Shown here in pieces: positions 1-64,000 of a stretch of DNA of 64,000 bases. Every line of letters starts with the position of its first letter. Within the stretch, counting starts at the first letter, position 1. The notes under the pieces were generated by a model that was not told the DNA's origin, made no database searches, and saw only the letters and a list, made by a program, of their open reading frames with translations. Made by a program: the position numbers and the translations under genes. Origin of the DNA: Bacteroidaceae bacterium (lineage in GTDB: Bacteria; Bacteroidota; Bacteroidia; Bacteroidales; Barnesiellaceae_A); NCBI GenBank assembly GCA_017481745.1, contig JAFUOV010000016.1:1-64000 (forward strand). Direction: 5' to 3'.

Positions 1-305
1 GGGGTAAAAAATGCGATTTTTTGCAAGTTTTTGTACCTCGGGTTTTGATATTCAAGAAATTACACTTACTTTTACATTCCAAAATGGAGGTACAAGGCGA
101 AAAGTGCGTTGAAAATCACTAACTTACACATTCTCAACGACTTGCCAAATGAGTAGTTGTACCTTTTAGAGTGCTAAATGACTGATTGATAATTATCTAC
201 ACTTTCTGCATCGAGAAGTGAAATCTATCATTATATATAAGCAAAATTTATGGTAAGGGAAATAGATGCGCGGGGAGGACGTGGGCGCGGGCTTTTGAGT
301 TGTGG

Positions 306-881
306 ATGAAGGCGCCTAATCCGATGGTTACTTTTATTAAGACTTTTGATGTTACTCGGCTTGTTAGGGTTAGTCGCAAAAGGGGACTGAAGTTTAATAT
401 GCTGATGGATTGGTGTATCGGAAGGGCTGCGGCTCCGATTAAGGAGTTTTACATGCTTCCGGTTGGCGATAGGTTGTTTGAATATGACTCTTTGGCTGTT
501 AATACGATTGTCAAGGATAGGGAGGGTGAGGCTTGTTCGTGCGACATTCTTTACAGCGAAAATCTTGATGTGTTTAAGAGGGATTATATGAGGTTTACTG
601 CCGAGGTTGCGCAAAGTTGCCAAGAGCGTGATTTGTCGACCGATTGTATGGTTATAGGTACTCCGGCTATTACCGATACCGAGATAGATGGTGCTGTGGG
701 CATGAATAGTGGTGTTTTCAACAACCCGTTTATCATTTGGGGCCGATATAGGAAGAGGTTTTTCAGGTATTACATTACGCTGTCTTTCCAATTTCACCAC
801 ACGCAGATGGATGGTGCTCATGCGGGTAGGTTTCTTGCTAACTTGCAAGATGTGATGAACCAACTGCATATTGTCGAGTGA
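306..881 (+). CDS. Chloramphenicol acetyltransferase-like protein (CatA family), N-terminus frameshifted
   Basis: The C-terminal part carries the CatA active-site signature (HHTQMDGAHAGRF, HHxxxDG), in which the first His is the catalytic base in acetyl-CoA:chloramphenicol O-acetyltransferases. The body (DVT near the start, NTIVKDREG, FNNPFIIWGRYRK) fits a Bacteroidales subgroup whose substrate is unknown to me, so drug resistance should not be assumed. The reading frame opens inside the family's normal N-terminus. An ATG at 250 starts a frame encoding MVREIDARGGRGRG that stops at 307, and the family-like continuation AFELWMKAPNP begins at 291 in the other frame. About 15-20 N-terminal residues are therefore split by a +2/-1 shift near 283-291 in a G-rich run. 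The gene may be broken, or the base call may be wrong. The start at 306 is only the first ATG of the intact frame. Confidence 0.72.
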   Translation: MKAPNPMVTFIKTFDVTRLVRVSRKRGLKFNMLMDWCIGRAAAPIKEFYMLPVGDRLFEYDSLAVNTIVKDREGEACSCDILYSENLDVFKRDYMRFTAEVAQSCQERDLSTDCMVIGTPAITDTEIDGAVGMNSGVFNNPFIIWGRYRKRFFRYYITLSFQFHHTQMDGAHAGRFLANLQDVMNQLHIVE

Positions 882-1133
882 TTGTGATGGCTGCTACTTG
901 GATAGGCTCTCTTTGGGCTGATGTGGGTGGCAGATATGTAGCAATAGGAGTGTGAAAATATATATGGTATGTAGGGTGTCCGGCGGATTGGTTGTTGTTG
1001 ACTTTTGTCAAATAATTGCAAAACTTACAATTTGTAACCACGCTCAAAAGCCACAAAAAGGCGTTTTTGAAAAATATTGACAAGATTGCACAAAATATCG
1101 TCAAAATTTCATACAACGTAAAAAAATTTGTTG

Positions 1134-1141
1134 TACCTTTG
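1134..1141 (+). promoter_or_regulatory. Bacteroidetes -7 element (TACCTTTG) before the candidate small RNA
   Basis: TACCTTTG fits the TAnnTTTG consensus exactly and is identical to the -7 box of the tRNA-Ser promoter at 7608. The -33 element is weak: a TTTC lies at 1107-1110, slightly farther than the usual 19-21 bp. Transcription would begin near 1147, and no ORF follows before the terminator at 1297-1333. Confidence 0.5.
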
Positions 1142-1146
1142 CCGAA

Positions 1147-1333
1147 GCAAATGAGAAAAATGTTTGATAAAACCAATCGAAGTTACCTTTAATCTACTAT
1201 TGAATTACACATTCCTACCCGAAAAATCTACAATTTGACATTGTATCGGGTTCATCTCGTGAGAGATTAACATTGTATTCATGTAATTTGCAATATACAG
1301 CAGACATACGTTGAGTATCTCTGCTGTTTTTTT
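1147..1333 (+). ncRNA. Candidate structured small RNA (promoter-to-terminator unit without ORF)
   Basis: The unit runs from a good -7 box to a strong intrinsic terminator, about 187 nt, with no credible start codon and ORF. By eye it holds nested helices: ACCCGA 1217-1222 with TCGGGT 1246-1251 enclosing ACAAT 1230-1234 with ATTGT 1240-1244; a GTGA-capped hairpin ATCTC 1254-1258 with GAGAT 1263-1267; AATTACA 1203-1209 with TGTAATT 1282-1288, or alternatively GCAAAT 1147-1152 with ATTTGC 1286-1291; and the terminator stem. The two long-range pairings are mutually exclusive. Its length is in the range of 6S RNA, but I cannot identify it as 6S or any named family. The class is an inference from architecture only. 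Confidence 0.5.
1297..1333 (+). terminator. Intrinsic terminator of the candidate small RNA
   Basis: An 8-bp perfect stem, ACAGCAGA (1297-1304) with TCTGCTGT (1320-1327), may be extended inside by ATAC/GTAT. It is followed by seven T residues (1327-1333). Confidence 0.75.
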
Positions 1334-1358
1334 GTAGTTAACCCTAAACACCAATTGC

Positions 1359-1727
1359 TCTACACGCCTCACCACATACCACTGGTGCGCCCCTACTCTT
1401 TCATCACTAAGCACTCATCTCTCATCACTATGCATCATACAACTCTATCAAAACCCCTTCCCACTTCGTGGACTTCCCCTATATTCCTCGCGGAACACAG
1501 GGGCAGAAAAGGGCACCTTTCTAAACCACTAACCACGCACCAATGGTGTGTGGTGAATGATTAGAGTTGAGTGTTTATAGTTTAAGGGTAACTCCTATGC
1601 CCATTTGGCACCCACCCTATATTTTTCTATCGGAAAACACAAGGGGAGAAAAGATTACCTTTCTACACGCCTCATCACACACCAACGATGCGCCACTACG
1701 CTAAACGCTCAACACTCATCTCTCACC
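1359..1727. repeat. Degenerate direct repeats in a 1-kb gene-free gap
   Basis: The 882-1930 gap has no convincing gene apart from the RNA candidate. Within it, 1454-1545 and 1593-1690 are imperfect copies of one another: a C-rich start, CCTATAT, a GGAAmACAC core, GGGGnAGAAAAG, then ACCTTTCT. The stretch 1359-1428 is similar to 1663-1727, both beginning TCTACACGCCTC and ending near CACTCATCTCTCA. The short forward ORFs crossing this stretch have repetitive low-information translations and no family likeness. It reads as a decayed repeat family rather than coding DNA. Confidence 0.5.
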
Positions 1728-1811
1728 TTAGATGTGTCGTCTATTTATTTACAAAAAATACCGATTGTAAACTTTTTTATATTTTATTTTCTTTATTATA
1801 AAATAAGATAC

Positions 1812-1819
1812 TATATTTG
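1812..1819 (+). promoter_or_regulatory. Bacteroidetes -7 element (TATATTTG) upstream of the 1931 gene
   Basis: TATATTTG matches TAnnTTTG and lies in AT-rich DNA. The predicted start, near 1825, would leave a 5' leader of about 105 nt before the ATG at 1931. No clear TTTG is seen at the right -33 distance, only TTTC near 1788-1791. Confidence 0.45.
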
Positions 1820-1930
1820 CAGGATAATAATATGCTTAATTGCGTATAATGACCTTAAACTATTGTATTTGATAAAACCAGCATCCATAAAACAACGGAT
1901 ACACTTTTTACTAACCAAATAATTTATTTT

Positions 1931-4900
1931 ATGAAAAAAATCTTACTATCAATTCTGTGCTTGGTAGCTGTCGCATTGACAGGCTACGCTGCAGAAGTAA
2001 CGTTCGATTTTACCAATCCTACCGGTTTAAATCCTTCGATTACACCTGCAGCCGCACAAAATGGTGTGAATGTTTCAGATCAAACATTCACTAACGGTGA
2101 TATTACATTCACCGCAACACAAGGTACGACAACCGATGCTCGTATTTGGTCGAACAACAACGGCACATACGAAATGCGTTTGTACAAAGGTGCTACAATC
2201 ACAATCAAATCGGCTACCGATCCCATCACTAAGATTACTTTCACAGGCAGCACACTTGGCAGCACTACTACTGCTGATGGTACTACTGCTGCAGAGGAAT
2301 GGACCGGCAGCGCAAACGAAGTTGTCTACACAATCGCTGACAATTCGGGTACTGTAAAGATTAGCAGTATCGTAGTTTCTACCGACAAGGTGCTTGATTG
2401 CGAGTTGACTTGGAACGAAAATTCTCCCTTCATCCAAGCATCAACAATGATGCCCAAGACCAACTTCGTATCGCCCCTTGGCAATACAGGTGCTAACTAT
2501 TGGGTAACTTACGATGGTTCAGAGCCTTCTGCTGACAACCCCAGTGCCAGCAAAAAGTATCCTTCTAACACATTCTCAATGTACCTCGTTAAGAAAGACA
2601 CAATCTTCACAATGAAGGTTCGTGCCGAGAAAGATGGTGCATACGGCAAAACTCTTGAAGGTACATTCTACTTTACATACACAGGTGCTTTGACTGCATA
2701 CAAAGGCATCAACACAATGGCTGCAGGCAACTATGTAATGAGTGTTGATGGTGCCGTTGCCCGTCGCATTGACGAGAATGCCAAATATGGCGAACTTCCT
2801 ACCGTAGCTGCTACAGCTGCTAATGGTGGCGCCAGCGCGTTCAGCTATTTCGAGTGGACATTCGAGGCTACCGAAGGTGGTTACTATATCAAAGATAGCT
2901 ACGGTCGCTACTTGTATATGAGTGGTACTTACAACAACTTCAATGTAACAACCAGCACTCCCACAGCAGGTGGTGTATGGACTGTTGAGTTGCAAGCTGA
3001 CGGTACTGCCAAAATCATGAACGTTGATAAACAAAAATACATCCAATGCTACGAAACAGGTGGTGTAAAAACATTTGGTAGCTTCGACTACGAAAAAGGT
3101 GCAATGCCCGTACTTGGCGCTGTATTCACTCCCGTTGTTACAATGACACCCGAATCGGGCGCAACATTGGAAAGCATCAGCAAAATTACTTTCACTTGCC
3201 CCGACGGTATCAAAGCAGGTAGCAAATATAGCTACTGCTCGGTACAAGGCACAAGCAGTACTTCGGCTGTAAAATCGACCAACCAAGTTGACGACAACAC
3301 CGTAGAGTTTATCCTCGAAAGCGAGGTAACATCATCGGGCGAATATAACTTCATCCTCTACAAAGAGGCATTGGTAGTAGCTCCCAACTCGGTAGCTCAA
3401 GTATATCCTGCTAAAACAGAATACCACACTTACACTATTAAGAGCTCAGCTCCCGAGGTACAATTGGTAGTAACTCCCGAGAACGAGTCAACTCAAAAGA
3501 GCTTGCAACACTTCACTTTCTCATATGAGACTGGTATCTATGTAAACAATTTGTTTGGTGGTCAAGCTCCCTTCTTGGGCTTCACCGATCCTACTACAGG
3601 TAACTCAAGCCAAATTGCTTTGACAGCTACAACTGCTACTGAAACATCAGTAACTCTCTCAACTGACAAAGAGCAAACTGCCGAAGGTTACTATACACTC
3701 GTTGTTCCCGCCGAATACTTCGTTTTGGCAGACTCTAAGCCCAACGAGGCTATTATGAACCAATACATCGTATCGGCTACCAACCCCAACGCAGTAAACA
3801 TCCTCAGTGTTACTCCCGAAGAAGGTACAGTAACAGAGTTGTCAAAAATCACTGTTATAACCGATTCTGACCTTGAGGCAGCTCCTTCTAACTGGACAAT
3901 TACCGATGCTAAGGGTAACTCTTATGCATTCAAGGTAACCAACAACGACAACGACGAAAACAATACTTATGAGGCACTCAACATCGTGCTCAATGAGACT
4001 ATCACAGCCGAAGGTACTTACACCTTGAATATCCCTGCAGGTAGTGTAAAAGAGTACTTGGGCAGCAAAACTATCGAGGCTCACACTATCACATGGACTA
4101 TCGGTGGTACTACTACCGAGCCTACCAACATCGAGTTCCTCAGCGTTAAACCCGAAGAAGGCACTGTAACATCGTTGAAAGAGATTCAAATCATTTCTGA
4201 CTCCGACCTCGGTGAAGCTAATAATTTGAAATTGACCGATGCCAACGGTACTGAATATGCAATCTCTTCTGTTACCAACGACCGTGAAGGTGAAGACGGT
4301 ATCTACGAATCGGTTATCGTTACTATTCAAGACGAGATTACAGCCGAAGGCACATACACACTCACAATACCTGCCGGTTCGGTAGTTGAGTATATAACCG
4401 ACATGAACATCACTCCCAAAGTAAATGCCGAGAAGACTTACACTTGGACAATCGGTGGCACTACTACCGAGCCCGACTATATCTTCAATGCCAACGACTA
4501 TGAGGTAGACGCAGAGTACACTACTCTTACCGACGGTATCTTCACATTCTTGCAAGGCGATGGCTCGACCAAACCTTGGATTTTCGACGCCAACGACAAG
4601 AAATTCTCGAATGGTCACGAGGCAACTCTTCGCATCAAACCTCAAACCGACAAGAACTACTTGACAGCCGATGTTCCTGCTGCCGGTAAACTTGTATTTG
4701 GCGTGCTCTCATCAAGCAGCAGCGCAACCGACCGCCTACTCTCTGTTAAACAAAACGACGTAGAGTTGTATGGCAAAGTTGTAAGCGAAGCCGACAAAGT
4801 AGACGGTGTATATAATGTACACGAAGTAAATGTTGAGGCAGGTCTTGCCACTATTACAATGGCAGGTTCGTTGAACTTCTACTACATCGAGTTTGTACCC

Positions 4901-6538
4901 GGTCAAGGTGGTGAAGACGTAAAAGACGGTCTCTATGTAACAGCTACCGACCCCGAGAACAATGCAACTGTTAACGAGTTGAAAGAAATACTCGTATCGT
5001 GGAGCATGGACTACATCGACGAGGCAGGTATTTCGTACGACAAACCCTATGTGATTGATGCCGAAGGTACAACCGTATCGACAACAACAATCTCTTGGAG
5101 CGGTGTTGCCGGCAACCAAAGCCGTCACAAACTTACTACTCCTATCACAACAAACGGTACTTACACATTTGTAATCCCCGCCGAGTATATGGCAGGTGGC
5201 GACATGCTCGACAAATACAACAAAGAGGAAAGATTTACATTTGTTGTTGAAGCAGCTGCAGCTCCCGCTGTAACAGCTACATGGAACATCGAAGAAGGCG
5301 CTGTAATAGAAAGCTTCAAAGAGGTAACTGTTACATTTGCAGGTGAAGGCATCGAGGCCGCTAAGCCTTGGAACACTTACGGTTGCACATGGTTCTATGC
5401 AAAAGACGCCGATGGCAACTATGCACTCGTAGAAAACCAATGCACCGCAGGTTACTTTGATGCAGCAGTAAGCGGTACTTCTGTAACATTGAGCCTTTCG
5501 GAAGATTGCTACACTGTTCCCTTCACTACTAAGGGCGAATATCGCATTGTTATTCCCGTTGGTGGTATCTACTTCAATGGTGACAGAGAGAACTTGAACA
5601 CCGAAGAGTATGTATTGAACTTCACTATCGAAAACGACATCGTACCTCCCACCGAGGTTAACGCTGCATTCACTGCCGATCCCGAGAACAATGCAACACT
5701 CGCCGAGTTGAAACAAGTAACCCTCACATTCACCGAGTATGAGGCTGTAACAGTAGTAGAGCCCGACATGAACTCAGGTAGCAACATCCCCGCTGTTTAT
5801 ATGTACGACGACTTGACAGGCTCAACAATGCCTACAGGTATGTATATGTTTACTCGCGCCGGTGCAAATGCCAACCAAGTAGAATTGTACTTCGATCCCA
5901 ACTACGGCTTGGAGTCAATCAACATTGATGGTAGCTACATGATCAGAATACCGACAGGCGCTATCAAGTTTGGTAACGACATCAACGCTCCTATCGAGTT
6001 GAACTATACAGTGAAAGCCGGTGAGGTAGTGGTTGAGAAACTCGAAGTAACTGCATCTGATCCCGCCGTAGGTTCTACAATTAGAAATAAGTGGGAAGAA
6101 GTAATCGTTACTTGGAACAAGAACATTGACATGACTTACGATGGTCAATGCTACGTATTGGATGCAGAGGGTAACAAAGTATCGGATGCTGATGGTTCTT
6201 ATGTATATGACGAAAACCACGTATGCGTTGACAACCAATTGAAGTTCGTCATTCAGACTCCTATCGAAGAGGCAGAAGGTGAATATACATTGGTTATCGT
6301 TGCCGGTTATGTATATGACATGGCAGATTATACAAATGTAAACGAGGAGATCCGCTTGACTTACCACGTAAGCAACAGCACGGCTATCAACAGCATTAAA
6401 GTTGATGCAGTGAACGGTTACGTAGTATACAACCTCAACGGTCACCGCGTAATGCAAACTAAGAAAGCTGCAGACCTCTATCGTCTTGAAAACGGTCTGT
6501 ACATCATCAACGGTCAAAAAGTTATTCTTAACAAATAA
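1931..6538 (+). CDS. Large exported protein with about eight Ig-like repeats
   Basis: 1535 residues with a clear Sec signal peptide (MKKILLSILCLVAVALTGYA). A chitobiase C-terminal-like segment lies near residues 170-250 (YDGSEPS), followed by a trefoil-like stretch near 255-400. Then come about eight Ig-like units of 100-135 residues, each opening with a variant of (T/D/K)PExxATxxxLKxIxV, starting near residues 407, 515, 629, 740, 1007, 1118, 1251 and 1377. The last 50 residues (YNLNGHRV... LENGLYIINGQKVILNK) match the C-terminal tail common on Prevotella/Bacteroides exported proteins and are probably a sorting or anchoring signal. No catalytic motif is seen, so an adhesive or structural surface role is an inference. 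It is a single-gene unit with its own promoter and terminator. Confidence 0.85.
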   Translation: MKKILLSILCLVAVALTGYAAEVTFDFTNPTGLNPSITPAAAQNGVNVSDQTFTNGDITFTATQGTTTDARIWSNNNGTYEMRLYKGATITIKSATDPITKITFTGSTLGSTTTADGTTAAEEWTGSANEVVYTIADNSGTVKISSIVVSTDKVLDCELTWNENSPFIQASTMMPKTNFVSPLGNTGANYWVTYDGSEPSADNPSASKKYPSNTFSMYLVKKDTIFTMKVRAEKDGAYGKTLEGTFYFTYTGALTAYKGINTMAAGNYVMSVDGAVARRIDENAKYGELPTVAATAANGGASAFSYFEWTFEATEGGYYIKDSYGRYLYMSGTYNNFNVTTSTPTAGGVWTVELQADGTAKIMNVDKQKYIQCYETGGVKTFGSFDYEKGAMPVLGAVFTPVVTMTPESGATLESISKITFTCPDGIKAGSKYSYCSVQGTSSTSAVKSTNQVDDNTVEFILESEVTSSGEYNFILYKEALVVAPNSVAQVYPAKTEYHTYTIKSSAPEVQLVVTPENESTQKSLQHFTFSYETGIYVNNLFGGQAPFLGFTDPTTGNSSQIALTATTATETSVTLSTDKEQTAEGYYTLVVPAEYFVLADSKPNEAIMNQYIVSATNPNAVNILSVTPEEGTVTELSKITVITDSDLEAAPSNWTITDAKGNSYAFKVTNNDNDENNTYEALNIVLNETITAEGTYTLNIPAGSVKEYLGSKTIEAHTITWTIGGTTTEPTNIEFLSVKPEEGTVTSLKEIQIISDSDLGEANNLKLTDANGTEYAISSVTNDREGEDGIYESVIVTIQDEITAEGTYTLTIPAGSVVEYITDMNITPKVNAEKTYTWTIGGTTTEPDYIFNANDYEVDAEYTTLTDGIFTFLQGDGSTKPWIFDANDKKFSNGHEATLRIKPQTDKNYLTADVPAAGKLVFGVLSSSSSATDRLLSVKQNDVELYGKVVSEADKVDGVYNVHEVNVEAGLATITMAGSLNFYYIEFVPGQGGEDVKDGLYVTATDPENNATVNELKEILVSWSMDYIDEAGISYDKPYVIDAEGTTVSTTTISWSGVAGNQSRHKLTTPITTNGTYTFVIPAEYMAGGDMLDKYNKEERFTFVVEAAAAPAVTATWNIEEGAVIESFKEVTVTFAGEGIEAAKPWNTYGCTWFYAKDADGNYALVENQCTAGYFDAAVSGTSVTLSLSEDCYTVPFTTKGEYRIVIPVGGIYFNGDRENLNTEEYVLNFTIENDIVPPTEVNAAFTADPENNATLAELKQVTLTFTEYEAVTVVEPDMNSGSNIPAVYMYDDLTGSTMPTGMYMFTRAGANANQVELYFDPNYGLESINIDGSYMIRIPTGAIKFGNDINAPIELNYTVKAGEVVVEKLEVTASDPAVGSTIRNKWEEVIVTWNKNIDMTYDGQCYVLDAEGNKVSDADGSYVYDENHVCVDNQLKFVIQTPIEEAEGEYTLVIVAGYVYDMADYTNVNEEIRLTYHVSNSTAINSIKVDAVNGYVVYNLNGHRVMQTKKAADLYRLENGLYIINGQKVILNK

Positions 6539-6562
6539 GATATAACCCCATCTTGATTGTGG

Positions 6563-6596
6563 CGGTGCTACCCAATGCGGGTAGCACCGTTTTTTT
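6563..6596 (+). terminator. Intrinsic terminator of the 1931 gene
   Basis: A perfect 11-bp stem, CGGTGCTACCC (6563-6573) with GGGTAGCACCG (6579-6589), 5-nt loop, followed by seven T residues. It lies 24 bp after the stop codon. Confidence 0.92.
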
Positions 6597-6610
6597 GTAT
6601 CCCAACAACA

Positions 6611-6932
6611 GACAAAGTAGCAACAAAACTACGTCGAAGACGTTAATCAGTAACAAGTTATGAGGCACTATGATATAAACACAAAATGTCAACCTCCTAA
6701 AGCAAAGCAGCAACAAAACTACGTCGAAGACGTAGAACAAGGTTAACCCCACGATTACGCACTGTCGTGCTTCATCGTGGGGTACATAACAACATCACAC
6801 GATCGATACGTCGAAGACGTTTCATTAATATACAAGTACAACATCTTCGATGTAGATATACCGAAGACTCAGCCTACCCCACGTTTCGCTTCGCTCAACG
6901 TGGGGTTAACACAGTATAACGTCTTCGACGTT
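6611..6932. repeat. REP-like palindrome cluster beside a RAYT gene
   Basis: Five short hairpins share one core. ACGTC-GAA-GACGT occurs at 6631-6643, 6721-6733 and 6808-6820; a variant ACATC-TTC-GATGT at 6841-6853; and the inverse orientation AACGTC-TTC-GACGTT at 6918-6932. The first two sit at the ends of nearly identical 33-bp direct repeats (6611-6643, 6701-6733). Two longer hairpins alternate with them: CCCCACGAT (6747-6755) with ATCGTGGGG (6774-6782), holding an inner GCAC/GTGC helix, and CCCCACGTT (6877-6885) with AACGTGGGG (6897-6905). The set fills the gene-free gap up to about 140 bp before the transposase start at 7070, the arrangement of REP/BIME elements next to their RAYT. Confidence 0.75.
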
Positions 6933-7040
6933 ACACTCTGAAATTTAAGCCTTATATAGTGATACAATCACAACACAACCAATTTTAAGTCTTTCAACAA
7001 AACAACACCTCTGACAATATACATTATTAAAAAGTTTAAC

Positions 7041-7048
7041 TACATTTG
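7041..7048 (+). promoter_or_regulatory. -7 element (TACATTTG) before the RAYT gene
   Basis: TACATTTG lies 22 bp before the ATG at 7070. It also argues against the longer frame opening at 7046, whose first codons would lie inside the promoter. No convincing -33 box is seen. Confidence 0.5.
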
Positions 7049-7069
7049 CAGTATAACAAATATAAACTT

Positions 7070-7513
7070 ATGAGTTATACTGTATCCTTATTTCACATAG
7101 TGATTGGTACTCACCAACGCAAAATGAGCATCAACGAAAAACACAAAACAGAGTTATACAAATACATTTGGGGAATTATTGAAAAATGTAATTGTAAATT
7201 AATTTGTATTAATGGCATTCCTGACCATATACATTTATTGGTTGACCTCAACTCTACTATTAGTATTGCTCAACTCGTAAGAGATATAAAGAGGTCTTCA
7301 AGTTTATGGATTAAATCATCAGAATATTTTCCACTATTCGATGGTTGGGGAAAAGAATATGCAGCATTTTCTTGTAGTAAAAGTATGAGTGAGCAAGTGC
7401 AAAATTATATCAAAAATCAAGAAGAGCATCATAGCAAGGAAGAATTTATATCGGAATATCAGCGACTTATCATAAAACACGGATTATGCTACCACAAATC
7501 CTCCGAGGAATAA
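7070..7513 (+). CDS. REP-associated tyrosine transposase-like / IS200-type HUH endonuclease (RAYT)
   Basis: 147 residues, the usual size for TnpA-REP/IS200 proteins. These are Y1 HUH endonucleases that cut and rejoin single-stranded DNA at hairpins. The metal-binding HUH is in PDHIHLLVDL. The catalytic Tyr is in VQNYIKNQEEHH, with the conserved Gln one helical turn later and the family's HH pair. LVRDIKRSSSLWI is typical of the Bacteroidetes branch. The ATG at 7070 is chosen because TACATTTG precedes it. There is no TnpB, no second transposase and no obvious IS termini. The palindrome cluster lies immediately upstream, so a domesticated RAYT with its REP set is the best reading; a solitary IS200 is the alternative. 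Its AT-rich composition differs from that of the neighbouring genes. Confidence 0.85.
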   Translation: MSYTVSLFHIVIGTHQRKMSINEKHKTELYKYIWGIIEKCNCKLICINGIPDHIHLLVDLNSTISIAQLVRDIKRSSSLWIKSSEYFPLFDGWGKEYAAFSCSKSMSEQVQNYIKNQEEHHSKEEFISEYQRLIIKHGLCYHKSSEE

Positions 7514-7583
7514 TGAACCACACAATATAGTTATCATCCAAACAGTGTCACAAAAAAATATTTTGCACAAAATTGCGATATAA

Positions 7584-7615
7584 TTTGGATATTCGGAATA
7601 TTGTTTTTACCTTTG
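7584..7615 (+). promoter_or_regulatory. Complete Bacteroidetes promoter of tRNA-Ser(UGA)
   Basis: TTTG (7584-7587), a 20-bp spacer, then TACCTTTG (7608-7615). This is a textbook -33/-7 pair for the Bacteroidetes primary sigma factor, about 40 bp before the mature tRNA 5' end. Confidence 0.8.
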
Positions 7616-7654
7616 CATCGCTTTTGAAACGAAAGACCACAAATCGGTTCAAAA

Positions 7655-7740
<86 letters not shown>

Positions 7741-7745
7741 GAAGA

Positions 7746-7771
7746 AGGTAGACTTGGTTCTACCTTTTTTT
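7746..7771 (+). terminator. Intrinsic terminator of tRNA-Ser(UGA)
   Basis: AGGTAGA (7746-7752) pairs with TCTACCT (7759-7765), followed by seven T residues, directly after the tRNA. Confidence 0.85.
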
Positions 7772-7794
7772 GTTTACAGACAAAAACTACAATT

Positions 7795-8469
7795 ATGAAC
7801 AAGGTTGCGGAAAACCCTTTAAAAAACCGAGAGAATAACCATTGGTTGCTGATGGTTGTTACAGCGCTGTTTGTTACGCTGTATCTCGTATCGAACATTA
7901 TGGCTGTGAAGGTGATTGGAATATTCGACATATTCTACTTCGATGCCGGTACTATTACTTTTCCTTTTGCCTACATGCTGGGCGATGTGCTGACCGAGAT
8001 ATGGGGCTTTCGCACATCGAAACGAGTTATTTACCTCACGCTTGTGTGTAACATCGTTCTTGTGGCTTGCACGCAGGTGGGTGTGTGGCTACCATCGCCC
8101 CACTATCTTGCCGATACTGCCGAGGCATATAATCATGTGTTTACCTACGTACCCCGCATTGTGCTGGGCTCGTTGGCAGGATTTCTGTGTGGCGAGTTGT
8201 CGAATGCATGGGTTATGGAGCATATCAAGAAAAAGATGGATGGTCGCAGGCTGTGGGTGCGTACGATAGGCAGCTCGGCAGTAGGCTATCTGTTTGACAC
8301 TGTACCTTTTGTGCTGATAGCTTTTGCCGGCGTAGTGAGCACCCACGACTTGCTGTATATGCTTGCATTTCAGTATGTGAGCAAACTTGTCATCGAGGCT
8401 TCGATGGGCACTCCCCTCGCCTACGTTACGATTGGTTGGATAAAACGTCGCATTGGAACAATCGAGTGA
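7795..8469 (+). CDS. yhhQ: Queuosine precursor transporter, YhhQ/DUF165 family
   Basis: 224 residues with six or so hydrophobic membrane segments beginning near residue 17. The family signatures are LVSNIMAVK, FDAGTITFPFAYMLGDVLTEIWG and a late FDTVPFVLIAF. Family members import queuosine precursors (preQ0/preQ1 or queuine) across the inner membrane for tRNA modification. The ATG at 7795 follows the tRNA terminator closely, so the gene needs its own start signal, which I do not see clearly. Its stop overlaps the start region of the next gene, which implies translational coupling to the radical SAM protein. Confidence 0.9.
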   Translation: MNKVAENPLKNRENNHWLLMVVTALFVTLYLVSNIMAVKVIGIFDIFYFDAGTITFPFAYMLGDVLTEIWGFRTSKRVIYLTLVCNIVLVACTQVGVWLPSPHYLADTAEAYNHVFTYVPRIVLGSLAGFLCGELSNAWVMEHIKKKMDGRRLWVRTIGSSAVGYLFDTVPFVLIAFAGVVSTHDLLYMLAFQYVSKLVIEASMGTPLAYVTIGWIKRRIGTIE

Positions 8470-8470
8470 T

Positions 8471-9154
8471 ATGGAACGCTATGCAGTAATAGACAAAAAG
8501 TTTCCGCGGGAGTTTGTACTGCTGCAAGGCAAGGGCTGCCGTTGGGGACGTTGCAGCTTTTGCGACTATCATACCGACCGCAGCGACACACCCTTCGCCA
8601 CCAACAAAGAGGTGTTGCAACGAGTTACGGGCGTGCATGGAGTGCTCGACGTTATCAACTCGGGCTCGGCAATAGAGCTCGACGAGCAGACGATAACGCT
8701 GTTGCAACAGATAGTGCGCCAAAAGAAGATAAAGACGTTGTGGTTTGAAGTGCACTATATGTATAGGCACCGACTACGCGACTTTGCGGCACTTTTTGCA
8801 CCGGCACAAGTAAAGTTCAGATGCGGCATAGAAAGCTTTGACGGCGAGCAACGCAAGCGCTGGAACAAGGGCATCGCCGAGAACGTAACACCGGCAGATG
8901 TAGCCCGATACTACGACGGTGTGTGCCTCTTGTGTTGCACCGACGACGACAGCCGCGAGCGCATTACAGGCGACATTGCATTGGCAGAGCAATACTTTGA
9001 ATACGCAAGTGTCAACGTGTTCAACAACAACACAACAGCGGTGAAGCAAGACCCACAGCTGGCAGCATGGTTTGCTCGCGAGGTATACCCCACCCTCATA
9101 GACAACAACAAGATAGAAGTGCTTATAGAAAACACCGACCTCGGCGTGGGATGA
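8471..9154 (+). CDS. Small radical SAM protein coupled to the queuosine transporter
   Basis: 227 residues if started at ATG 8471, one base after the yhhQ stop; an in-frame ATG at 8453 would overlap yhhQ. The cluster-binding motif is GCRWGRCSFC, a Cx4Cx2C spacing instead of the common Cx3Cx2C, followed by DYH. Later FRCGIESFDGEQRKRWNKG fits the strand that binds S-adenosylmethionine in the radical SAM barrel. The chain is short for a radical SAM enzyme with auxiliary domains. The tight pairing with a queuosine-precursor importer suggests a role in queuine salvage. QueL, a radical SAM queuine lyase, is known in Clostridioides difficile, but I cannot show homology to it. Function is otherwise unassigned. 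Confidence 0.8.
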   Translation: MERYAVIDKKFPREFVLLQGKGCRWGRCSFCDYHTDRSDTPFATNKEVLQRVTGVHGVLDVINSGSAIELDEQTITLLQQIVRQKKIKTLWFEVHYMYRHRLRDFAALFAPAQVKFRCGIESFDGEQRKRWNKGIAENVTPADVARYYDGVCLLCCTDDDSRERITGDIALAEQYFEYASVNVFNNNTTAVKQDPQLAAWFAREVYPTLIDNNKIEVLIENTDLGVG

Positions 9155-9162
9155 CGGAAGAG

Positions 9163-9194
9163 AATTGAGAGTTTAGGGGTTAGAGTTTAGAGTG
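9163..9194 (+). repeat. G/T-rich heptad-like intergenic repeat
   Basis: The sequence after the radical SAM stop consists of GAGAGTTTAGG / GGTTAGAGTTTAGAG units, related to stretches at 1561-1588, 56436-56477 and 61804-61841. The rest of the gap up to 9368 shows no gene. Confidence 0.5.
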
Positions 9195-9368
9195 AATGTA
9201 GGAGTGTCTATTATTGACTATAAATAGCTGCCCGTAGGCAACATGAAAGTCGAATTGAAATTTCTTATCACAAAATCCTAATTTCTAATCAATATTATAT
9301 TATATATCTCTATTTTTTTGTATCTTCGCGGATATTTTATATTTTGACTATTAAACAGAAACAAGAAT

Positions 9369-12300
9369 ATGAGTAAAAAATTTGCCGAATACAGCAATTT
9401 CAACCTCTCTGACATCAACAAAGAGGTACTGAAATCGTGGGATGAGAATGATGTTTTTCACAAGAGTATAACCACACGCGAGGGCTGCCCTTCATTCGTA
9501 TTTTATGAGGGACCTCCTTCGGCTAATGGTATGCCCGGCATTCACCACGTAATGGCACGTTCTATCAAAGATATATTCTGCCGTTACAAGACGATGAAAG
9601 GTTACAAGGTAATGCGTAAAGCCGGATGGGACACACATGGCTTGCCCGTAGAGCTTGGTGTAGAGAAAGCCCTTGGCATTACCAAAGAAGATATTGGTAA
9701 GAGCATCAGCGTGGCAGACTATAACGCAGCTTGTCGCAAAGATGTGATGAAATTTACCCACGAATGGGAAGACTTGACACACCGTATGGGATATTGGGTG
9801 GATACCGAAGACCCCTATATCACCTACGACAATCGTTATATAGAGACCTTGTGGTGGTTGTTGAAACAATTATACAACAAGAACCTCTTGTATAAGGGTT
9901 ACACCATCCAGCCCTACTCTCCTGCCGCCGGTACAGGTCTTAGCTCGCACGAGTTGAACCAACCCGGTTGCTACCGCGATGTGAAAGACTTGACAGTAGT
10001 AGGTCAATTCAAGATAGTCGATCCCAAGCCCGAAATGGCTCAATGGGGTACTCCCTACTTCATTGCATGGACTACCACACCCTGGACATTGCCCTCGAAC
10101 ACAGCATTGTGCGTGGGTCCGAAAATCGACTATGTAGCTGTGCAAACATACAACGCCTACAATGGCGAGAAGATGACTGTTGTGTTGGCAAAATCGTTGC
10201 TCAACAACCACTTCAACCCCAAAGCTGCCGACATTGCTCTCGAAGACTACAAGCCCGGCGACAAGCTCATCCCCTACAAAGTGGTGGGTGAATACAAAGG
10301 TCCCGAACTTGAAGGCATGAAATATGAGCAACTCTTGCCTTGGGTGAAACCCGTAAGCGTAGACGAGAATGGCAATTGGGTGGAGGCTTCGGACAAGGCT
10401 TTCCGCGTAATTCTTGGCGACTATGTAACCACCGAAGATGGTACCGGTATCGTACACATCGCGCCCACCTTTGGTGCCGATGATGCCTTTGTGGCACGTG
10501 CAGCAGGTATCCCCTCGTTGTTTATGATAAACAAACGTGGCGAAACACGTCCTATGGTAGACCTCACAGGTAAGTTCTACACCATGGACGAGCTCGACGA
10601 GAAGTTTGTTGCCGCTTGCATCGACGTAGAGGCTTACAAGGAGTATGAAGGTCGTTGGGTGAAAAACGCTTACGACCCCCAATTCACCATCGACGGTCGT
10701 TACGACGAGAAAGCTGCCGCTGCAGCCGAGAGCCTCGACGTATACATCTGCATGAAGATGAAAGCCGAGCAAAAGGCATTCAAGATGGAGAAACACGTGC
10801 ACAACTACCCGCACTGCTGGCGCACCGACAAGCCCGTACTCTACTATCCGTTGGATAGCTGGTTTATCCGCTCGACTGCTGTCAAAGACCGCATGATAGA
10901 GCTCAACAAGACTATCAACTGGAAACCCGAATCGACAGGTACAGGTCGTTTTGGCAAGTGGTTGGAAAACCTCAACGACTGGAACTTGAGCCGCTCGCGC
11001 TATTGGGGTACACCGCTGCCCATCTGGCGCACCGAGGAGGGTGATGAAGAGATATGTATAGAATCGGTAGAGGAACTCTACAACGAGATAGAAAAGGCTG
11101 TTGCTGCCGGTGTAATGGCAAGCAACCCCTACAAAGATTGTGGCTTCGTGCCGGGCGATTATAGCCAAGAAAACTACGACAAGATAGACTTGCACCGTCC
11201 TTATGTAGACGACATCACCCTCGTATCGGCAAGTGGCAAACCCATGCGCCGCGAGAGCGACCTCATTGACGTATGGTTTGACTCGGGTGCAATGCCCTAC
11301 GCTCAAATACACTACCCCTTCGAGAACAAAGAGGCATTTGACCGCGGCGACGTATATCCTTGCGACTTCATTGCCGAGGGTGTAGACCAGACACGTGGTT
11401 GGTTCTTCACACTGCATGCTATCGCCACAATGGTATTTGACAGCATCTCTTACAAAGCCGTTATCTCAAACGGTCTTGTACTCGATAAGAACGGTAATAA
11501 GATGTCGAAACGCTTGGGCAACGCCGTTGACCCATTCGAGACCATCGAGAAATATGGTTCAGACCCCTTGCGCTGGTATATGATAACCAACTCGTCGCCT
11601 TGGGATAACCTCAAATTTGACATCGAGGGCGTTGAAGAGATACGTCGTAAGTTCTTCGGAACATTGTATAACACCTACTCGTTCTTTGCACTCTATGCCA
11701 ATGTTGACGGATTTAGCGGCAACGAAGCACAAGTGCCCGTAGCCGAGCGTCCCGAGATAGACCGCTGGATTATCTCGTTGCTCAACTCGCTTGTAAAAGA
11801 AGTAGACGGCTACTATGCAACATACGAGCCCACTCGTGCCGGTCGCGCTATTGCCGACTTTGTAAACGACAACTTGAGTAACTGGTATGTACGCCTCAAC
11901 CGTAAACGTTTCTGGGGTGGCGATATGAACCAAGACAAGCTCTCGGCATATCAAACCCTCTATACTTGCCTCGAGACAGTAGCTCGCCTCATGGCTCCCA
12001 TAGCACCGTTCTATGCCGACCGCCTCTATACCGACCTTACCACTGCTACCGGCAGCGACACACAATCGGTACACTTGAGCAACTTCCCCGCATGCAACAG
12101 CGAGTATGTAGATAGCGAGTTGGAAGAGCGTATGCGCGTAGCACAAGACATCACCTCGATGGTACTTGCATTGCGCCGCAAGGTGAACATCAAGGTACGC
12201 CAACCCCTCACAACCCTCATGATACCCGTTGTAGACGACACACAACGTCGCCACATTGAGGCTATGCAAGAACTCATCCTTGCCGAGGTGAACGTGAAAG

Positions 12301-12863
12301 AGTTGAAGTTTGTAGACAATGCAGCCGGCATCTTGGTGAAACGTGTGAAACCCGACTTCAAGAAACTCGGTCCGCGTTATGGTAAGATAATGAAACAACT
12401 TGCCGCCACAATCGCCGAGATGAGCCAAGAAGAGATATTGGCATTTGAGCAAAACGGCAGCTACACATTCAACATCGACGGAACAGAGGCCGTAGTAACT
12501 ACTGCCGATGCCGAAATCTTGTCGGAAGACATACCCGGATGGTTGGTAGCCAACGAAGGTCGCCTCACCGTAGCACTCGACATCACCGTTACCGACGAGT
12601 TGCGCCGCGAGGGTTATGCACGCGAATTGATTAACCGTATACAGAATATACGTAAATCGAGCGGCTATGAAATAACCGACAAAATACACGTAACACTAGC
12701 CCACAACGACGAGACCGATGCCGCCGTAACAACATTCAGCGACTACATGGCACGTCAGGTACTTGCCGAGAGCTTCACCGTAAGCGACTTGCAAGCCGGC
12801 GAGAATGTTACCGAATTGGATTTTGACACATTCAAAGTATTGGTGAAGGTAGTAAAGGCTTAA
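9369..12863 (+). CDS. ileS: Isoleucyl-tRNA synthetase
   Basis: 1164 residues, a class I aminoacyl-tRNA synthetase that charges tRNA-Ile and edits misactivated valine. The HIGH equivalent is GMPGIHHV (residues about 54-61), followed by GWDTHGLPVE. KMSKR is near residue 711. The editing domain contains TTPWTLPSN. The protein is longer than the E. coli type (about 940 residues) and ends without the Cys4 zinc knuckle, which points to the eukaryote-like group usual in Bacteroidetes; that group tends to be less sensitive to mupirocin, though sensitivity cannot be read here. The ATG at 9369 is followed by a typical N-terminus. The dksA-like gene follows 72 bp downstream and may be cotranscribed. Confidence 0.98.
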   Translation: MSKKFAEYSNFNLSDINKEVLKSWDENDVFHKSITTREGCPSFVFYEGPPSANGMPGIHHVMARSIKDIFCRYKTMKGYKVMRKAGWDTHGLPVELGVEKALGITKEDIGKSISVADYNAACRKDVMKFTHEWEDLTHRMGYWVDTEDPYITYDNRYIETLWWLLKQLYNKNLLYKGYTIQPYSPAAGTGLSSHELNQPGCYRDVKDLTVVGQFKIVDPKPEMAQWGTPYFIAWTTTPWTLPSNTALCVGPKIDYVAVQTYNAYNGEKMTVVLAKSLLNNHFNPKAADIALEDYKPGDKLIPYKVVGEYKGPELEGMKYEQLLPWVKPVSVDENGNWVEASDKAFRVILGDYVTTEDGTGIVHIAPTFGADDAFVARAAGIPSLFMINKRGETRPMVDLTGKFYTMDELDEKFVAACIDVEAYKEYEGRWVKNAYDPQFTIDGRYDEKAAAAAESLDVYICMKMKAEQKAFKMEKHVHNYPHCWRTDKPVLYYPLDSWFIRSTAVKDRMIELNKTINWKPESTGTGRFGKWLENLNDWNLSRSRYWGTPLPIWRTEEGDEEICIESVEELYNEIEKAVAAGVMASNPYKDCGFVPGDYSQENYDKIDLHRPYVDDITLVSASGKPMRRESDLIDVWFDSGAMPYAQIHYPFENKEAFDRGDVYPCDFIAEGVDQTRGWFFTLHAIATMVFDSISYKAVISNGLVLDKNGNKMSKRLGNAVDPFETIEKYGSDPLRWYMITNSSPWDNLKFDIEGVEEIRRKFFGTLYNTYSFFALYANVDGFSGNEAQVPVAERPEIDRWIISLLNSLVKEVDGYYATYEPTRAGRAIADFVNDNLSNWYVRLNRKRFWGGDMNQDKLSAYQTLYTCLETVARLMAPIAPFYADRLYTDLTTATGSDTQSVHLSNFPACNSEYVDSELEERMRVAQDITSMVLALRRKVNIKVRQPLTTLMIPVVDDTQRRHIEAMQELILAEVNVKELKFVDNAAGILVKRVKPDFKKLGPRYGKIMKQLAATIAEMSQEEILAFEQNGSYTFNIDGTEAVVTTADAEILSEDIPGWLVANEGRLTVALDITVTDELRREGYARELINRIQNIRKSSGYEITDKIHVTLAHNDETDAAVTTFSDYMARQVLAESFTVSDLQAGENVTELDFDTFKVLVKVVKA

Positions 12864-12935
12864 CAAAGCCTACTACCCGAACCGTTGACCATTAAAAATG
12901 GTTAGTAGAATATTTAACCTTAAAATTTAAAGACT

Positions 12936-13316
12936 ATGGCTGAGAAAACGCGCTATTCGGATGCCGAATTGGAAGAGTTCCGCGAAGTGATAAATCAAAA
13001 ACTCGCCAAGGCACTGAAAGATTATGAAAGTTTAAAATCTGCCATCATGAACAATGATGGCAACGATGTAACCGATACGTCACCCACCTTCAAGGTACTT
13101 GAGGAGGGAGCCAACACCCTATCGAAGGAAGAGGCTGGACGTCTTGCCGAGCGCCAGATGAAATTCATCCAACACTTGCAAGCAGCTCTCATTCGTATCG
13201 AGAACAAGACATACGGTATATGCCGCGAAACCGGCAAGTTGATACCCAAAGAACGTCTTATGGCTGTACCTCACGCCACACTGAGCGTCGAGGCAAAGAA
13301 CAAAGGCGTAAGATAA
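12936..13316 (+). CDS. DksA/TraR-family protein with degenerate zinc finger
   Basis: 126 residues. The N-terminal half is a helical hairpin (about residues 8-85) as in DksA, a transcription factor that reaches into the RNA polymerase secondary channel. The C-terminal region retains the family pattern RIENKTYGICRETGKLIP, but only one Cys of the usual four zinc ligands remains; the second pair is replaced by ATLSVEAK. This form is common in Bacteroidetes and probably folds without zinc. The tip of the coiled coil carries VTDTSPT rather than the DxxDxA of E. coli DksA, so its effect on transcription may differ. It lies between ileS and lspA. Confidence 0.85.
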   Translation: MAEKTRYSDAELEEFREVINQKLAKALKDYESLKSAIMNNDGNDVTDTSPTFKVLEEGANTLSKEEAGRLAERQMKFIQHLQAALIRIENKTYGICRETGKLIPKERLMAVPHATLSVEAKNKGVR

Positions 13317-13325
13317 AAACAGACT

Positions 13326-13380
13326 CTTGAGGGAGTGTCGAATAAAGGAAACAAGCGTTCGATACCCCCTCAAGATTTTA
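13326..13380 (+). terminator. Hairpin after the dksA-like gene
   Basis: CTTGAGGG (13326-13333) pairs with CCCTCAAG (13367-13374), with further pairing inside (GTGTCGA with TCGATAC), followed by a short AT-rich tail. It could be a terminator or a processing/attenuation site before lspA, which starts 30 bp later. Confidence 0.55.
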
Positions 13381-13404
13381 TAACACAGTAGAAGGGAATA
13401 ACCA

Positions 13405-14046
13405 ATGAAGAGATTGTCGCGCGGACATATAGCAACGCTTGTCATCCTCGCTGTAATACTGATAGACCAATGCGTAAAATTTGCCGTCAAGACCCAGATG
13501 TACCTTGGCGAGACAATAGACGTAACCGGTTGGTTTAAGATAGCTTTTATAGAGAACAACGGAGCTGCATTCGGCATGGAATTTGGCAGCAAATTGTTCC
13601 TCACTATTTTTCGTATCATAGCCTCGGTGGCATTGGCTTACGCCATACACTATATATGCCAACGTCCACGCTACACAATGGGCTTTATAGCATGCGTGGC
13701 GCTCATCGAAGCCGGAGCGATAGGCAACATTATCGACTGCATGTTCTACGGTATCATCTTCGATGCGCCTATGCCCCCCGAAGTGGCAACCTTCCTGCCC
13801 GAAGGTGGCGGATATGCACCTTTCTTCTACGGACGTGTGGTCGATATGCTCTACTTCCCACTCTTCTCGTTCTATTGGCCCGACTGGATGCCGATAGTAG
13901 GCGGCGAATATTTCGAGTTTTTCCGCCCTATCTTCAACATAGCCGACTCGGCAATATGTGTTGGAGTGGCAATTATCTTGTTGTTTTACTATAAACAACT
14001 GATAAGCGAAGACCCTAAAACCCCTATCGAAGAGAACCAACAATGA
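13405..14046 (+). CDS. lspA: Lipoprotein signal peptidase (signal peptidase II)
   Basis: 213 residues. An inner-membrane aspartic protease that removes signal peptides from prolipoproteins after lipid attachment. The family boxes are present in order: DQCVKFAVK near residue 20, ENNGAAFGM, GAIGNIIDC, GRVVDMLYFP (first catalytic Asp) and FNIADSAICVGV (second catalytic Asp). There are four membrane helices. It is longer than the E. coli enzyme because of an insert around MPPEVATFLPEGGG, usual in Bacteroidales. Its stop overlaps the start of the next gene, a lipoprotein, by 4 bp (ATGA). Confidence 0.97.
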   Translation: MKRLSRGHIATLVILAVILIDQCVKFAVKTQMYLGETIDVTGWFKIAFIENNGAAFGMEFGSKLFLTIFRIIASVALAYAIHYICQRPRYTMGFIACVALIEAGAIGNIIDCMFYGIIFDAPMPPEVATFLPEGGGYAPFFYGRVVDMLYFPLFSFYWPDWMPIVGGEYFEFFRPIFNIADSAICVGVAIILLFYYKQLISEDPKTPIEENQQ

Positions 14047-14930
14047 AACGTATTGCTGTTATATCTGTTCTGGTACTTGCCATGCTGTCGGCGTGTAAAC
14101 AACGCCCCGACTACGTATTGTCGGACAAGGCTATGGAAGACCTTCTGATAGATATACACAAGACCGAGGCGGTCATATCGCTCAATCAAAGCAAATACCC
14201 GAGCGACGACAAGAAACGCACCTTGCGCGAGGCTGTGTTCATGCGCCACAACACAACAAAAGCACAATTCGACTCGTCATTGGTGTGGTATAGCAGCAAC
14301 CTCAACCTATACATGGATGTGTATGAGCGCGTAATAGAACGCCTTGAGGAAGAGAACAATATGATAAAGGATCTTATTGCTCAAGAGAACACCCAGACCC
14401 TGACGCGCGCCGGCGACACAATAGATATATGGAAACAAGAGAGATACCATATATTCAATAGTGATAAGGGTAACAATGTAATGGCTTTCAACATTACGAC
14501 CGACGAAAACTTCAAGCGCAACGACCACTTCTTGTTGCAATACTATGTGCACAATGCACCCGGCACAGGCGAAAGACCACAAGTGTATCTTGCCATACGC
14601 CACAACAACCAGACGATACACTACAACTACGCCAACATAGAACATAATGGCTGGAATATACTGAAGATACAAAGCGACTCGGTCAACTACCTGAGCGAGA
14701 TATACGGCTACATAGCCATGCCCCCGCGATACGACCACCACAGCATGTATGTCGACAGCCTCTGCCTGATGCGTATACACGACAAGCGCGGAATGCCTCG
14801 CAAAGAGTATAAGGTGATGGATTGGAATACCGACAAGAAAAAGAAAAGCACCGATACAAAAGAGAAGGCAAACAAGAAACCCCGCTTTAACAAGAATTTT
14901 GAGAAAATAAACAAAAAAATCCTCGACTGA
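14043..14930 (+). CDS. DUF4296 lipoprotein
   Basis: 295 residues with a lipoprotein signal (MKRIAVISVLVLAMLSAC, lipobox LSAC). The first 110 residues match DUF4296 (LIDIHKTEAVI, FDSSLVWYSSNLNLYMDVYE), a Bacteroidetes-only domain of unknown function regularly found next to lspA. The C-terminal half is variable and ends in a Lys-rich tail. It is coupled to lspA by a 4-bp overlap. Location at the periplasmic face of a membrane is inferred from the lipobox. Confidence 0.85.
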   Translation: MKRIAVISVLVLAMLSACKQRPDYVLSDKAMEDLLIDIHKTEAVISLNQSKYPSDDKKRTLREAVFMRHNTTKAQFDSSLVWYSSNLNLYMDVYERVIERLEEENNMIKDLIAQENTQTLTRAGDTIDIWKQERYHIFNSDKGNNVMAFNITTDENFKRNDHFLLQYYVHNAPGTGERPQVYLAIRHNNQTIHYNYANIEHNGWNILKIQSDSVNYLSEIYGYIAMPPRYDHHSMYVDSLCLMRIHDKRGMPRKEYKVMDWNTDKKKKSTDTKEKANKKPRFNKNFEKINKKILD

Positions 14931-14947
14931 TTTTAATTGTTAATGGC

Positions 14948-15334
14948 ATGAAACAGGGCTTTCTATCGCATCATTGTTGCTGTGGCAAAGGTGTATACAC
15001 CCGACACATTATAACAATAGAGCATGACGGGCAGCTACTCTCGGTTGTGCCTTTTTCTACCGAGAGTGCCCATACCATATTTTGCGACGAACTGCTGCTT
15101 GTGGTTACCCCCGGTTTTGATAAGCACACAGCACAATTCCTTATTTCCATACGACAAGAATACGCATCGAACAAGGCTCAGCGCATTACCGACCTGATAA
15201 TGCGCAATGAGATTTACCGCAATCACCATGCAGCAGTTGGCACTCAATGTCATGTATATGCCATGAGCCACATCGACAACACCACCCTACTCCCCATTGA
15301 TATAGAACGTGTTGCGTTAAGGAGAATTTTTTAA
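14948..15334 (+). CDS. Conserved-looking hypothetical protein
   Basis: 128 residues that I do not recognise. There is no signal peptide. The N-terminus is Cys/His-rich (FLSHHCCCGKGVYTRH), with mixed alpha/beta content after it. It follows the DUF4296 gene by 17 bp in the same direction and its stop codon abuts the stop of the convergent gene at 15335, leaving no terminator space. The tight packing supports a real gene. A metal-binding role for the Cys/His cluster is only a guess. Confidence 0.6.
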   Translation: MKQGFLSHHCCCGKGVYTRHIITIEHDGQLLSVVPFSTESAHTIFCDELLLVVTPGFDKHTAQFLISIRQEYASNKAQRITDLIMRNEIYRNHHAAVGTQCHVYAMSHIDNTTLLPIDIERVALRRIF

Positions 15335-15973
15335 CTACGGACGGTATGGCGGATTGTTGCCATCGGCTTTCACCTTCACATCATAATTATTTTCTTGCAA
15401 CAGATTGTCGGGCAACTTGAACGACGAAGGCGACACCTTGGCTGTCGACATTTGCGGAGTATCGTCCTCGAGGTAGCGGATAATACTCTTGGCACGTTGC
15501 AAGCGACGATCTTGCACCCAACGGCGATACGCCTCGACGGGGTCAAGGCAGCCCGAATAGAGCACTGCCGGACCTTGCAAGTTATCGTACAAATTTCGAT
15601 TGAAATTGCTCAACATCAGATTGTATTGCGCCATGTGCTCGTCGAGCCCTTCTATCTTAATCATCGAGAGATGAAGCAGCAACACGTGCACAAAAAACTG
15701 CGACGACACCTCGGGCAAGTCGCTGAAGTGCGATTGCACAGACCATGGTGCATCGGACAGCTTGTCCCACGAGGTTGTGGGTGCTATGCGGAAGGTGCTA
15801 TCGACATAATCAAACGTGAAGTGTGGCACATCGGTTGTTGGCACATCAAGCCCATCATCGACTGCACTGCGAGAGGCATTGAACAGCGAGTCGGGCAGCA
15901 CAACCGACTGCGCCCCGCACCATGCACAACACAGCACAAAACAACTTGTCAATATGACGAACTTGCTATTCAA
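15335..15973 (-). CDS. Exported protein of unknown function
   Basis: 212 residues beginning with a signal peptide (VILTSCFVLCCAWCGAQ). The only start that keeps it is TTG at 15973; a stop codon lies just upstream in frame and no ATG is available. The mature part is rich in Asp and Ser, without a recognised motif. A forward ORF of similar length (15395-16012) overlaps, but it lacks a signal peptide and its composition looks like an antisense shadow. The gene lies convergent to 14948-15334 and divergent from dnaK. Confidence 0.65.
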   Translation of the reverse strand: MNSKFVILTSCFVLCCAWCGAQSVVLPDSLFNASRSAVDDGLDVPTTDVPHFTFDYVDSTFRIAPTTSWDKLSDAPWSVQSHFSDLPEVSSQFFVHVLLLHLSMIKIEGLDEHMAQYNLMLSNFNRNLYDNLQGPAVLYSGCLDPVEAYRRWVQDRRLQRAKSIIRYLEDDTPQMSTAKVSPSSFKLPDNLLQENNYDVKVKADGNNPPYRP

Positions 15974-16227
15974 TGTTATAGGTTATGTGTTATTATGATG
16001 CAACAAAGGTAAGAAAAGGTTGCAATAAAAATATAAGTAAAAGTAATATTAACCCCAATTTTAAGCACCTTAACATATGAGCCAAGCCGTTGTGCCAATG
16101 CTGACAGAACATGTCGCATGAAAAACAGGCGTAAAAATATGACAAATCGGCATAAATACTGACAAGAAATTACCCAAAACGGCATCGAAACACTGCCAAA
16201 AACGGTGTAAAATGGCTTAATAACGTT

Positions 16228-16243
16228 TGGCACAAGATTTGAA
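16228..16243 (+). promoter_or_regulatory. Sigma54-like -24/-12 element upstream of dnaK (tentative)
   Basis: TGGCAC (16228-16233), 5 bp, then TTGAA resembles the sigma54 consensus TGGCACN5TTGCW except that the -12 GC is GA. The 346-bp gap before dnaK also holds several TGACA/TGCCA words between 16098 and 16200 that could be regulator sites. No CIRCE inverted repeat and no clear TAnnTTTG box was seen. Confidence 0.3.
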
Positions 16244-16319
16244 ATAAATAAGACAAACGCCCCACAGAAATGGGGCAGAAAAGAAATCGAATAATAAACA
16301 AATAAAAAGATAAACAATT

Positions 16320-18230
16320 ATGGGAAAAATTATTGGTATTGACTTAGGTACAACCAACTCGTGTGTAGCCGTAATGGAAGGCACCGAGCCTGTAGTAATC
16401 ACCAACAGCGAAGGTCGTCGCACCACACCTTCGGTTGTAGCATTTGTTGATGGTGGCGAGCGTAAAGTGGGCGACCCTGCCAAACGTCAGGCTATCACCA
16501 ACCCTACCCGCACAATCTTCTCGATCAAACGTTTCATGGGCGAAACCTATGATCGCATTGCCAACGAAGTATCGCGCGTACCTTATAAAGTAGTACGCAA
16601 CGAAAATAACACACCTCGCGTAGATGTAGATGGTCGCTTGTACTCTCCCCAAGAGATTTCGGCTGTTATCTTGCAAAAGATGAAAAAGACTGCCGAGGAT
16701 TACCTTGGTCAAGAAGTTACAGAGGCTGTTATCACAGTGCCTGCATACTTCAACGATGCACAACGCCAAGCAACAAAAGAAGCCGGCGAGATTGCAGGTC
16801 TTACAGTACGTCGTATCGTCAACGAGCCTACTGCAGCAGCGCTTGCTTATGGTCTTGACAAGAGCGACCGCGATATGAAGATTGCCGTATTTGACTTGGG
16901 TGGTGGTACATTTGATATCTCAATCCTCGAGTTGGGCGACGGCGTGTTTGAAGTAAAATCGACCAATGGTGATACACACCTCGGTGGTGATGACTTTGAC
17001 CACGTAATTATCGACTGGCTTGCCGACGAGTTCAAGAACGATGAGGGCGTAGACCTCCGTCAAGATCCTATGGCATTGCAACGCCTTAAAGAGGCTGCAG
17101 AGAAAGCCAAAATCGAGTTATCAAGCACAACTTCGACCGAGATAAACCTCCCCTACATCATGCCCGTAAACGGTGTGCCCAAACACTTGGTAAAAACACT
17201 TACTCGTGCCAAGTTTGAGCAACTTGCCGACAGCTTGATACAAGCTACTATCGAGCCCTGCCGCAAAGCATTGTCGGATGCCGGCTTGTCAACATCTGAT
17301 ATCGACGAGGTAATCCTTGTAGGTGGTTCTACTCGTATCCCCGCTATCCAAGCTATCGTAGAGAAATTCTTCGGTAAAGTACCTTCAAAGGGTGTTAACC
17401 CCGACGAAGTAGTAGCAGTAGGTGCAGCCATCCAAGGTGCAGTGCTCACCGGCGATGTGAAAGATGTGCTCTTGCTCGACGTTACTCCCCTCTCGCTCGG
17501 TATCGAGACATTAGGTGGTGTAATGACCAAACTCATCGACGCCAACACAACTATTCCTACTCGTAAGAGCGAGATATTCTCGACCGCAGCCGACAACCAA
17601 CCTTCGGTAGAGATACACGTATTGCAAGGCGAGCGCCCCATGGCAAAAGACAACAAGACTATCGGTCGCTTCCACCTCGACGGCATCCCCGCTGCTATGC
17701 GTGGTGTACCCCAAATTGAGGTAACATTCGACATTGATGCCAACGGTATCCTCAACGTATCGGCGAAGGATAAAGGCACAGGCAAAGAGCAAAGCATCCG
17801 TATCGAGGCTTCAAGTGGCTTGAGCGACGAAGAAATCAAGCGTATGAAGGAAGAGGCTGCTGCCAATGCCGATGCCGATGCCAAGGAAAAAGAGCGCATC
17901 GAGAAGCTCAACCACGCCGATGCAATGATATTCCAAACCGAGAAACAACTCAAAGAGATGGGCGACAAGCTCCCCGCCGACAAGCGTAGCAACATCGAGA
18001 GCGCATTGAACAAGCTCAAAGAGGCTCACAAAGCTCAAGACATCGCAGCTATCGATGCCGCCAGCGAAGAGTTGAACAACGTATTGCAAGCTGCCGCTCA
18101 AGACCTCTACAACGCTCAAGCACAACAACAAGGTGCAGGCGCACAACCCGGTCCCGACATGAACAACAACAACCAAAACAACAACGGTGCCGGCGACTTT
18201 ACCGACGTAGACTTTGAGGAAGTGAAATAA
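16320..18230 (+). CDS. dnaK: Chaperone protein DnaK (Hsp70)
   Basis: 636 residues, the usual length. It is the ATP-dependent cytosolic chaperone that works with DnaJ and GrpE. The nucleotide-binding domain starts [16 protein letters not shown] and contains [10 protein letters not shown] near residue 200 and [11 protein letters not shown] near 335. The substrate-binding domain follows from about residue 385. The tail is Gln/Asn-rich and ends DVDFEEVK, the bacterial counterpart of the EEVD-type end. dnaJ and grpE are not adjacent. The gene is monocistronic, with a long upstream region and a strong terminator. Confidence 0.98.
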
Positions 18231-18252
18231 TCTTCCAAAGAGATAAACAACG

Positions 18253-18295
18253 AATAGGGTGTATCAAGAATTTTTGATACACCCTATTTCTTTTT
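18253..18295 (+). terminator. Intrinsic terminator of dnaK
   Basis: A perfect 15-bp stem, AATAGGGTGTATCAA (18253-18267) with TTGATACACCCTATT (18274-18288), then TTCTTTTT. The remaining gap to 18547 has no gene apart from the reverse terminator. Confidence 0.9.
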
Positions 18296-18466
18296 ATAAA
18301 GCAGCGAAGATGCAAGGTATTGAGATTTGGCGCAAAGCGAGTGTGCCGAAGTAGATAATCAAGACCTAATATTGAAAACAAAGAAGCAGATAGTGCATTG
18401 CTGAACACTATTTACCGATAATATAAAACTTGATTACAGTGGTGTGCAATGTTTATGATAAATAAT

Positions 18467-18502
18467 AAAAAACTCCTGCCTATCACAATGGACAGGCAGG
18501 AG
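18467..18502 (-). terminator. Intrinsic terminator of the NlpE-like gene
   Basis: CTCCTGCCT (18473-18481) and AGGCAGGAG (18494-18502) form the stem. Read on the reverse strand it is followed by six T residues (18472-18467). Confidence 0.85.
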
Positions 18503-18547
18503 CTACTTATAACCAATCTGATTTATGAAGTGAATTTTGTAATAATA

Positions 18548-19036
18548 CTATTTATGCGCATGTTTTTTCTTCCATAGACGGAAGTGGTCGGGATGCTCGG
18601 GATGATGCTTGTTTTTGTCGAGCATGATTACCGTTGTATCGCTCTCGACATAGAGGTATACCGAGTCGGTTGCCCCACTGTCGGGTGCGAGGGTATAAAC
18701 CTTGGCGTTGTGATGTCCCGGGATGCCCCAATGGGTAAACTTCTTGCCACGACTGCGATGCGGATTGTTCTTTACAGAGTCGGCAACGATATAGGTGGTT
18801 GTCATGGTATAAGTGCCATTGATACTGTCTAATTGTTCACTTATTACTACCATGTAGTGTGCAGCGGGCATGTTGCCATGTGCTTTGATGTTGCCTTCGT
18901 AGGCATATACATCCATCAGACCGGTCGAGTCGGCAGCCTCGATATATGCGGCATCGTCGACGGTAGTGTTGGTACGATTTCCGTTACATGCTGTGAGCAT
19001 GGCTACAACAGCACAAAGTAGAATTGTCTTTTTCAT
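18548..19036 (-). CDS. NlpE-like lipoprotein
   Basis: 162 residues with signal and lipobox (MKKTILLCAVVAMLTAC). From residue 40 on, YAYEGNIKAHGNMPAA and INGTYTMTTTYIV fit the small beta-barrel of the NlpE N-terminal domain, an outer-membrane lipoprotein linked in E. coli to copper stress and Cpx surface sensing. The CxxC of E. coli NlpE is missing, and the C-terminus is His/Lys-rich (KNKHHPEHPDHF, KKKHAHK), which might bind metal. It follows the WG-repeat lipoprotein by 67 bp in the same direction. Confidence 0.65.
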   Translation of the reverse strand: MKKTILLCAVVAMLTACNGNRTNTTVDDAAYIEAADSTGLMDVYAYEGNIKAHGNMPAAHYMVVISEQLDSINGTYTMTTTYIVADSVKNNPHRSRGKKFTHWGIPGHHNAKVYTLAPDSGATDSVYLYVESDTTVIMLDKNKHHPEHPDHFRLWKKKHAHK

Positions 19037-19103
19037 TTTCTATTGTTTAATTGGTTGTCTTGCCATTAAACAACAGACAATGCTACTTGGTTCACGTTTA
19101 TTG

Positions 19104-20207
19104 TTATTTGATTTGATAATTTTCAAACGGCTTGCTTATCACATCACCTTTGTGGTTGACAAGGCGATAGCGTTGAGCCTCATTCTGCATAACGATGGTG
19201 TGCGGTGTGATAGAGCGACGTATCACTCCGGGCAGATGCTCAAAGGGTATGACAACATTGCCATCGCTGTCGATACAACCCCAACGATGGTCTTTGTTCT
19301 CGGCAACAAAGAGCCCGCCTTCGCCCAAGTATATATTGAGGTATTGCGCGGGCACTACAACACGCCCTTTCTTGTCTATCAAGCCGTAGTGAAAACCGTC
19401 GGAGAAGATAGCTCGCCCTGCCTTGAAGGTATAGGGTACGGTAGCGGGATTGTTAGGACGGCACATGCGCCACTTGTCGGACGGTGCTATTGCTATCTTG
19501 CCATGTGTGTCGAGGAAGGCAATCTCACCATGAGTGCCTATCACAGGCAGTAGCCCGTCGCTATACTCGGTAGCCAATGGGCGCCAGCTATTGTCGAAGG
19601 TATAAACAACAATACCATCGGGGGTAATAACCGATAGCTTGCTACCGCCGACAGTTATCTCCTCTACCAAGGCTACGCCACACAAAAAATTGGTTGCAAA
19701 GCTATAATGCGGAGCTATTGCCACGCGACCTTGCGAGTCGATGTAGCCCATACGGGGCACAATATCGTCAATCACAAAGGGAGCTAAATCGCCCGAAAAC
19801 AATCCTATATCGACAATGCTATCGGGCAACGAGGCAACTTCACGCCCACGAGTATCTATAATAGTAAAGTGTGTATCGCCCTCGCGACATACCGCGGTGT
19901 AGTTGTCGAAACGAAATGGTTGTGCCATGACATAATGCTCGTCGTTGATGCGTTGCAACTTCTTGTCGGCTGTATAGAAACCATACATACCGTCATCCTC
20001 TTGTGCCAAGAATACTCCTTGCGAGGCGTAGTGTGGTGGGAACATAAACTTGCCATCGACAAGCACCTCGCCATCGGGGCTCATCATCCCCCAAAAGTCG
20101 GTTTCGGTAGAACGGAATGCAAAATACTCGACCTCGGCATTGCGTTGAGAGCATGAAGCAAACAACAGAATGACAGATATTGTTAATAGTGTGGTTAATC
20201 GTTTCAT
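19104..20207 (-). CDS. WG-repeat lipoprotein
   Basis: 367 residues from ATG 20207, which starts a lipoprotein signal (MKRLTTLLTISVILLFASC); a longer in-frame start at 20258 would bury the signal and is rejected. Several WG-type repeats follow: FWGMMSPDGEVLV, MGYIDSQGRVAIAPHY, IAFLDTHGKIAIA, YGLIDKKGRVVVPAQY and WGCIDSDGNVVIPFEH. These form beta-propeller-like repeats of unknown function, common in Bacteroidetes surface lipoproteins. Cell-surface or periplasmic location is inferred from the lipobox. Confidence 0.8.
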   Translation of the reverse strand: MKRLTTLLTISVILLFASCSQRNAEVEYFAFRSTETDFWGMMSPDGEVLVDGKFMFPPHYASQGVFLAQEDDGMYGFYTADKKLQRINDEHYVMAQPFRFDNYTAVCREGDTHFTIIDTRGREVASLPDSIVDIGLFSGDLAPFVIDDIVPRMGYIDSQGRVAIAPHYSFATNFLCGVALVEEITVGGSKLSVITPDGIVVYTFDNSWRPLATEYSDGLLPVIGTHGEIAFLDTHGKIAIAPSDKWRMCRPNNPATVPYTFKAGRAIFSDGFHYGLIDKKGRVVVPAQYLNIYLGEGGLFVAENKDHRWGCIDSDGNVVIPFEHLPGVIRRSITPHTIVMQNEAQRYRLVNHKGDVISKPFENYQIK

Positions 20208-20387
20208 ATCGGGAGGAATTTCTCTATATCGCAAAAGTAGCATAAAATAGAAAGCCACACGACAAAAAAGCGTTATTTAACTTCATATTGTCAAATTTTA
20301 GTTATAATTTTGGAACGATAATGCATGCCGATAAGAAGTTATATCGCGCCATGCCAGCATATAACCTAAAGAGAAAGACACGTAAGT

Positions 20388-21509
20388 ATGGAAAAAGCTA
20401 AAGTATTTTTCACCAATATGCGCACGACTCCACAAAGCAATCTCATTGATAAGATGGAGCGATTGGTGCGCCGCGCAGGTATTGCCGACATTGATTTCGA
20501 GAACAAGTTTGCAGCCATAAAAATACACTTTGGCGAGCCGGGCAACCTTGCCTATCTGCGCCCGCAATATGCAGCACGCATGGCAGCTATCGTACGTTCA
20601 CTGGGTGGACGTCCGTTCTTAACCGACTCAAACACACTATACACCGGTCGTCGAGCCAACGCCGTAGACCACTTGCAGAGTGCCATGGAGAATGGTTACA
20701 ACCCCATATCGGCACAATGCCAAGTGATAATAGCCGATGGCTTGAAAGGTACCGACTATCGCGAGATACCTATCGACGGCGAGTATTGCAAACGTCCTAA
20801 AATTGGCACAGCAATAGCCGATGCCGATATTATCATCTCGATGAGCCACTTCAAGGGACACGAACAAGCCGGATTTGGCGGTGCTCTGAAGAACATAGGT
20901 ATGGGTGCAGCAAGTCGCGGTGGCAAACTTGAATTGCATAGCGGTTCGCAACCTCGCATCAAGGAGCATAAATGTATTGGTTGCGGCATGTGCGTGCGCA
21001 ATTGTGCCCACAATGCTCTGTCGCTTGTCGACCACAAAGCGGTTATCGACTACACACGTTGTGTGGGCTGCGGACAATGTATCGCCATGTGCCAATATGG
21101 TGCTGCCGTTCCGGGTGCCGACGATACTACCGAGCGCCTCAACTATAAGATTGCCGAGTATACCGTCGCTGTGTTGAAAGATAAGCCTCACTTCCATGTG
21201 AGCTTTATTGTAGATGTATCGCCCGAATGTGATTGCTGGAACCACAACGATGCAGCCATCGTGCCCAATATAGGTATCTTGGCATCGTTTGACCCTGTAG
21301 CACTCGACCAAGCCTGCGCCGATATGGTGATAGCAGCACCGGCACTGAAGTCGGACAACATACTACACTGCAACCATAACCATGGCACTCTCGAAGGCGA
21401 GGATAAGTTCCACCTACTCCACCCCGATACTCATTGGCGTGCAGCCCTTGAACACGGCGAGAAGATAGGTCTTGGCACAAGAGAGTATGAGCTGATAACG
21501 GTGAAATAG
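20388..21509 (+). CDS. DUF362 protein with 2x[4Fe-4S] ferredoxin domain
   Basis: 373 residues. The N-terminal and C-terminal parts form the DUF362 fold (IKIHFGEPGN near residue 46, LTDSNTLYTGRR near 85, SMSHFKGHEQAGFGGALKN near 155). Between them is an inserted ferredoxin-type pair, CIGCGMCVRNC and CVGCGQCIAMC, near residues 200-240. It is soluble and without a signal peptide. Family members are thought to be electron-transfer or corrinoid-type iron-sulfur proteins, but the substrate is unknown. Monocistronic, with a strong terminator after it. Confidence 0.88.
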   Translation: MEKAKVFFTNMRTTPQSNLIDKMERLVRRAGIADIDFENKFAAIKIHFGEPGNLAYLRPQYAARMAAIVRSLGGRPFLTDSNTLYTGRRANAVDHLQSAMENGYNPISAQCQVIIADGLKGTDYREIPIDGEYCKRPKIGTAIADADIIISMSHFKGHEQAGFGGALKNIGMGAASRGGKLELHSGSQPRIKEHKCIGCGMCVRNCAHNALSLVDHKAVIDYTRCVGCGQCIAMCQYGAAVPGADDTTERLNYKIAEYTVAVLKDKPHFHVSFIVDVSPECDCWNHNDAAIVPNIGILASFDPVALDQACADMVIAAPALKSDNILHCNHNHGTLEGEDKFHLLHPDTHWRAALEHGEKIGLGTREYELITVK

Positions 21510-21570
21510 TTGAGTGTTGAGTAATTAGAACTTACAGTATAAAAGCTAAGTATCAACGACATAAAATACA

Positions 21571-21606
21571 AGAGGGTAAGTCAACGACTTACCCTCTGAT
21601 TTTTTT
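21571..21606 (+). terminator. Intrinsic terminator of the DUF362 gene
   Basis: AGAGGGTAAGTC (21571-21582), loop AAC, GACTTACCCTCT (21586-21597), then GA and seven T residues. Confidence 0.92.
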
Positions 21607-21642
21607 GCACTACTGAGCCTCGCGGCTCAACGATGTAGGCAA

Positions 21643-22563
21643 TTATTTGTTTACGCGGAATTTCTCGATACCGTCGCGCAAGAAACCGATAGTTTGGTGA
21701 GCGGCAGCAATACCTGCGTTGATGTTAGCCTCGGCAGTTTGAGCACCCATTTTCTTGGGAGTAGCAAACACACGACCGGCAAATTTCTCTTTCAACTCAT
21801 CGAGGTTGGCGGGAGCGATGTCCGAAACATAGCGGAAATCGGCGCGATCTTCCATGATGCGAACAAGGTCTGCCTCGTTAATAACCTCTTTACGAGCAGT
21901 ATTTACGAGCATAGCGCCTTTGGGCATGATAGAAGTGAGTGAATAGTTGATAGAGTTTTTGGTCTCGGCAGTTGCGGGGATGTGCAACGAAACATATTGA
22001 CAGTTGCGATACAACTCTTCAACGCTCTCAACGGGTTTAACACCGGCAGCAGCGATAGCCTCTGCGGGGCAGAAGGGGTCGAAAGCATATACTTCCATAC
22101 CGAAACCTTGAGCGATACGAGCCACGTTACGACCTACTTGACCGAAAGCGTGGATACCCAAAGTCTTGCCTTTCAACTCAGTACCAGAAGTACCGTCATA
22201 GAGGTTACGAGCCATCATAACCATCATACCAAGAGCCAACTCGGCAACAGCGTTAGAGTTTTGACCGGGAGTGTTCATTACACATACATTGTGTGCAGTA
22301 GCAGCTTCGAGGTCAACATTGTCGTAACCGGCACCGGCACGAACGACAATTTTCAAGTTTTTGGCAGCATCCAAAACTTCAGCATCTACTTTATCGCTAC
22401 GGATGATGATACCATCAACATCGGCAACAGCAGCAAGAAGTTGAGCCTTCTCGGTGTATTTTTCGAGCAATACGAGTTCTGCACCGGCAGCCTCTACTAC
22501 TTCACGTATACCTTTAACAGCAACAGCTGCAAAGGGTTTTTCGGTTGCAACAAGAATTTTCAT
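21643..22563 (-). CDS. serA: D-3-phosphoglycerate dehydrogenase (short Bacteroidetes type)
   Basis: 306 residues, catalysing the NAD-dependent first step of serine synthesis. The nucleotide-binding domain shows VVRAGAGYDNVD, LGIHAFGQVGRNVA (residues 135-148) and the catalytic Arg in NTARKEVI (Arg224). The ACT regulatory domain of E. coli SerA is absent. Two catalytic positions are unusual: the Glu-containing DVFxxEP segment is replaced by SDIAPANLDE (247-256), and the catalytic His of TPH is Lys270 (TPKKMGAQT). The same sequence occurs in other Bacteroidetes SerA proteins as I remember them, so it is a lineage variant rather than decay. serC lies directly upstream and the two are probably one operon. 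Confidence 0.9.
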   Translation of the reverse strand: MKILVATEKPFAAVAVKGIREVVEAAGAELVLLEKYTEKAQLLAAVADVDGIIIRSDKVDAEVLDAAKNLKIVVRAGAGYDNVDLEAATAHNVCVMNTPGQNSNAVAELALGMMVMMARNLYDGTSGTELKGKTLGIHAFGQVGRNVARIAQGFGMEVYAFDPFCPAEAIAAAGVKPVESVEELYRNCQYVSLHIPATAETKNSINYSLTSIMPKGAMLVNTARKEVINEADLVRIMEDRADFRYVSDIAPANLDELKEKFAGRVFATPKKMGAQTAEANINAGIAAAHQTIGFLRDGIEKFRVNK

Positions 22564-22652
22564 TGCTAATAATCTTTTTTATGGGTTAAATGCGTACCCG
22601 TGCAGGACGAGCCTACTCGGGGACGCATATAATAAATGTGTATGGTTAAAAA

Positions 22653-23735
22653 TTATTTGTGAAGGTTTTCAAACTCTTGCATGCAAGCAACGAGAGCTTC
22701 AACCGACTCTTTAGGACAAGCGTTGTAGAGAGAAGCGCGGAAACCACCTACTGAACGGTGACCCTTGATACCTACCATACCACGCTCTTTGGCAAATGCC
22801 ATGAATTCGTCTTGGAGTTCCTCTTTACCGGGAGCCATTACAAAGCAAACGTTCATCAAAGAACGGTCTTCCTTAACAGCAGTACCTACGAACATCGAGT
22901 TGCGGTCGATTTCGTTGTAAAGCAATTCGGCTTTCTCTTTGTTAAGTTTGTACATAGCCTCAAGACCACCGAGTTCTTTCACCCATTTCAATGTTTCGTG
23001 CATAACGAAGATGGGGAATACGGGAGGAGTATTGAACATAGAGCGGTTACGAGCCTCGTCGGGATAGTGAGTAGCATAGTTAACCATAGTTTGCAATTTA
23101 CGCTCAGAGCTACCGATGAGGTCTTTGCGGATGATAACGAAAGTAACACCAGCAGGACCTACGTTCTTTTGAGCACCACCGTAAATCATACCATACTTGG
23201 TAACATCAACGGGACGAGACATGATATCAGAAGACATATCGGCAACCAAAGTAACGGGCGAGTCGATATCTTCGTGGATTTCAGTACCGTAGATAGTGTC
23301 GTTGGTAGTGATGTGGAAGTAGTCTACATCAGTGGGGATAGTATAGCCTTTGGGGATGTAAGTGTAGTTTTTGTCTTCAGAAGAAGCAACAACTTCAACA
23401 TCGCCATAAAATTTAGCCTCTTTAATAGCTTTTTTAGCCCAAACACCTGTTTGCAAATAAGCAGCTTTAGTTTTCAACAAGTTGGCAGGAACCTCAAAGA
23501 ATTGAGTAGAAGCACCACCACCGAGGAAGAATACTGCATAGTTATCGGGGATATTCAAAAGTTCGCGCCACAACTGCTCTGTTTCGGCCATGATGCGTTC
23601 CCAACCGGGAGTACGGTGAGAGATTTCCAAGATACCGATACCGGTGTTGTCAAAATCGCGGATAGCTTCGATAGCCGATTCAACAGCTTGTCTGGGCAAC
23701 ACGCAGGGTCCTGCGTTGAAATTGTGTTTTTTCAT
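22653..23735 (-). CDS. serC: Phosphoserine aminotransferase
   Basis: 360 residues, a PLP-dependent class V aminotransferase that converts 3-phosphohydroxypyruvate to phosphoserine (second step of serine synthesis; the enzyme also serves pyridoxine synthesis). The start is [10 protein letters not shown]. The phosphate-binding region is LGGGASTQF and the PLP Lys is in [12 protein letters not shown]. The C-terminal Arg pair is in [15 protein letters not shown]. Full length. It precedes serA by 89 bp in the same direction. Confidence 0.97.
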
Positions 23736-23824
23736 AAAACTGTTTTTTATTGTGATTATTGTTAATCTTTAATTACCTGAACAATATAAAAAATTTGTAC
23801 AAGAGTTAAGGCTTTATGTAGCAA

Positions 23825-23853
23825 ACATATCGGAGCGGAGTGCCCCGATATGT
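23825..23853 (-). terminator. Hairpin after gdhA
   Basis: ACATATCGG (23825-23833) pairs with CCGATATGT (23845-23853). On the reverse strand it follows the gdhA stop by about 20 bp and is succeeded by TTTGC, so the T-run is weak. Confidence 0.6.
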
Positions 23854-23874
23854 CTGTTATTAGAGAAGTGTCTA

Positions 23875-25218
23875 TTAAACGATACCTTGTTCCAACATGG
23901 CTTGAGCCACTTTCATGAAACCGGCGATGTTAGCACCCTTAACGTAGTCGATTGTGCCATCGGCTTTCTTTCCGTATTTAACACAAGCCGAGTGGATGCT
24001 TTCCATGATGTAGTGAAGTTTCTCGTCAACCTCAGCACCAGACCAGCTAATGTGCATAGCGTTTTGAGTCATCTCAAGACCCGAAACAGATACACCACCT
24101 GCGTTCACAGCCTTACCAGGAGCGAAGAGGATACCGGCGTTTTGGAATGTAGCGATAGCTTCGGGAGTACAACCCATGTTCGAAACCTCGCAGCAGCACC
24201 ATGTACCGTTAGCAAGAAGTTCTTTAGCATCGTTTTCGTTAAGCTCGTTTTGGAATGCGCAAGGAAGAGCGATATCACACTTCACGCTCCAAGCTTTCTT
24301 ACCGGCAGTGAATTTAGTAGCTTCGGGGAATTTAGTAGCCATATCTTCCACTTTGTTACGGTTAGAAGCACGCATAACAAGCATATAGTCGATCATTTCG
24401 CTAGTGATACCACCGGGGATTTCGCATACACCGTCGGGACCAGAGATAGCAACAACTTTAGCACCGAGTTCAGTAGCTTTCAAAGCAGCACCCCAAGCAA
24501 CGTTACCGAAACCAGAGAGAGCTACAGTGCAACCCTTGATGTCTTTACCGGCAGTTTTGAGAACGTGCTCTGTAAAGTAGAGAGCACCGAAACCAGTAGC
24601 TTCGGGACGGAGGATAGAACCACCCCAAGTAGCACCTTTACCAGTCAATACACCAACGTTGTATTTACGAGCGAGTTTAGTATACATACCGAAGAGGTAA
24701 CCGATTTCACGACCACCTACACCTACGTCACCAGCGGGAACGTCAGTGTCGGGACCGATGTTGTTCCACAACTCAAGCATGAAAGCTTGGCAGAAACGCA
24801 TGATTTCAGCATCAGATTTACCTACGGGGTCGAAGTCAGAACCACCTTTACCACCACCCATAGGAAGAGTAGTAAGAGCGTTTTTGAATGTTTGCTCGAA
24901 ACCGAGGAATTTCAACATTGAGGGGTTAACAGCTTTGTGGAAACGGAGACCGCCTTTGTACGGACCGATAGCGCCGTTGAATTGTACGCGATAACCGAGG
25001 TTTGTTTGAACCTCACCTTTATCGTCTACCCAAGTAACACGGAATGTGAAGATACGATCGGGCTCAACCATACGCTCGATGATACGAGCTTTCTCAAATT
25101 CAGGATGTTGATTGTAAACTTCTTCGATAGAGTGAAGAACTTCTGTCACTGCCTGGATATACTCGTTTTCACCAGGGTGTTTTGCCTCAAGATTGGCAAG
25201 GATGCTTTTAATGTCCAT
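23875..25218 (-). CDS. gdhA: NADP-type glutamate dehydrogenase (hexameric)
   Basis: 447 residues, the usual size for the small hexameric enzyme that interconverts 2-oxoglutarate plus ammonia and glutamate. The substrate-binding and catalytic region is GGLRFHKAVN followed by LPMGGGKGGSDFDP (catalytic Lys). DVPAGDVGVGGREIGYLFG precedes the Rossmann domain (ALSGFGNVAWGAA). Monocistronic, with a complete promoter at 25284-25315. Confidence 0.97.
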   Translation of the reverse strand: MDIKSILANLEAKHPGENEYIQAVTEVLHSIEEVYNQHPEFEKARIIERMVEPDRIFTFRVTWVDDKGEVQTNLGYRVQFNGAIGPYKGGLRFHKAVNPSMLKFLGFEQTFKNALTTLPMGGGKGGSDFDPVGKSDAEIMRFCQAFMLELWNNIGPDTDVPAGDVGVGGREIGYLFGMYTKLARKYNVGVLTGKGATWGGSILRPEATGFGALYFTEHVLKTAGKDIKGCTVALSGFGNVAWGAALKATELGAKVVAISGPDGVCEIPGGITSEMIDYMLVMRASNRNKVEDMATKFPEATKFTAGKKAWSVKCDIALPCAFQNELNENDAKELLANGTWCCCEVSNMGCTPEAIATFQNAGILFAPGKAVNAGGVSVSGLEMTQNAMHISWSGAEVDEKLHYIMESIHSACVKYGKKADGTIDYVKGANIAGFMKVAQAMLEQGIV

Positions 25219-25283
25219 TGTATTAGTTTTATAAGATTAATATTTAGGTTTGCCTACGAAATATTCTCGCTACAAATCTACCA

Positions 25284-25315
25284 CAAATGTACGACGACAT
25301 TATGGAAAAAACAAA
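25284..25315 (-). promoter_or_regulatory. Complete Bacteroidetes promoter of gdhA
   Basis: On the reverse strand: TTTG (25315-25312), a 20-bp spacer, TACATTTG (25291-25284). A second -7-like TAGATTTG lies at 25280-25273. The predicted start is near 25277, about 60 bp before the ATG. The rest of the 25219-25563 gap shows nothing else I can support. Confidence 0.75.
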
Positions 25316-25563
25316 TTTTTTTACTAATTTTGACCAATAAAATAAATAACCCACTTTTATAGCCCAAAAAATTGTCGGAATGTGGTGCAAACAGAGGTAA
25401 AAAACCACATTCACATAAATAATGTGGCAATACCGGAGGAATTAGAAAAATAAATCGTAACTTTACCGACCAAGAAAAATAGCCGGTTGCAAGAGCAGTA
25501 GTGTGTCAACAAAACTGCACTGCCTGCAATATTGTTTTAACAACACATATATATAGTATAAGT

Positions 25564-27453
25564 ATGTCTTTTTTCAAGAAATCTCTAAGAGCTCTCGGAT
25601 TTGGTAACGAAGAGGAGCAAAAAGAACACATATATACCGCCAAGGATATAACCGATGCTACCGCTCAAAACAAGCATCAGCAAGGCAATAGTGTCGAGGA
25701 GAACAAACCCGCGACAAGCGAAGTGCCTGCAAGCAACCATAGCAATAGCGAAGTGGCACTGCCCGACACACTGCTCAACAAGGTCATTGAATTGGTCAAC
25801 GCTTCGTTCCCCGACTTTGTGCGTAAATATATCGACATCGAGGGTGAGAAAAAATATATCTACAACGAGTTGGGCGAGTCGTTCAAGGAGTACATCGAGC
25901 AGCTCAACAAGAATGCTCGTGAGCAATCGGAGACAGCCATAGCTTCTACCCGCAAGAAGTTGGAAGACGATATTGCAGCAATGCGCCGCAAAACTGCCGA
26001 ACTTGAGGAGCAAAAAGCCGAGATAAAAAATGCCCAACTCAGCGCCGAGCGACAGAAACGTGCCTTGAACGACAAGGTACACGACCTCGACAATCGCATC
26101 GCTACACTTGAAGCCGAGAAGGAGCAATATGAGCTCGAAAATAAGAGCCTTATAAACAAGCTGAAAGTTGCCGGTGTGAAGCAGCAAGAGGTTGACGATG
26201 CCAACGAAGAGATAAAACGTCTGTTGGGTGTCGTGCAAGAGATGAAGAGCAGTAAAGCTCCGTCGGAGGAGATGCAACAAGAACTTGCCGACAAGAACGC
26301 CGCTATCGAAGCGCTACAAGAGCGCATCACATACCTATCGTCGCAGAAGGATGAGTTGACCGAGAAAGTTGCTGCATCGGACAGCGAAAAGGAGAACCTG
26401 CTGACTACTCTTACCGAGAAAGAGAACATCATAGCACAACTTACCGAGGAGATAGCAACACTTGTAAAACAACAAGAAAGCAGCGCCGAGCAGTTGTCGG
26501 CTATGCAAGCTACCGAGAAGGCATCAATGATGTTACAATCGTCGCTCGAAGAGAGTCGCAAACGTTGTGCCGAATTGGAACAAGAAGCAGCCGAGCTACG
26601 CGCCACACAACAATGCAGCAATACCGAGGTCGAAAATATCGGACAGAAACTTACCGAGGCATTGCAAGCCAACAGCCGCCTTGCCGACGAGTTGAACAGC
26701 GCCTTGGGCAAAATCAAGGAGCAAGAGGAGGCAGCAAGCCAAGTGGCAGACATGATGAAACAAACCGAGCAACAAGCTCAACAATCGCGCGACGAGATTG
26801 CCGCTGTCAACGAGACATTGCAAAGCAAGGTTGAGGAGAACGCCCAGCTGCTCAATCGCATCGAAGAGATGCAAAAAGCAATGAATAAGTGCGAACAACA
26901 AATAGACGATTACAAGAAGAATAAAGAAGACCTCGATAAAGAGAGTGCCGAGAAGGATAAGATGCTGCAAGAGCTACGCCAAGAACTGCTGGAAGAGGGT
27001 CGCCTTCACGAGAAGTGCCAACAGGAGTTGTTAGAGGCACAAGAGGCACTGAAAGAGGCTGCCAAACAAAATCAAGCCACAAACGTCAAAGACAACAGCG
27101 AGGAGTTGGAAAAAGCCAACAATATGATTGCTGCGCTGAAGAAGCAACGTCAAGAGCTTGTGTCGCAAACAGCCACCCTTCGTTCACAAAACAAAGCTTA
27201 TGAAAATCAGATTGCATCGCTCGAGAACAAGCTCAACAACATGGCAGCCGACACATCGGACGATGCAGTTGATATCGTATCGGACATAGACATCAACTGG
27301 ATGATGCCCGTTCATCCCGATGACTTGGAAGAGGAGGCACGCCGTCGCGAAGAGCAAGAACGCGAGCGCCGCGAGGAGGAAGAGAAAGCCCGCCTTGTCG
27401 AAAAAGAACGCCGCGCAGCCCACGAAGAGTCGTCGCAAATGAGCTTGTGGTAA
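25564..27453 (+). CDS. Long coiled-coil protein of unknown function
   Basis: 629 residues from ATG 25564 (MSFFKKSLRALGFGNEEEQ); the frame is open further upstream to 25501 but that stretch has no protein-like character. A short, possibly globular segment lies at residues 70-120 (LPDTLLNKVIELVNASFPDF). Heptad-rich coiled coil then runs to about residue 560, and the tail is acidic then Arg/Glu-rich (DDLEEEARRREEQERERR) and ends SSQMSLW. There is no signal or membrane segment, so it is cytoplasmic and perhaps cytoskeletal or scaffold-like, which is inference from shape only. It leads a same-strand cluster with the prenyl synthase 36 bp downstream. Confidence 0.8.
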   Translation: MSFFKKSLRALGFGNEEEQKEHIYTAKDITDATAQNKHQQGNSVEENKPATSEVPASNHSNSEVALPDTLLNKVIELVNASFPDFVRKYIDIEGEKKYIYNELGESFKEYIEQLNKNAREQSETAIASTRKKLEDDIAAMRRKTAELEEQKAEIKNAQLSAERQKRALNDKVHDLDNRIATLEAEKEQYELENKSLINKLKVAGVKQQEVDDANEEIKRLLGVVQEMKSSKAPSEEMQQELADKNAAIEALQERITYLSSQKDELTEKVAASDSEKENLLTTLTEKENIIAQLTEEIATLVKQQESSAEQLSAMQATEKASMMLQSSLEESRKRCAELEQEAAELRATQQCSNTEVENIGQKLTEALQANSRLADELNSALGKIKEQEEAASQVADMMKQTEQQAQQSRDEIAAVNETLQSKVEENAQLLNRIEEMQKAMNKCEQQIDDYKKNKEDLDKESAEKDKMLQELRQELLEEGRLHEKCQQELLEAQEALKEAAKQNQATNVKDNSEELEKANNMIAALKKQRQELVSQTATLRSQNKAYENQIASLENKLNNMAADTSDDAVDIVSDIDINWMMPVHPDDLEEEARRREEQERERREEEEKARLVEKERRAAHEESSQMSLW

Positions 27454-27489
27454 AACAAAAAACTCTATTAGTAACCAACAACACAATAT

Positions 27490-28467
27490 ATGAAACAGAA
27501 ACTTTCGCAATATCTCGACATTATAAACGATAGCCTTGCAGCGATAAACTATCCTCAAGAGCCCGATTCGTTATATGCTCCTATCCGCTACGAATTGTCG
27601 TTGGGCGGCAAACGCATACGCCCCATGCTCATGCTCATGGCATGCGAACTCTTTGGTGGCGACATCAACCAAGCCGTTTCGCCGGCTATCGGATTGGAGA
27701 TTTTCCACAACTTCACATTGTTGCACGACGACGTGATGGACAAGTCGGATTTGCGCCGTGGCAAACCTACCGTACACAAGGTATGGGACGAAAACCATGC
27801 CATACTATCGGGCGATGCCATGCAGATTATTGCTACACAACACATGGCTCAAGTTGCACCCCGACTGATGCCTGCTGTGATGGAAACGTTCTTGAAAACC
27901 GCCCTTGAGATATGCGAGGGACAGCAGTTTGACATGGAGTTTGAACAACGCAACGACGTGTCGACCGACGAGTACCTCAACATGATACGCCTAAAAACAG
28001 CCGTTCTGCTGGGTTGCGCCCTTAAAATAGGCGCATTGGTAGCAGGTGCTCCGGTGGCTCAAGCCAATACGCTCTACCGCTTTGGAGAAAACTTGGGCTT
28101 GGCATTCCAACTGCAAGACGACTTCTTGGACGTATATGGCGATCCCATCATCTTTGGTAAAAACATTGGTGGCGATATTACCAACGAGAAGAAAACATTC
28201 ATGCTCATCGAGGCAATGCGCCTCGCCGAGGGCAAAGACAAAGAGATGCTCGAGCACTACTTGGGCAATAACGATGTTGAGCCCCGCGAGAAGATAGAGG
28301 CTATCACCAACGTATATAACAACTTGGGTATAGACAAGTTGTGCCACGAGAAGATGGAGGCTTACTACAATGCCGCACTTGCTTGCATGGACGAAATACT
28401 CGTTCCCGAGGATCGCAAACTCCCCCTCTTGGCTTTGGCACAATCATTGATGAACCGCGACCACTGA
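27490..28467 (+). CDS. Polyprenyl diphosphate synthase
   Basis: 325 residues of the trans-isoprenyl diphosphate synthase family. It has the first Asp-rich motif in LLHDDVMDKSDLRRG (DDxxD) and the second in LQDDFLDVYGD. The N-terminus has GGKRIRPML (the isopentenyl diphosphate-binding Gly-Lys-Arg). Chain length of the product cannot be read; in Bacteroidales such genes usually make the side chain of menaquinone or are listed as octaprenyl/geranylgeranyl synthases. It is followed at once by the unknown gene at 28469. Confidence 0.93.
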   Translation: MKQKLSQYLDIINDSLAAINYPQEPDSLYAPIRYELSLGGKRIRPMLMLMACELFGGDINQAVSPAIGLEIFHNFTLLHDDVMDKSDLRRGKPTVHKVWDENHAILSGDAMQIIATQHMAQVAPRLMPAVMETFLKTALEICEGQQFDMEFEQRNDVSTDEYLNMIRLKTAVLLGCALKIGALVAGAPVAQANTLYRFGENLGLAFQLQDDFLDVYGDPIIFGKNIGGDITNEKKTFMLIEAMRLAEGKDKEMLEHYLGNNDVEPREKIEAITNVYNNLGIDKLCHEKMEAYYNAALACMDEILVPEDRKLPLLALAQSLMNRDH

Positions 28468-28468
28468 T

Positions 28469-29170
28469 ATGCCTTACCGTCGACTACCCAATACCGATGC
28501 TGCGCGTATCACAGCACTCCGCAAAGCTATTGATATGGAGTTGCGTCAGACGCCCGACAACCAACCGGCTTCGTTCAAGATACTGAACGAGGCAAAACTT
28601 GTGTGCGGTCGTTTTGAGGCAGCCGTAAAGCAGTTCCGTTTTCACTACGACGAGATGGCAAAGTGTAACAAACGCTTCCAACCGCTGTGCCGCATGGCGC
28701 GATTGTATGTTTCGCACTTCATTCAGGTGCTGAATATGACGGTATTGCGCAACGAAATAAAGGCCGAATATAAAGCGCTATACCAACTTGCTCCCGGCGA
28801 CAACACCCTACCCGACCTTGCCTCGGAGAACGCGCTTGCCCAATGGGGACAACGCATCATTGACGGTGAGAACAAACGTATAGCCCAACGTGGCGGAACA
28901 CCTATATACAACCCTACCATCGCCAAGGTGAAGGTTCACTACGATATATTTATCGAAGCCCGCTATGAGCGCGACCGCTATAAGAAACAGATGCAACGCT
29001 CGCTCGACCAACTCAACGCCCTGCGCGAAGAGGTGGATGCTTTGATACTGAAGATATGGGATGAAGTGGAGGGACACTACAACAATCTGTCGGGCGAGAG
29101 TCGTATAGAGAAGTGCCGCGCATACGGCGTTATATACTATTATCGCAAAAACGAAAAACAACCTTCATGA
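28469..29170 (+). CDS. Conserved hypothetical protein between prenyl synthase and tatD
   Basis: 233 residues, unrecognised. It is basic and largely helical, with many aromatic and Arg residues (YRRLPNTDAARITALRKA, FRFHYDEMAKCNKRF, YERDRYKKQMQRSLDQL). There is no signal or membrane segment. The start ATG lies 1 bp after the preceding stop, and its stop overlaps tatD by 4 bp, so it is translated as part of the operon. A similar small protein occurs widely in Bacteroidales as far as I recall, without assigned function. Confidence 0.75.
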   Translation: MPYRRLPNTDAARITALRKAIDMELRQTPDNQPASFKILNEAKLVCGRFEAAVKQFRFHYDEMAKCNKRFQPLCRMARLYVSHFIQVLNMTVLRNEIKAEYKALYQLAPGDNTLPDLASENALAQWGQRIIDGENKRIAQRGGTPIYNPTIAKVKVHYDIFIEARYERDRYKKQMQRSLDQLNALREEVDALILKIWDEVEGHYNNLSGESRIEKCRAYGVIYYYRKNEKQPS

Positions 29171-29934
29171 TAGACAGCCATACGCACATATACATGGAGG
29201 AGTTTGACACCGACCGCAACGATGTCATAACACGAGCCGTTGCTGCCGGAGTGTGCCACATGATACTGCCCAATGTCGATATGGAGAGTATCGAACCACT
29301 GCATAGAACCATCGAGCAATACCCTCATCGCTGCCATGCTGCCATGGGACTGCATCCCACATCGGTAGCAGCAGACTTTGGCAACCATTTATCCGCCATT
29401 CGTCCTTTGTTCGACACCCATCACTATTGTGCTGTTGGCGAGATAGGCATAGACCTCTATTGGGACAAGACCTTCCGCAACGAGCAGTGCGAAGCCTTTG
29501 CCACACAGATAGAGTGGTCGCAAGAGTTGGACTTACCCATCATCATACACTCGCGCGAGGCATTCGACACCACCTTGTCGGTACTACAACAATTCCCCAA
29601 AGATAGTGTCAAAGGCGTATTTCACAGCTTTACAGGCACAGCACAAGAGGTAGAAACCATACGCAACCGAGTGGGCGATTTCTATTTCGGCATCAACGGT
29701 ATCGTAACATTCAAGAATGCACACCTCGAGAAGCTTGTAGAGGCTATCGGGATAGACCGTCTGCTGCTTGAGACAGATGCGCCATACCTTGCCCCCACAC
29801 CCCACCGAGGCAAGCGTAACGAGCCGGCATACGTGCCTTACATGGCAGCTCGCGTAGCACAAATATTGGGCATGAGTATCGAGGAGGTGGATGCAGCCAC
29901 TACTCACAACACCCGCACATTGTTTAGTATCTGA
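29167..29934 (+). CDS. tatD: TatD-family metal-dependent hydrolase (DNase)
   Basis: 255 residues from ATG 29167, which overlaps the previous stop (ATGA). The TIM-barrel metal ligands are visible: DSHTHIY at the N-terminus, GEIGIDLYWD near residue 92, IIHSREAF near 127, FHSFTGT near 152, LLETDAPYL near 200. Family members (TatD, YcfH) are 3'-5' exonucleases or deoxyribonucleases. An earlier in-frame start at 29113 would lie inside the preceding gene and lacks the family N-terminus. Confidence 0.93.
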   Translation: MIDSHTHIYMEEFDTDRNDVITRAVAAGVCHMILPNVDMESIEPLHRTIEQYPHRCHAAMGLHPTSVAADFGNHLSAIRPLFDTHHYCAVGEIGIDLYWDKTFRNEQCEAFATQIEWSQELDLPIIIHSREAFDTTLSVLQQFPKDSVKGVFHSFTGTAQEVETIRNRVGDFYFGINGIVTFKNAHLEKLVEAIGIDRLLLETDAPYLAPTPHRGKRNEPAYVPYMAARVAQILGMSIEEVDAATTHNTRTLFSI

Positions 29935-29935
29935 T

Positions 29936-30526
29936 ATGGATTGGAATTTGGCATTTGAAGTATTAGGCACTATCGTAGGACTTATATACCTATACTACGA
30001 ATACAAGGCACACCGATTGCTGTGGCTGATGGGCATCATCATGCCGGCTGTATCTATTGGTGTGTATTACAATGCCGGATTATATGCCGATATGGGCATA
30101 AACATCTACTATATACTTGCCGGTGTATATGGTTACATCGTTTGGACTTTCAAGAACAAACGTCGCCGCACCGTAGAACTACCCATTACACGCACACCAC
30201 GCCGCACATACATATATGCAATAGCTATTACTATATGTACCCACTGCGCCATATATACCATACTACGGCACTTTACCGATAGCACCGTTCCCGGATGGGA
30301 TGCCTTTACCACAGCACTCAGCATTACAGCCATGTGGATGCTGGCACGTAAGTATATAGAGCAATGGTGGGTGTGGATTGTCGTCGACATCGTTTCGGCA
30401 GGATTGTATATATATAAAGGTATATATTTCTATGCCGCATTATATGCCCTCTATGCCGTTGTTGCCGTATTGGGATACTATAATTGGAAAAAACTCATGT
30501 TGCATGAAAACAATCAATCCCTATAA
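29936..30526 (+). CDS. pnuC: PnuC-family vitamin transporter, probably thiamine (PnuT-like)
   Basis: 196 residues with about seven membrane segments. The family signature is near the C-terminus (EQWWVWIVVDIVSAGLYIYK, then GYYNWKK). PnuC proteins import nicotinamide riboside, and the PnuT subgroup imports thiamine. The next gene, overlapping by 23 bp, is thiamine pyrophosphokinase, which traps imported thiamine as its diphosphate, so thiamine is the likelier substrate. The ATG at 29936 lies 1 bp after the tatD stop. No TPP riboswitch is visible, since the gene is embedded in the operon. Confidence 0.9.
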   Translation: MDWNLAFEVLGTIVGLIYLYYEYKAHRLLWLMGIIMPAVSIGVYYNAGLYADMGINIYYILAGVYGYIVWTFKNKRRRTVELPITRTPRRTYIYAIAITICTHCAIYTILRHFTDSTVPGWDAFTTALSITAMWMLARKYIEQWWVWIVVDIVSAGLYIYKGIYFYAALYALYAVVAVLGYYNWKKLMLHENNQSL

Positions 30527-31133
30527 ATATCCGTCGGCAGTTGTCGTAGGCAATGGCGATTTTCCACAAGGGTCGCTTGCGCTCGAGGTGCTTGACCACG
30601 CACAGACAATAGTTGTGTGCGATGGCGCAGCCAACGCCTATATACCCACCGGACGACCCTTCGACATGATAATAGGCGACGGCGACTCTATCCTACCCGA
30701 GCTCAAGAGCAGATATTCATCTCGCATCATCATATCGTCGTGTCAAGAGACCAACGACCAGACCAAGGCGGTATCATACCTTGCCGAGCAGGGTATAAAA
30801 GAGATTGCCATCGTGGGTGCAACAGGCAAACGCGACGACCACACATTGGGCAACATCAGCCTGTTGATGGAATACTTCAAGCAGGGCATCACAGCCTGCA
30901 TCTATACCGACCACGGTATCTTTATGCCCACCCTTGGCGATACGATTATAACCACCCAACCCGGGCAGCAAATATCTATCTTCAACTTTGGCTGCAAAGT
31001 CCTTTCGGCAGAGGGACTGAAATACCCCATCCGCCCCTTTGAAAGTTGGTGGCAAGGCACACTGAACGAAGCCACCGCCTCACAATGCACCTTCAAAGCC
31101 GATGGTGCGTACCTCATATATTGGGCATTATAA
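30504..31133 (+). CDS. Thiamine pyrophosphokinase
   Basis: 209 residues. It transfers pyrophosphate from ATP to thiamine to make thiamine diphosphate. The motifs are VVCDGAAN, DMIIGDGDS (phosphate/Mg site), ETNDQTKAV and GATGKRDDHTLGN. The C-terminal thiamine-binding domain runs from about residue 135. The start at 30504 lies inside the end of pnuC (23-bp overlap), which agrees with the family N-terminus; a longer in-frame start at 30378 is rejected because it would read through pnuC. Last gene of the operon. Confidence 0.93.
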   Translation: MKTINPYKYPSAVVVGNGDFPQGSLALEVLDHAQTIVVCDGAANAYIPTGRPFDMIIGDGDSILPELKSRYSSRIIISSCQETNDQTKAVSYLAEQGIKEIAIVGATGKRDDHTLGNISLLMEYFKQGITACIYTDHGIFMPTLGDTIITTQPGQQISIFNFGCKVLSAEGLKYPIRPFESWWQGTLNEATASQCTFKADGAYLIYWAL

Positions 31134-31167
31134 AAAAAACGAGAAGCGGCATTGTTGCCACTCCTCG
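31132..31167 (-). terminator. Intrinsic terminator of the 59-residue HTH gene
   Basis: On the reverse strand CGAGGAGTGGCA pairs with TGCCGCTTCTCG (31167-31140, two G-U pairs), followed by eight T residues (31139-31132). Confidence 0.82.
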
Positions 31168-31191
31168 ACTTATCTTACATGGGTAAGAACC

Positions 31192-31371
31192 TTATTGAGC
31201 CGGTGCCCATTTGCAGCGAACAGGCGATACGATAGCGCCCTCCTCCTTCAACTGCTTCATGGCTTTATCCACCTCTTTGCGGTCAAGACCGGCAAGTTCG
31301 GCTATCTTACCTGCATTAAGAGGCTCTCCGGCTGCTTTCATTACTTGCAATACTTTATCTTTTGTTTCCAT
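31192..31371 (-). CDS. 59-residue winged-helix/HTH protein
   Basis: A small ORF reading [20 protein letters not shown], then [30 protein letters not shown] and ending WAPAQ. The pattern (helix, turn, recognition helix, beta wing) fits a stand-alone winged helix like those of the MarR/ArsR type found in Bacteroides. A terminator follows, and the preceding gene on the same strand is rubrerythrin 150 bp upstream. It has a clean ATG and compact length. DNA binding is inferred; the target is unknown. Confidence 0.78.
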
Positions 31372-31446
31372 ACTATAAGGCTTTAAATAATTGTTTACAA
31401 TATCATAATAAGTTTTATATCAGCCAATTGCATTTTTGGGGCAGCA

Positions 31447-31470
31447 AGGCGCCTCGTCACCGAGACGCCT
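31447..31470 (-). terminator. Hairpin between rubrerythrin and the HTH gene
   Basis: AGGCGCCTCG (31447-31456) and CGAGACGCCT (31461-31470) pair with one mismatch around a 4-nt loop. There is no T-run on either strand, so it may be a stabilising 3' hairpin of the rubrerythrin transcript rather than a true terminator. Confidence 0.35.
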
Positions 31471-31522
31471 CGCCTAACAACTCTGAAAAAAACTATTCTA
31501 TGTCTTTTGTGGCAACTAACTA

Positions 31523-32068
31523 TTATTTCTTGAAGTAGCGGTTGTAAAGACCTTCGAATGCTTTGCCATGGCGAGCTTCGTCTTTTGCCATTTCATGTAC
31601 GGTGTCGTGGATGGCATCGTAACCCAATTGTTTGGCGCGAGTAGCGATACGAAGTTTGTCGGCGCAAGCACCACACTCGGCGTTCATGCGGGCATCAAGG
31701 TTCTTCTTGGTATCCCATACAACTTCACCGAGCAACTCGGCAAACTTGGCAGCGTGTTCAGCCTCTTCCCAAGCGAAGCGTTTGTAAGCCTCGGCAATTT
31801 CGGGATAGCCTTCACGATCGGCTTGGCGGCTCATGGCAAGGTACATACCTACTTCGGTACATTCGCCCATGAAGTGTGCACGGAGACCTTCCATCACTTC
31901 TTGGTCTTCTACTATACCATCACCTATATGATGCTCCGAAACAAATTGGAGAGCTGCATTCTCGTTGAGCACTTCAAATTTCGAAGCGGGAACTTTACAT
32001 TGAGGACATCTTTCGGGAGCGGCATCGCCTTCGTGGATATAACCACATACTGTACAGATAAATTTCAT
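31523..32068 (-). CDS. rbr: Rubrerythrin (reverse type, N-terminal rubredoxin domain)
   Basis: 181 residues. A rubredoxin-like Fe(Cys)4 site sits at the N-terminus ([18 protein letters not shown]), followed by a four-helix di-iron domain ([47 protein letters not shown]). The order, rubredoxin first, is that of reverse rubrerythrins. These scavenge hydrogen peroxide in the cytoplasm of anaerobes. It follows perR by 38 bp and is probably cotranscribed with it, hence a peroxide-defence operon. Confidence 0.95.
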
Positions 32069-32106
32069 AACTTTAGGTTTTAAATGATTGTGTTATAATT
32101 ATTAAT

Positions 32107-32529
32107 TTAGTTTACTCTTTTACTATTACACTCGGCACAATAGCCTATGCAATAAGTTTCGCTCATCTCTACCGAAACACCCGAGGGCATGGCGGGTATC
32201 CAGTGAGCCTCGACATTGACATCGAGTATGGCACCGCATTGGCGGCAACGGAAATGGATGTGGGGATCCATACAGGCATCAAATCGAGCATTCTTCTCCT
32301 CTATCGTAATGAGGCGCACAACGCCTCGTTCTACAAGCAAGTTGAGCGTATTGTATACGGTTGCTTTCGACAAGGTAGGCATCTCGGGATAGAGGTCGGC
32401 AAAAATCATCTCGGCGGTAGGATGTGTGCGATGTGTCATCAGATACTCCATCACTGCCATGCGTTGCATCGAGGGTTTTATACCGTGCAACTCGAGACGT
32501 TCTTTAACCATATTTTTTATCGCATCCAT
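32107..32529 (-). CDS. perR: Fur-family regulator, PerR-like
   Basis: 140 residues from ATG 32529; a longer frame to 32646 crosses the promoter and is rejected. The winged-helix domain contains TLSKATVYNTLNLLVERGVV. The dimerisation domain has DPHIHFRCRQCG and a second Cys pair in YCAECN, a structural Zn(Cys)4 site. The regulatory metal site can be formed by His/Asp of DACMDPHIH. Assignment to PerR rather than Fur rests on the adjacent rubrerythrin gene; the key Asp/Glu that separates the two was not verified by alignment. Confidence 0.88.
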   Translation of the reverse strand: MDAIKNMVKERLELHGIKPSMQRMAVMEYLMTHRTHPTAEMIFADLYPEMPTLSKATVYNTLNLLVERGVVRLITIEEKNARFDACMDPHIHFRCRQCGAILDVNVEAHWIPAMPSGVSVEMSETYCIGYCAECNSKRVN

Positions 32530-32560
32530 TTTTAGAATTATTCCATTTTTGTTTTCGATG

Positions 32561-32591
32561 CAAATATATAGTCTATTTTTACGCTTGTCAA
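32561..32591 (-). promoter_or_regulatory. Promoter of perR-rbr
   Basis: On the reverse strand: TTGAC (32591-32587), a spacer of about 19 bp, TATATTTG (32568-32561). The start site would be near 32553, about 25 bp before the perR ATG. Confidence 0.65.
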
Positions 32592-32649
32592 GAGCTTTTA
32601 CAATATTTAACACAACTTTTTTCAATACACAAACGCGCGCAGACATACT

Positions 32650-32670
32650 AATAACTGAAATTCAGTTATT
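32650..32670. promoter_or_regulatory. Perfect 21-bp palindrome, possible PerR/Fur operator
   Basis: AATAACTGAA, one central base, TTCAGTTATT. It is AT-rich with 10-bp arms, the size and shape of Per/Fur boxes, and lies about 60 bp upstream of the perR -33 element and 39 bp after the lysA stop. No T-run follows on either strand, so a terminator role is less likely. Confidence 0.45.
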
Positions 32671-32708
32671 TATAAGAAAATAAAAGTGAGAAAAAAAATA
32701 GGATTAAA

Positions 32709-33848
32709 CTACTCGTTTATGAACAGAGCACCGGGTAATGGGCGCGAATTGTACTGCATAGACATCGACTCGCCATAGGCGCCGGCAGAACGGATAGCAA
32801 TAATATCGCCTCTATGTGTAACGGGCAGCTCTACATCGGTGCCAAAGCAATCGGACGACTCGCACACCGGACCTACGACATCATAGGCACACATTTCACC
32901 ACCGCGAGCCGAGAGATTTTCTATCTTATGAACGGCTTGATAGAGTGCCGGGCGCAGCAACTCGGTCATACCTGCATCAAGTATGGCAAATTGGCGGTCG
33001 AGACCCTGCTTAATATATAGTACGCGCGAGAGAAGCGAACCACATTGACACACGATGGCACGCCCCAACTCAAAGTGTAGCGACTGCCCCGGCTGCAAGT
33101 GCAAGTGTGTCTTGAAGAGATTGAAAAACGCAGCGAAATCGGGCATAGGGTTTTCATCGGGATTATCGTAATCGACACCCAATCCACCACCTACGTTTAT
33201 ATAATCCATCGCCACACCCTGCCCGGCATACTTCTCTTGCAGGGCGTTTACTTTCTCACACAATAGTTTATAGGGCTCGAGCGTGAGGATTTGCGAACCG
33301 ATATGAAAATGCAAGCCTCGCAGCTGCACATGCGATAGCGAACAAGCCAACGCAACAGCCTCATCCAATACCGAAATATCAATACCGAACTTATTTTCAC
33401 TCAAGCCGGTTGTTATATAATGATGTGTGTGTGCATCAATGTGCGGATTGACACGCAATGCCACTCGCGCCACTGCACCACTTGCACCGGCAAGGTCGTT
33501 GATTACTTGAAGTTCCTCGACCGACTCGACATTGAAACAGCCTATTGACTGCGACAAAGCCAAGCGTATCTCGTCGTCGGTCTTTCCTACGCCCGAATAT
33601 ACAATTTTATCAGCACTGATGCCCGCAGCAAGAGCAAGACGTATCTCGCCACCACTCACACAGTCGGCACCCAAGCCGGCATCGGCAATAATCTGCAATA
33701 GATGCTTGTTGCTATTTGCCTTCAAGGCATAGTGCACCACGCTACCGCAAGGCTGCGAAGCTACAACAGCATCGAGCGTGCGGCGCAATAACGCTACATC
33801 ATATACATAACAGGGCGTTTTTAAGCCCGACAGAAGTTCCAATCTCAT
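32709..33848 (-). CDS. lysA: Diaminopimelate decarboxylase
   Basis: 379 residues of the alanine-racemase-fold PLP decarboxylases, performing the last step of lysine synthesis. The PLP Lys is in YALKANSNKHLL. The His/Gly motifs are LHFHIGSQ and NVGGGLGVDY, and the substrate-binding segment near the C-terminus is GPVCESSDCFG. It is somewhat shorter than E. coli LysA (420). It follows lysC by 35 bp on the same strand and forms a lysine-branch pair with it. Confidence 0.96.
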   Translation of the reverse strand: MRLELLSGLKTPCYVYDVALLRRTLDAVVASQPCGSVVHYALKANSNKHLLQIIADAGLGADCVSGGEIRLALAAGISADKIVYSGVGKTDDEIRLALSQSIGCFNVESVEELQVINDLAGASGAVARVALRVNPHIDAHTHHYITTGLSENKFGIDISVLDEAVALACSLSHVQLRGLHFHIGSQILTLEPYKLLCEKVNALQEKYAGQGVAMDYINVGGGLGVDYDNPDENPMPDFAAFFNLFKTHLHLQPGQSLHFELGRAIVCQCGSLLSRVLYIKQGLDRQFAILDAGMTELLRPALYQAVHKIENLSARGGEMCAYDVVGPVCESSDCFGTDVELPVTHRGDIIAIRSAGAYGESMSMQYNSRPLPGALFINE

Positions 33849-33883
33849 ACCTTAAAACTATAAAGAACCTATCAACAAAATAT

Positions 33884-35194
33884 TTAGAAGAGCTCTTGGC
33901 TCAACGCCTTCAAAGCCTCTATCTTATCTTCGCGGCGCACCAGCAACGAGATATTGTAGTTGCTACCGCCATACGACACCATGCGCACAGGTATATCTTT
34001 CAAGGCAGACATTACCTTCGACTCGAAGCCAACATTCTGCCACTCAAGGTCGCCAACAACGCATATTATCACCATATCCTCGTCGACCGTAACCGTACCA
34101 AATTTACGTAGGTCGTCGAGTATCTCGGGCAAATGTCGAGTATTGTCTATCGTTACCGACACACCCACCTCGGAGGTTGTTACCATGTCGATAGCAGTGC
34201 GATACGACTCGAAAATCTCAAACACCTTGCGCAAGAAACCGTATGCCAACAACATTCTACCCGACTTTATTTTTATCGCTGTAATATTGTCTTTGGCAGC
34301 AACAGCCTTTATCACTCTACGTGTGGTGTTGTTCGATATCAATGTGCCCTCGGCTTCGGGACACATGGTGCTCAACAATCGCACCGGTATATTATGCTGT
34401 TTGGCAGGTTGCACACAAGTGGGGTGCAATATTTTAGCGCCGAAATAAGCCAACTCGGCAGCCTCTTCAAAGTGTAATTGATGCACAGGCAATGTACCCT
34501 CGACATATCGCGGGTCGTTGTTGTGCATACCGTCAATATCGGTCCATATCTGTATCTCCTCGGCATCAATGGCAGCACCGATAAGTGATGCCGAATAGTC
34601 GCTACCACCACGTTGCAGGTTGTCTATTTCGTCGTAGGCATTGCGACAGATATAACCTTGGGTAATGTATACGTCAGCCTCGGGATTGGCTTGTAACAAG
34701 TCATCGAGGTGCGACTCGATATAGTTCATATCGGGCTCGTTGTTCTTGTCGGTGCGCATATAGTCGAGTGCCGGCAGCATCACCGATTTCACACCTTGTT
34801 CATGCAGATAGAGATGCATCATAGCCGTCGACATCAACTCGCCTTGAGCCAACACGATTTTCTCCTCATATAGCGTAAAGAGTTCTTTCATGCAAGCACG
34901 CACGCGGTCGAAACACTCTTTCACTGCCTCGCGTGCGGCAGCTTTATAGTCGGCACCTTGATACAACTCGTCGATGACATCCCAATACTTACGCTCCAGA
35001 GCGCCTATTGTTTCGCGTGCGCCCTCGGCATTGCGTTTATAGAGATAGTCGCCCACCTCAACGAGCGTATTGGTTGTTCCTGCCATTGCCGACAATACTA
35101 CTATATTACACTCGCCATTGCACACAAGGCGAGCTACTTCTTTCATACGTTGTGCTGAACCTACTGAGGTTCCACCAAATTTCAGAACTTTCAT
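33884..35194 (-). CDS. lysC: Aspartate kinase (monofunctional)
   Basis: 436 residues. It phosphorylates aspartate, the first step to lysine, threonine and methionine. The start is KFGGTSVGSAQRM. There is a catalytic-region GGSDYSASLIGAA near residue 205, followed by WTDIDGMHNNDPR. Two ACT domains occupy residues about 295-436 and are the likely site of feedback by lysine. There is no fused homoserine dehydrogenase domain, unlike ThrA. Together with lysA downstream it suggests the lysine-responsive isoenzyme. Confidence 0.95.
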   Translation of the reverse strand: MKVLKFGGTSVGSAQRMKEVARLVCNGECNIVVLSAMAGTTNTLVEVGDYLYKRNAEGARETIGALERKYWDVIDELYQGADYKAAAREAVKECFDRVRACMKELFTLYEEKIVLAQGELMSTAMMHLYLHEQGVKSVMLPALDYMRTDKNNEPDMNYIESHLDDLLQANPEADVYITQGYICRNAYDEIDNLQRGGSDYSASLIGAAIDAEEIQIWTDIDGMHNNDPRYVEGTLPVHQLHFEEAAELAYFGAKILHPTCVQPAKQHNIPVRLLSTMCPEAEGTLISNNTTRRVIKAVAAKDNITAIKIKSGRMLLAYGFLRKVFEIFESYRTAIDMVTTSEVGVSVTIDNTRHLPEILDDLRKFGTVTVDEDMVIICVVGDLEWQNVGFESKVMSALKDIPVRMVSYGGSNYNISLLVRREDKIEALKALSQELF

Positions 35195-35223
35195 TTTACC
35201 TTAAATTTTCTTTACAACAGAAA

Positions 35224-35895
35224 TTATAACTCTTGCAGATGTCGCTCCTCGCAACGATATATACGTCCGGGATACTCATCGCAGAACGATAGGTTGTGTG
35301 TAGACATCACTACCGCAGTACCTTCACGCGAGATGTGGTGAAGCAAATCGACAATCTGTCGGCTTGTCTGCGGGTCGAGGTTGCCCGTAGGCTCATCTGC
35401 CAATATAATGCGGGGACGATTGAGCAGCGCACGAGCTATCGCAATACGTTGTTGCTCACCGCCCGACAACTCATGCGGCATGCGGTATGCTTTCTTGGTC
35501 ATACCCACTTGAGTCAACACTTCATTGACACGAGTTGTCATCTCCTCGTCATTTTTCCAACCTGTGGCACGCAACACGAAGGTGAGATTTTCGCGTACGG
35601 TGCGGTCGGTCAGGAGTTGGAAATCTTGAAAAACGATACCCAATTTGCGGCGCAAATAGGGTACGTCGCGTTCGCGGATATTGGTTACGTCATAGCCCAA
35701 CACATCGGCGCGGCTTGCCACTACGGGCAGGTCGGCATACATCGTCTTGAGCAGGCTGCTCTTACCACTACCCACACGACCTATCAGGTAGACATACTCG
35801 CCGGCGTGTAACTTGAAGTTTACATTCTTCAATACCGGCAAATCGTCGCGTTGTACCTCGGCATTACAATACTCTACCAATAACTCATCTGCCAT
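35224..35895 (-). CDS. ftsE: Cell division ATP-binding protein FtsE
   Basis: 223 residues, a small ABC ATPase. It has Walker [11 protein letters not shown]-loop FQDFQLL, signature LSGGEQQR and Walker [30 protein letters not shown] is typical of FtsE, the partner of FtsX in controlling septal peptidoglycan hydrolases. ftsX is not adjacent here. It lies between the thioredoxin-like lipoprotein (14 bp upstream) and lysC (29 bp downstream), probably all one transcript. Confidence 0.88.
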
Positions 35896-35909
35896 AGCGC
35901 ACTCCTTTC

Positions 35910-36509
35910 TTATTGAGCATTTACTGTGAGCAGGCTGTCGATTACAGCCACCATGCGTGAGAACTCCTCTTCGTCGTACAAGCGGGTCATCATCACAATG
36001 CTACCATCGCGGTCGACAATCACATTACGTGTAATGCCTGCCAAACGATGGGCATAGCGACAGAATATCTCGCCACCGGGGTCGAGGGCTATGGGATAGG
36101 TAACGCCTGTACGCTCGGCAAATGCCATAACAGTGCTATCGGGTTCATCGCGGTCGATACCCAATAGTGCAAAGTTACTGTTATCCTTCCAGCGTTGCCA
36201 TATTTGTTGCTCTATATCAGGCATTTCACGACGACACACGCCACACCACGAAGCTGTAAACTGTAACATTACAACACGCTCGCCGCGATATTGCGACAAA
36301 CTCACTGTATCGCCCGAGCCTGCTATAACGGCTGTAAAATCGGGAGCTTCATCGCCCACAGCTACTATATAGCCACGTTCATCGGGCACTACGGTATCGG
36401 CAACAGCGAGGCTATCACACGCATCGGCATCGGTGCAACGACTATTCTTGTTTCCGCTACATGCCACCAACAAAGCAAGGGCTATTGCAGCATATAATAT
36501 CTTATGCAT
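35910..36509 (-). CDS. Thioredoxin-like lipoprotein (TlpA/ResA type)
   Basis: 199 residues. The lipoprotein signal is MHKILYAAIALALLVAC. The thioredoxin fold of the TlpA/AhpC-TSA type runs from about residue 50 (GDEAPDFTAV), with the redox motif ASWCGVCRREMP (CGVC) and the cis-Pro region at LAGITRNVIVDRDG. It is probably a periplasmic thiol-disulfide oxidoreductase facing the envelope, but partners are unknown. First gene of the run ftsE-lysC-lysA. Confidence 0.9.
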   Translation of the reverse strand: MHKILYAAIALALLVACSGNKNSRCTDADACDSLAVADTVVPDERGYIVAVGDEAPDFTAVIAGSGDTVSLSQYRGERVVMLQFTASWCGVCRREMPDIEQQIWQRWKDNSNFALLGIDRDEPDSTVMAFAERTGVTYPIALDPGGEIFCRYAHRLAGITRNVIVDRDGSIVMMTRLYDEEEFSRMVAVIDSLLTVNAQ

Positions 36510-36644
36510 AGAGATATGAATTTACAAATTAAACATACAAAAATAGTACATATTCTGCTTTCTGTCAACACAATCGGAGATAAATTGCAGTATTAAGTAA
36601 AAAAAAGCCGAGAAGAGAGGTGCAAGTAGTGGTGCTGATAAAAG

Positions 36645-36676
36645 AAAAAAGCCTCATCGAGATTTCGATGAGGCTT
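36645..36676 (-). terminator. Intrinsic terminator of tRNA-His
   Basis: AAGCCTCATCGA (36649-36660) and TCGATGAGGCTT (36665-36676) form a 12-bp stem. On the reverse strand it is followed by a T-rich run. Confidence 0.88.
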
Positions 36677-36683
36677 TTCGAGG

Positions 36684-36757
36684 GGTGGAAGATGGGAGTC
36701 GAACCCACGACACCCGGAACCACAATCCGGTGCTCTAACCACTGAGCTACATCCACC
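36684..36757 (-). tRNA. tRNA-His (anticodon GUG)
   Basis: Read on the reverse strand from 36757. It has an encoded extra 5' G (G-1) typical of tRNA-His, then GTGGATG, D-arm GTAGCTCAGTGG, anticodon loop ATTGTGG giving GTG, and T-arm GTGGGTTCGACTCCCAT. The discriminator C (36684) pairs with G-1. A TATCTTTG box lies 15 bp upstream (36779-36772). Confidence 0.95.
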
Positions 36758-36900
36758 ATTTAATTGCGGTGCAAAGATATAAACTTATTTTTAAATCTGC
36801 AATACTTCGAGAGATGTTTTTTGAAAAGAATTTATTGCGAGTGTATTACTGCGCAAATAAATATCAGCATTTCAAGAAGTTTCCGCAATTACGTTCTATA

Positions 36901-38205
36901 TTAAATTCTCACTTTTGCCACTTTGTTACCTACTGTAACCACGTATACACCACGTTGAGCTACCTCGATAGCTGTGTCGCAACCTTCATAAACGAGTGTT
37001 CCGAGGATGCTATATATGCGTACCACCTCGCCTTGATTGGCATTGAGAATATACAATGTACCATTCATTACACCAAACTCGACATTGCCAACCTCACGAT
37101 AAGCTACACCTGCCGAAGGATCGTTTTGCCATGCCAAAACGGGGAAGCCGTTGTTGAGATTTTTGGTATCGGCTTGCCAATTTTCTGTTTCGCCACCGGC
37201 ATTGAGCAGAGTGAGCATTGCCTCCGATTTCAAGTCGGCTTCGCTCTTTTTCACTACGCCCGATTTCTCTTCAAACTTACCATTATCAAGGAAGTAGCAG
37301 TTTTGCAATGTTACTTTATACTCGGCATCGCCTACGATAGGCTCGGGTTTCGACATAAAACCATCTGCAGCAATCACCTCGCCTATGTTATAACAGTTGG
37401 CAATGAGTGTACCGGTATCGTATGCCGAACCGACAATACCACCAACAAACCAACCATTGGGAGCATTGATTACACCGGCATTGTAACAATTGGTAATATC
37501 GCAACCATATTGTGCAGTACCAACGATACCGCCCACATCGCTATTACCATTTGCCTCACCGGCAAAGTAGCAACGGTCTATAACACTCTCATGCGAAGCA
37601 ACAGCAACAAGACCACCTGTACCAAACGTCGAGCCACTATTGATGGTGGCAAGGCTGTAGCAGCATTGCAATGTACCGCCATTCATTTGTCCCACGAAGC
37701 TACCTGTCAGCTCGCCACCGGTGATGACAGTCTTTGCACCAAGACCCAAATTCTTTACAACAGCGCCATCGTCAAGACAAGCAAACAAACCGGTACCACC
37801 TACCGCCTCAAAGTCGGTTGCAATATATTCAACATGAATATTATCTATCACCTTAAAGTTACCATCGAATGTACCCAAGAAGTACTTTGACTCGTCAATA
37901 AGTGTATTACCCTCGGGGTCATTAGCATCAATATACTCATCGAAAAAACCGATAGGCAAAATCTTTTGTCCTGCATCGGCACTCATATCGAGGTCGTTTT
38001 CAAGACGGAAGAACTTGCCCTTGTAGCTTTCGCCCGAAGTAACTTGTTGTTGGAAATATGCCAAGTGAGCCTCTGTTTCGATAAGGAAGGGTGAATTTTG
38101 AGAACCATCACCATTTGTCCACACTTGTGCTGTTCCATCCCAAGCAGCCGATACCGATAGTGCCGATACTGCACATGCTGCAACTAATAAGTAATTTTTC
38201 ATCAT
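36901..38205 (-). CDS. T9SS-exported protein with GLUG-type repeats
   Basis: 434 residues. The signal peptide is MMKNYLLVAACAVSALSVSA. The middle (about 20-345) is a right-handed repeat region of the GLUG/beta-helix kind (GTGLFACLDDGAVVKNLGLG, VGGIVGTAQYGCDITNCYNAG, VGGIVGSAYDTGTLIANCYN). The last 70 residues form a T9SS C-terminal sorting domain (VVRIYSILGTLVYEG, QRGVYVVTVGNKVAKVRI), so it is probably carried across the outer membrane and either attached or released. Repeats of this type are often adhesive; function is not shown. A -7-like TAAATTTG lies at 38252-38245. Confidence 0.88.
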   Translation of the reverse strand: MMKNYLLVAACAVSALSVSAAWDGTAQVWTNGDGSQNSPFLIETEAHLAYFQQQVTSGESYKGKFFRLENDLDMSADAGQKILPIGFFDEYIDANDPEGNTLIDESKYFLGTFDGNFKVIDNIHVEYIATDFEAVGGTGLFACLDDGAVVKNLGLGAKTVITGGELTGSFVGQMNGGTLQCCYSLATINSGSTFGTGGLVAVASHESVIDRCYFAGEANGNSDVGGIVGTAQYGCDITNCYNAGVINAPNGWFVGGIVGSAYDTGTLIANCYNIGEVIAADGFMSKPEPIVGDAEYKVTLQNCYFLDNGKFEEKSGVVKKSEADLKSEAMLTLLNAGGETENWQADTKNLNNGFPVLAWQNDPSAGVAYREVGNVEFGVMNGTLYILNANQGEVVRIYSILGTLVYEGCDTAIEVAQRGVYVVTVGNKVAKVRI

Positions 38206-38304
38206 AGGATTGTCATTTAAAAAGTTTGTAAATTGAAATTTTTACAAATTTAGCAAATATTGGACGATATAGACAGCTCCACCCGCTGTTTAACAAATAT
38301 TAAA

Positions 38305-38946
38305 TCAATCCATATCGCAACAGCGATAGACAAATCCATGACCGTTGTAGCGCATTGCAACAACGCCCCAATTGATAAATTGCGACAAAACTCGCTGAAT
38401 GACAGGGCGTGAAGCCCGCATGACACGACATATATGAGCCATGCTACACTCCTCATCGCCCGACAATAGCTCCAACACGCCACGTTCAAACGGCGTAAAG
38501 GATAGCACCTCCGGTCGTTCACTGCTTTTATCGCGCCACACACGCAGATGCACCGGGGTGGCAAGTATGTTCTCGTCGGCAACACGCACATAAGCCCAGC
38601 CCCTACCCTGCTCGTCGAGCGCCATGACAGGACGACTATGTGCACGAGCCACCTCGGCAACGACCACCGTACGACCTTCTACCTTATATACATGCATCGC
38701 CACAACAACCTCGGGCTTGCAATACAGATGGGCAGCAGCCTCTATCATATACATCTCTTCATCGCTACGCACACCTGCAATGCGCCCATTGTCTTTGACA
38801 CCAATGAGCAACCGACCGCCCTGCGTATTGGCAAAAGCCGACAGGGTGCGTGCTATCTTGCGAGCATCGGATATTTCGTACTTGAAATCCTGCTCGACAT
38901 GCTCACCCTCGGCAATAAGAGAGTATATATATGTAGCTTCATCCAT
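38305..38946 (-). CDS. AlbA_2 domain (Schlafen-type) putative regulator
   Basis: 213 residues from ATG 38946; a GTG three codons upstream is also possible. The N-terminal AlbA_2 fold is shown by VEQDFKYEISDARKIARTLS and FANTQGGRLLIGVKDNGRIAG (residues about 15-60). The C-terminal part (about 140-213) looks like a winged helix (FTPFERGVLELLS, SRPVIQRVLSQFINWG). Such proteins are usually called ATP-binding or transcriptional regulators without firm proof. It is divergent from nusB. Confidence 0.8.
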   Translation of the reverse strand: MDEATYIYSLIAEGEHVEQDFKYEISDARKIARTLSAFANTQGGRLLIGVKDNGRIAGVRSDEEMYMIEAAAHLYCKPEVVVAMHVYKVEGRTVVVAEVARAHSRPVMALDEQGRGWAYVRVADENILATPVHLRVWRDKSSERPEVLSFTPFERGVLELLSGDEECSMAHICRVMRASRPVIQRVLSQFINWGVVAMRYNGHGFVYRCCDMD

Positions 38947-39081
38947 TTTTTTCACAGATGCAAAGATAAAACAAGAATTTTATTTATGAAAAAATAAGTC
39001 GAAAGCCATCGTTATACCGTCTTTTTGTGGTAACTTTGCAGCCAAAGAAATACATCACAGAAATAACAGTTCATTCATATT

Positions 39082-40008
39082 ATGATAAATCGTGTAATCA
39101 TCCGCTCAAAAGTAGTACAAGTAGCATACTCCTACTTCATCACAGAAAACAGAAGCATTGCCGATGCTGAGAACGAATTGCTGCACAGTCTTAAAAAGGG
39201 TCATGAACTATACTATGCACTCTTGCAACTGATGATAGACCTCACCGACCTGCAAGCACAAAGATTGGAAACAGCACGCAACAAATACCTACCCACCGAG
39301 GAGGAGCGCAATCCCAATACTCGATTTGTCGACAACCGTTTTATACAATCATTACGCAACAACCCCGACTTTGTAGAGCACTACAAAGACGAGCCCTTCT
39401 CATGGAGCATTACTGCCGAGAACTTTCTCAACCGCATGCTCGATACAATCGTCGCATCGGACGAGTATCGTGCCTATATGACAGGTCCCTTCAGCGACGA
39501 TGCCATAGACTGCGAGTTCTGGCGCACAGTATTCAAGAACATCATCGCCCCATCGGACGACCTCACCGAAACGATAGAAAACCTATCGCTCTATTGGAAC
39601 GAAGAGCTCAACATCGAGGCAACCTTCGTACTGAAGACCATCAAGCACTTCCGCAGCGAAAACGAGGAGGTGAAAATGTTGCCCATGTATAAGGACGATG
39701 AAGACCGCACATTTGCGCTCGACCTCTTGCACAACACACTTGCCAACGAGAAGTTGTATCGCAGCTACATCGACCGCTTCACCAAGAACTGGGAGATAGA
39801 GCGCATCGCATTTATGGATGTTGTAATCATGATGGTAGCCATAAGCGAGTTGACAAAGATACCCTCGATACCCACCGTCGTTACCCTCAACGAATACATC
39901 GAACTTGCCAAGACATACAGTACCGAGCAAAGCGGAACATTTGTCAACGGCGTACTCGATGCAATAGTTAAGGAGCTTAAAAAAGAGGGTATAATAACCA
40001 AAGATTGA
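39082..40008 (+). CDS. nusB: Transcription antitermination factor NusB (long form)
   Basis: 308 residues, twice the E. coli length (139). The N-terminal ~190 residues are a Bacteroidetes extension resembling a second, diverged helical unit. The NusB RNA-binding helical bundle is at the C-terminus (NWEIERIAFMDVVIMMVAIS, followed by LNEYIELAKTYS and FVNGVLDAIV). NusB with NusE/S10 binds boxA in rRNA operons. A -7 box TAACTTTG lies at 39031-39038. yajC follows after 82 bp. Confidence 0.93.
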   Translation: MINRVIIRSKVVQVAYSYFITENRSIADAENELLHSLKKGHELYYALLQLMIDLTDLQAQRLETARNKYLPTEEERNPNTRFVDNRFIQSLRNNPDFVEHYKDEPFSWSITAENFLNRMLDTIVASDEYRAYMTGPFSDDAIDCEFWRTVFKNIIAPSDDLTETIENLSLYWNEELNIEATFVLKTIKHFRSENEEVKMLPMYKDDEDRTFALDLLHNTLANEKLYRSYIDRFTKNWEIERIAFMDVVIMMVAISELTKIPSIPTVVTLNEYIELAKTYSTEQSGTFVNGVLDAIVKELKKEGIITKD

Positions 40009-40090
40009 AAAAATTGTTATATATTTGAACGTCTGTTTGCCAACCAAGGCAACACCGACAAGTAACTAAACAAAAACAATATAAAAAATT

Positions 40091-40405
40091 ATGACACTAT
40101 CAACAATCCTTCTGCAAGCTCAAGCCCAGAGTTCAGGCTGGACAAGCATTATCATGATGGTAGCCCTCATCGCTATCTTCTATTTCTTCATGATACGTCC
40201 TCAACAAAAACGTCAAAAAGAGATTCAAAAGGCTCGTGAGGCTCTCGCTTCGGGCGATAAAGTAATCACCGCCGGTGGTATATATGGCAAAGTAAAAGAG
40301 GTAAACGAGAAATATTTCGTTATCGAAATAGCCGAAAATACTCGTATCCGCGTAGCAAAAGACTCGGTATACCCTGCTGCCGACGAGACACCCAAACAAG
40401 CCTGA
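40091..40405 (+). CDS. yajC: Sec translocon accessory subunit YajC
   Basis: 104 residues. A short N-terminal stretch is followed by one membrane helix (SIIMMVALIAIFYFFMIRP) and the family signature RPQQKRQKEIQK, then the beta domain (LASGDKVITAGGIYGKVKEV). YajC associates with SecDF-SecYEG in the inner membrane. secDF is not in this window. Likely in the same unit as nusB. Confidence 0.96.
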   Translation: MTLSTILLQAQAQSSGWTSIIMMVALIAIFYFFMIRPQQKRQKEIQKAREALASGDKVITAGGIYGKVKEVNEKYFVIEIAENTRIRVAKDSVYPAADETPKQA

Positions 40406-40426
40406 TAAATAAATCTTCATAAACAG

Positions 40427-40469
40427 AGGGTGTGTCAAATCGAGAATATGACGTTTGACACACCCTTTT
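40427..40469 (+). terminator. Terminator-like hairpin between yajC and the YbbR gene
   Basis: AGGGTGTGTCAAA (40427-40439) pairs with TTTGACACACCCT (40454-40466), followed by TTTTATT. It ends only 14 bp before the next ATG, so it either separates the units or allows partial read-through. Confidence 0.78.
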
Positions 40470-40482
40470 ATTACAAACAACC

Positions 40483-41499
40483 ATGAGCAAAACACCACTA
40501 CGCAGCCGCATCAAACTCACACAGCGACAAATCAATGCCGCATGGCAATCTCCCCAAGGTAAGGAAATATTCACATTCCTATGTTTCGTCATTTTGGCTG
40601 CAAGCATTTGGCTCATACTCTCTATCAGCGAAAATCGTGAGCGCATCATACAAATACCCATTGAGCTCACCGATATCCCCGAAGAGACTGTACTGCTGCA
40701 AGATATGCCGCCCTACATCGAGGCACGCATACGCGATAAAGGTCCTGTCATCCTCAGCTACAATCTCAAGAATACTCCTCCTATCAAGATAGACTTTGAG
40801 CGTCATGACAACAACAAAGATGCCATAGTCATCAGCAACAACAGCCTCATCGAGTATGCTCGCAAACAACTCAAAGCGACCACTTCGATACTCGACTTTG
40901 CCCCCGACTCGATACGCGTGGGCTATACACACGACCAAGGCAAGCGAGTAGCTGTCATACCTCGAGCACACATCACAACATCGCCGCATAGCACATTGAG
41001 CGATAGCATATATACGACACCCGATAGTGTAACCATTTACGGCAAAGCAACCCAACTGAAAGATATATCGGAGGTGTATACCGAGGAGTTTGTCCTCAAC
41101 AACATCAGCGACACAACACACATCAATATAGGTATCAAAGAGATAGCCGGCACACGCATCATACCCGATACCGCTACCGTTGTAATACCCGTTGAGGAGT
41201 ACACCACCAAAACCATATCAATACCCATTGCCATAGGAAGCATTCCGGCAGGTTATACAGTGATGACTTTCCCATCGCATGTTACCCTAACCTGCTTGGT
41301 TCCCATCAGCAAATACGCGCAAACCATCAGCGACGATTTTCTTATTGGCAATACATTTGACCAATTACAGAATACCCCGGGGTCGTATGGTGCTGTTATC
41401 GTAACTCATGCCCCCGACTATGCTCGCAACATTATTCTATCGCAAGATAGTGTCGAGTATATTATCAACGAAAATGTAACAACCGTTACACAAGAATAG
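40483..41499 (+). CDS. YbbR-like domain membrane protein
   Basis: 338 residues. A single membrane helix (FTFLCFVILAASIWLILSIS) lies near residues 28-48, followed by a long periplasmic part with YbbR-type beta repeats (IPIELTDIPEETVLLQDMPP, then KTISIPIAIGSIPAGYTV and a region near YSIHVTL-like strands). YbbR/CdaR partners the diadenylate cyclase CdaA in Firmicutes; no such gene is adjacent here, so its role is open. The stop abuts the coaE start with no gap. Confidence 0.83.
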   Translation: MSKTPLRSRIKLTQRQINAAWQSPQGKEIFTFLCFVILAASIWLILSISENRERIIQIPIELTDIPEETVLLQDMPPYIEARIRDKGPVILSYNLKNTPPIKIDFERHDNNKDAIVISNNSLIEYARKQLKATTSILDFAPDSIRVGYTHDQGKRVAVIPRAHITTSPHSTLSDSIYTTPDSVTIYGKATQLKDISEVYTEEFVLNNISDTTHINIGIKEIAGTRIIPDTATVVIPVEEYTTKTISIPIAIGSIPAGYTVMTFPSHVTLTCLVPISKYAQTISDDFLIGNTFDQLQNTPGSYGAVIVTHAPDYARNIILSQDSVEYIINENVTTVTQE

Positions 41500-42081
41500 A
41501 TGAGCAAGATAGAGATAGGCATTACAGGAGGCATAGGCAGCGGCAAGAGCATCGTATCGCGCATATTGCGCACCATGCAATATCCGGTATACGACACCGA
41601 CTCGCAAGCCAAAGTTCTTATGGACTCGGCTGCCATACGCTCACAACTCGCTGCCACATGGGGATATGACATTTTCAACCCCGACGGCAGCCTCAATCGT
41701 GCCCGACTTGCAGCCATCGTATTCAACAACCCCGAGCAACTTGCCCGGCTCAACAGCATTGTTCACCCTGCCGTACAGCAGCACTACGCCCAATGGGTAG
41801 AGCTACAAAAATCGCGAATAGTATTTGTTGAAAGTGCCATCCTGCACCAAGCCCACATGGACACAACCTTGCAACAGATATGGGTGGTAGATGCCGATGT
41901 AGACACTCGCATAGAGCGAGTAATGCAACGCAGCGGACTCAATCGCAAGGAAATAGAGGCTCGCATGGCATCGCAGAAAGCCGTTCCCATAGACTATCGC
42001 ACACACATTATCAACAACAATCGCGATAGTGCTATACTTCCGCAAATCTTAAAGTTAATAAATATAGCCAACGATAAGTAA
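41500..42081 (+). CDS. coaE: Dephospho-CoA kinase
   Basis: 193 residues, catalysing the final step of coenzyme A synthesis. The P-loop is GITGGIGSGKSIVSR at residues 7-21. YDTDSQAKVLMDS, LARLNSIVHPAV and RSGLNRKEIEARMASQ are family motifs. The start immediately follows the preceding stop, which suggests coupling with the YbbR gene. Confidence 0.96.
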   Translation: MSKIEIGITGGIGSGKSIVSRILRTMQYPVYDTDSQAKVLMDSAAIRSQLAATWGYDIFNPDGSLNRARLAAIVFNNPEQLARLNSIVHPAVQQHYAQWVELQKSRIVFVESAILHQAHMDTTLQQIWVVDADVDTRIERVMQRSGLNRKEIEARMASQKAVPIDYRTHIINNNRDSAILPQILKLINIANDK

Positions 42082-42098
42082 ATTTCGCACCGCACAAC

Positions 42099-42130
42099 TT
42101 TGCAGGTATCAAATCGGAATACTATCTTTG
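42099..42130 (+). promoter_or_regulatory. Complete Bacteroidetes promoter of the DUF5606 gene
   Basis: TTTG (42099-42102), a 20-bp spacer, TATCTTTG (42123-42130). The start would be near 42137, about 30 bp before the ATG at 42166. Confidence 0.8.
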
Positions 42131-42165
42131 CATCTGTTTTAATAAACCATCAAAAAAATCATTGT

Positions 42166-42591
42166 ATGTTAAAGACAATACTCGCCATCTCTGGCAAACC
42201 CGGACTATACAAACTTGTATCGCAAGGAAAGAATATGCTCGTTGTAGAATCGTTGCTCAATGGCAAACGCACTCCTGCATATAACCACGAAAAAATCATT
42301 TCGCTCGGCGATATTGCCATGTTTACCGACAACGACGAAGTACCTCTGAGCGATGTACTCGAGAGCATGAAGAAGCTCGAAAACGGAGCAATCGCATCGG
42401 TAACAGTGAAAGATGACGAAAAAACACTCCGCGAATACTTTGCAAAAGTATTGCCCGACTTCGACCGCGAGCGTGTATATACAACCGATATTAAGAAACT
42501 CATCAGCTGGTACAACCTGCTCACAGAAAAGGGTTACACCGACTTCCAAGAGAAAGAAGAGGAAGTTCCCGCAGCCGAGAGTGCCGAATAA
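42166..42591 (+). CDS. DUF5606 domain protein
   Basis: 141 residues. MLKTILAISGKPGLYKLVSQ and MLVVESLLNGKRTPAY are typical of the Bacteroidetes DUF5606 family, small cytoplasmic proteins of unknown function. The tail is acidic (EKEEEVPAAESAE). The ATG at 42166 is preferred because it follows the promoter; the frame extends upstream to 42100 across the promoter. Monocistronic with a bidirectional terminator. Confidence 0.85.
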   Translation: MLKTILAISGKPGLYKLVSQGKNMLVVESLLNGKRTPAYNHEKIISLGDIAMFTDNDEVPLSDVLESMKKLENGAIASVTVKDDEKTLREYFAKVLPDFDRERVYTTDIKKLISWYNLLTEKGYTDFQEKEEEVPAAESAE

Positions 42592-42611
42592 GCTGTAAAA
42601 GAATACAACAT

Positions 42612-42650
42612 AAAAGATGCGCCACCGACACACAGGTTGGCGCATCTTTT
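42612..42650. terminator. Bidirectional terminator between the DUF5606 and sigma factor genes
   Basis: AAAAGATGCGCCA (42612-42624) and TGGCGCATCTTTT (42638-42650) form a 13-bp stem with A and T runs at its foot. It serves both convergent genes. Confidence 0.85.
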
Positions 42651-42674
42651 GGTTTATACAGCACGTGCGGCACT

Positions 42675-43178
42675 TTATTTATAATCTTTGAGCATGATTT
42701 GTAGTCGTTGGCGGGCAAAGAAGATGCGACTCTTCACCGTACCCAGTGGCAGTTGCATATTCTCGGCAATTTCGTGATACTTATATCCGGCAATGTGCAT
42801 TGAAAAGGGGATACGATACTCGTCGGAAAAACTATTTATAGCCTTCATTATCTCCTTGACGGTGTACGAGCCTTCGGGCGTATCGAAGCCCGACTCCTGT
42901 GGCAGATTGAGGTGATAAAGATCTTCTGTCTGGTCGACCACCGTCTGGTTGCGCACCACGCGCCGGTAGTTGTTGATGAAGATATTGCGCATGATAGTAA
43001 ATACCCAACCTTTGAAGTTGACATTATCTATATACTTATCTTCGTTGTCGAGAGCCTTGAGCGTGGTGTCCTGAAGCAAGTCGTGTGCTTCCTCTCTGTC
43101 CGACGTGAGCATATAGGCGAAGTTCAACAAATTACTTTGCAAACTGAGGAGCCGTTCTTGAAATTGAGGCGAATTCAT
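42675..43178 (-). CDS. ECF-type RNA polymerase sigma factor
   Basis: 167 residues. Region 2 (NFAYMLTSDREEAHDLLQDT, then VNFKGWVFTIMRNIFINNYR) and region 4 (YKYHEIAENMQLPLGTVKSR) are both present; sigma region 3 is absent, as in the extracytoplasmic-function group. No anti-sigma gene is adjacent, as the neighbours are the DUF5606 gene and nfeD. It may be one of the free-standing Bacteroidetes ECF factors controlled at the level of its own synthesis. Confidence 0.93.
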   Translation of the reverse strand: MNSPQFQERLLSLQSNLLNFAYMLTSDREEAHDLLQDTTLKALDNEDKYIDNVNFKGWVFTIMRNIFINNYRRVVRNQTVVDQTEDLYHLNLPQESGFDTPEGSYTVKEIMKAINSFSDEYRIPFSMHIAGYKYHEIAENMQLPLGTVKSRIFFARQRLQIMLKDYK

Positions 43179-43352
43179 AATTACTCTTAATTATAGTTAG
43201 ATGCTACACAATTGGGAGGAAACAGCAATACCTCACTATAACAACAAAGGCCTACAAAAGTTCCGCATAAACACAACTTTAACGCAAAATATAGTTTGAA
43301 TAGTTTGCAAATAATTTCGCCTAAATCTGACAACTTATTTCTTGTCTTTCAC

Positions 43353-43360
43353 TATCTTTG
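43353..43360 (+). promoter_or_regulatory. -7 element (TATCTTTG) of nfeD
   Basis: TATCTTTG lies 23 bp before the nfeD start at 43384. The -33 region has no clear TTTG. Confidence 0.55.
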
Positions 43361-43383
43361 CTCAATAATAAACCTACGCAGTA

Positions 43384-44787
43384 ATGAAACGACTATATTT
43401 TCTTTTTATCGCTATTGTGCTGGGCTGTGTGTTGGTATGCGCCAATGATGCAAAATTGTACCGCATAGACATTCACCAAGATATAAGTTCTACCACGTGG
43501 CGATACTTGCAGGCGGGAATGGATGAGGCTCGACAGAGTGATGCCGATGGTGTGATTATACACCTCAACACATACGGCGGAACGGTTGTTCATGCCGACT
43601 CGATGCGCACCCTCCTGCTCAATAGCAACATCCCTACATACGCCTATATCGAGAATAATGCCGCCTCTGCCGGCGCACTCATAGCCATAGCTTGCGACAG
43701 CATCTATATGCAACATGGTGCGCGCATAGGAGCAGCTACGGTGGTGAACGAAACGGGCGAGGCAATGCCCGACAAATATCAGTCGTATATGCGTGCCACG
43801 ATGCGCGCTACCGCCGAGGCACAAGGTCGCGATACCACTATTACTGCCGCAGGCGATACGATTGTGTCATGGCACCGCGACCCGCTCATTGCCGAGGCGA
43901 TGGTCGACCAACGTATTGTTGTACCGCAACTATCCGACTCGGGACAAGTACTCACCTTTACCGCCAACGAGGCGCTTGAAAACAACTACTGCGAAGCGGT
44001 GGTAAACAACCTCGAGGAGGTTATCACCGAGCAACTTGGTATCGAGCAATATACCATCACACAATACAATCCATCGCTATACGACAAGATAGCTGGGTTC
44101 CTCACCAATCCTGCACTGCAAGCGCTCATGGTAACGCTCATAATCGGTGGTATCTTCTTTGAGTTGAAAACCCCGGGTATCGGCTTGCCTTCGGCAGTTG
44201 CTCTCATTGCCACAGTACTCTATTTTGTACCACTCTTTATCGGCGGCACAGCCGAGAGTTGGGAGGTATTGGCATTTGTGGTAGGTATCATACTGCTCAT
44301 TATTGAGTTGTTTGTCATACCGGGATTTGGTGCGGCAGGTATTTCGGGCATCATTTTCATCTTGGGAGCGCTCATCTTGGCAGCACTCAACAACATCGTA
44401 TTCGACTTTACATTTGTAACAGGCGATGACGTTTCGCGCAGCATACTCACCGTGCTGGCAGGACTTGTATTGGCAGTTGTCATACTCATATATATATCAC
44501 ACCGCATAGGCAGTCGTGGCATGTTGTATCGCTTTGCGTTACATGCCGAGCAGAAAAACGATCAAGGCTATGTGGGTGTAGACACAGCCCTAAGTACACT
44601 CGTTGGCAGCCAAGGCACTACCCTCACCCGCATGGCGCCGTCGGGCAAAGTAGAGGTAAATGGCGAGGTGTATGATGCAGTATCGCTGCACGGCAGATTT
44701 ATCGAGGCACACACCACAGTGATGATACACCAACACAACAATAATCAACTATACGTCAGCCCCATTGACAATACAACCCAACAATAA
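43384..44787 (+). CDS. nfeD: NfeD family membrane protease (full length)
   Basis: 467 residues. Signal peptide, then a ClpP-like serine protease domain (HLNTYGGTVVHAD, nucleophile Ser95 in NNAASAGALIA, then GARIGAATVV), four membrane helices (residues about 235-380) and a C-terminal OB fold (GSQGTTLTRMAPSGKVEVNG). In archaea the homologous protease cleaves stomatin. A stomatin/SPFH gene usually follows nfeD but here kdsB does, 12 bp downstream. Confidence 0.92.
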   Translation: MKRLYFLFIAIVLGCVLVCANDAKLYRIDIHQDISSTTWRYLQAGMDEARQSDADGVIIHLNTYGGTVVHADSMRTLLLNSNIPTYAYIENNAASAGALIAIACDSIYMQHGARIGAATVVNETGEAMPDKYQSYMRATMRATAEAQGRDTTITAAGDTIVSWHRDPLIAEAMVDQRIVVPQLSDSGQVLTFTANEALENNYCEAVVNNLEEVITEQLGIEQYTITQYNPSLYDKIAGFLTNPALQALMVTLIIGGIFFELKTPGIGLPSAVALIATVLYFVPLFIGGTAESWEVLAFVVGIILLIIELFVIPGFGAAGISGIIFILGALILAALNNIVFDFTFVTGDDVSRSILTVLAGLVLAVVILIYISHRIGSRGMLYRFALHAEQKNDQGYVGVDTALSTLVGSQGTTLTRMAPSGKVEVNGEVYDAVSLHGRFIEAHTTVMIHQHNNNQLYVSPIDNTTQQ

Positions 44788-44799
44788 TACCACACAGAG

Positions 44800-45543
44800 A
44801 TGAAGTTTATTGGAATAATCCCTGCCCGATACGCATCGACACGCTTCCCCGGCAAACCGCTTGCCGATATGAAGGGCAAACCCATGATACAAAGAGTATA
44901 TGAACAGGTTAGCCTCGTTCTCGACAATATATGTGTAGCTACCGACCACCCCGACATCGAGGCAGCCGTAAAAGCTTTTGGCGGAAATGTTGTACGCTCA
45001 CAGAAGGAGCATCCCAGCGGAACCGACCGCTGCCGCGAAGCCTACCACTTGTTGGGCGGAAAGGAAGATATTATCATCAACATTCAGGGTGATGAACCTT
45101 TTATCAAACCCGAACAGATTGAGGCTATCATCTCTTGCTTTGACGACCCGACAACCGAGATTGCCACATTGGTGCGCCCCTTCGAGGCACACGAAGGCTG
45201 GGAAGCTCTTGCCAACCCCAACTCGCCCAAAGTTATTCTCGACAACGATAGCAATGCCATTACGTTCAGCCGATCGGTTATCCCCTACCTGCGAGGTGTC
45301 GAGCCGCAAGAGTGGTTGTCGCGACATACATTCTACAAGCACATTGGTATGTATGCCTTCAAGGCAAGCACCCTCGATGCACTGACAGCCCTGCCACAAT
45401 CGTCGCTCGAATTGGCTGAGAGCCTCGAACAGATGCGCTGGATAGAGAACGGCTACCGCATAAAAGTGGCTATAACCACACAAGAGACAATAGGAATAGA
45501 TACCCCCGACGATATGGCTCGTGCCATAGCCTTGCTACCCTGA
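44800..45543 (+). CDS. kdsB: 3-deoxy-manno-octulosonate cytidylyltransferase (CMP-KDO synthetase)
   Basis: 247 residues. It activates KDO as CMP-KDO for the lipopolysaccharide inner core. The N-terminal nucleotide-binding motif is IIPARYASTRFPGKPL. INIQGDEPFIKPEQI, SRSVIPYLR and HIGMYAFK are family signatures. Full length. The next gene starts 2 bp downstream, so nfeD, kdsB and the M16-like gene probably form one transcript. Confidence 0.97.
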   Translation: MKFIGIIPARYASTRFPGKPLADMKGKPMIQRVYEQVSLVLDNICVATDHPDIEAAVKAFGGNVVRSQKEHPSGTDRCREAYHLLGGKEDIIINIQGDEPFIKPEQIEAIISCFDDPTTEIATLVRPFEAHEGWEALANPNSPKVILDNDSNAITFSRSVIPYLRGVEPQEWLSRHTFYKHIGMYAFKASTLDALTALPQSSLELAESLEQMRWIENGYRIKVAITTQETIGIDTPDDMARAIALLP

Positions 45544-45545
45544 TT

Positions 45546-46829
45546 ATGAAGCTCGATCGCACACAACAACCACCCATAGAGGGCTTTGGCTCACTTGCCA
45601 TGCCTATGCCACAAATAGAGCAACTACCCAACGGCTCGCAACTATATATCGTAGACAAAGGCGACCAAGAGGTATGTCGCATAGACTTCCTCTTTGACGG
45701 TGGTCGATACTCAACACCCAATCCCGCCATTGCCGACCTCACCGGTCCTATGCTGCGAAAAGGCACTCCACAGATGGACAACGATGCGATAGCCGAGCAT
45801 TTAGACTATCATGGAGCATGGTTGCAGACAGCGACAACACAACACTTCAGCACGCTGTCGCTCTTTTCGCTCAATCGCAATTTAGACAAGATTTTGCCTA
45901 CGGTTGTCGATATGATTACGATGCCCACAATGCCCGAGAAGCACCTTGAGATACTACGTCGCCAACGCATACAGCAACTGCAAATAAACCACGAGAAGGT
46001 GCGCAACCTCGCAGGCGAGGCGTTCAACAAGTTGATATTCGGTGCTCAACACCCCTACGCACGTGTCATCACAGCCGAACACCTCAACGACATTCAAGTA
46101 GAAGACTTGCGACAATACCACAACAGCAATATACTCCATACCGGCACTCGCATCCTGCTCTCGGGACGTATCACACCATCGGTAGCTACGATAGTAAAAG
46201 AGTGTGTAGGCAACATCCCGGTACAAGCCACACACGACGTGCCTTGTATAGAGCCCTTCACACCACAAGAGGAGCACAACGCCTTTGTGCATAAGCCCGG
46301 GGCATTGCAGTCGGGCATACGCATCGGTATGCCCGTCATCGGTACCAAGCATCCCGATTACCCCTACCTGTCGATGCTCAACCTCATTTTGGGCGGATAC
46401 TTTGGCAGCCGACTCATGAGCAACATCCGCGAGGAGAAAGGCTATACCTATGGTATTTCGTCGCACATTATCTCTACCCGCGAAGATGCCTACTTTACCA
46501 TCGTTACCGAGACAGGTACCGAATATACACAACTGCTCATCGACGAGGTGTATAAAGAGATAGAACGGCTATGCAACGAACCCGTATCACAAGACGAACT
46601 TGAAACGGCTCGCAACTACCTGCAAGGACGTCGCGCTCGCGCTCTCGACAGCGCATTTTCTATGAGCGACTATTTCTTGTCGTCAATCGTTTCGGACACC
46701 CCGCTCGACTACTTCAACAGCGAAGACCAAGCTATACGCAATGCGACAGCACAAGACTTGTTGCGAGTGGCTCAAACACACTTGCAACCACGCAATCTGT
46801 ACATTGCCATAGCCGGCGAGAAAGCATAG
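45546..46829 (+). CDS. M16 (insulinase) family protein, probably non-catalytic
   Basis: 427 residues with the duplicated M16 fold: the first half begins LPNGSQLYIVDKGDQEV, the second contains ILGGYFGSRLMSNIREEKGY with the conserved Arg/Tyr pair. The zinc motif HxxEH, expected in the helix after the first strand pair, is absent: the site reads LTGPMLRKGTP. It thus resembles the non-peptidase subunit of heterodimeric M16 enzymes. There is no signal peptide, so it is cytoplasmic. No catalytic M16 partner lies in the window. Confidence 0.88.
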   Translation: MKLDRTQQPPIEGFGSLAMPMPQIEQLPNGSQLYIVDKGDQEVCRIDFLFDGGRYSTPNPAIADLTGPMLRKGTPQMDNDAIAEHLDYHGAWLQTATTQHFSTLSLFSLNRNLDKILPTVVDMITMPTMPEKHLEILRRQRIQQLQINHEKVRNLAGEAFNKLIFGAQHPYARVITAEHLNDIQVEDLRQYHNSNILHTGTRILLSGRITPSVATIVKECVGNIPVQATHDVPCIEPFTPQEEHNAFVHKPGALQSGIRIGMPVIGTKHPDYPYLSMLNLILGGYFGSRLMSNIREEKGYTYGISSHIISTREDAYFTIVTETGTEYTQLLIDEVYKEIERLCNEPVSQDELETARNYLQGRRARALDSAFSMSDYFLSSIVSDTPLDYFNSEDQAIRNATAQDLLRVAQTHLQPRNLYIAIAGEKA

Positions 46830-46835
46830 GGATAA

Positions 46836-47717
46836 TCAGCCGCGCATCTTACGGCACAAATAACCTACTTTATAGAGGTTAAAAACAAACAATGAGGGAT
46901 TGCTGCTGGTAAGATTGGCAAGCAGCATACGTTCTATTATATTAAAGAAGAAGCGCACAACGCCACACAGATGCAGGCGTTGCAGGCGGTTGTAGAAGGC
47001 GAGTAGTCGCACATGCGACTGCAACACATCACGATGCTCACACAGGTTCTCTATGCTACGACGTGTCTTGGCAAGAAACGCCTCGTTGGTATCGGGCACG
47101 TCGTGATAGATAGGATTGTCGATATGCAACAACGAGAAACCATTCTGCTGCAACTCCTTGCCAAACAAGGTATCTTCGTGACCATAACGCACAAAATCTT
47201 CATTGAAACGTGTTGCCATAAATGCTTTGCGCGATATGAAAAAGTTGAGAGTCTTAAACTCGCCATAAGGCTGCTGCATACGATGCTCGACACTTTGCGA
47301 CTCTACCCTGCTGCCATACTTATATCGCAGTGCACACTCGGGGCGAGGAGGCTCGGCTCGAAACATCAACCCGCCACATAACACATCGGCACGATGGCAT
47401 TCATCGACATATCGCTGCAAGAAGTCGTCATAAACAGGAAATACGTCGGAGTCGAGAAACAACATATAATCGTACTTGGCAGCAACGGCAAGCAAGTTGC
47501 GAATACGGGCAATGCCCACATTCTCGGGCAACTCGACGAGCCGACAACAGCGCAACGCATCTATCGCCTTATTGCGCTGACGTACAGCCATATCGGTCGA
47601 GGCATCGTCCATCACAATCACCTCGGCGACTATACCGTAGGCATCTATCTGGCGTTGCAACTCGCCGGCAAGAGCCGTACAATCATAATTATATGTAGGA
47701 ATGAGAACCGATAACAT
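46836..47717 (-). CDS. Glycosyltransferase family 2
   Basis: 293 residues from ATG 47717, where the family N-terminus MLSVLIPTYNYDC starts; a frame start at 47747 adds non-conserved residues. GT-A fold motifs are VIVMDDASTD and LPENVGIARIRN, the metal-binding LFLDSDVFP (DxD) near residue 96, and a late RYGHEDTLFGKEL (ED base region). It probably transfers a sugar to a surface polysaccharide; the acceptor is unknown. It stands alone between two forward units. Confidence 0.9.
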   Translation of the reverse strand: MLSVLIPTYNYDCTALAGELQRQIDAYGIVAEVIVMDDASTDMAVRQRNKAIDALRCCRLVELPENVGIARIRNLLAVAAKYDYMLFLDSDVFPVYDDFLQRYVDECHRADVLCGGLMFRAEPPRPECALRYKYGSRVESQSVEHRMQQPYGEFKTLNFFISRKAFMATRFNEDFVRYGHEDTLFGKELQQNGFSLLHIDNPIYHDVPDTNEAFLAKTRRSIENLCEHRDVLQSHVRLLAFYNRLQRLHLCGVVRFFFNIIERMLLANLTSSNPSLFVFNLYKVGYLCRKMRG

Positions 47718-47922
47718 TACGCAAACAAAGTTACCATTTACTATCAACTCGCAGCAACATCAAAACAAAAAAGGCTAGACGTTAACACAATTTATTCTAT
47801 CATGTACGATATTATGCACACCGCATCAATTATCTTTGCAGTGTCAAGGAAAACAAACCATGCAAAACATGATGTTTTCTCGCAAATAAAATGTATTTTT
47901 GTAAACACTAAAAAATCGAGAA

Positions 47923-48372
47923 ATGAAAATTGGAGACAAAGCCCCCGAAGTATTGGGAACAGATGCCAACGGTCGTGAGGTAAAACTCTCTGACTATGCC
48001 GGTCGCAAGGTAGTTCTATACTTCTACCCCAAGGACAACACCCCGGGCTGTACGGCACAAGCCTGTAACCTGCGCGACAGCTACAAAGAGCTGCACGAAG
48101 CGGGCTACGAGGTGATAGGTGTGAGCAAAGATAGCCAAGCATCGCACCAACGATTTGCCCAGAAGTACGACCTGCCCTTCACACTTATTGCTGACACCGA
48201 CTTGCAACTGAACGAAGCCTTCGGTGTATGGCGCGAAAAGAAGATGTGCGGTCGCGTAGGCATGGGCACTGTGCGCACGACATTTATCATCGACGAGAAC
48301 GGCTACATCGCCGACATTATCGAAAAGGTGAAAACCGGCGAACATAGCAACCAAATTTTGAATAACAAATAA
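47923..48372 (+). CDS. bcp: Thioredoxin-dependent peroxiredoxin (BCP/PrxQ)
   Basis: 149 residues reducing hydrogen and organic peroxides. The peroxidatic Cys is in FYPKDNTPGCTAQACNLRD, with a second Cys five residues later (CxxxxC) as in atypical two-Cys PrxQ. GRVGMGTVRTTFIIDENG is the C-terminal conserved part. TAnnTTTG boxes lie at 47831-47838 and 47894-47901, the latter closer to the start. recA follows after 12 bp. Confidence 0.95.
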   Translation: MKIGDKAPEVLGTDANGREVKLSDYAGRKVVLYFYPKDNTPGCTAQACNLRDSYKELHEAGYEVIGVSKDSQASHQRFAQKYDLPFTLIADTDLQLNEAFGVWREKKMCGRVGMGTVRTTFIIDENGYIADIIEKVKTGEHSNQILNNK

Positions 48373-48384
48373 AACAACATAATC

Positions 48385-49419
48385 ATGAGCGAAGATAACA
48401 AAACAGCTAAAGGTCGTGTACCTGTATCAAGCGAAAAACTCAAAGCATTGCAAGCTGCAATGGACAAAATAGAGAAGAACTATGGTCGCGGAGCCATTAT
48501 GAAAATGGGCGATGACCAAGTAGAAGAGATAGCCGTTATCCCCACCGGTTCGATAGGACTCAATGCCGCCCTCGGTGTAGGTGGTTACCCTCGCGGTAGA
48601 GTGATTGAGATATACGGTCCCGAGTCGTCGGGTAAGACAACATTGGCAATACACGCCATTGCCGAGGCACAAAAGGCAGGCGGTATAGCAGCCATCATAG
48701 ATGCCGAGCATGCCTTCGACCGCTTCTATGCCGAGAAGTTGGGTGTCGATGTAGAGAACCTGCTCATCTCTCAACCCGACAACGGTGAGCAAGCACTCGA
48801 AATAGCCGACCAACTCATCCGCTCGTCGGCAGTAGATATCGTAGTGATAGACTCGGTGGCAGCCCTTACCCCCAAAGCCGAAATCGAAGGCGATATGGGC
48901 GACTCGAAGATGGGCTTGCAAGCACGCCTCATGTCGCAAGCATTGCGCAAACTCACAGCTACCATAAGCAAGACCAACACCACTTGCATCTTCATCAACC
49001 AATTGCGCGACAAGTTGGGCGTGATGTTTGGCAACCCCGAAACAACAACCGGCGGTAATGCACTGAAATTCTACGCATCGGTGCGCCTCGACATCCGTCG
49101 CGTATCGCAAATAAAAGATGGCGACGAGGTGATAGGTAACCAAACCCGCGTAAAAGTTGTGAAAAACAAGGTAGCGCCTCCCTTCCGCCGCGCCGAGTTT
49201 GACATTATGTTTGGCGTAGGTATATCGAAAGCCGGTGAGATAATAGACCTCGGTGTAGACAAGGGCATCATCAAGAAGAGCGGTTCATGGTTTAGCTACG
49301 GCGACACCAAGCTGGCACAAGGTCGCGACATGGCGAAAAAGTGCATCGCCGACAATCCCGAGTTGGCTGAAGAGTTGGAAGCACTCATCATGCAAGCCAT
49401 AGCGCACCCCGAGGCATAA
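48385..49419 (+). CDS. recA: Recombinase RecA
   Basis: 344 residues. The DNA-strand exchange ATPase of homologous recombination and the SOS response. It has Walker [10 protein letters not shown] near residue 72, the EHAFD motif, Walker [19 protein letters not shown], loop L1/L2 region [20 protein letters not shown] and [20 protein letters not shown]. The N-terminal extension carries [18 protein letters not shown]. It is probably cotranscribed with bcp. No LexA-type box was recognised. A 9-bp hairpin without a T-run follows at 49448-49476. Confidence 0.99.
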
Positions 49420-49601
49420 CTAAACCAGCCCGATAACTACATAGAGAGAGGAGTTGTGTCGACGATGCAACTCCTCGCTATTCACGACCTATTTTGTAAC
49501 ACAAATGTAAAATTGTTGTAACCCGCTGGCAATGTATAAGCAGTAAATTTGCAGCGGTAAATTAGGTCGATACAAGAAATTCACCTAAAAAGCTTAGAAC
49601 A

Positions 49602-50273
49602 ATGGTATATATACAACAAGAACTCGAAAAACTCAAGTCGGAACTCCTCGAGATGTGGGACTTGGTAAACTCACAACTCAATCGCGCCGGCGAAGCTTTG
49701 CTATCGCTCGACAAAGAGATAGCAAAAGACGTTATGTGCAGAGAAAAACGTGTCAACGCATTTGAACTAAAGATAGATAGCGACTGCGAAGACATCATAG
49801 GACTATACAACCCCGTTGCTCTCGACCTACGCTTCACGTTATCGTCGATGAAGATAAGCACAAACCTCGAGCGCATTGGCGACTTCTGCGAGGGTTTAGC
49901 CCGATTTGTTCTCGACTATCCCGAGGTCAACATAGAGTCGGATCTCTTTGAACGTACAGGCATCAAGGAGATGATAACAATAGTAAAAGAGATGTTGCGC
50001 CGCACGCGCGATGCCTACGAGCAAGAGTCATCGGCATTGGCTACAAGTATATTTGCCATGGATACGCGTGTCGACGAGTTGAACCGCGCCGCAGTACCCA
50101 TCATAGCCGAGCACTTGCAACAAGTGCCCGAGCGTGCTTTCGAGTGCCTCAACCTCATAAGCATCATACGCCGCCTTGAGCGCATGGGCGACCACTGCAA
50201 CAACATTGCCGAAGATGTGGTATTCTACATTGATGCCAAGGTTTTGAAACACGCCGATAAATCCTCTAAATAA
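49602..50273 (+). CDS. phoU: Phosphate signalling protein PhoU
   Basis: 223 residues forming two three-helix PhoU repeats; the metal-binding pattern E/DxxxD is visible in SSMKISTNLERIGDFCEGLA and in IIRRLERMGDHCNNIAEDVV. PhoU links the PstSCAB phosphate importer to the PhoR-PhoB two-component system. No pst or pho gene is adjacent, which is unusual as phoU usually ends the pst operon. A -7 box TAAATTTG lies at 49544-49551. Confidence 0.93.
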   Translation: MVYIQQELEKLKSELLEMWDLVNSQLNRAGEALLSLDKEIAKDVMCREKRVNAFELKIDSDCEDIIGLYNPVALDLRFTLSSMKISTNLERIGDFCEGLARFVLDYPEVNIESDLFERTGIKEMITIVKEMLRRTRDAYEQESSALATSIFAMDTRVDELNRAAVPIIAEHLQQVPERAFECLNLISIIRRLERMGDHCNNIAEDVVFYIDAKVLKHADKSSK

Positions 50274-50296
50274 AATAAATCATCAATTTCCAAAGC

Positions 50297-50337
50297 AAAG
50301 AAGGTGTGTCGCGCAGTAATGCCGACACACCTTCTTT
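50297..50337. terminator. Bidirectional terminator between phoU and the T9SS gene
   Basis: AAAGAAGGTGTGTCG (50297-50311) and CGACACACCTTCTTT (50323-50337) form a 15-bp perfect stem with A and T runs, serving both convergent genes. Confidence 0.88.
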
Positions 50338-50359
50338 CATTATGGGGAATTTCCAAATA

Positions 50360-52288
50360 TTACACGCGTACTTTATAGGCTTTCACCGCTCCGTTGCAAG
50401 TAACCTTCACAATGTACATACCGGGATGGTCGATTGTTATCGAAGCATTGCCAACAACACGTTGCATCTCAACGAGAGAGCCGGCTGCATTATACACAGC
50501 TACATCGGCTGCAACTTGCGACGACAACCCTACGTATATTGCTCCATCGGCAGCAAAACATACAGCCGCATCGTCGGCTACAACCTGATTAATACCGGCA
50601 GTGGCACTTATTTCGGCAGCATTCATCACCTCGCCGGTTGTCATATCAATAACCATTACAACCACTTCGACATTTTTGATATCAAGTATGTTACTTGGAA
50701 GGTCGAATGTTTGTGTCGACTTATACTCCTCGCCGCACTTCAACTCGGCAGGCAGAATGCCGGCTACACCTTGATAGCCATCATGTATATAACGCACAAC
50801 GTGCTGACAAGGACGGTCGGTAACAGTACCCGGTAGCAACTCCCATCCACCTATAACAGCATCTTTGCCGGCATATCCGTTGACTTGGGCATATCCATCT
50901 TCCCACACATCATTCTCCACGATAACGTATGCCAACTGAAATTGTGTACCACTTATATTCATTGCCGAGCGAACAGTAGCATCGACTGTAATCTGTCCAT
51001 CTTTCAAGGCAACGCCCGTAATGGCAACATCAATGGGGCTTACCTCCTCCATGGCTTGGACAAAGTATGTCTCCATTCCGCCATTGGTTGTTACATATTC
51101 TTCCTTGCCATTCTCGTCTTCGACAAGAACCATAGGATAGTCAATGTAATAACGACGATTGACCCATGCCGATGGGAAGCCATCAAACTCGAGGTCTAAC
51201 ACATACTTGTCTACCCCCATCTGATCTTGATAGTGCAGCGCCATTCCTATAAATTGTTCGGGGTATTTCTCTTCGAGTACCTCCATGGCAACAATACCGG
51301 CAGGACAATACGAGCACCACAAACCTGTACCCTCTTCGACAACAATCTTGCGGGTAAGTTCAAACATATACATCATAGTAGTGCACTCAATCTCATCTTG
51401 CTCCACGCCATTGACCACCGCACCTACTGCATAGTATACCGTATCGCCAAAGGCGGCTTGTATAGGCGTATCGAAGGTAAAATTGTATGTATCGTACTTG
51501 GCAATAGAAAGCCCTGTGAGGGTCTGGGTTATCACATCATCGCCATGACGATAATAGAGAGTCATATCGGTAATAGGCACTTCGCTATACGACGTAACAC
51601 ACAACTTCACATCGAGTTGCTCTACGCCATACGAGTATTTTCCGGTCGTTACAGCAACATCGCAAACGCCCTTATGACCATTGACAACGATGTCGTCGAT
51701 AGCCAATATCTCGCCTTGCGCACTATTGTTATGGAAAGCTATATAAATGTGCTTGCCATGATATGCCGACAAATCGACCTCGTGAGTAGTCCACTCCGAC
51801 AAGCTCTCCTCGGTGATAGAGAATATGGCAGCTTCGGTAAAATCTTCGGGTGTATTACCCGTAGTAGACACAAGCACCTCATATCCGGCACCCTCATCCA
51901 GACGGTTCTTTACCGACATACCTCGCCACGACAAGGTAGCCTCATTACCACGTATCCACACCGCCGGTGTGATGAGCCAGTCGTCCGAAGGCTTCAGCTC
52001 GACACCCTCTTCTTCTTTATAACGACAAGCCGAGGCTGCATAATAGTTGGCAGCTCCCGACTCTTTCTTGCGCGCCCAAGCCTCACCCTGCTTTATACCG
52101 CCTTGTGTCATGGTATAGTGCAATGTCTGACCATCCATGTCGTACAGCGCATAATCGGCAGGAATTGCCTCATTAAAGTCGCAACTATGATAGTTCACAT
52201 AATCTTGCTCCTGTGCCATGGCAACAGGAGCAAGTGTAACTGCAGACCAAAGTCCGACTATAATCCCGAAGGATAAAGAATGTTTCAT
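50360..52288 (-). CDS. T9SS-exported protein with adhesin-type jelly roll and Omp28/thioredoxin-like domain
   Basis: 642 residues from ATG 52288, the start of the signal peptide (MKHSLSFGIIVGLWSAVTLA); an upstream start at 52324 overlaps the neighbour and is rejected. Residues about 30-205 form a cleaved-adhesin/choice-of-anchor jelly roll (DWLITPAVWIRGNEATLSW, AFHNNSAQGEILAIDDIVV). Residues about 315-540 resemble Omp28 (VVEEGTGLWCSYCPAG with CxxC), a thioredoxin-like surface domain. The end is a T9SS sorting domain (VYNAAGSLVEMQ, DHPGMYIVKVTCNGAVKAY). It follows the propeller gene by one base, so the pair is translationally coupled. Confidence 0.88.
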   Translation of the reverse strand: MKHSLSFGIIVGLWSAVTLAPVAMAQEQDYVNYHSCDFNEAIPADYALYDMDGQTLHYTMTQGGIKQGEAWARKKESGAANYYAASACRYKEEEGVELKPSDDWLITPAVWIRGNEATLSWRGMSVKNRLDEGAGYEVLVSTTGNTPEDFTEAAIFSITEESLSEWTTHEVDLSAYHGKHIYIAFHNNSAQGEILAIDDIVVNGHKGVCDVAVTTGKYSYGVEQLDVKLCVTSYSEVPITDMTLYYRHGDDVITQTLTGLSIAKYDTYNFTFDTPIQAAFGDTVYYAVGAVVNGVEQDEIECTTMMYMFELTRKIVVEEGTGLWCSYCPAGIVAMEVLEEKYPEQFIGMALHYQDQMGVDKYVLDLEFDGFPSAWVNRRYYIDYPMVLVEDENGKEEYVTTNGGMETYFVQAMEEVSPIDVAITGVALKDGQITVDATVRSAMNISGTQFQLAYVIVENDVWEDGYAQVNGYAGKDAVIGGWELLPGTVTDRPCQHVVRYIHDGYQGVAGILPAELKCGEEYKSTQTFDLPSNILDIKNVEVVVMVIDMTTGEVMNAAEISATAGINQVVADDAAVCFAADGAIYVGLSSQVAADVAVYNAAGSLVEMQRVVGNASITIDHPGMYIVKVTCNGAVKAYKVRV

Positions 52289-52289
52289 A

Positions 52290-53600
52290 TTATTTTGTAA
52301 ACTTACCGGTGAGTCTGTTACCACCTACCACAGCTTCGTAAACATACACGCCGGCAGCAAGATTGCTTAAGTCGACACTTTCGCAACCTTCTTGGGCACA
52401 TACTTTTACACCATTAACGGTATAGATAGTAACATCGGCAACACCATTAATATATAATGTATTATTGTAAACGTAACCAACAACAGCATCTGCCATTACT
52501 TTATCTACCGCAGCATAAGGCAAGTCATTTTTGGCACAACGATATACACCTGCCACATCACTCGGTACCCAAGGCTCTTTGTATACAGCCACATAAAGGT
52601 AGTCTTCATCGGCAGCCATCATCAAGGGAGCTTCATATACACCACCGCCACCGGGATAGCCATCAACAATCAGCGACCACGACTCGCCAAAATTGTCGGT
52701 GAAATAGATACCACCATTTTGTAAACCCACAAAGAGGCTGTCGCCTTCGCTGTACATAACACGCACATTATTGTCGATAACACCAGCGGGACGAGGCACA
52801 GCGCCCCATGTAGTACCGCCATCGGTTGTATACTCGAGGAAAGCAACTTGGTCGGTATAGTTGGGTATTGCACGACCACATATAAGCTTATCGCCCATAT
52901 TGGTACTTACACCCATAAAGTTGCTATCGGTGCGCAACAACTCCCATGTATAGTCTTCCTCGTTCAAGCGATAGACAAAATATACACTGAAGAGCAACAA
53001 GCGACCATTGTTTTCTGCCAAATTATAGTTGCTATCAATAATAAGACCGCCCTTGGCAGTAGACTTGCTTTCGCCGGTATCATACAACAACGACTCACGA
53101 TCGGTAAGAGTCCAAGTCTCACCAAAGTCCTCACTATATATTACGCCACCGCCACCAAAGTCGGCAACAAACAGTTTGTTCTTATAGTAAGTCATTGCGT
53201 AGGCAACATTATACTCAACACCCTCTTCACCAATATACTCGACCAACATATATCCGTAGTTGAGTACTTCCCAAGTTACACCATTATCCTTTGAACGAGC
53301 AAGATTACAACCCTCGCCCGATGCAATAATATAATCGCCGGCTTGCACCATCAAGGTATAGGCAAAGTCCTCAACATCACACTTAGTCCAGGTAGCACCT
53401 TTATCTTGTGAATACCAAATACCGCCCTTGTGATCAAAATCGAAATCGGATGAAATAAGGTTACCATTGGGCGCTACAAAAACGTTTTGAGCAGCAGGCA
53501 ACTTCTGTACTTGCTCCCACGCAGCCCGAGCACTAAATGCACTGACAAGTGCCACCAACAAGACACTGATTCTCAAGAAAGATTTGTAATTTTTCATCAT
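52290..53600 (-). CDS. T9SS-exported BNR/sialidase-like beta-propeller protein
   Basis: 436 residues. The signal peptide is MMKNYKSFLRISVLLVALVS with cleavage after SARA. BNR-type Asp-box repeats follow: YSQDKGATWTK, RSKDNGVTWEV, YSEDFGETWTL, YTTDGGTTWGA and FTDNFGESWSL, spaced as in a beta-propeller of the sialidase/photosystem-stability-factor kind. No sialidase catalytic Arg triad was identified. The C-terminal ~70 residues are a T9SS sorting domain (TIYTVNGVKVCAQEG, NLAAGVYVYEAVVGG). Upstream gene of a two-gene unit with the Omp28-like protein; a promoter lies at 53716-53747. Confidence 0.88.
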   Translation of the reverse strand: MMKNYKSFLRISVLLVALVSAFSARAAWEQVQKLPAAQNVFVAPNGNLISSDFDFDHKGGIWYSQDKGATWTKCDVEDFAYTLMVQAGDYIIASGEGCNLARSKDNGVTWEVLNYGYMLVEYIGEEGVEYNVAYAMTYYKNKLFVADFGGGGVIYSEDFGETWTLTDRESLLYDTGESKSTAKGGLIIDSNYNLAENNGRLLLFSVYFVYRLNEEDYTWELLRTDSNFMGVSTNMGDKLICGRAIPNYTDQVAFLEYTTDGGTTWGAVPRPAGVIDNNVRVMYSEGDSLFVGLQNGGIYFTDNFGESWSLIVDGYPGGGGVYEAPLMMAADEDYLYVAVYKEPWVPSDVAGVYRCAKNDLPYAAVDKVMADAVVGYVYNNTLYINGVADVTIYTVNGVKVCAQEGCESVDLSNLAAGVYVYEAVVGGNRLTGKFTK

Positions 53601-53715
53601 ATCCTTATAAGTTCCTCTGATTATTCCGGCAACAAGTTGGAACCGTTTACCTTATAGCCGGATTAAAAAAACTATTCATTTCACCACACTTGCCATTAAG
53701 CAAAATGTATTTTTG

Positions 53716-53747
53716 CAAATATATATAGATAATTATACAAAAACAAC
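53716..53747 (-). promoter_or_regulatory. Promoter of the two-gene T9SS cargo unit
   Basis: On the reverse strand: GTTG (53747-53744), a 20-bp spacer, TATATTTG (53723-53716). The 5' leader is about 110 nt. The rest of the 53601-53923 gap holds only the tRNA-Ser promoter. Confidence 0.6.
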
Positions 53748-53866
53748 AATCTACCACAAAAAAATCACTACCCACTCGACTTAAAGACATCAAAGCCGCG
53801 TATTAGAAAAGAGCCATGTTAATATTTTTTTACATTTCACACTCACTTATTAGCACCAAATACTGC

Positions 53867-53874
53867 TATCTTTG
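53867..53874 (+). promoter_or_regulatory. -7 element (TATCTTTG) of tRNA-Ser(GGA)
   Basis: TATCTTTG about 50 bp before the mature tRNA. A -33 element at the right distance is not clear. Confidence 0.55.
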
Positions 53875-53923
53875 CACAACCAATAGCACATAGGCACAAC
53901 AGCACATCTGCTATACACATATT

Positions 53924-54011
53924 GGAGTGATGCTCGAGTGGTTGAAGAGGCACGCCTGGAAAGCGTGTATACGTCAAAAGCGTATCGGGGGTTCGAATCC
54001 CCCTCACTCCG
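53924..54011 (+). tRNA. tRNA-Ser (anticodon GGA)
   Basis: The acceptor is GGAGTGA (53924-53930) with TCACTCC (54004-54010), discriminator G. The anticodon arm is CACGC-CTGGAAA-GCGTG, anticodon GGA. There is a long variable arm (TATACG...CGTAT) and the T-arm GGGGGTTCGAATCCCCC. 88 nt, CCA not encoded. Confidence 0.95.
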
Positions 54012-54133
54012 CAAAGAGGCTTCATTGACTGAAGTGCTTTCTATGAGAGATGAGATAGACCGGTTGCTGGTACAGCGCCGGATTTTTGTATATGAGGATA
54101 GCTTTTCAAACAACAAACAATAAAAACTCAACC

Positions 54134-54430
54134 ATGTCGACAAGAATTGAGCGAGAGAAACGAGTGGTGTGCCTGATGATTGAACTATACTGCAAGCATC
54201 ATTTGAAACTGAAGGAGGTCAACGAGGAGTATCGCCTGCTGGGTGAATATGCTTGTAAACGGTTGGATTATTGTCGATTTGGCGAGAAGAAAAGCGCTTG
54301 TAAGAAGTGCCCTATACATTGCTATGCTCCACAGATGCGCGAAAAGATACGTGCTGTGATGCGTTGGGCTGGACCTCGTATGCTCATATACCACCCCATC
54401 GCTGCCATACGCCACATGCTCAACAGATAG
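54134..54430 (+). CDS. YgbA-family protein (nitrous oxide-stimulated promoter family)
   Basis: 98 residues from ATG 54134 (MSTRIEREKRVVCLMIELYC); the in-frame stretch upstream to 54086 is not conserved. The Cys cluster CRFGEKKSACKKCPIHCY and the following PQMREKIRAVMRWAGPRMLI are hallmarks of the YgbA family. Homologues are induced by nitric oxide in enterobacteria; the biochemical role is unsettled, and the Cys set suggests metal or iron-sulfur binding. It stands alone after tRNA-Ser. Confidence 0.88.
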   Translation: MSTRIEREKRVVCLMIELYCKHHLKLKEVNEEYRLLGEYACKRLDYCRFGEKKSACKKCPIHCYAPQMREKIRAVMRWAGPRMLIYHPIAAIRHMLNR

Positions 54431-54553
54431 GATATAAAATGATTACCCCAACTTACGACATAGGTAGTTGGGGCTTTTGTATTAATTGGGCGAATTGCCA
54501 AAGAGTCGGGGTTAATTGTAAAATGGCAGAATGAATAGGTAGGGATAATAAAC

Positions 54554-54576
54554 AAAAAAGGCTGCCATAGCAGCCT
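54554..54576 (-). terminator. Intrinsic terminator of tRNA-Met
   Basis: AGGCTGC (54559-54565) and GCAGCCT (54570-54576) form the stem; on the reverse strand six T residues follow (54559-54554). Confidence 0.85.
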
Positions 54577-54581
54577 CTTTG

Positions 54582-54655
54582 TAGCGGGAACGAGAATTGA
54601 ACTCGTGACCTCCGGGTTATGAATCCGACGCTCTAACCAACTGAGCTATCCCGCC
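54582..54655 (-). tRNA. tRNA-Met (anticodon CAU, elongator type)
   Basis: Read on the reverse strand from 54655: acceptor GGCGGGA with TCCCGCT (a G-U at the first pair), D-arm TAGCTCAGTTGGTTAGAGC, anticodon loop TTCATAA, T-arm ACGAGTTCAATTCTCGT. 74 nt. The lack of three G-C pairs in the anticodon stem argues against initiator tRNA. A CAU tRNA-Ile read with lysidine is the remaining alternative. Confidence 0.9.
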
Positions 54656-54685
54656 ATCATCGTGCATGATTTCTCAAATGCGGTG

Positions 54686-54716
54686 CAAAGATACGAGTTT
54701 AATTTTATTTATGCAA
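54686..54716 (-). promoter_or_regulatory. Promoter of tRNA-Met
   Basis: On the reverse strand: TTG (54716-54714), a 20-bp spacer, TATCTTTG (54693-54686), about 30 bp before the tRNA 5' end. Confidence 0.6.
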
Positions 54717-54830
54717 TAGCTGCACCTCAATTTTCTTTCAAAAAATTGCAAGGCATGGGGCAAATGCCTATTTATCAAGGTTGAAAAACGGTAGCAAATA
54801 ATTATATTTTTCTTCAGGAATGTTTGCAAC

Positions 54831-54867
54831 AAAAAACAAGTGCCCCACACTTGTCGTACGGGGCACT
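54831..54867 (-). terminator. Intrinsic terminator of the Spy-like gene
   Basis: AGTGCCCC (54839-54846) pairs with GGGGCACT (54860-54867); on the reverse strand TG then a run of six T residues follows. Confidence 0.8.
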
Positions 54868-54891
54868 GCTAAAAACACAATGATTGATGAT

Positions 54892-55374
54892 TTATTTACA
54901 AGCTCTTCCGTGCTTGTTTTCTCTATGCTTTTTGCTGATTTCTTTCTGGAACATCGGTTCGCAACGATGATATAGGAATTGTTGACGAGGTGTCAATATT
55001 TTGCAGAAGCGTGCATAATACTCTTTTTCAATAGCGAGCTCTTTCTCTGACACCGCAGCAGCACGATCGGCTGCTGCCTTGTATTGCTCGTCGGCAACAT
55101 TATCGGCTTTCATCAACTCTCGAGCCTCACGATGTATATCGCGCACCAACTCAAATTTTTTCTTTTCCATCTCGTCGAACAAGGGGAAGAACTTCTCGGC
55201 TTGCTCGGGAGTAAGTTCCATTGTTTTAGTCAAGAAATCTTTCTTGTCTTGACGGAATTTTTCCCACTGTTCTTTACGAGTTTTTTGGCGGTCGGTTTTG
55301 TTTTCTTGCGCAACAGCGTTGCTAACGGTTGCAAGCGAAAGCGAGAGTATCAGTATTGTGATTATCTTTTTCAT
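54892..55374 (-). CDS. Spy/CpxP-like periplasmic protein
   Basis: 160 residues. The signal peptide is MKKIITILILSLSLATVSNA. The helical body contains MELTPEQAEKFFPLFDEM and CKILTPRQQFLYH, the two LTxxQ-type motifs of the Spy/CpxP family (envelope stress chaperones). It is rich in Lys/Glu and ends in a basic tail. It is the last gene of an operon with an ECF sigma factor and a membrane anti-sigma-like protein, which suggests it is a target or modulator of that sigma system. Confidence 0.85.
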   Translation of the reverse strand: MKKIITILILSLSLATVSNAVAQENKTDRQKTRKEQWEKFRQDKKDFLTKTMELTPEQAEKFFPLFDEMEKKKFELVRDIHREARELMKADNVADEQYKAAADRAAAVSEKELAIEKEYYARFCKILTPRQQFLYHRCEPMFQKEISKKHRENKHGRACK

Positions 55375-55393
55375 AAATATGTAAGTTTAGTTG

Positions 55394-55741
55394 TTATTCG
55401 TTATCGGCATAGAAGGTTTCAAATACAGTATATTCGTCCATCGAATAGAGCATATACTCGTCGAGTTCTTCTTCTTGCTCGGCTGCAGCTGTCAGTTCTT
55501 GTTCAGCCTCAACAGCAGGCGCAACAAATACTTGCACCATGAGCCATATACCGGCAAACATGGCAGCCATATAGATATATGGGCGCAGGCGTTGCCACGG
55601 TGTTACAATCTCGATCTTGGGAGCCTCTCGCTCGGGTAGTTGCTCGGTGATGCGAGTCGACAGATTTTTGAAGTAATCTTCGGGTACTGTAAATCCCGAC
55701 TTACCTCCTATCTCATCCAATATTTTTCTATTCTCTTTCAT
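55394..55741 (-). CDS. Small membrane protein, probable anti-sigma factor
   Basis: 115 residues from ATG 55741; a longer frame to 55816 overlaps the sigma gene and lacks conservation. The N-terminal 55 residues are cytoplasmic (KSGFTVPEDYFKNLSTRITE, a pattern often seen in Bacteroidetes proteins next to ECF factors), followed by one membrane helix (PYIYMAAMFAGIWLMVQVFV) and an acidic periplasmic tail. Its position 46 bp after the sigma gene makes an anti-sigma role likely, but it is unproven. Confidence 0.75.
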   Translation of the reverse strand: MKENRKILDEIGGKSGFTVPEDYFKNLSTRITEQLPEREAPKIEIVTPWQRLRPYIYMAAMFAGIWLMVQVFVAPAVEAEQELTAAAEQEEELDEYMLYSMDEYTVFETFYADNE

Positions 55742-55787
55742 CTCTGTGGGTATTTTTACGACTTTGACTACACAAAAAGTAAAAGGT

Positions 55788-56342
55788 TTAATTGTGAGAT
55801 AATAAATATTCTTCAACTTTTTTGGCAGCGTGGTGATATGATGCCTTGAGCGCTCCTACCGATGTGCCTAAAACCTCGGAAATCTCCTCGTATTTCATCT
55901 CATCGAAGTAGCGCATATTGAACACCAAACGTTGCTTCTCGGGCAATGTAGCAATAGCCTTTTGCAATCGTAGTTGCAACTCATCGCCATCGAACCACGG
56001 GTCGGACTCGATGTTGTTGAGCAAGAAACAATCGTCGCTATCAATCGAGATATTGTTGCGTTGACGTTCTTTGTTGAGAAATGTTATGGTTTCGTTTACG
56101 GCTATACGATAGAGCCACGTAGACAACTTCGCTTCGCCACGAAACAGGTCAATATTATTCCAAGCTTTGAGGAATGTATTTTGCAGCAAGTCGTCGGCAT
56201 CTTCGTGCGATACTACCATCTTACGAATTTGCCAATATATACGCTCGCCATAGTGCTCTACAACCTGCCCAAACGCCTCGCGCATTGTGTCGGGGTTGTG
56301 CAGCTTGTCGATGACTATCTCCTCATTGTATATAGGTGCCAT
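55788..56342 (-). CDS. ECF-type RNA polymerase sigma factor
   Basis: 184 residues. Region 2 is seen in VVSHEDADDLLQNTFLKAWN and KLSTWLYRIAVNETITFLNK. Region 4 is seen in LPEKQRLVFNMRYFDEMKYE and VLGTSVGALKASYHHAAKKV. The regions are joined by an acidic linker (DSDDCFLLNNIESDPWFDGD). First gene of the sigma / membrane protein / Spy-like operon, which points to envelope stress control. Confidence 0.94.
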   Translation of the reverse strand: MAPIYNEEIVIDKLHNPDTMREAFGQVVEHYGERIYWQIRKMVVSHEDADDLLQNTFLKAWNNIDLFRGEAKLSTWLYRIAVNETITFLNKERQRNNISIDSDDCFLLNNIESDPWFDGDELQLRLQKAIATLPEKQRLVFNMRYFDEMKYEEISEVLGTSVGALKASYHHAAKKVEEYLLSHN

Positions 56343-56435
56343 ATTGTTCTAAAATAGTCTTTTCTGAAATTGTTGGTAAAGATAAGCAGAGTTTTGTGGA
56401 TTACGAAATCATGCACAGATTTTTTAACAAATAAA

Positions 56436-56477
56436 AGTTGAGTGTGGAGTGTTTAGGGTTTAGTGTTTAGAGTTGAT
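56436..56477 (+). repeat. G/T-rich heptad-like intergenic repeat
   Basis: A run of units of the type GTTGAGT / GTGGAGT / GTTTAGG / GTTTAGT / GTTTAGA between the sigma gene and the terminator of the large T9SS gene. It is of the same family as 9163-9194 and 61804-61841. Confidence 0.5.
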
Positions 56478-56484
56478 TGTATAT

Positions 56485-56516
56485 AAAAAGTGCACCGCAA
56501 CAGCGGTGCACTTTTT
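56485..56516. terminator. Terminator of the esterase-PHP gene
   Basis: AAAAAGTGCACCGC (56485-56498), loop AACA, GCGGTGCACTTTTT (56503-56516): a 14-bp perfect stem, functional in either direction. Confidence 0.88.
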
Positions 56517-56539
56517 ATCTTACCGAGTAAACGACTTTG

Positions 56540-59500
56540 TTACTTTACAATAAGTCGTTCTTTAAAGCTTGCGGCAGGGGTTTCTATTACTACAAGATAG
56601 TGTCCTTGTGCAAGTGATGCTACATCTACCGACAGGTTGTTTCGGTTGTTGCCGGCTGCTACCTTCACACATTGTCCTACTACGTTGTAGATAGCAACAC
56701 GCTCTATGGCATCGCCTGCTTCGATCGTTACAACTTCGGTTGCAGGATTGGGATATACCTTGACAGCACACACTGCATCTGCGCGGTTTTCTATCACATT
56801 ATTGAATGTGTAATTGAAGCCGAAGGGTTGAGTGCAAGTTTCGCCAAACTCGTTGAGCAACAACGCGCGAATATAGTTACCCTTGAAACCGGTATAATCG
56901 AATGTCTTACCAACAGCAAGCACTGTGCTCTTGCGTGTTGTGGGCGAATTGCTGTTGCTTATATCGGTAGCACTTATCCAATATACGCTTGTAGCATCGG
57001 TTTCGATAGTAATGGTTTGCTTCTCTTGGTCAACAACAATATTATTGATGCGGGGAGCTTTGGCATCGCCCGAGCCACTATATTCGTAGCAGAAGTAGTG
57101 TGTACCATTGCGCATGGCATCTTTGAGGTTGTCGACGGTGAGGTTGGGCATCAACATAAAGTTGTAGTTTCGGAACAACTGCTCGTTGTTGTGCGAGTCG
57201 TCGCAAGAGTAACCCCATACGTTATAGCCACGAGCCATGGTTATCTCCAGTATTTGGTCCCACAAGATGCGGTCGTTGGGACGACGGTTGCCTTGGTTGT
57301 AAACTTCAAGACCTATGAGGCTGCTATATGTCATGAAGTTCTCGGCATGCCATTCGGGCGAGTTTTTCTCGCCGGGGGTGTAGTTGTTGGCAAGATTCCA
57401 ATATTGTCCCGGGTGATTGATAAGTTGCATACCGCCCAACTTCTCGGTATAGGCATACGACTCGCGCAAGGTGGCAAATTCCATACCTTGACGACCGGTA
57501 AAGAAGTCGTTGTGGTGGTTAAACTCGCTGCCGCCTACTTCGTTCCACGAGTTGTTGTAGCTCTTGCTCAACTCGTTTCCGGGTATTGCCAGCATATCCA
57601 ACTCGGCAGGATTGCGGCTCTCGGCAGCAGGATTGTAGAGGTTGAAGAGTTCCCAAGGATAGGGATTGGCATCGTGCTCGGTAAGTGCCAGAACCTTGTA
57701 TCCGGCGGCACGATACTTATCGACGGTCTCGTCTACACGCAACTGCGCATCGAACGATTGTGTAGTATGGGTATGGAAGTTGGCTTTATATTGGTTGATA
57801 GTGTTCCAATCAATACCTGCATAGGGATTGCTGCTCAACGACACATCGTTGCGAACATCGCCGAGTACCTTGATAGCGATTGTTTCTACATCGTTCATCT
57901 GCGTTTCGCCTCGCTTGAGGTTGAGAGTGATGTGATAAATACCGGCTTGCAAGTTGGGCAACGACAACTGCCACTCGCCCTCGGCTGTCTTGGTAAGCGT
58001 TTGAGTCGATTTGCTACCATAGTTGTGGCTAACGTCGACCGATACATCACAACCTTGTGCATCGGCAATAGCAAGAGTAACGGTCGATGTTGTCCCCACC
58101 CCACAGAAAGAGGGAACAGCCATAAACTTGTCTACCACCACATCGCCTATTGTTTCGCCCCATTGGGTCTCGGTAATGGCGACACTGTTGGTAAAGAAGT
58201 CGTAGGTAATATCGGCAGCCGTACAATTGTCCGACACCTTGTAGGTATCGGTTATAGCACCCATATCCGAGCCACTATTTACGCTACCAAAATTAATGGT
58301 AAAGCTCTTGTCAGCGCCTACAAATGTAGCAGAAGCCTTCACTCGGTATTTGGCATCAATCGCCATAGTGATGGTTTCGGAGGCAGTAACCAAGCGGAAT
58401 GCTGCCGAATTGGCTGCCACGCCCTTCACGCTCTCATCGTCATATATTGTAACACGATGCCACGAAACGGTTGTTTTCTTCGAGCTGAAACCTATATCGC
58501 CATGGGTATCCATAAGCAACTCGCCTGTGCCATCGGCACTACGACTTACGTTCCAATAGTATTTGGTCTTAACGTCGGCAGGTATCTCGGTAATGGTTAC
58601 TTGTGCTGCAACCTCCTTGCCTCCCGAAATATAGTTGGTAATGTAGCTAAACTTGCTATTGGCATCGTACACCAGATTTTCGCTGTCTATTGCCGAGACA
58701 ATAGAGTATGCCGTATTGGCAATATCGGTCTTGCCCTCGTCATCGCCACTATCATCGCCACCGCCTTCAACGGCATTTATTTTAACTTTATTGGTAACAA
58801 AATCGTAAACAATCTCGGCTCTTGAGCAGTCGTCAGCAACACTCAATCCGTAGGTCAAAGCGCTCTGTTTCGAGCCACTATTCACACTGCCAAAGTATAT
58901 ATCAAAACCTTTGTCCGAGCCGAAATCGACGGTTGCCGATGCGGTGTAGTTGCCGCCGGGAGTCATCGTTACCTCTTGTGTAGCCGTAACAACACGGAAG
59001 GCTGCCGAGTTGGCTGCAATATCCTTCACCGTCTCGTCGGCAAATACCGCAACACGAAGCCACGATGTGGTAGTCTTCTTTGAGCTGAAACCCACGTTTC
59101 CGTTGGTTGTTTTGAGTTTGTCGCCTGTACCGTCGGCACTGCGACATACATTCCAATAGTATTTGGTTTTGATATCGGCAGGTATCTCAACAATAGCTAC
59201 TTGTGCCTCAACCTCGCCTGTCGACGTAACGAAGTTACTGATATAGTTGAATGACGTATTGCTGTCGTACTTCAAGTCTTGACTATCCACAGCCGATACA
59301 ATAGAGTATTGTGCCGAAGCCAAGTCGCCGGCAGCACTTGCACCAACAACGACACTGCTACCAAGTGCCGGAGCATCAATCGACAACAAATGCGGATATA
59401 TACTCTTGAACGCATTGCCCCAAGCCACATCGTTGTGTGTTGCACCGGTAAACGTCATATACTGAACGGTGGTATTGGTACGAGCAGTCAACGCAGCTTG

Positions 59501-60460
59501 CAGGGCATCGACATCGGTCTTCATATAGTCGGGCTCATTACCACCGACGCTGATGCAGAAGAGTTGTCCGTCGGCTGCCGGAGCTGTGGTAGCATAGGCA
59601 AGGATGCTTTCTTTGTTCATCCATATTGTGGGCGACAAAGCAGCACACTGACCGAACAAATCGGGGCGTTTCAATGCAGCGTATACACTGAACAAGCCAC
59701 CCAAGTCGGCACCTACAATAGAGGTATTGGCAGCACCCACCTTAGTACGGTAGGTCGAGTTGATATAGGGCATCAACTCCTTCTCGATACCCGACAAGAA
59801 ACCATCGGCAGCACCACTACCGGCAAAGTCGGCATATTCGTAAGGAATATTCTCGGCAACAAAACCATACATCGAAACAAAGATGCAAGGTATACCGCCA
59901 TTGGCGTATGCTATGCCGGGGATATTCCACGACAAGTCGCCCAGGTGGTCGTCGCCTCGGTCGCTGTCCGAGCCGGCATTGTCGTAGCGTGCTTGCACAC
60001 CTGTGAGATATACTACAGGATACGACTCGCCCGACGAGGCATAGTCGGAGGGCAAAAAGACCTTAACAATGCGGGTATAGCCATTTACAACCAGCTTTTT
60101 CTCGATGATATCGGGGTTGCTGAGTTTTGCCCAACTCGCCACAACATCCATTGCCGAGACGGCTGTACGATTGCTTATCTCCTCGCCCGAAGCGCCCTTC
60201 TCGACGTAAGCCCAATCTTGTCCACTCAGGTATTTATATCCGTTTGCCACATCGGCATCCGTTACATCGTCGAGCGTGAGCGTGAAGGTATTGGTACCCG
60301 ATGCCGTCATTTCAACAGCATTGCCGGCATCCCAACCATTGAAATCGCCTGCTATATAACAAGCACGTGTACCGGCGGGCACAGTAACATTAAATGTAAC
60401 CGCATTCATTATCAGCGAAGTGGCTACACATAAAATTAAAGTCAACAAATTTCTTTTCAT
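56540..60460 (-). CDS. T9SS-exported multidomain protein: starch-binding-like, esterase-like, duplicated beta domain, PHP phosphoesterase
   Basis: 1306 residues. The signal peptide is MKRNLLTLILCVATSLIMNA. Residues about 21-105 resemble a CBM20/48-type sugar-binding domain (TRACYIAGDFNGWDAGNAVE). Residues about 115-365 resemble an esterase D/Fes-type alpha/beta hydrolase, but the nucleophile elbow reads VGADLGGL, with Asp252 where Ser is expected. Two copies of a ~195-residue beta domain follow (about 383-575 and 583-780; both contain KTKYYWNV and SRSADGTG or CRSADGTG). Residues about 885-1165 are a PHP metal-dependent phosphoesterase domain (NFHTHTTQSFD, LALTEHDANPYPW, INHPGQY, CDDSHNNE). 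The end is a T9SS sorting domain (VKVYPNPATEVVTIEAGDAI). The combination suggests surface processing of a phosphorylated or esterified glycan; that is inference. Confidence 0.85.
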   Translation of the reverse strand: MKRNLLTLILCVATSLIMNAVTFNVTVPAGTRACYIAGDFNGWDAGNAVEMTASGTNTFTLTLDDVTDADVANGYKYLSGQDWAYVEKGASGEEISNRTAVSAMDVVASWAKLSNPDIIEKKLVVNGYTRIVKVFLPSDYASSGESYPVVYLTGVQARYDNAGSDSDRGDDHLGDLSWNIPGIAYANGGIPCIFVSMYGFVAENIPYEYADFAGSGAADGFLSGIEKELMPYINSTYRTKVGAANTSIVGADLGGLFSVYAALKRPDLFGQCAALSPTIWMNKESILAYATTAPAADGQLFCISVGGNEPDYMKTDVDALQAALTARTNTTVQYMTFTGATHNDVAWGNAFKSIYPHLLSIDAPALGSSVVVGASAAGDLASAQYSIVSAVDSQDLKYDSNTSFNYISNFVTSTGEVEAQVAIVEIPADIKTKYYWNVCRSADGTGDKLKTTNGNVGFSSKKTTTSWLRVAVFADETVKDIAANSAAFRVVTATQEVTMTPGGNYTASATVDFGSDKGFDIYFGSVNSGSKQSALTYGLSVADDCSRAEIVYDFVTNKVKINAVEGGGDDSGDDEGKTDIANTAYSIVSAIDSENLVYDANSKFSYITNYISGGKEVAAQVTITEIPADVKTKYYWNVSRSADGTGELLMDTHGDIGFSSKKTTVSWHRVTIYDDESVKGVAANSAAFRLVTASETITMAIDAKYRVKASATFVGADKSFTINFGSVNSGSDMGAITDTYKVSDNCTAADITYDFFTNSVAITETQWGETIGDVVVDKFMAVPSFCGVGTTSTVTLAIADAQGCDVSVDVSHNYGSKSTQTLTKTAEGEWQLSLPNLQAGIYHITLNLKRGETQMNDVETIAIKVLGDVRNDVSLSSNPYAGIDWNTINQYKANFHTHTTQSFDAQLRVDETVDKYRAAGYKVLALTEHDANPYPWELFNLYNPAAESRNPAELDMLAIPGNELSKSYNNSWNEVGGSEFNHHNDFFTGRQGMEFATLRESYAYTEKLGGMQLINHPGQYWNLANNYTPGEKNSPEWHAENFMTYSSLIGLEVYNQGNRRPNDRILWDQILEITMARGYNVWGYSCDDSHNNEQLFRNYNFMLMPNLTVDNLKDAMRNGTHYFCYEYSGSGDAKAPRINNIVVDQEKQTITIETDATSVYWISATDISNSNSPTTRKSTVLAVGKTFDYTGFKGNYIRALLLNEFGETCTQPFGFNYTFNNVIENRADAVCAVKVYPNPATEVVTIEAGDAIERVAIYNVVGQCVKVAAGNNRNNLSVDVASLAQGHYLVVIETPAASFKERLIVK

Positions 60461-60645
60461 AATGAAATAATAGATGATTTAACAGTAATAACCTTAATAG
60501 TGATATTAGAATTAAGCATACAAATTTCGTTATTTTTTTTTAACTCTCAAACCTTGTTGTTCATAAAAAACAGCGATTTGTTTATTTTTTTTACTCGACG
60601 AACTCTTACGCGCTTGTTTTGTTTAGTATTAAAAAATATAGTTCC

Positions 60646-61284
60646 ATGCCTAAAAGCCACACCCTATCAATACTCTTTCTTTTATGTTGCACATCGGTCA
60701 TGTCGCAACAATTCGTTGTAAACCAGCCAACTTACTATCGAAGCAAAGTTATATACACCATCTCTATGCCTATTACCAATATAGACACGCGATACAATGT
60801 GGATATAGCAGCTGCGCCCCTACCCTCCGACACGACACACTTGCAGCATCGTTATTTCATAACCTACTCAACCCCCGACCGCACCGATATAGGCTCGGCA
60901 CATATTACATTCGACGATTCGTTGTATCGCAACAACGGCAAGGTGTTGTTTGCCGATGCCACACACCACGCCATCGTACAAGCCATCGAACAGCAGCATA
61001 ACGACACCCTCACTCACATCACGATACACAACGACACGATTGTCGACGGTGTAGAGTGTCATACCATCACAGCCACACGATATTGTAATGACGATATAGC
61101 TTGTCGCAACCTTTATGTCGTTGATGCCACGACACGTCAGCCCTTGTTGTTCCGGCGCGAAAACAACCCCGGAATGCCCACTATACAAACAATAGAAGCA
61201 CGATACATAGCCGTAGACACTACACAATACGACTACAAGCAATGGGTAGAATTTCAACAAAGGACCTCCCGTAATAATCATTAA
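60646..61284 (+). CDS. Exported protein of unknown function upstream of tpx
   Basis: 212 residues from ATG 60646, which opens a signal peptide (TLSILFLLCCTSVMSQ); the frame upstream to 60619 adds a basic stretch without support. The mature part looks beta-rich (YRSKVIYTISMPITNIDTRY, DTLTHITIHNDTIVDGVECH) with a Cys pair near residues 145-160 (CNDDIACRN). I do not recognise the family. It precedes tpx by 11 bp and is probably cotranscribed. Confidence 0.7.
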   Translation: MPKSHTLSILFLLCCTSVMSQQFVVNQPTYYRSKVIYTISMPITNIDTRYNVDIAAAPLPSDTTHLQHRYFITYSTPDRTDIGSAHITFDDSLYRNNGKVLFADATHHAIVQAIEQQHNDTLTHITIHNDTIVDGVECHTITATRYCNDDIACRNLYVVDATTRQPLLFRRENNPGMPTIQTIEARYIAVDTTQYDYKQWVEFQQRTSRNNH

Positions 61285-61295
61285 ATATATGTGAT

Positions 61296-61802
61296 ATGGA
61301 AACTATCAATCTGAACGGTCAACCGGTGCACACATACGGTACAATGCCACAGGTGGGCAATAAGTGTCCGCACTTTGCTCTCGTAAAATCGGACTTAACA
61401 CCTGTAACCGACGACGACTACGCCGGCAAGAACATCATACTCAACATTTTCCCGAGCCTCGACACAAAGACTTGTGCCATGACGGTGCGACAATTCAACA
61501 TGCGGGCTACCGGACTACACAACACGATAGTGCTTGCCATATCGGCAGACCTGCCTTTTGCTGCCGAGAGATTTTGCACTACCGAAAACATCAAAAATGT
61601 CATTGCACTATCGACCTTCCGCGACCCACAATTTGGCAGAGCTATGGGATTGGAAATGATAGACGGCGCATTGCAAGGGCTGTTGGCTCGTGCCATATTT
61701 GTAGTAGACCGCAATCGCATTATCACGCACCGCCAACTCGTGAGCAGCATCTCACAAGAACCCGACTATCAAGCCGCACTCGACAGCGTGAGAGAAAAAT
61801 AA
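61296..61802 (+). CDS. tpx: Thiol peroxidase Tpx
   Basis: 168 residues, an atypical two-Cys peroxiredoxin of the Tpx group reducing lipid and hydrogen peroxides with thioredoxin. The peroxidatic region is FPSLDTKTCAMTVRQFN, where the usual PVC is KTC. The resolving Cys is in AAERFCTTENI. It lacks an export signal. The second peroxiredoxin in the window after bcp. Confidence 0.94.
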   Translation: METINLNGQPVHTYGTMPQVGNKCPHFALVKSDLTPVTDDDYAGKNIILNIFPSLDTKTCAMTVRQFNMRATGLHNTIVLAISADLPFAAERFCTTENIKNVIALSTFRDPQFGRAMGLEMIDGALQGLLARAIFVVDRNRIITHRQLVSSISQEPDYQAALDSVREK

Positions 61803-61803
61803 A

Positions 61804-61841
61804 AGTTGAGAGTTTAGGGTTTAAAGTTGAGAGTTTGGGGT
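61804..61841 (+). repeat. G/T-rich heptad-like intergenic repeat
   Basis: Directly after the tpx stop: units AGTTGAG / AGTTTAGG / GTTTAA / AGTTGAG / AGTTTGG. It is of the same family as 9163-9194 and 56436-56477. Confidence 0.5.
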
Positions 61842-61875
61842 ATATGGGCGCAATTGTTCATACCTACCCCACACT

Positions 61876-62163
61876 CTATTTTCGGGTTTTCAATGCGATA
61901 GCACGCAACAAAGAAGATATAAAAATGTATAGTGAAATCCACAAGAAAATCAACAATACCGCCGATAGCAGATAGGCAGCCCAAGTGGTAATGCCCATAC
62001 CCAAGTGGAAGTATTTCATTACGGTTGTAAAGGTGAGCCATGGGCTGATAAAAGCCTTTGCAACGACAAATTTGCCCAATATGGCAGTAGTGTTAAACAC
62101 ATAACAGATAAACCACAACAATAGTGTGGACAACACAAAAGATATGATGTAATCGCGTTTCAT
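61876..62163 (-). CDS. Small membrane protein of unknown function
   Basis: 95 residues from ATG 62163; a start at 62193 would add ten residues without support. Hydrophobic segments lie at about residues 5-25 (YIISFVLSTLLLWFICYVF) and 62-88 (AAYLLSAVLLIFLWISLYIF), with perhaps a third between, and it has a Lys/Arg-rich C-terminus. No family is recognised. It stands between convergent tpx and divergent nadE. Confidence 0.6.
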   Translation of the reverse strand: MKRDYIISFVLSTLLLWFICYVFNTTAILGKFVVAKAFISPWLTFTTVMKYFHLGMGITTWAAYLLSAVLLIFLWISLYIFISSLLRAIALKTRK

Positions 62164-62280
62164 TTTGTAAAATTTATTTTGCAAAAGTAACATTTCATTT
62201 TTATATACAATTTGCGGTTCAGTTTTTTTAGCTTTTGATAAGATTGGATGCGCCTCGGGAGAAAAAATAAATAAATTTAT

Positions 62281-62311
62281 TTTGTTCTCCTCTCGGCTTT
62301 CACTATCTTTG
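62281..62311 (+). promoter_or_regulatory. Complete Bacteroidetes promoter of nadE
   Basis: TTTG (62281-62284), a 19-bp spacer, TATCTTTG (62304-62311), about 30 bp before the nadE ATG. Confidence 0.78.
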
Positions 62312-62341
62312 CCCCACTATGTATTAACACACCTTATCACT

Positions 62342-64000
62342 ATGAATTACGGATTTATAAAAGTCGCTGCAGCCATACCGCCCGTTACGGTAGCCGATTG
62401 CCGTCGCAATGTCGAAGGCATGATAGAGTTGGCTCGCCAAGCCGCCCGTCAAGAGGTCGAGTGGCTCGTTTTCCCCGAATTATGTATTACAGCCTATACT
62501 TGTGGAGATTTGTTCAGCCAAAGGCTCCTTCTCGATGAGGCAGAAAAAGCTCTTGCACACTTTATCAATGCTACCAAAGGTCTTGATATGGTATGTGTAA
62601 CAGGTGCTCCTGTGTCGTGCGACAATCAGTTGTTCAACTGTGCCATCGTATCGTCGCATGGCAAAATACATGGTGTAGTGCCCAAAAGCTACCTGCCTGG
62701 ATACAAAGAGTTCAACGAAGAACGCTGGTTTGCTACCGCAGATGATGCTTATAGCGACACCGTAACATTGTGCGGACAGACAGCCCCCCTCGGTACACGA
62801 CAACTCTTCTCGATAGGCGAAGCCAAGTTTGCCATAGAGATATGCGAGGACGTATGGACTCCCGTACCTCCCAGCTGCCACCATGCACAGAATGGTGCCA
62901 ACATTCTTGTAAACTTGTCGGCAAGTAACGAACAGATAAACAAGAACAAATATTTGCGTTCGCTCATTTCGCAACAGAGTGCACGTTGTTTCAGCGGATA
63001 TATATATGCTTCGGCAGGTTTTGGCGAGTCGACAGCCGACCTCGTTTTTGCCGGTAATGCATTGGTATACGAAAGCGGTAAACTTCTTGCTACTGCCGAC
63101 CGCTTCTGCATACAACCACAGTTGGCTATCAGCGAGATAGACGTAAAACGCCTCAACAGCGAGCGACAAGCAACCACCTCATTTATGGGCGGTGCAGCAG
63201 CTTTGCGCCAGATACAACCCTATCGCGAAACCGTTATCCCCAACATAGGCAGCAACGCCATAACCCTCACACGCACCATCGAGGCTTCGCCCTTTGTTCC
63301 TACCGACAAGGTTGCTCTTGACGAAGCATGCGACGAGGCATTCAACATACAGGTATCGGCATTGACCAAACGCATCTTGCACACCAATACACACGCCCTC
63401 GTCTTGGGCGTATCGGGCGGATTGGACTCGACCCTCGCGCTACTGGTATGCGCCGAGGCATTGCGCAGGCTGAAACGCCCTTTGAGCGACATTGTTGGTA
63501 TCACAATGCCCGGTTTCGGCACATCCGATCGCACACACGACAATGCCATAAAACTGATGAAAGAGTTGGGCATAACCATGCGAGAGATATCTATCGTACC
63601 GGCTGTGAAACAACACTTTGCCGACCTCGGACACGATATAAACAACCACGACGTAACATACGAAAACTCGCAAGCCCGCGAGCGTACACAGATACTTATG
63701 GACGTTGCCAACCAAACCAACGGTATGGTGGTAGGTACAGGCGACCTCTCGGAGCTGGCACTCGGCTGGGCTACTTACAATGGCGACCACATGTCGATGT
63801 ACGGCGTGTCGGCAGGTGTCCCCAAAACACTTGTCAGAGCGTTGGTTGAGTGGGCGGCTCGTCGCTGCGACAACAAGACCATACAAGAGGCTCTCACCGA
63901 TGTTGTGAACACTCCTATCAGCCCCGAGTTGACTCCTGCCGATGAGAAGGGCAACATCAAACAAAAGACCGAAGACTTGGTAGGTCCTTACGAGTTGCAC
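62342..64000 (+). CDS. nadE: Glutamine-dependent NAD+ synthetase (partial, cut by window end)
   Basis: 553 codons are open from ATG 62342 to the last base; the family in Bacteroidetes is about 640-650 residues, so the C-terminus is missing. The N-terminal nitrilase-type amidase (residues 1-~290) has the Glu of LVFPELCITAY, Lys of VPKSYLPGYKEF and Cys of FAIEICEDVW; it releases ammonia from glutamine. The synthetase domain has the PP-loop GVSGGLDSTLALL near residue 360, then GTGDLSELALGWATYNGDHM. The enzyme converts nicotinate adenine dinucleotide to NAD+. It has a complete promoter of its own. Confidence 0.95.
   Translation, partial: MNYGFIKVAAAIPPVTVADCRRNVEGMIELARQAARQEVEWLVFPELCITAYTCGDLFSQRLLLDEAEKALAHFINATKGLDMVCVTGAPVSCDNQLFNCAIVSSHGKIHGVVPKSYLPGYKEFNEERWFATADDAYSDTVTLCGQTAPLGTRQLFSIGEAKFAIEICEDVWTPVPPSCHHAQNGANILVNLSASNEQINKNKYLRSLISQQSARCFSGYIYASAGFGESTADLVFAGNALVYESGKLLATADRFCIQPQLAISEIDVKRLNSERQATTSFMGGAAALRQIQPYRETVIPNIGSNAITLTRTIEASPFVPTDKVALDEACDEAFNIQVSALTKRILHTNTHALVLGVSGGLDSTLALLVCAEALRRLKRPLSDIVGITMPGFGTSDRTHDNAIKLMKELGITMREISIVPAVKQHFADLGHDINNHDVTYENSQARERTQILMDVANQTNGMVVGTGDLSELALGWATYNGDHMSMYGVSAGVPKTLVRALVEWAARRCDNKTIQEALTDVVNTPISPELTPADEKGNIKQKTEDLVGPYELH

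Follow-up and report, generated by a model that had tools for sequence, protein, structure and literature searches.

A single-copy TnpA_Y1 subclass 1.2 gene of Bacteroidales and its inverted two-hairpin repeats: a probable REPtron-like unit outside the RAYT class

Among the closest described systems to the locus presented here is TnpA_Y1 subclass 1.2 of Quentin et al. (2018), characterised as low-copy, of ~148 aa and mostly devoid of IS ends, its REP column reading "no" (PMC6006769). The locus shares with this subclass the Y---Q--HH and PDHIH motifs, the protein length, the low copy number, the occurrence in Bacteroidetes and the lack of IS ends, but differs in that repeat units flank most of the members examined here, whereas the survey gives no REP (PMC6006769). 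The automatic REP search of that survey relied on GT[AG]G within 0–2 nt on the 5′ side of a stem that is 7 bp or longer (PMC6006769); the present units do not satisfy this rule and would therefore have been missed by the published search. With the "REPtrons" (RAYT with REP, BIME and REPIN) the locus has in common a Y1 enzyme present in one copy, an inverted arrangement of palindromes next to its gene, inverted pairs dispersed between genes (in congeners) and palindromes that are specific to each gene and go with its enzyme (as in PMC2817692). However, the enzyme described here belongs to class 1 and is devoid of Y-x-x-NP, the copy numbers are low, and the unit consists of two hairpins, the GNA-triloop hairpin and a second one, with NTAR between them, while in the RAYT systems a GTAG foot is located on one hairpin.

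Three other groups are to be compared. The REPs of subclass 2.6, with their "atypical secondary structures" (PMC6006769), similarly occur in Bacteroidetes, lack GTAG and have copies elsewhere in the genome, but their enzyme is of a different class, carrying YIH[QN]NP in ~179 aa. The CGTC-tagged palindromes of Di Nocera et al. (2013; PMC3733652) are short, contain CGTC and were reported in some Bacteroidetes; in these palindromes CGTC is an unpaired end tag, the loops are of 4–5 nt and no transposase is associated, whereas the window hairpins have CGTC inside the stem, a 3-nt loop and an associated gene. Because of the differing tag position and loop size, identity with the CGTC repeats was rejected. 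The IS200/IS605 elements (IS608, ISDra2) share the Y1/HUH fold, the catalytic residues and the association with hairpins, and differ from this locus, in which there are no multiple copies, no tnpB, and the flanking hairpins are inverted. A "RayT" of Chryseobacterium, found in a resistance-gene neighbourhood with no repeats described (PMC11194056), was set aside. The open literature searched yielded no account of subclass 1.2 repeats, and the novelty is provisional.

The window, i.e., the whole stretch of DNA analysed, comprises 64,000 nt of a gut Bacteroidaceae bacterium (GCA_017481745.1, contig JAFUOV010000016.1, positions 1–64,000 of the forward strand). Its genome is designated G000; G001, G003, G004, G005 and G007 are among the congeners compared. 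The Y1 protein (Table 1) matches Pfam Y1_Tnp (E = 3.5e-23) and passes the NCBIfam IS200 model (60.6 bits, cutoff 55). The initial annotation had called the enzyme "RAYT-type", which was not borne out: the REP-transposase model (NF047646, REP_Tyr) gives 28.6 bits versus a cutoff of 80, the RAYT motif Y-x-x-NP is absent around the catalytic tyrosine, and YIKNQEEHH found in its place constitutes, together with PDHIH, the DH[IV]H and Y---Q--HH signature of subclass 1.2. No GTAG or GTGG immediately precedes the palindrome on its 5′ side; the window has TTAA at the second hairpin's foot, and the family NTAR. HUH, Y113, Q117, H120 and H121 do not vary among nine aligned sequences, and the expected catalytic residues are intact. 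The AlphaFold model (pLDDT 84) has a high Foldseek rmsd, and its fold assignment is based on the VIA-align Z, which is 13–14 for IS200-type enzymes (~14 for IS608 and ISDra2 TnpA) versus 10.9 for the RAYT 4er8. The gene is represented by one copy in the window's genome and by 0–1 copies per congener genome, and no tnpB-size ORF was found beside it. With one copy and 147 aa it agrees with the low copy number and length of the subclass. By the tests applied, the protein is of the TnpA_Y1 subclass 1.2 type and lies outside RAYT/TnpA_REP.

All seven hairpins previously described before this solitary gene were recovered, an arrangement matched in 0 of 100 shuffles. Pattern searches of the window give four exact copies of ACGTCGAAGACGT in the cluster (6631, 6721 and 6808 on the + strand, 6919 on the − strand) and an ATGT variant of the short hairpin at 6841 on the − strand; when up to two mismatches are allowed, 1.2 matches are expected over the whole window, and six were reached in none of 100 shuffles. 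For the CCCCACG..CGTGGGG hairpins, of which there are two (6747–6782 and 6877–6905), the expectation is 0 (0/100 shuffles). The 64-kb window contains only three GNA/TNC-triloop hairpins whose stem is 7 bp or longer, two of them inside the cluster. Folding as single-stranded DNA gives z = −5.6 to −6.6 for both units and z = −8.0 for a 223-nt block. The first two short hairpins do lie in direct repeats, measured as 31 bp at 6613 and 6703 with 97% identity. The Rfam search returned a tRNA-Ser match only, the rest being sub-threshold noise.

As the dispersed copies in relatives reveal, the cluster is one symmetrical 215-bp element (6719–6933) composed of two inverted two-hairpin units, overlooked in the initial annotation (Table 1). 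Its order and spacing are repeated in dispersed copies of G004 and G003, and the similarity between copies is bounded by the outer GNA hairpins. Each unit carries both hairpins, which contradicts the earlier suggestion that the two hairpin classes were alternate substrates or two ends; the inverted, "BIME-like" pairing proposed at the same time is real, with units on both strands. The 90-bp tandem stretch is present in two copies in the window and in three in G004.

Table 1. Features of the repeat cluster and the Y1 gene (window coordinates), with a second enzyme–hairpin pair
Feature	Position	Strand	Description
Complete inverted element	6719..6933	.	Unit 1 (+), internal GNA hairpins 6808 + / 6841 −, unit 2 (−)
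Unit 1	6719-6783	+	GAA-triloop hairpin, 7 nt, TTAA, CCCCACG hairpin
Unit 1 short hairpin	6719..6735	+	7-bp stem, GAA triloop (CTACGTC GAA GACGTAG)
Unit 1 TTAA tag	6743..6746	+	+8 from short stem, directly 5′ of second hairpin
Unit 1 long CCCCACG hairpin	6747..6782	+	Interior exactly inverted in congener G004
Internal short GNA hairpin	6808..6820	+	5-bp stem
Internal short GNA hairpin	6841..6853	−	Variant ACATCGAAGATGT
Unit 2	6933-6875	−	Plan as in unit 1; 7–8 nt between short stem and TTAA
Unit 2 long CCCCACG hairpin	6877..6905	−	Pattern search and folding
Unit 2 TTAA tag	6906..6909	−	+8/+9 from short stem
Unit 2 short hairpin	6917..6933	−	7-bp stem, GAA triloop on − strand
Extra tandem copy of leftmost 90 bp	6613..6702	+	Adds one short hairpin (6631-6643)
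Y1/HUH transposase-like gene	7070..7513	+	ATG at 7070; 147 aa; TnpA_Y1 subclass 1.2 type
Second enzyme–hairpin pair (G207 enzyme)			Hairpin GCGTGTCGAAGACACGC

Statements on the window's own genome come from pattern searches of its draft assembly, ~91% complete. In these searches the core was confined to the cluster, with no dispersed copies; a one-mismatch core at G000 C1:38776 was dropped, the reversed control pattern giving six such matches. Across nine genomes of the genus, ACGTCGAAGACGT is represented by 4 copies in G000, 19 in G003 and 24 in G004; it is absent from the remaining six, namely G005, whose subclass 1.2 gene carries a different hairpin, and five genomes that lack such a gene. 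The CCCCACG hairpins are distributed similarly (G000 2, G003 13, G004 10), plus one stray in G001. Relative to the window's gene, the Y1 gene is 100% identical in G004 and 40% in G003; in the latter, the dispersed ACGTCGAAGACGT repeats are without a close gene, the sole (40%) match having a different hairpin. The initial annotation had named copies elsewhere in the genome as its check and their lack as a refutation: the own genome, taken alone, would refute the REP-like interpretation, and the dispersed copies of the relatives overturn this refutation. The core is also absent from the five congeners without the gene, and a REP-like pairing with a solitary Y1 enzyme in Bacteroidales is supported by copies dispersed in relatives that carry such a gene. 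The earlier interpretation is thus partly supported, being right in kind and wrong in enzyme class.

In 20 examined regions of G003 and G004, the dispersed copies lie between long ORFs, often downstream of genes, and some are overlapped only by short, probably spurious ORFs. The 215-bp plan is followed in full by three copies in G004 and in part by three others there; in G003 six copies follow it in full, the G003 linkers having CGAA or GGAA in place of NTAR. G004 also has shorter inverted pairs of two GNA hairpins ~37 nt apart. As in REPINs, the palindromes form dispersed inverted pairs, with the dispersal seen in the congeners and not in the window's genome. A comparison of the G004 copies with G000, G001, G003 and G005 gave no clean empty site because the intergenic stretches of these species do not align, the flanking genes aligning at ~72–88%. 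Several G003 and G004 arrays sit at contig ends. At the corresponding tRNA-Ser locus of G003 (C42, L030) there is a hairpin array without a transposase gene, the contig ending inside the array. Other intergenic repeats are abundant in regions of G000 (L129) and G004 (L110), for example CCCCCAACG..TTGGGGG hairpins and TTTAGAGTTTAGTGTTTATAG-like stretches.

To what extent this plan recurs in the family is evident from a protein search that matched 169 of 295 Bacteroidales genomes; the family set comprises 120 loci with 119 distinct proteins, all 119 having the subclass 1.2 Y signature. The flanks were searched within 350 bp for a GNA triloop on a stem of at least 5 bp, with the expectation taken from dinucleotide-preserving shuffles. 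A GNA-loop hairpin was found upstream in 82/115 genes (3.8 expected), and the TNC-loop form, i.e., the GNA hairpin inverted, downstream in 70/112 (3.7 expected), while about a third of the genes are without a GNA hairpin in the searched flank. Hairpins with a 3-nt loop and a 6-bp stem are present in 67/117 and 60/114 near flanks versus 7/110 and 14/107 distant ones. An NTAR (ATAA, ATAG, TTAA or GTAG) stands at +8/+9 past the GNA stem in 53/100 units (~7 expected) and is followed by a second hairpin, often preceded by CC, in 37/108 (3% in shuffled sequences); the window's own units, which lie over 300 bp away from the start codon or point the other way, are excluded from these two tallies. The repeat unit consists of a 6–7 bp GNA-triloop hairpin, 7–8 nt, NTAR (TTAA here) and often a second CC..GG hairpin. 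The units occur in inverted pairs, commonly one per gene side (27 loci have inverted units on both sides); in the window both are upstream of the gene, none being found downstream. The published "no REP" is a description of subclass 1.2, not a definition, and it is contradicted by the repeat units adjoining most members.

A second unit sub-type was observed in the flanks of L223, L224, L176 and L017, where GTAG or ATAG is followed by AAA without a CC hairpin, in several cases with another GNA hairpin ~45 nt on. Outside Bacteroidales, a subclass 1.2 gene of Ignavibacteria (L020) has inverted GCA-loop hairpins GTCCGCCGCAGGCGGAC on both sides.

Hairpins located directly upstream of a gene might also be regulatory, representing 5′-leader structures that curb transposase expression, or terminators, with the dispersed copies being passive recombination duplicates. 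Hairpins in the mRNA leader do repress IS200-type transposases, and dispersed copies are frequently located downstream of genes. Nevertheless, we regard this explanation as quite unlikely because in many genomes the same hairpins occur inverted downstream of the gene, the GNA loop is present on one DNA strand only, and multi-part dispersed copies with defined ends are left unexplained.

The stem sequences are different from gene to gene and correlate with protein identity (Mantel r 0.32, 0/5000 permutations), although such a correlation would also be given by co-inheritance alone. The hairpin GTGTCGAAGACAC of G207 and G127 is present in 3 of 27 genomes: G207 has four copies (three around the gene), G127 four (two near the gene) and G224 one. 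The hairpin GCTACGAAGTAGC of G201 is present in 2 of 27, with six copies in G201 (one at the gene) and one in G151 (at its gene). A copy adjoins the gene in four of the five genomes carrying either hairpin. CGTCTGAAAGACG belongs to the genes of G005 and G003, which are 61% identical to each other; it is represented by 4 copies in G005, all in the array before the gene, and by 15 in G003, two of which flank the gene in inverted orientation. It was also found where no cognate subclass 1.2 gene is detectable, with 14 copies in G007 and five singles in G000 (L156, L159). The enzyme–hairpin link is strong, not strict.

Such "orphan" repeats in G007 and the window's genome, as well as the G003 array without a gene, could suggest that some other enzyme, or replication slippage, mobilises the repeats, the Y1 gene being merely caught beside them. 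This we find most improbable, given that the GNA plan with gene-specific stems recurs beside most of the 119 distinct genes and that the orphans could be explained otherwise: gene loss after the spread or gaps in draft assemblies, with arrays at contig ends, are possible reasons.

The history of the window's cassette is suggested by comparison with G004, which has the Y1 gene in the same position, with the same tRNA-Ser (7655–7740 in the window) following it. When 6613–7560 of the window is compared with L012 of G004, the coding DNA is 100% identical over its full length and the cluster 96–98%; beyond the cassette, which ends close to the tRNA-Ser, the neighbouring gene is 74–83% identical and the next genes 67–83%. 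The cassette thus seems to be recently acquired in the window's genome, with a recent exchange as the simplest reading of these identities, and such an exchange would explain why G000 has the gene without dispersed copies of its repeat. An assembly chimera is unlikely, the two copies differing in spacers, repeat number and an inverted hairpin. At 6747–6782 (L012: 231–266), G000 and G004 have the inside of the long hairpin as exact reverse complements of each other, with unchanged surroundings, which represents a hairpin "flip" between the two species.

A cassette that is 96–100% identical in two species, with a less similar next gene, has moved or been exchanged recently, which is also in favour of an IS200/IS605 insertion sequence or its non-autonomous derivative, the hairpins being subterminal ends that move with tnpA; the NCBIfam label and the fold, closest to IS608 and ISDra2 TnpA, agree with this. 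The exchange, however, occurred at the same locus in both species, for which homologous recombination suffices and was probably the route. An insertion sequence is also at odds with the single gene copy per genome (0–1 in the congeners), with the lack of an adjacent tnpB-size ORF and with the dispersal of the unit without the gene. The ends of IS200/IS605 elements are read on one strand, while across the family the hairpins on the two sides of the gene are inverted relative to each other, with GNA loops upstream and TNC loops downstream. We consider this explanation improbable.

It is likely, in our opinion, that the locus represents a REPtron-like unit composed of a single-copy, non-IS subclass 1.2 Y1 endonuclease and its own family of palindromic repeats. 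This is indicated by the anatomy of the element, its recurrence throughout the family, the intergenic dispersal in relatives and the joint inheritance of enzyme and stem sequence. From what RAYT and IS200 enzymes do (PMC8266576, PMC2817692), we infer by analogy binding, cutting, a role of the tag and mobility of the repeats. The enzyme would recognise and bind the GNA hairpin on exposed single-stranded DNA, and the presence of the triloop on one strand only would give the choice of strand. The GNA triloop is unusually stable in DNA. The NTAR tag, which occupies the second hairpin's foot as GTAG does in REPs, may guide cleavage, with nicking presumably performed through Tyr113. Cutting and rejoining could then spread or rearrange the repeats, resulting in inverted pairs and dispersed copies.

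A broader suggestion, possible if slightly on the doubtful side, is that subclass 1.2 proteins form a separate, Bacteroidota-centred REPtron lineage, which arose from IS200 transposases independently of the RAYTs and reads a GNA triloop with an NTAR guide. If so, the REP-like "domestication" of these enzymes happened at least twice. Since the predicted substrates are short oligonucleotides, the claim is directly testable in vitro. For an uncharacterised class of Y1 enzymes, a DNA substrate that obeys a clear structural rule is thereby predicted, and the enzyme–repeat partnership of the RAYTs would be extended to an IS200-like branch, making the rules of recognition comparable between the two lineages.
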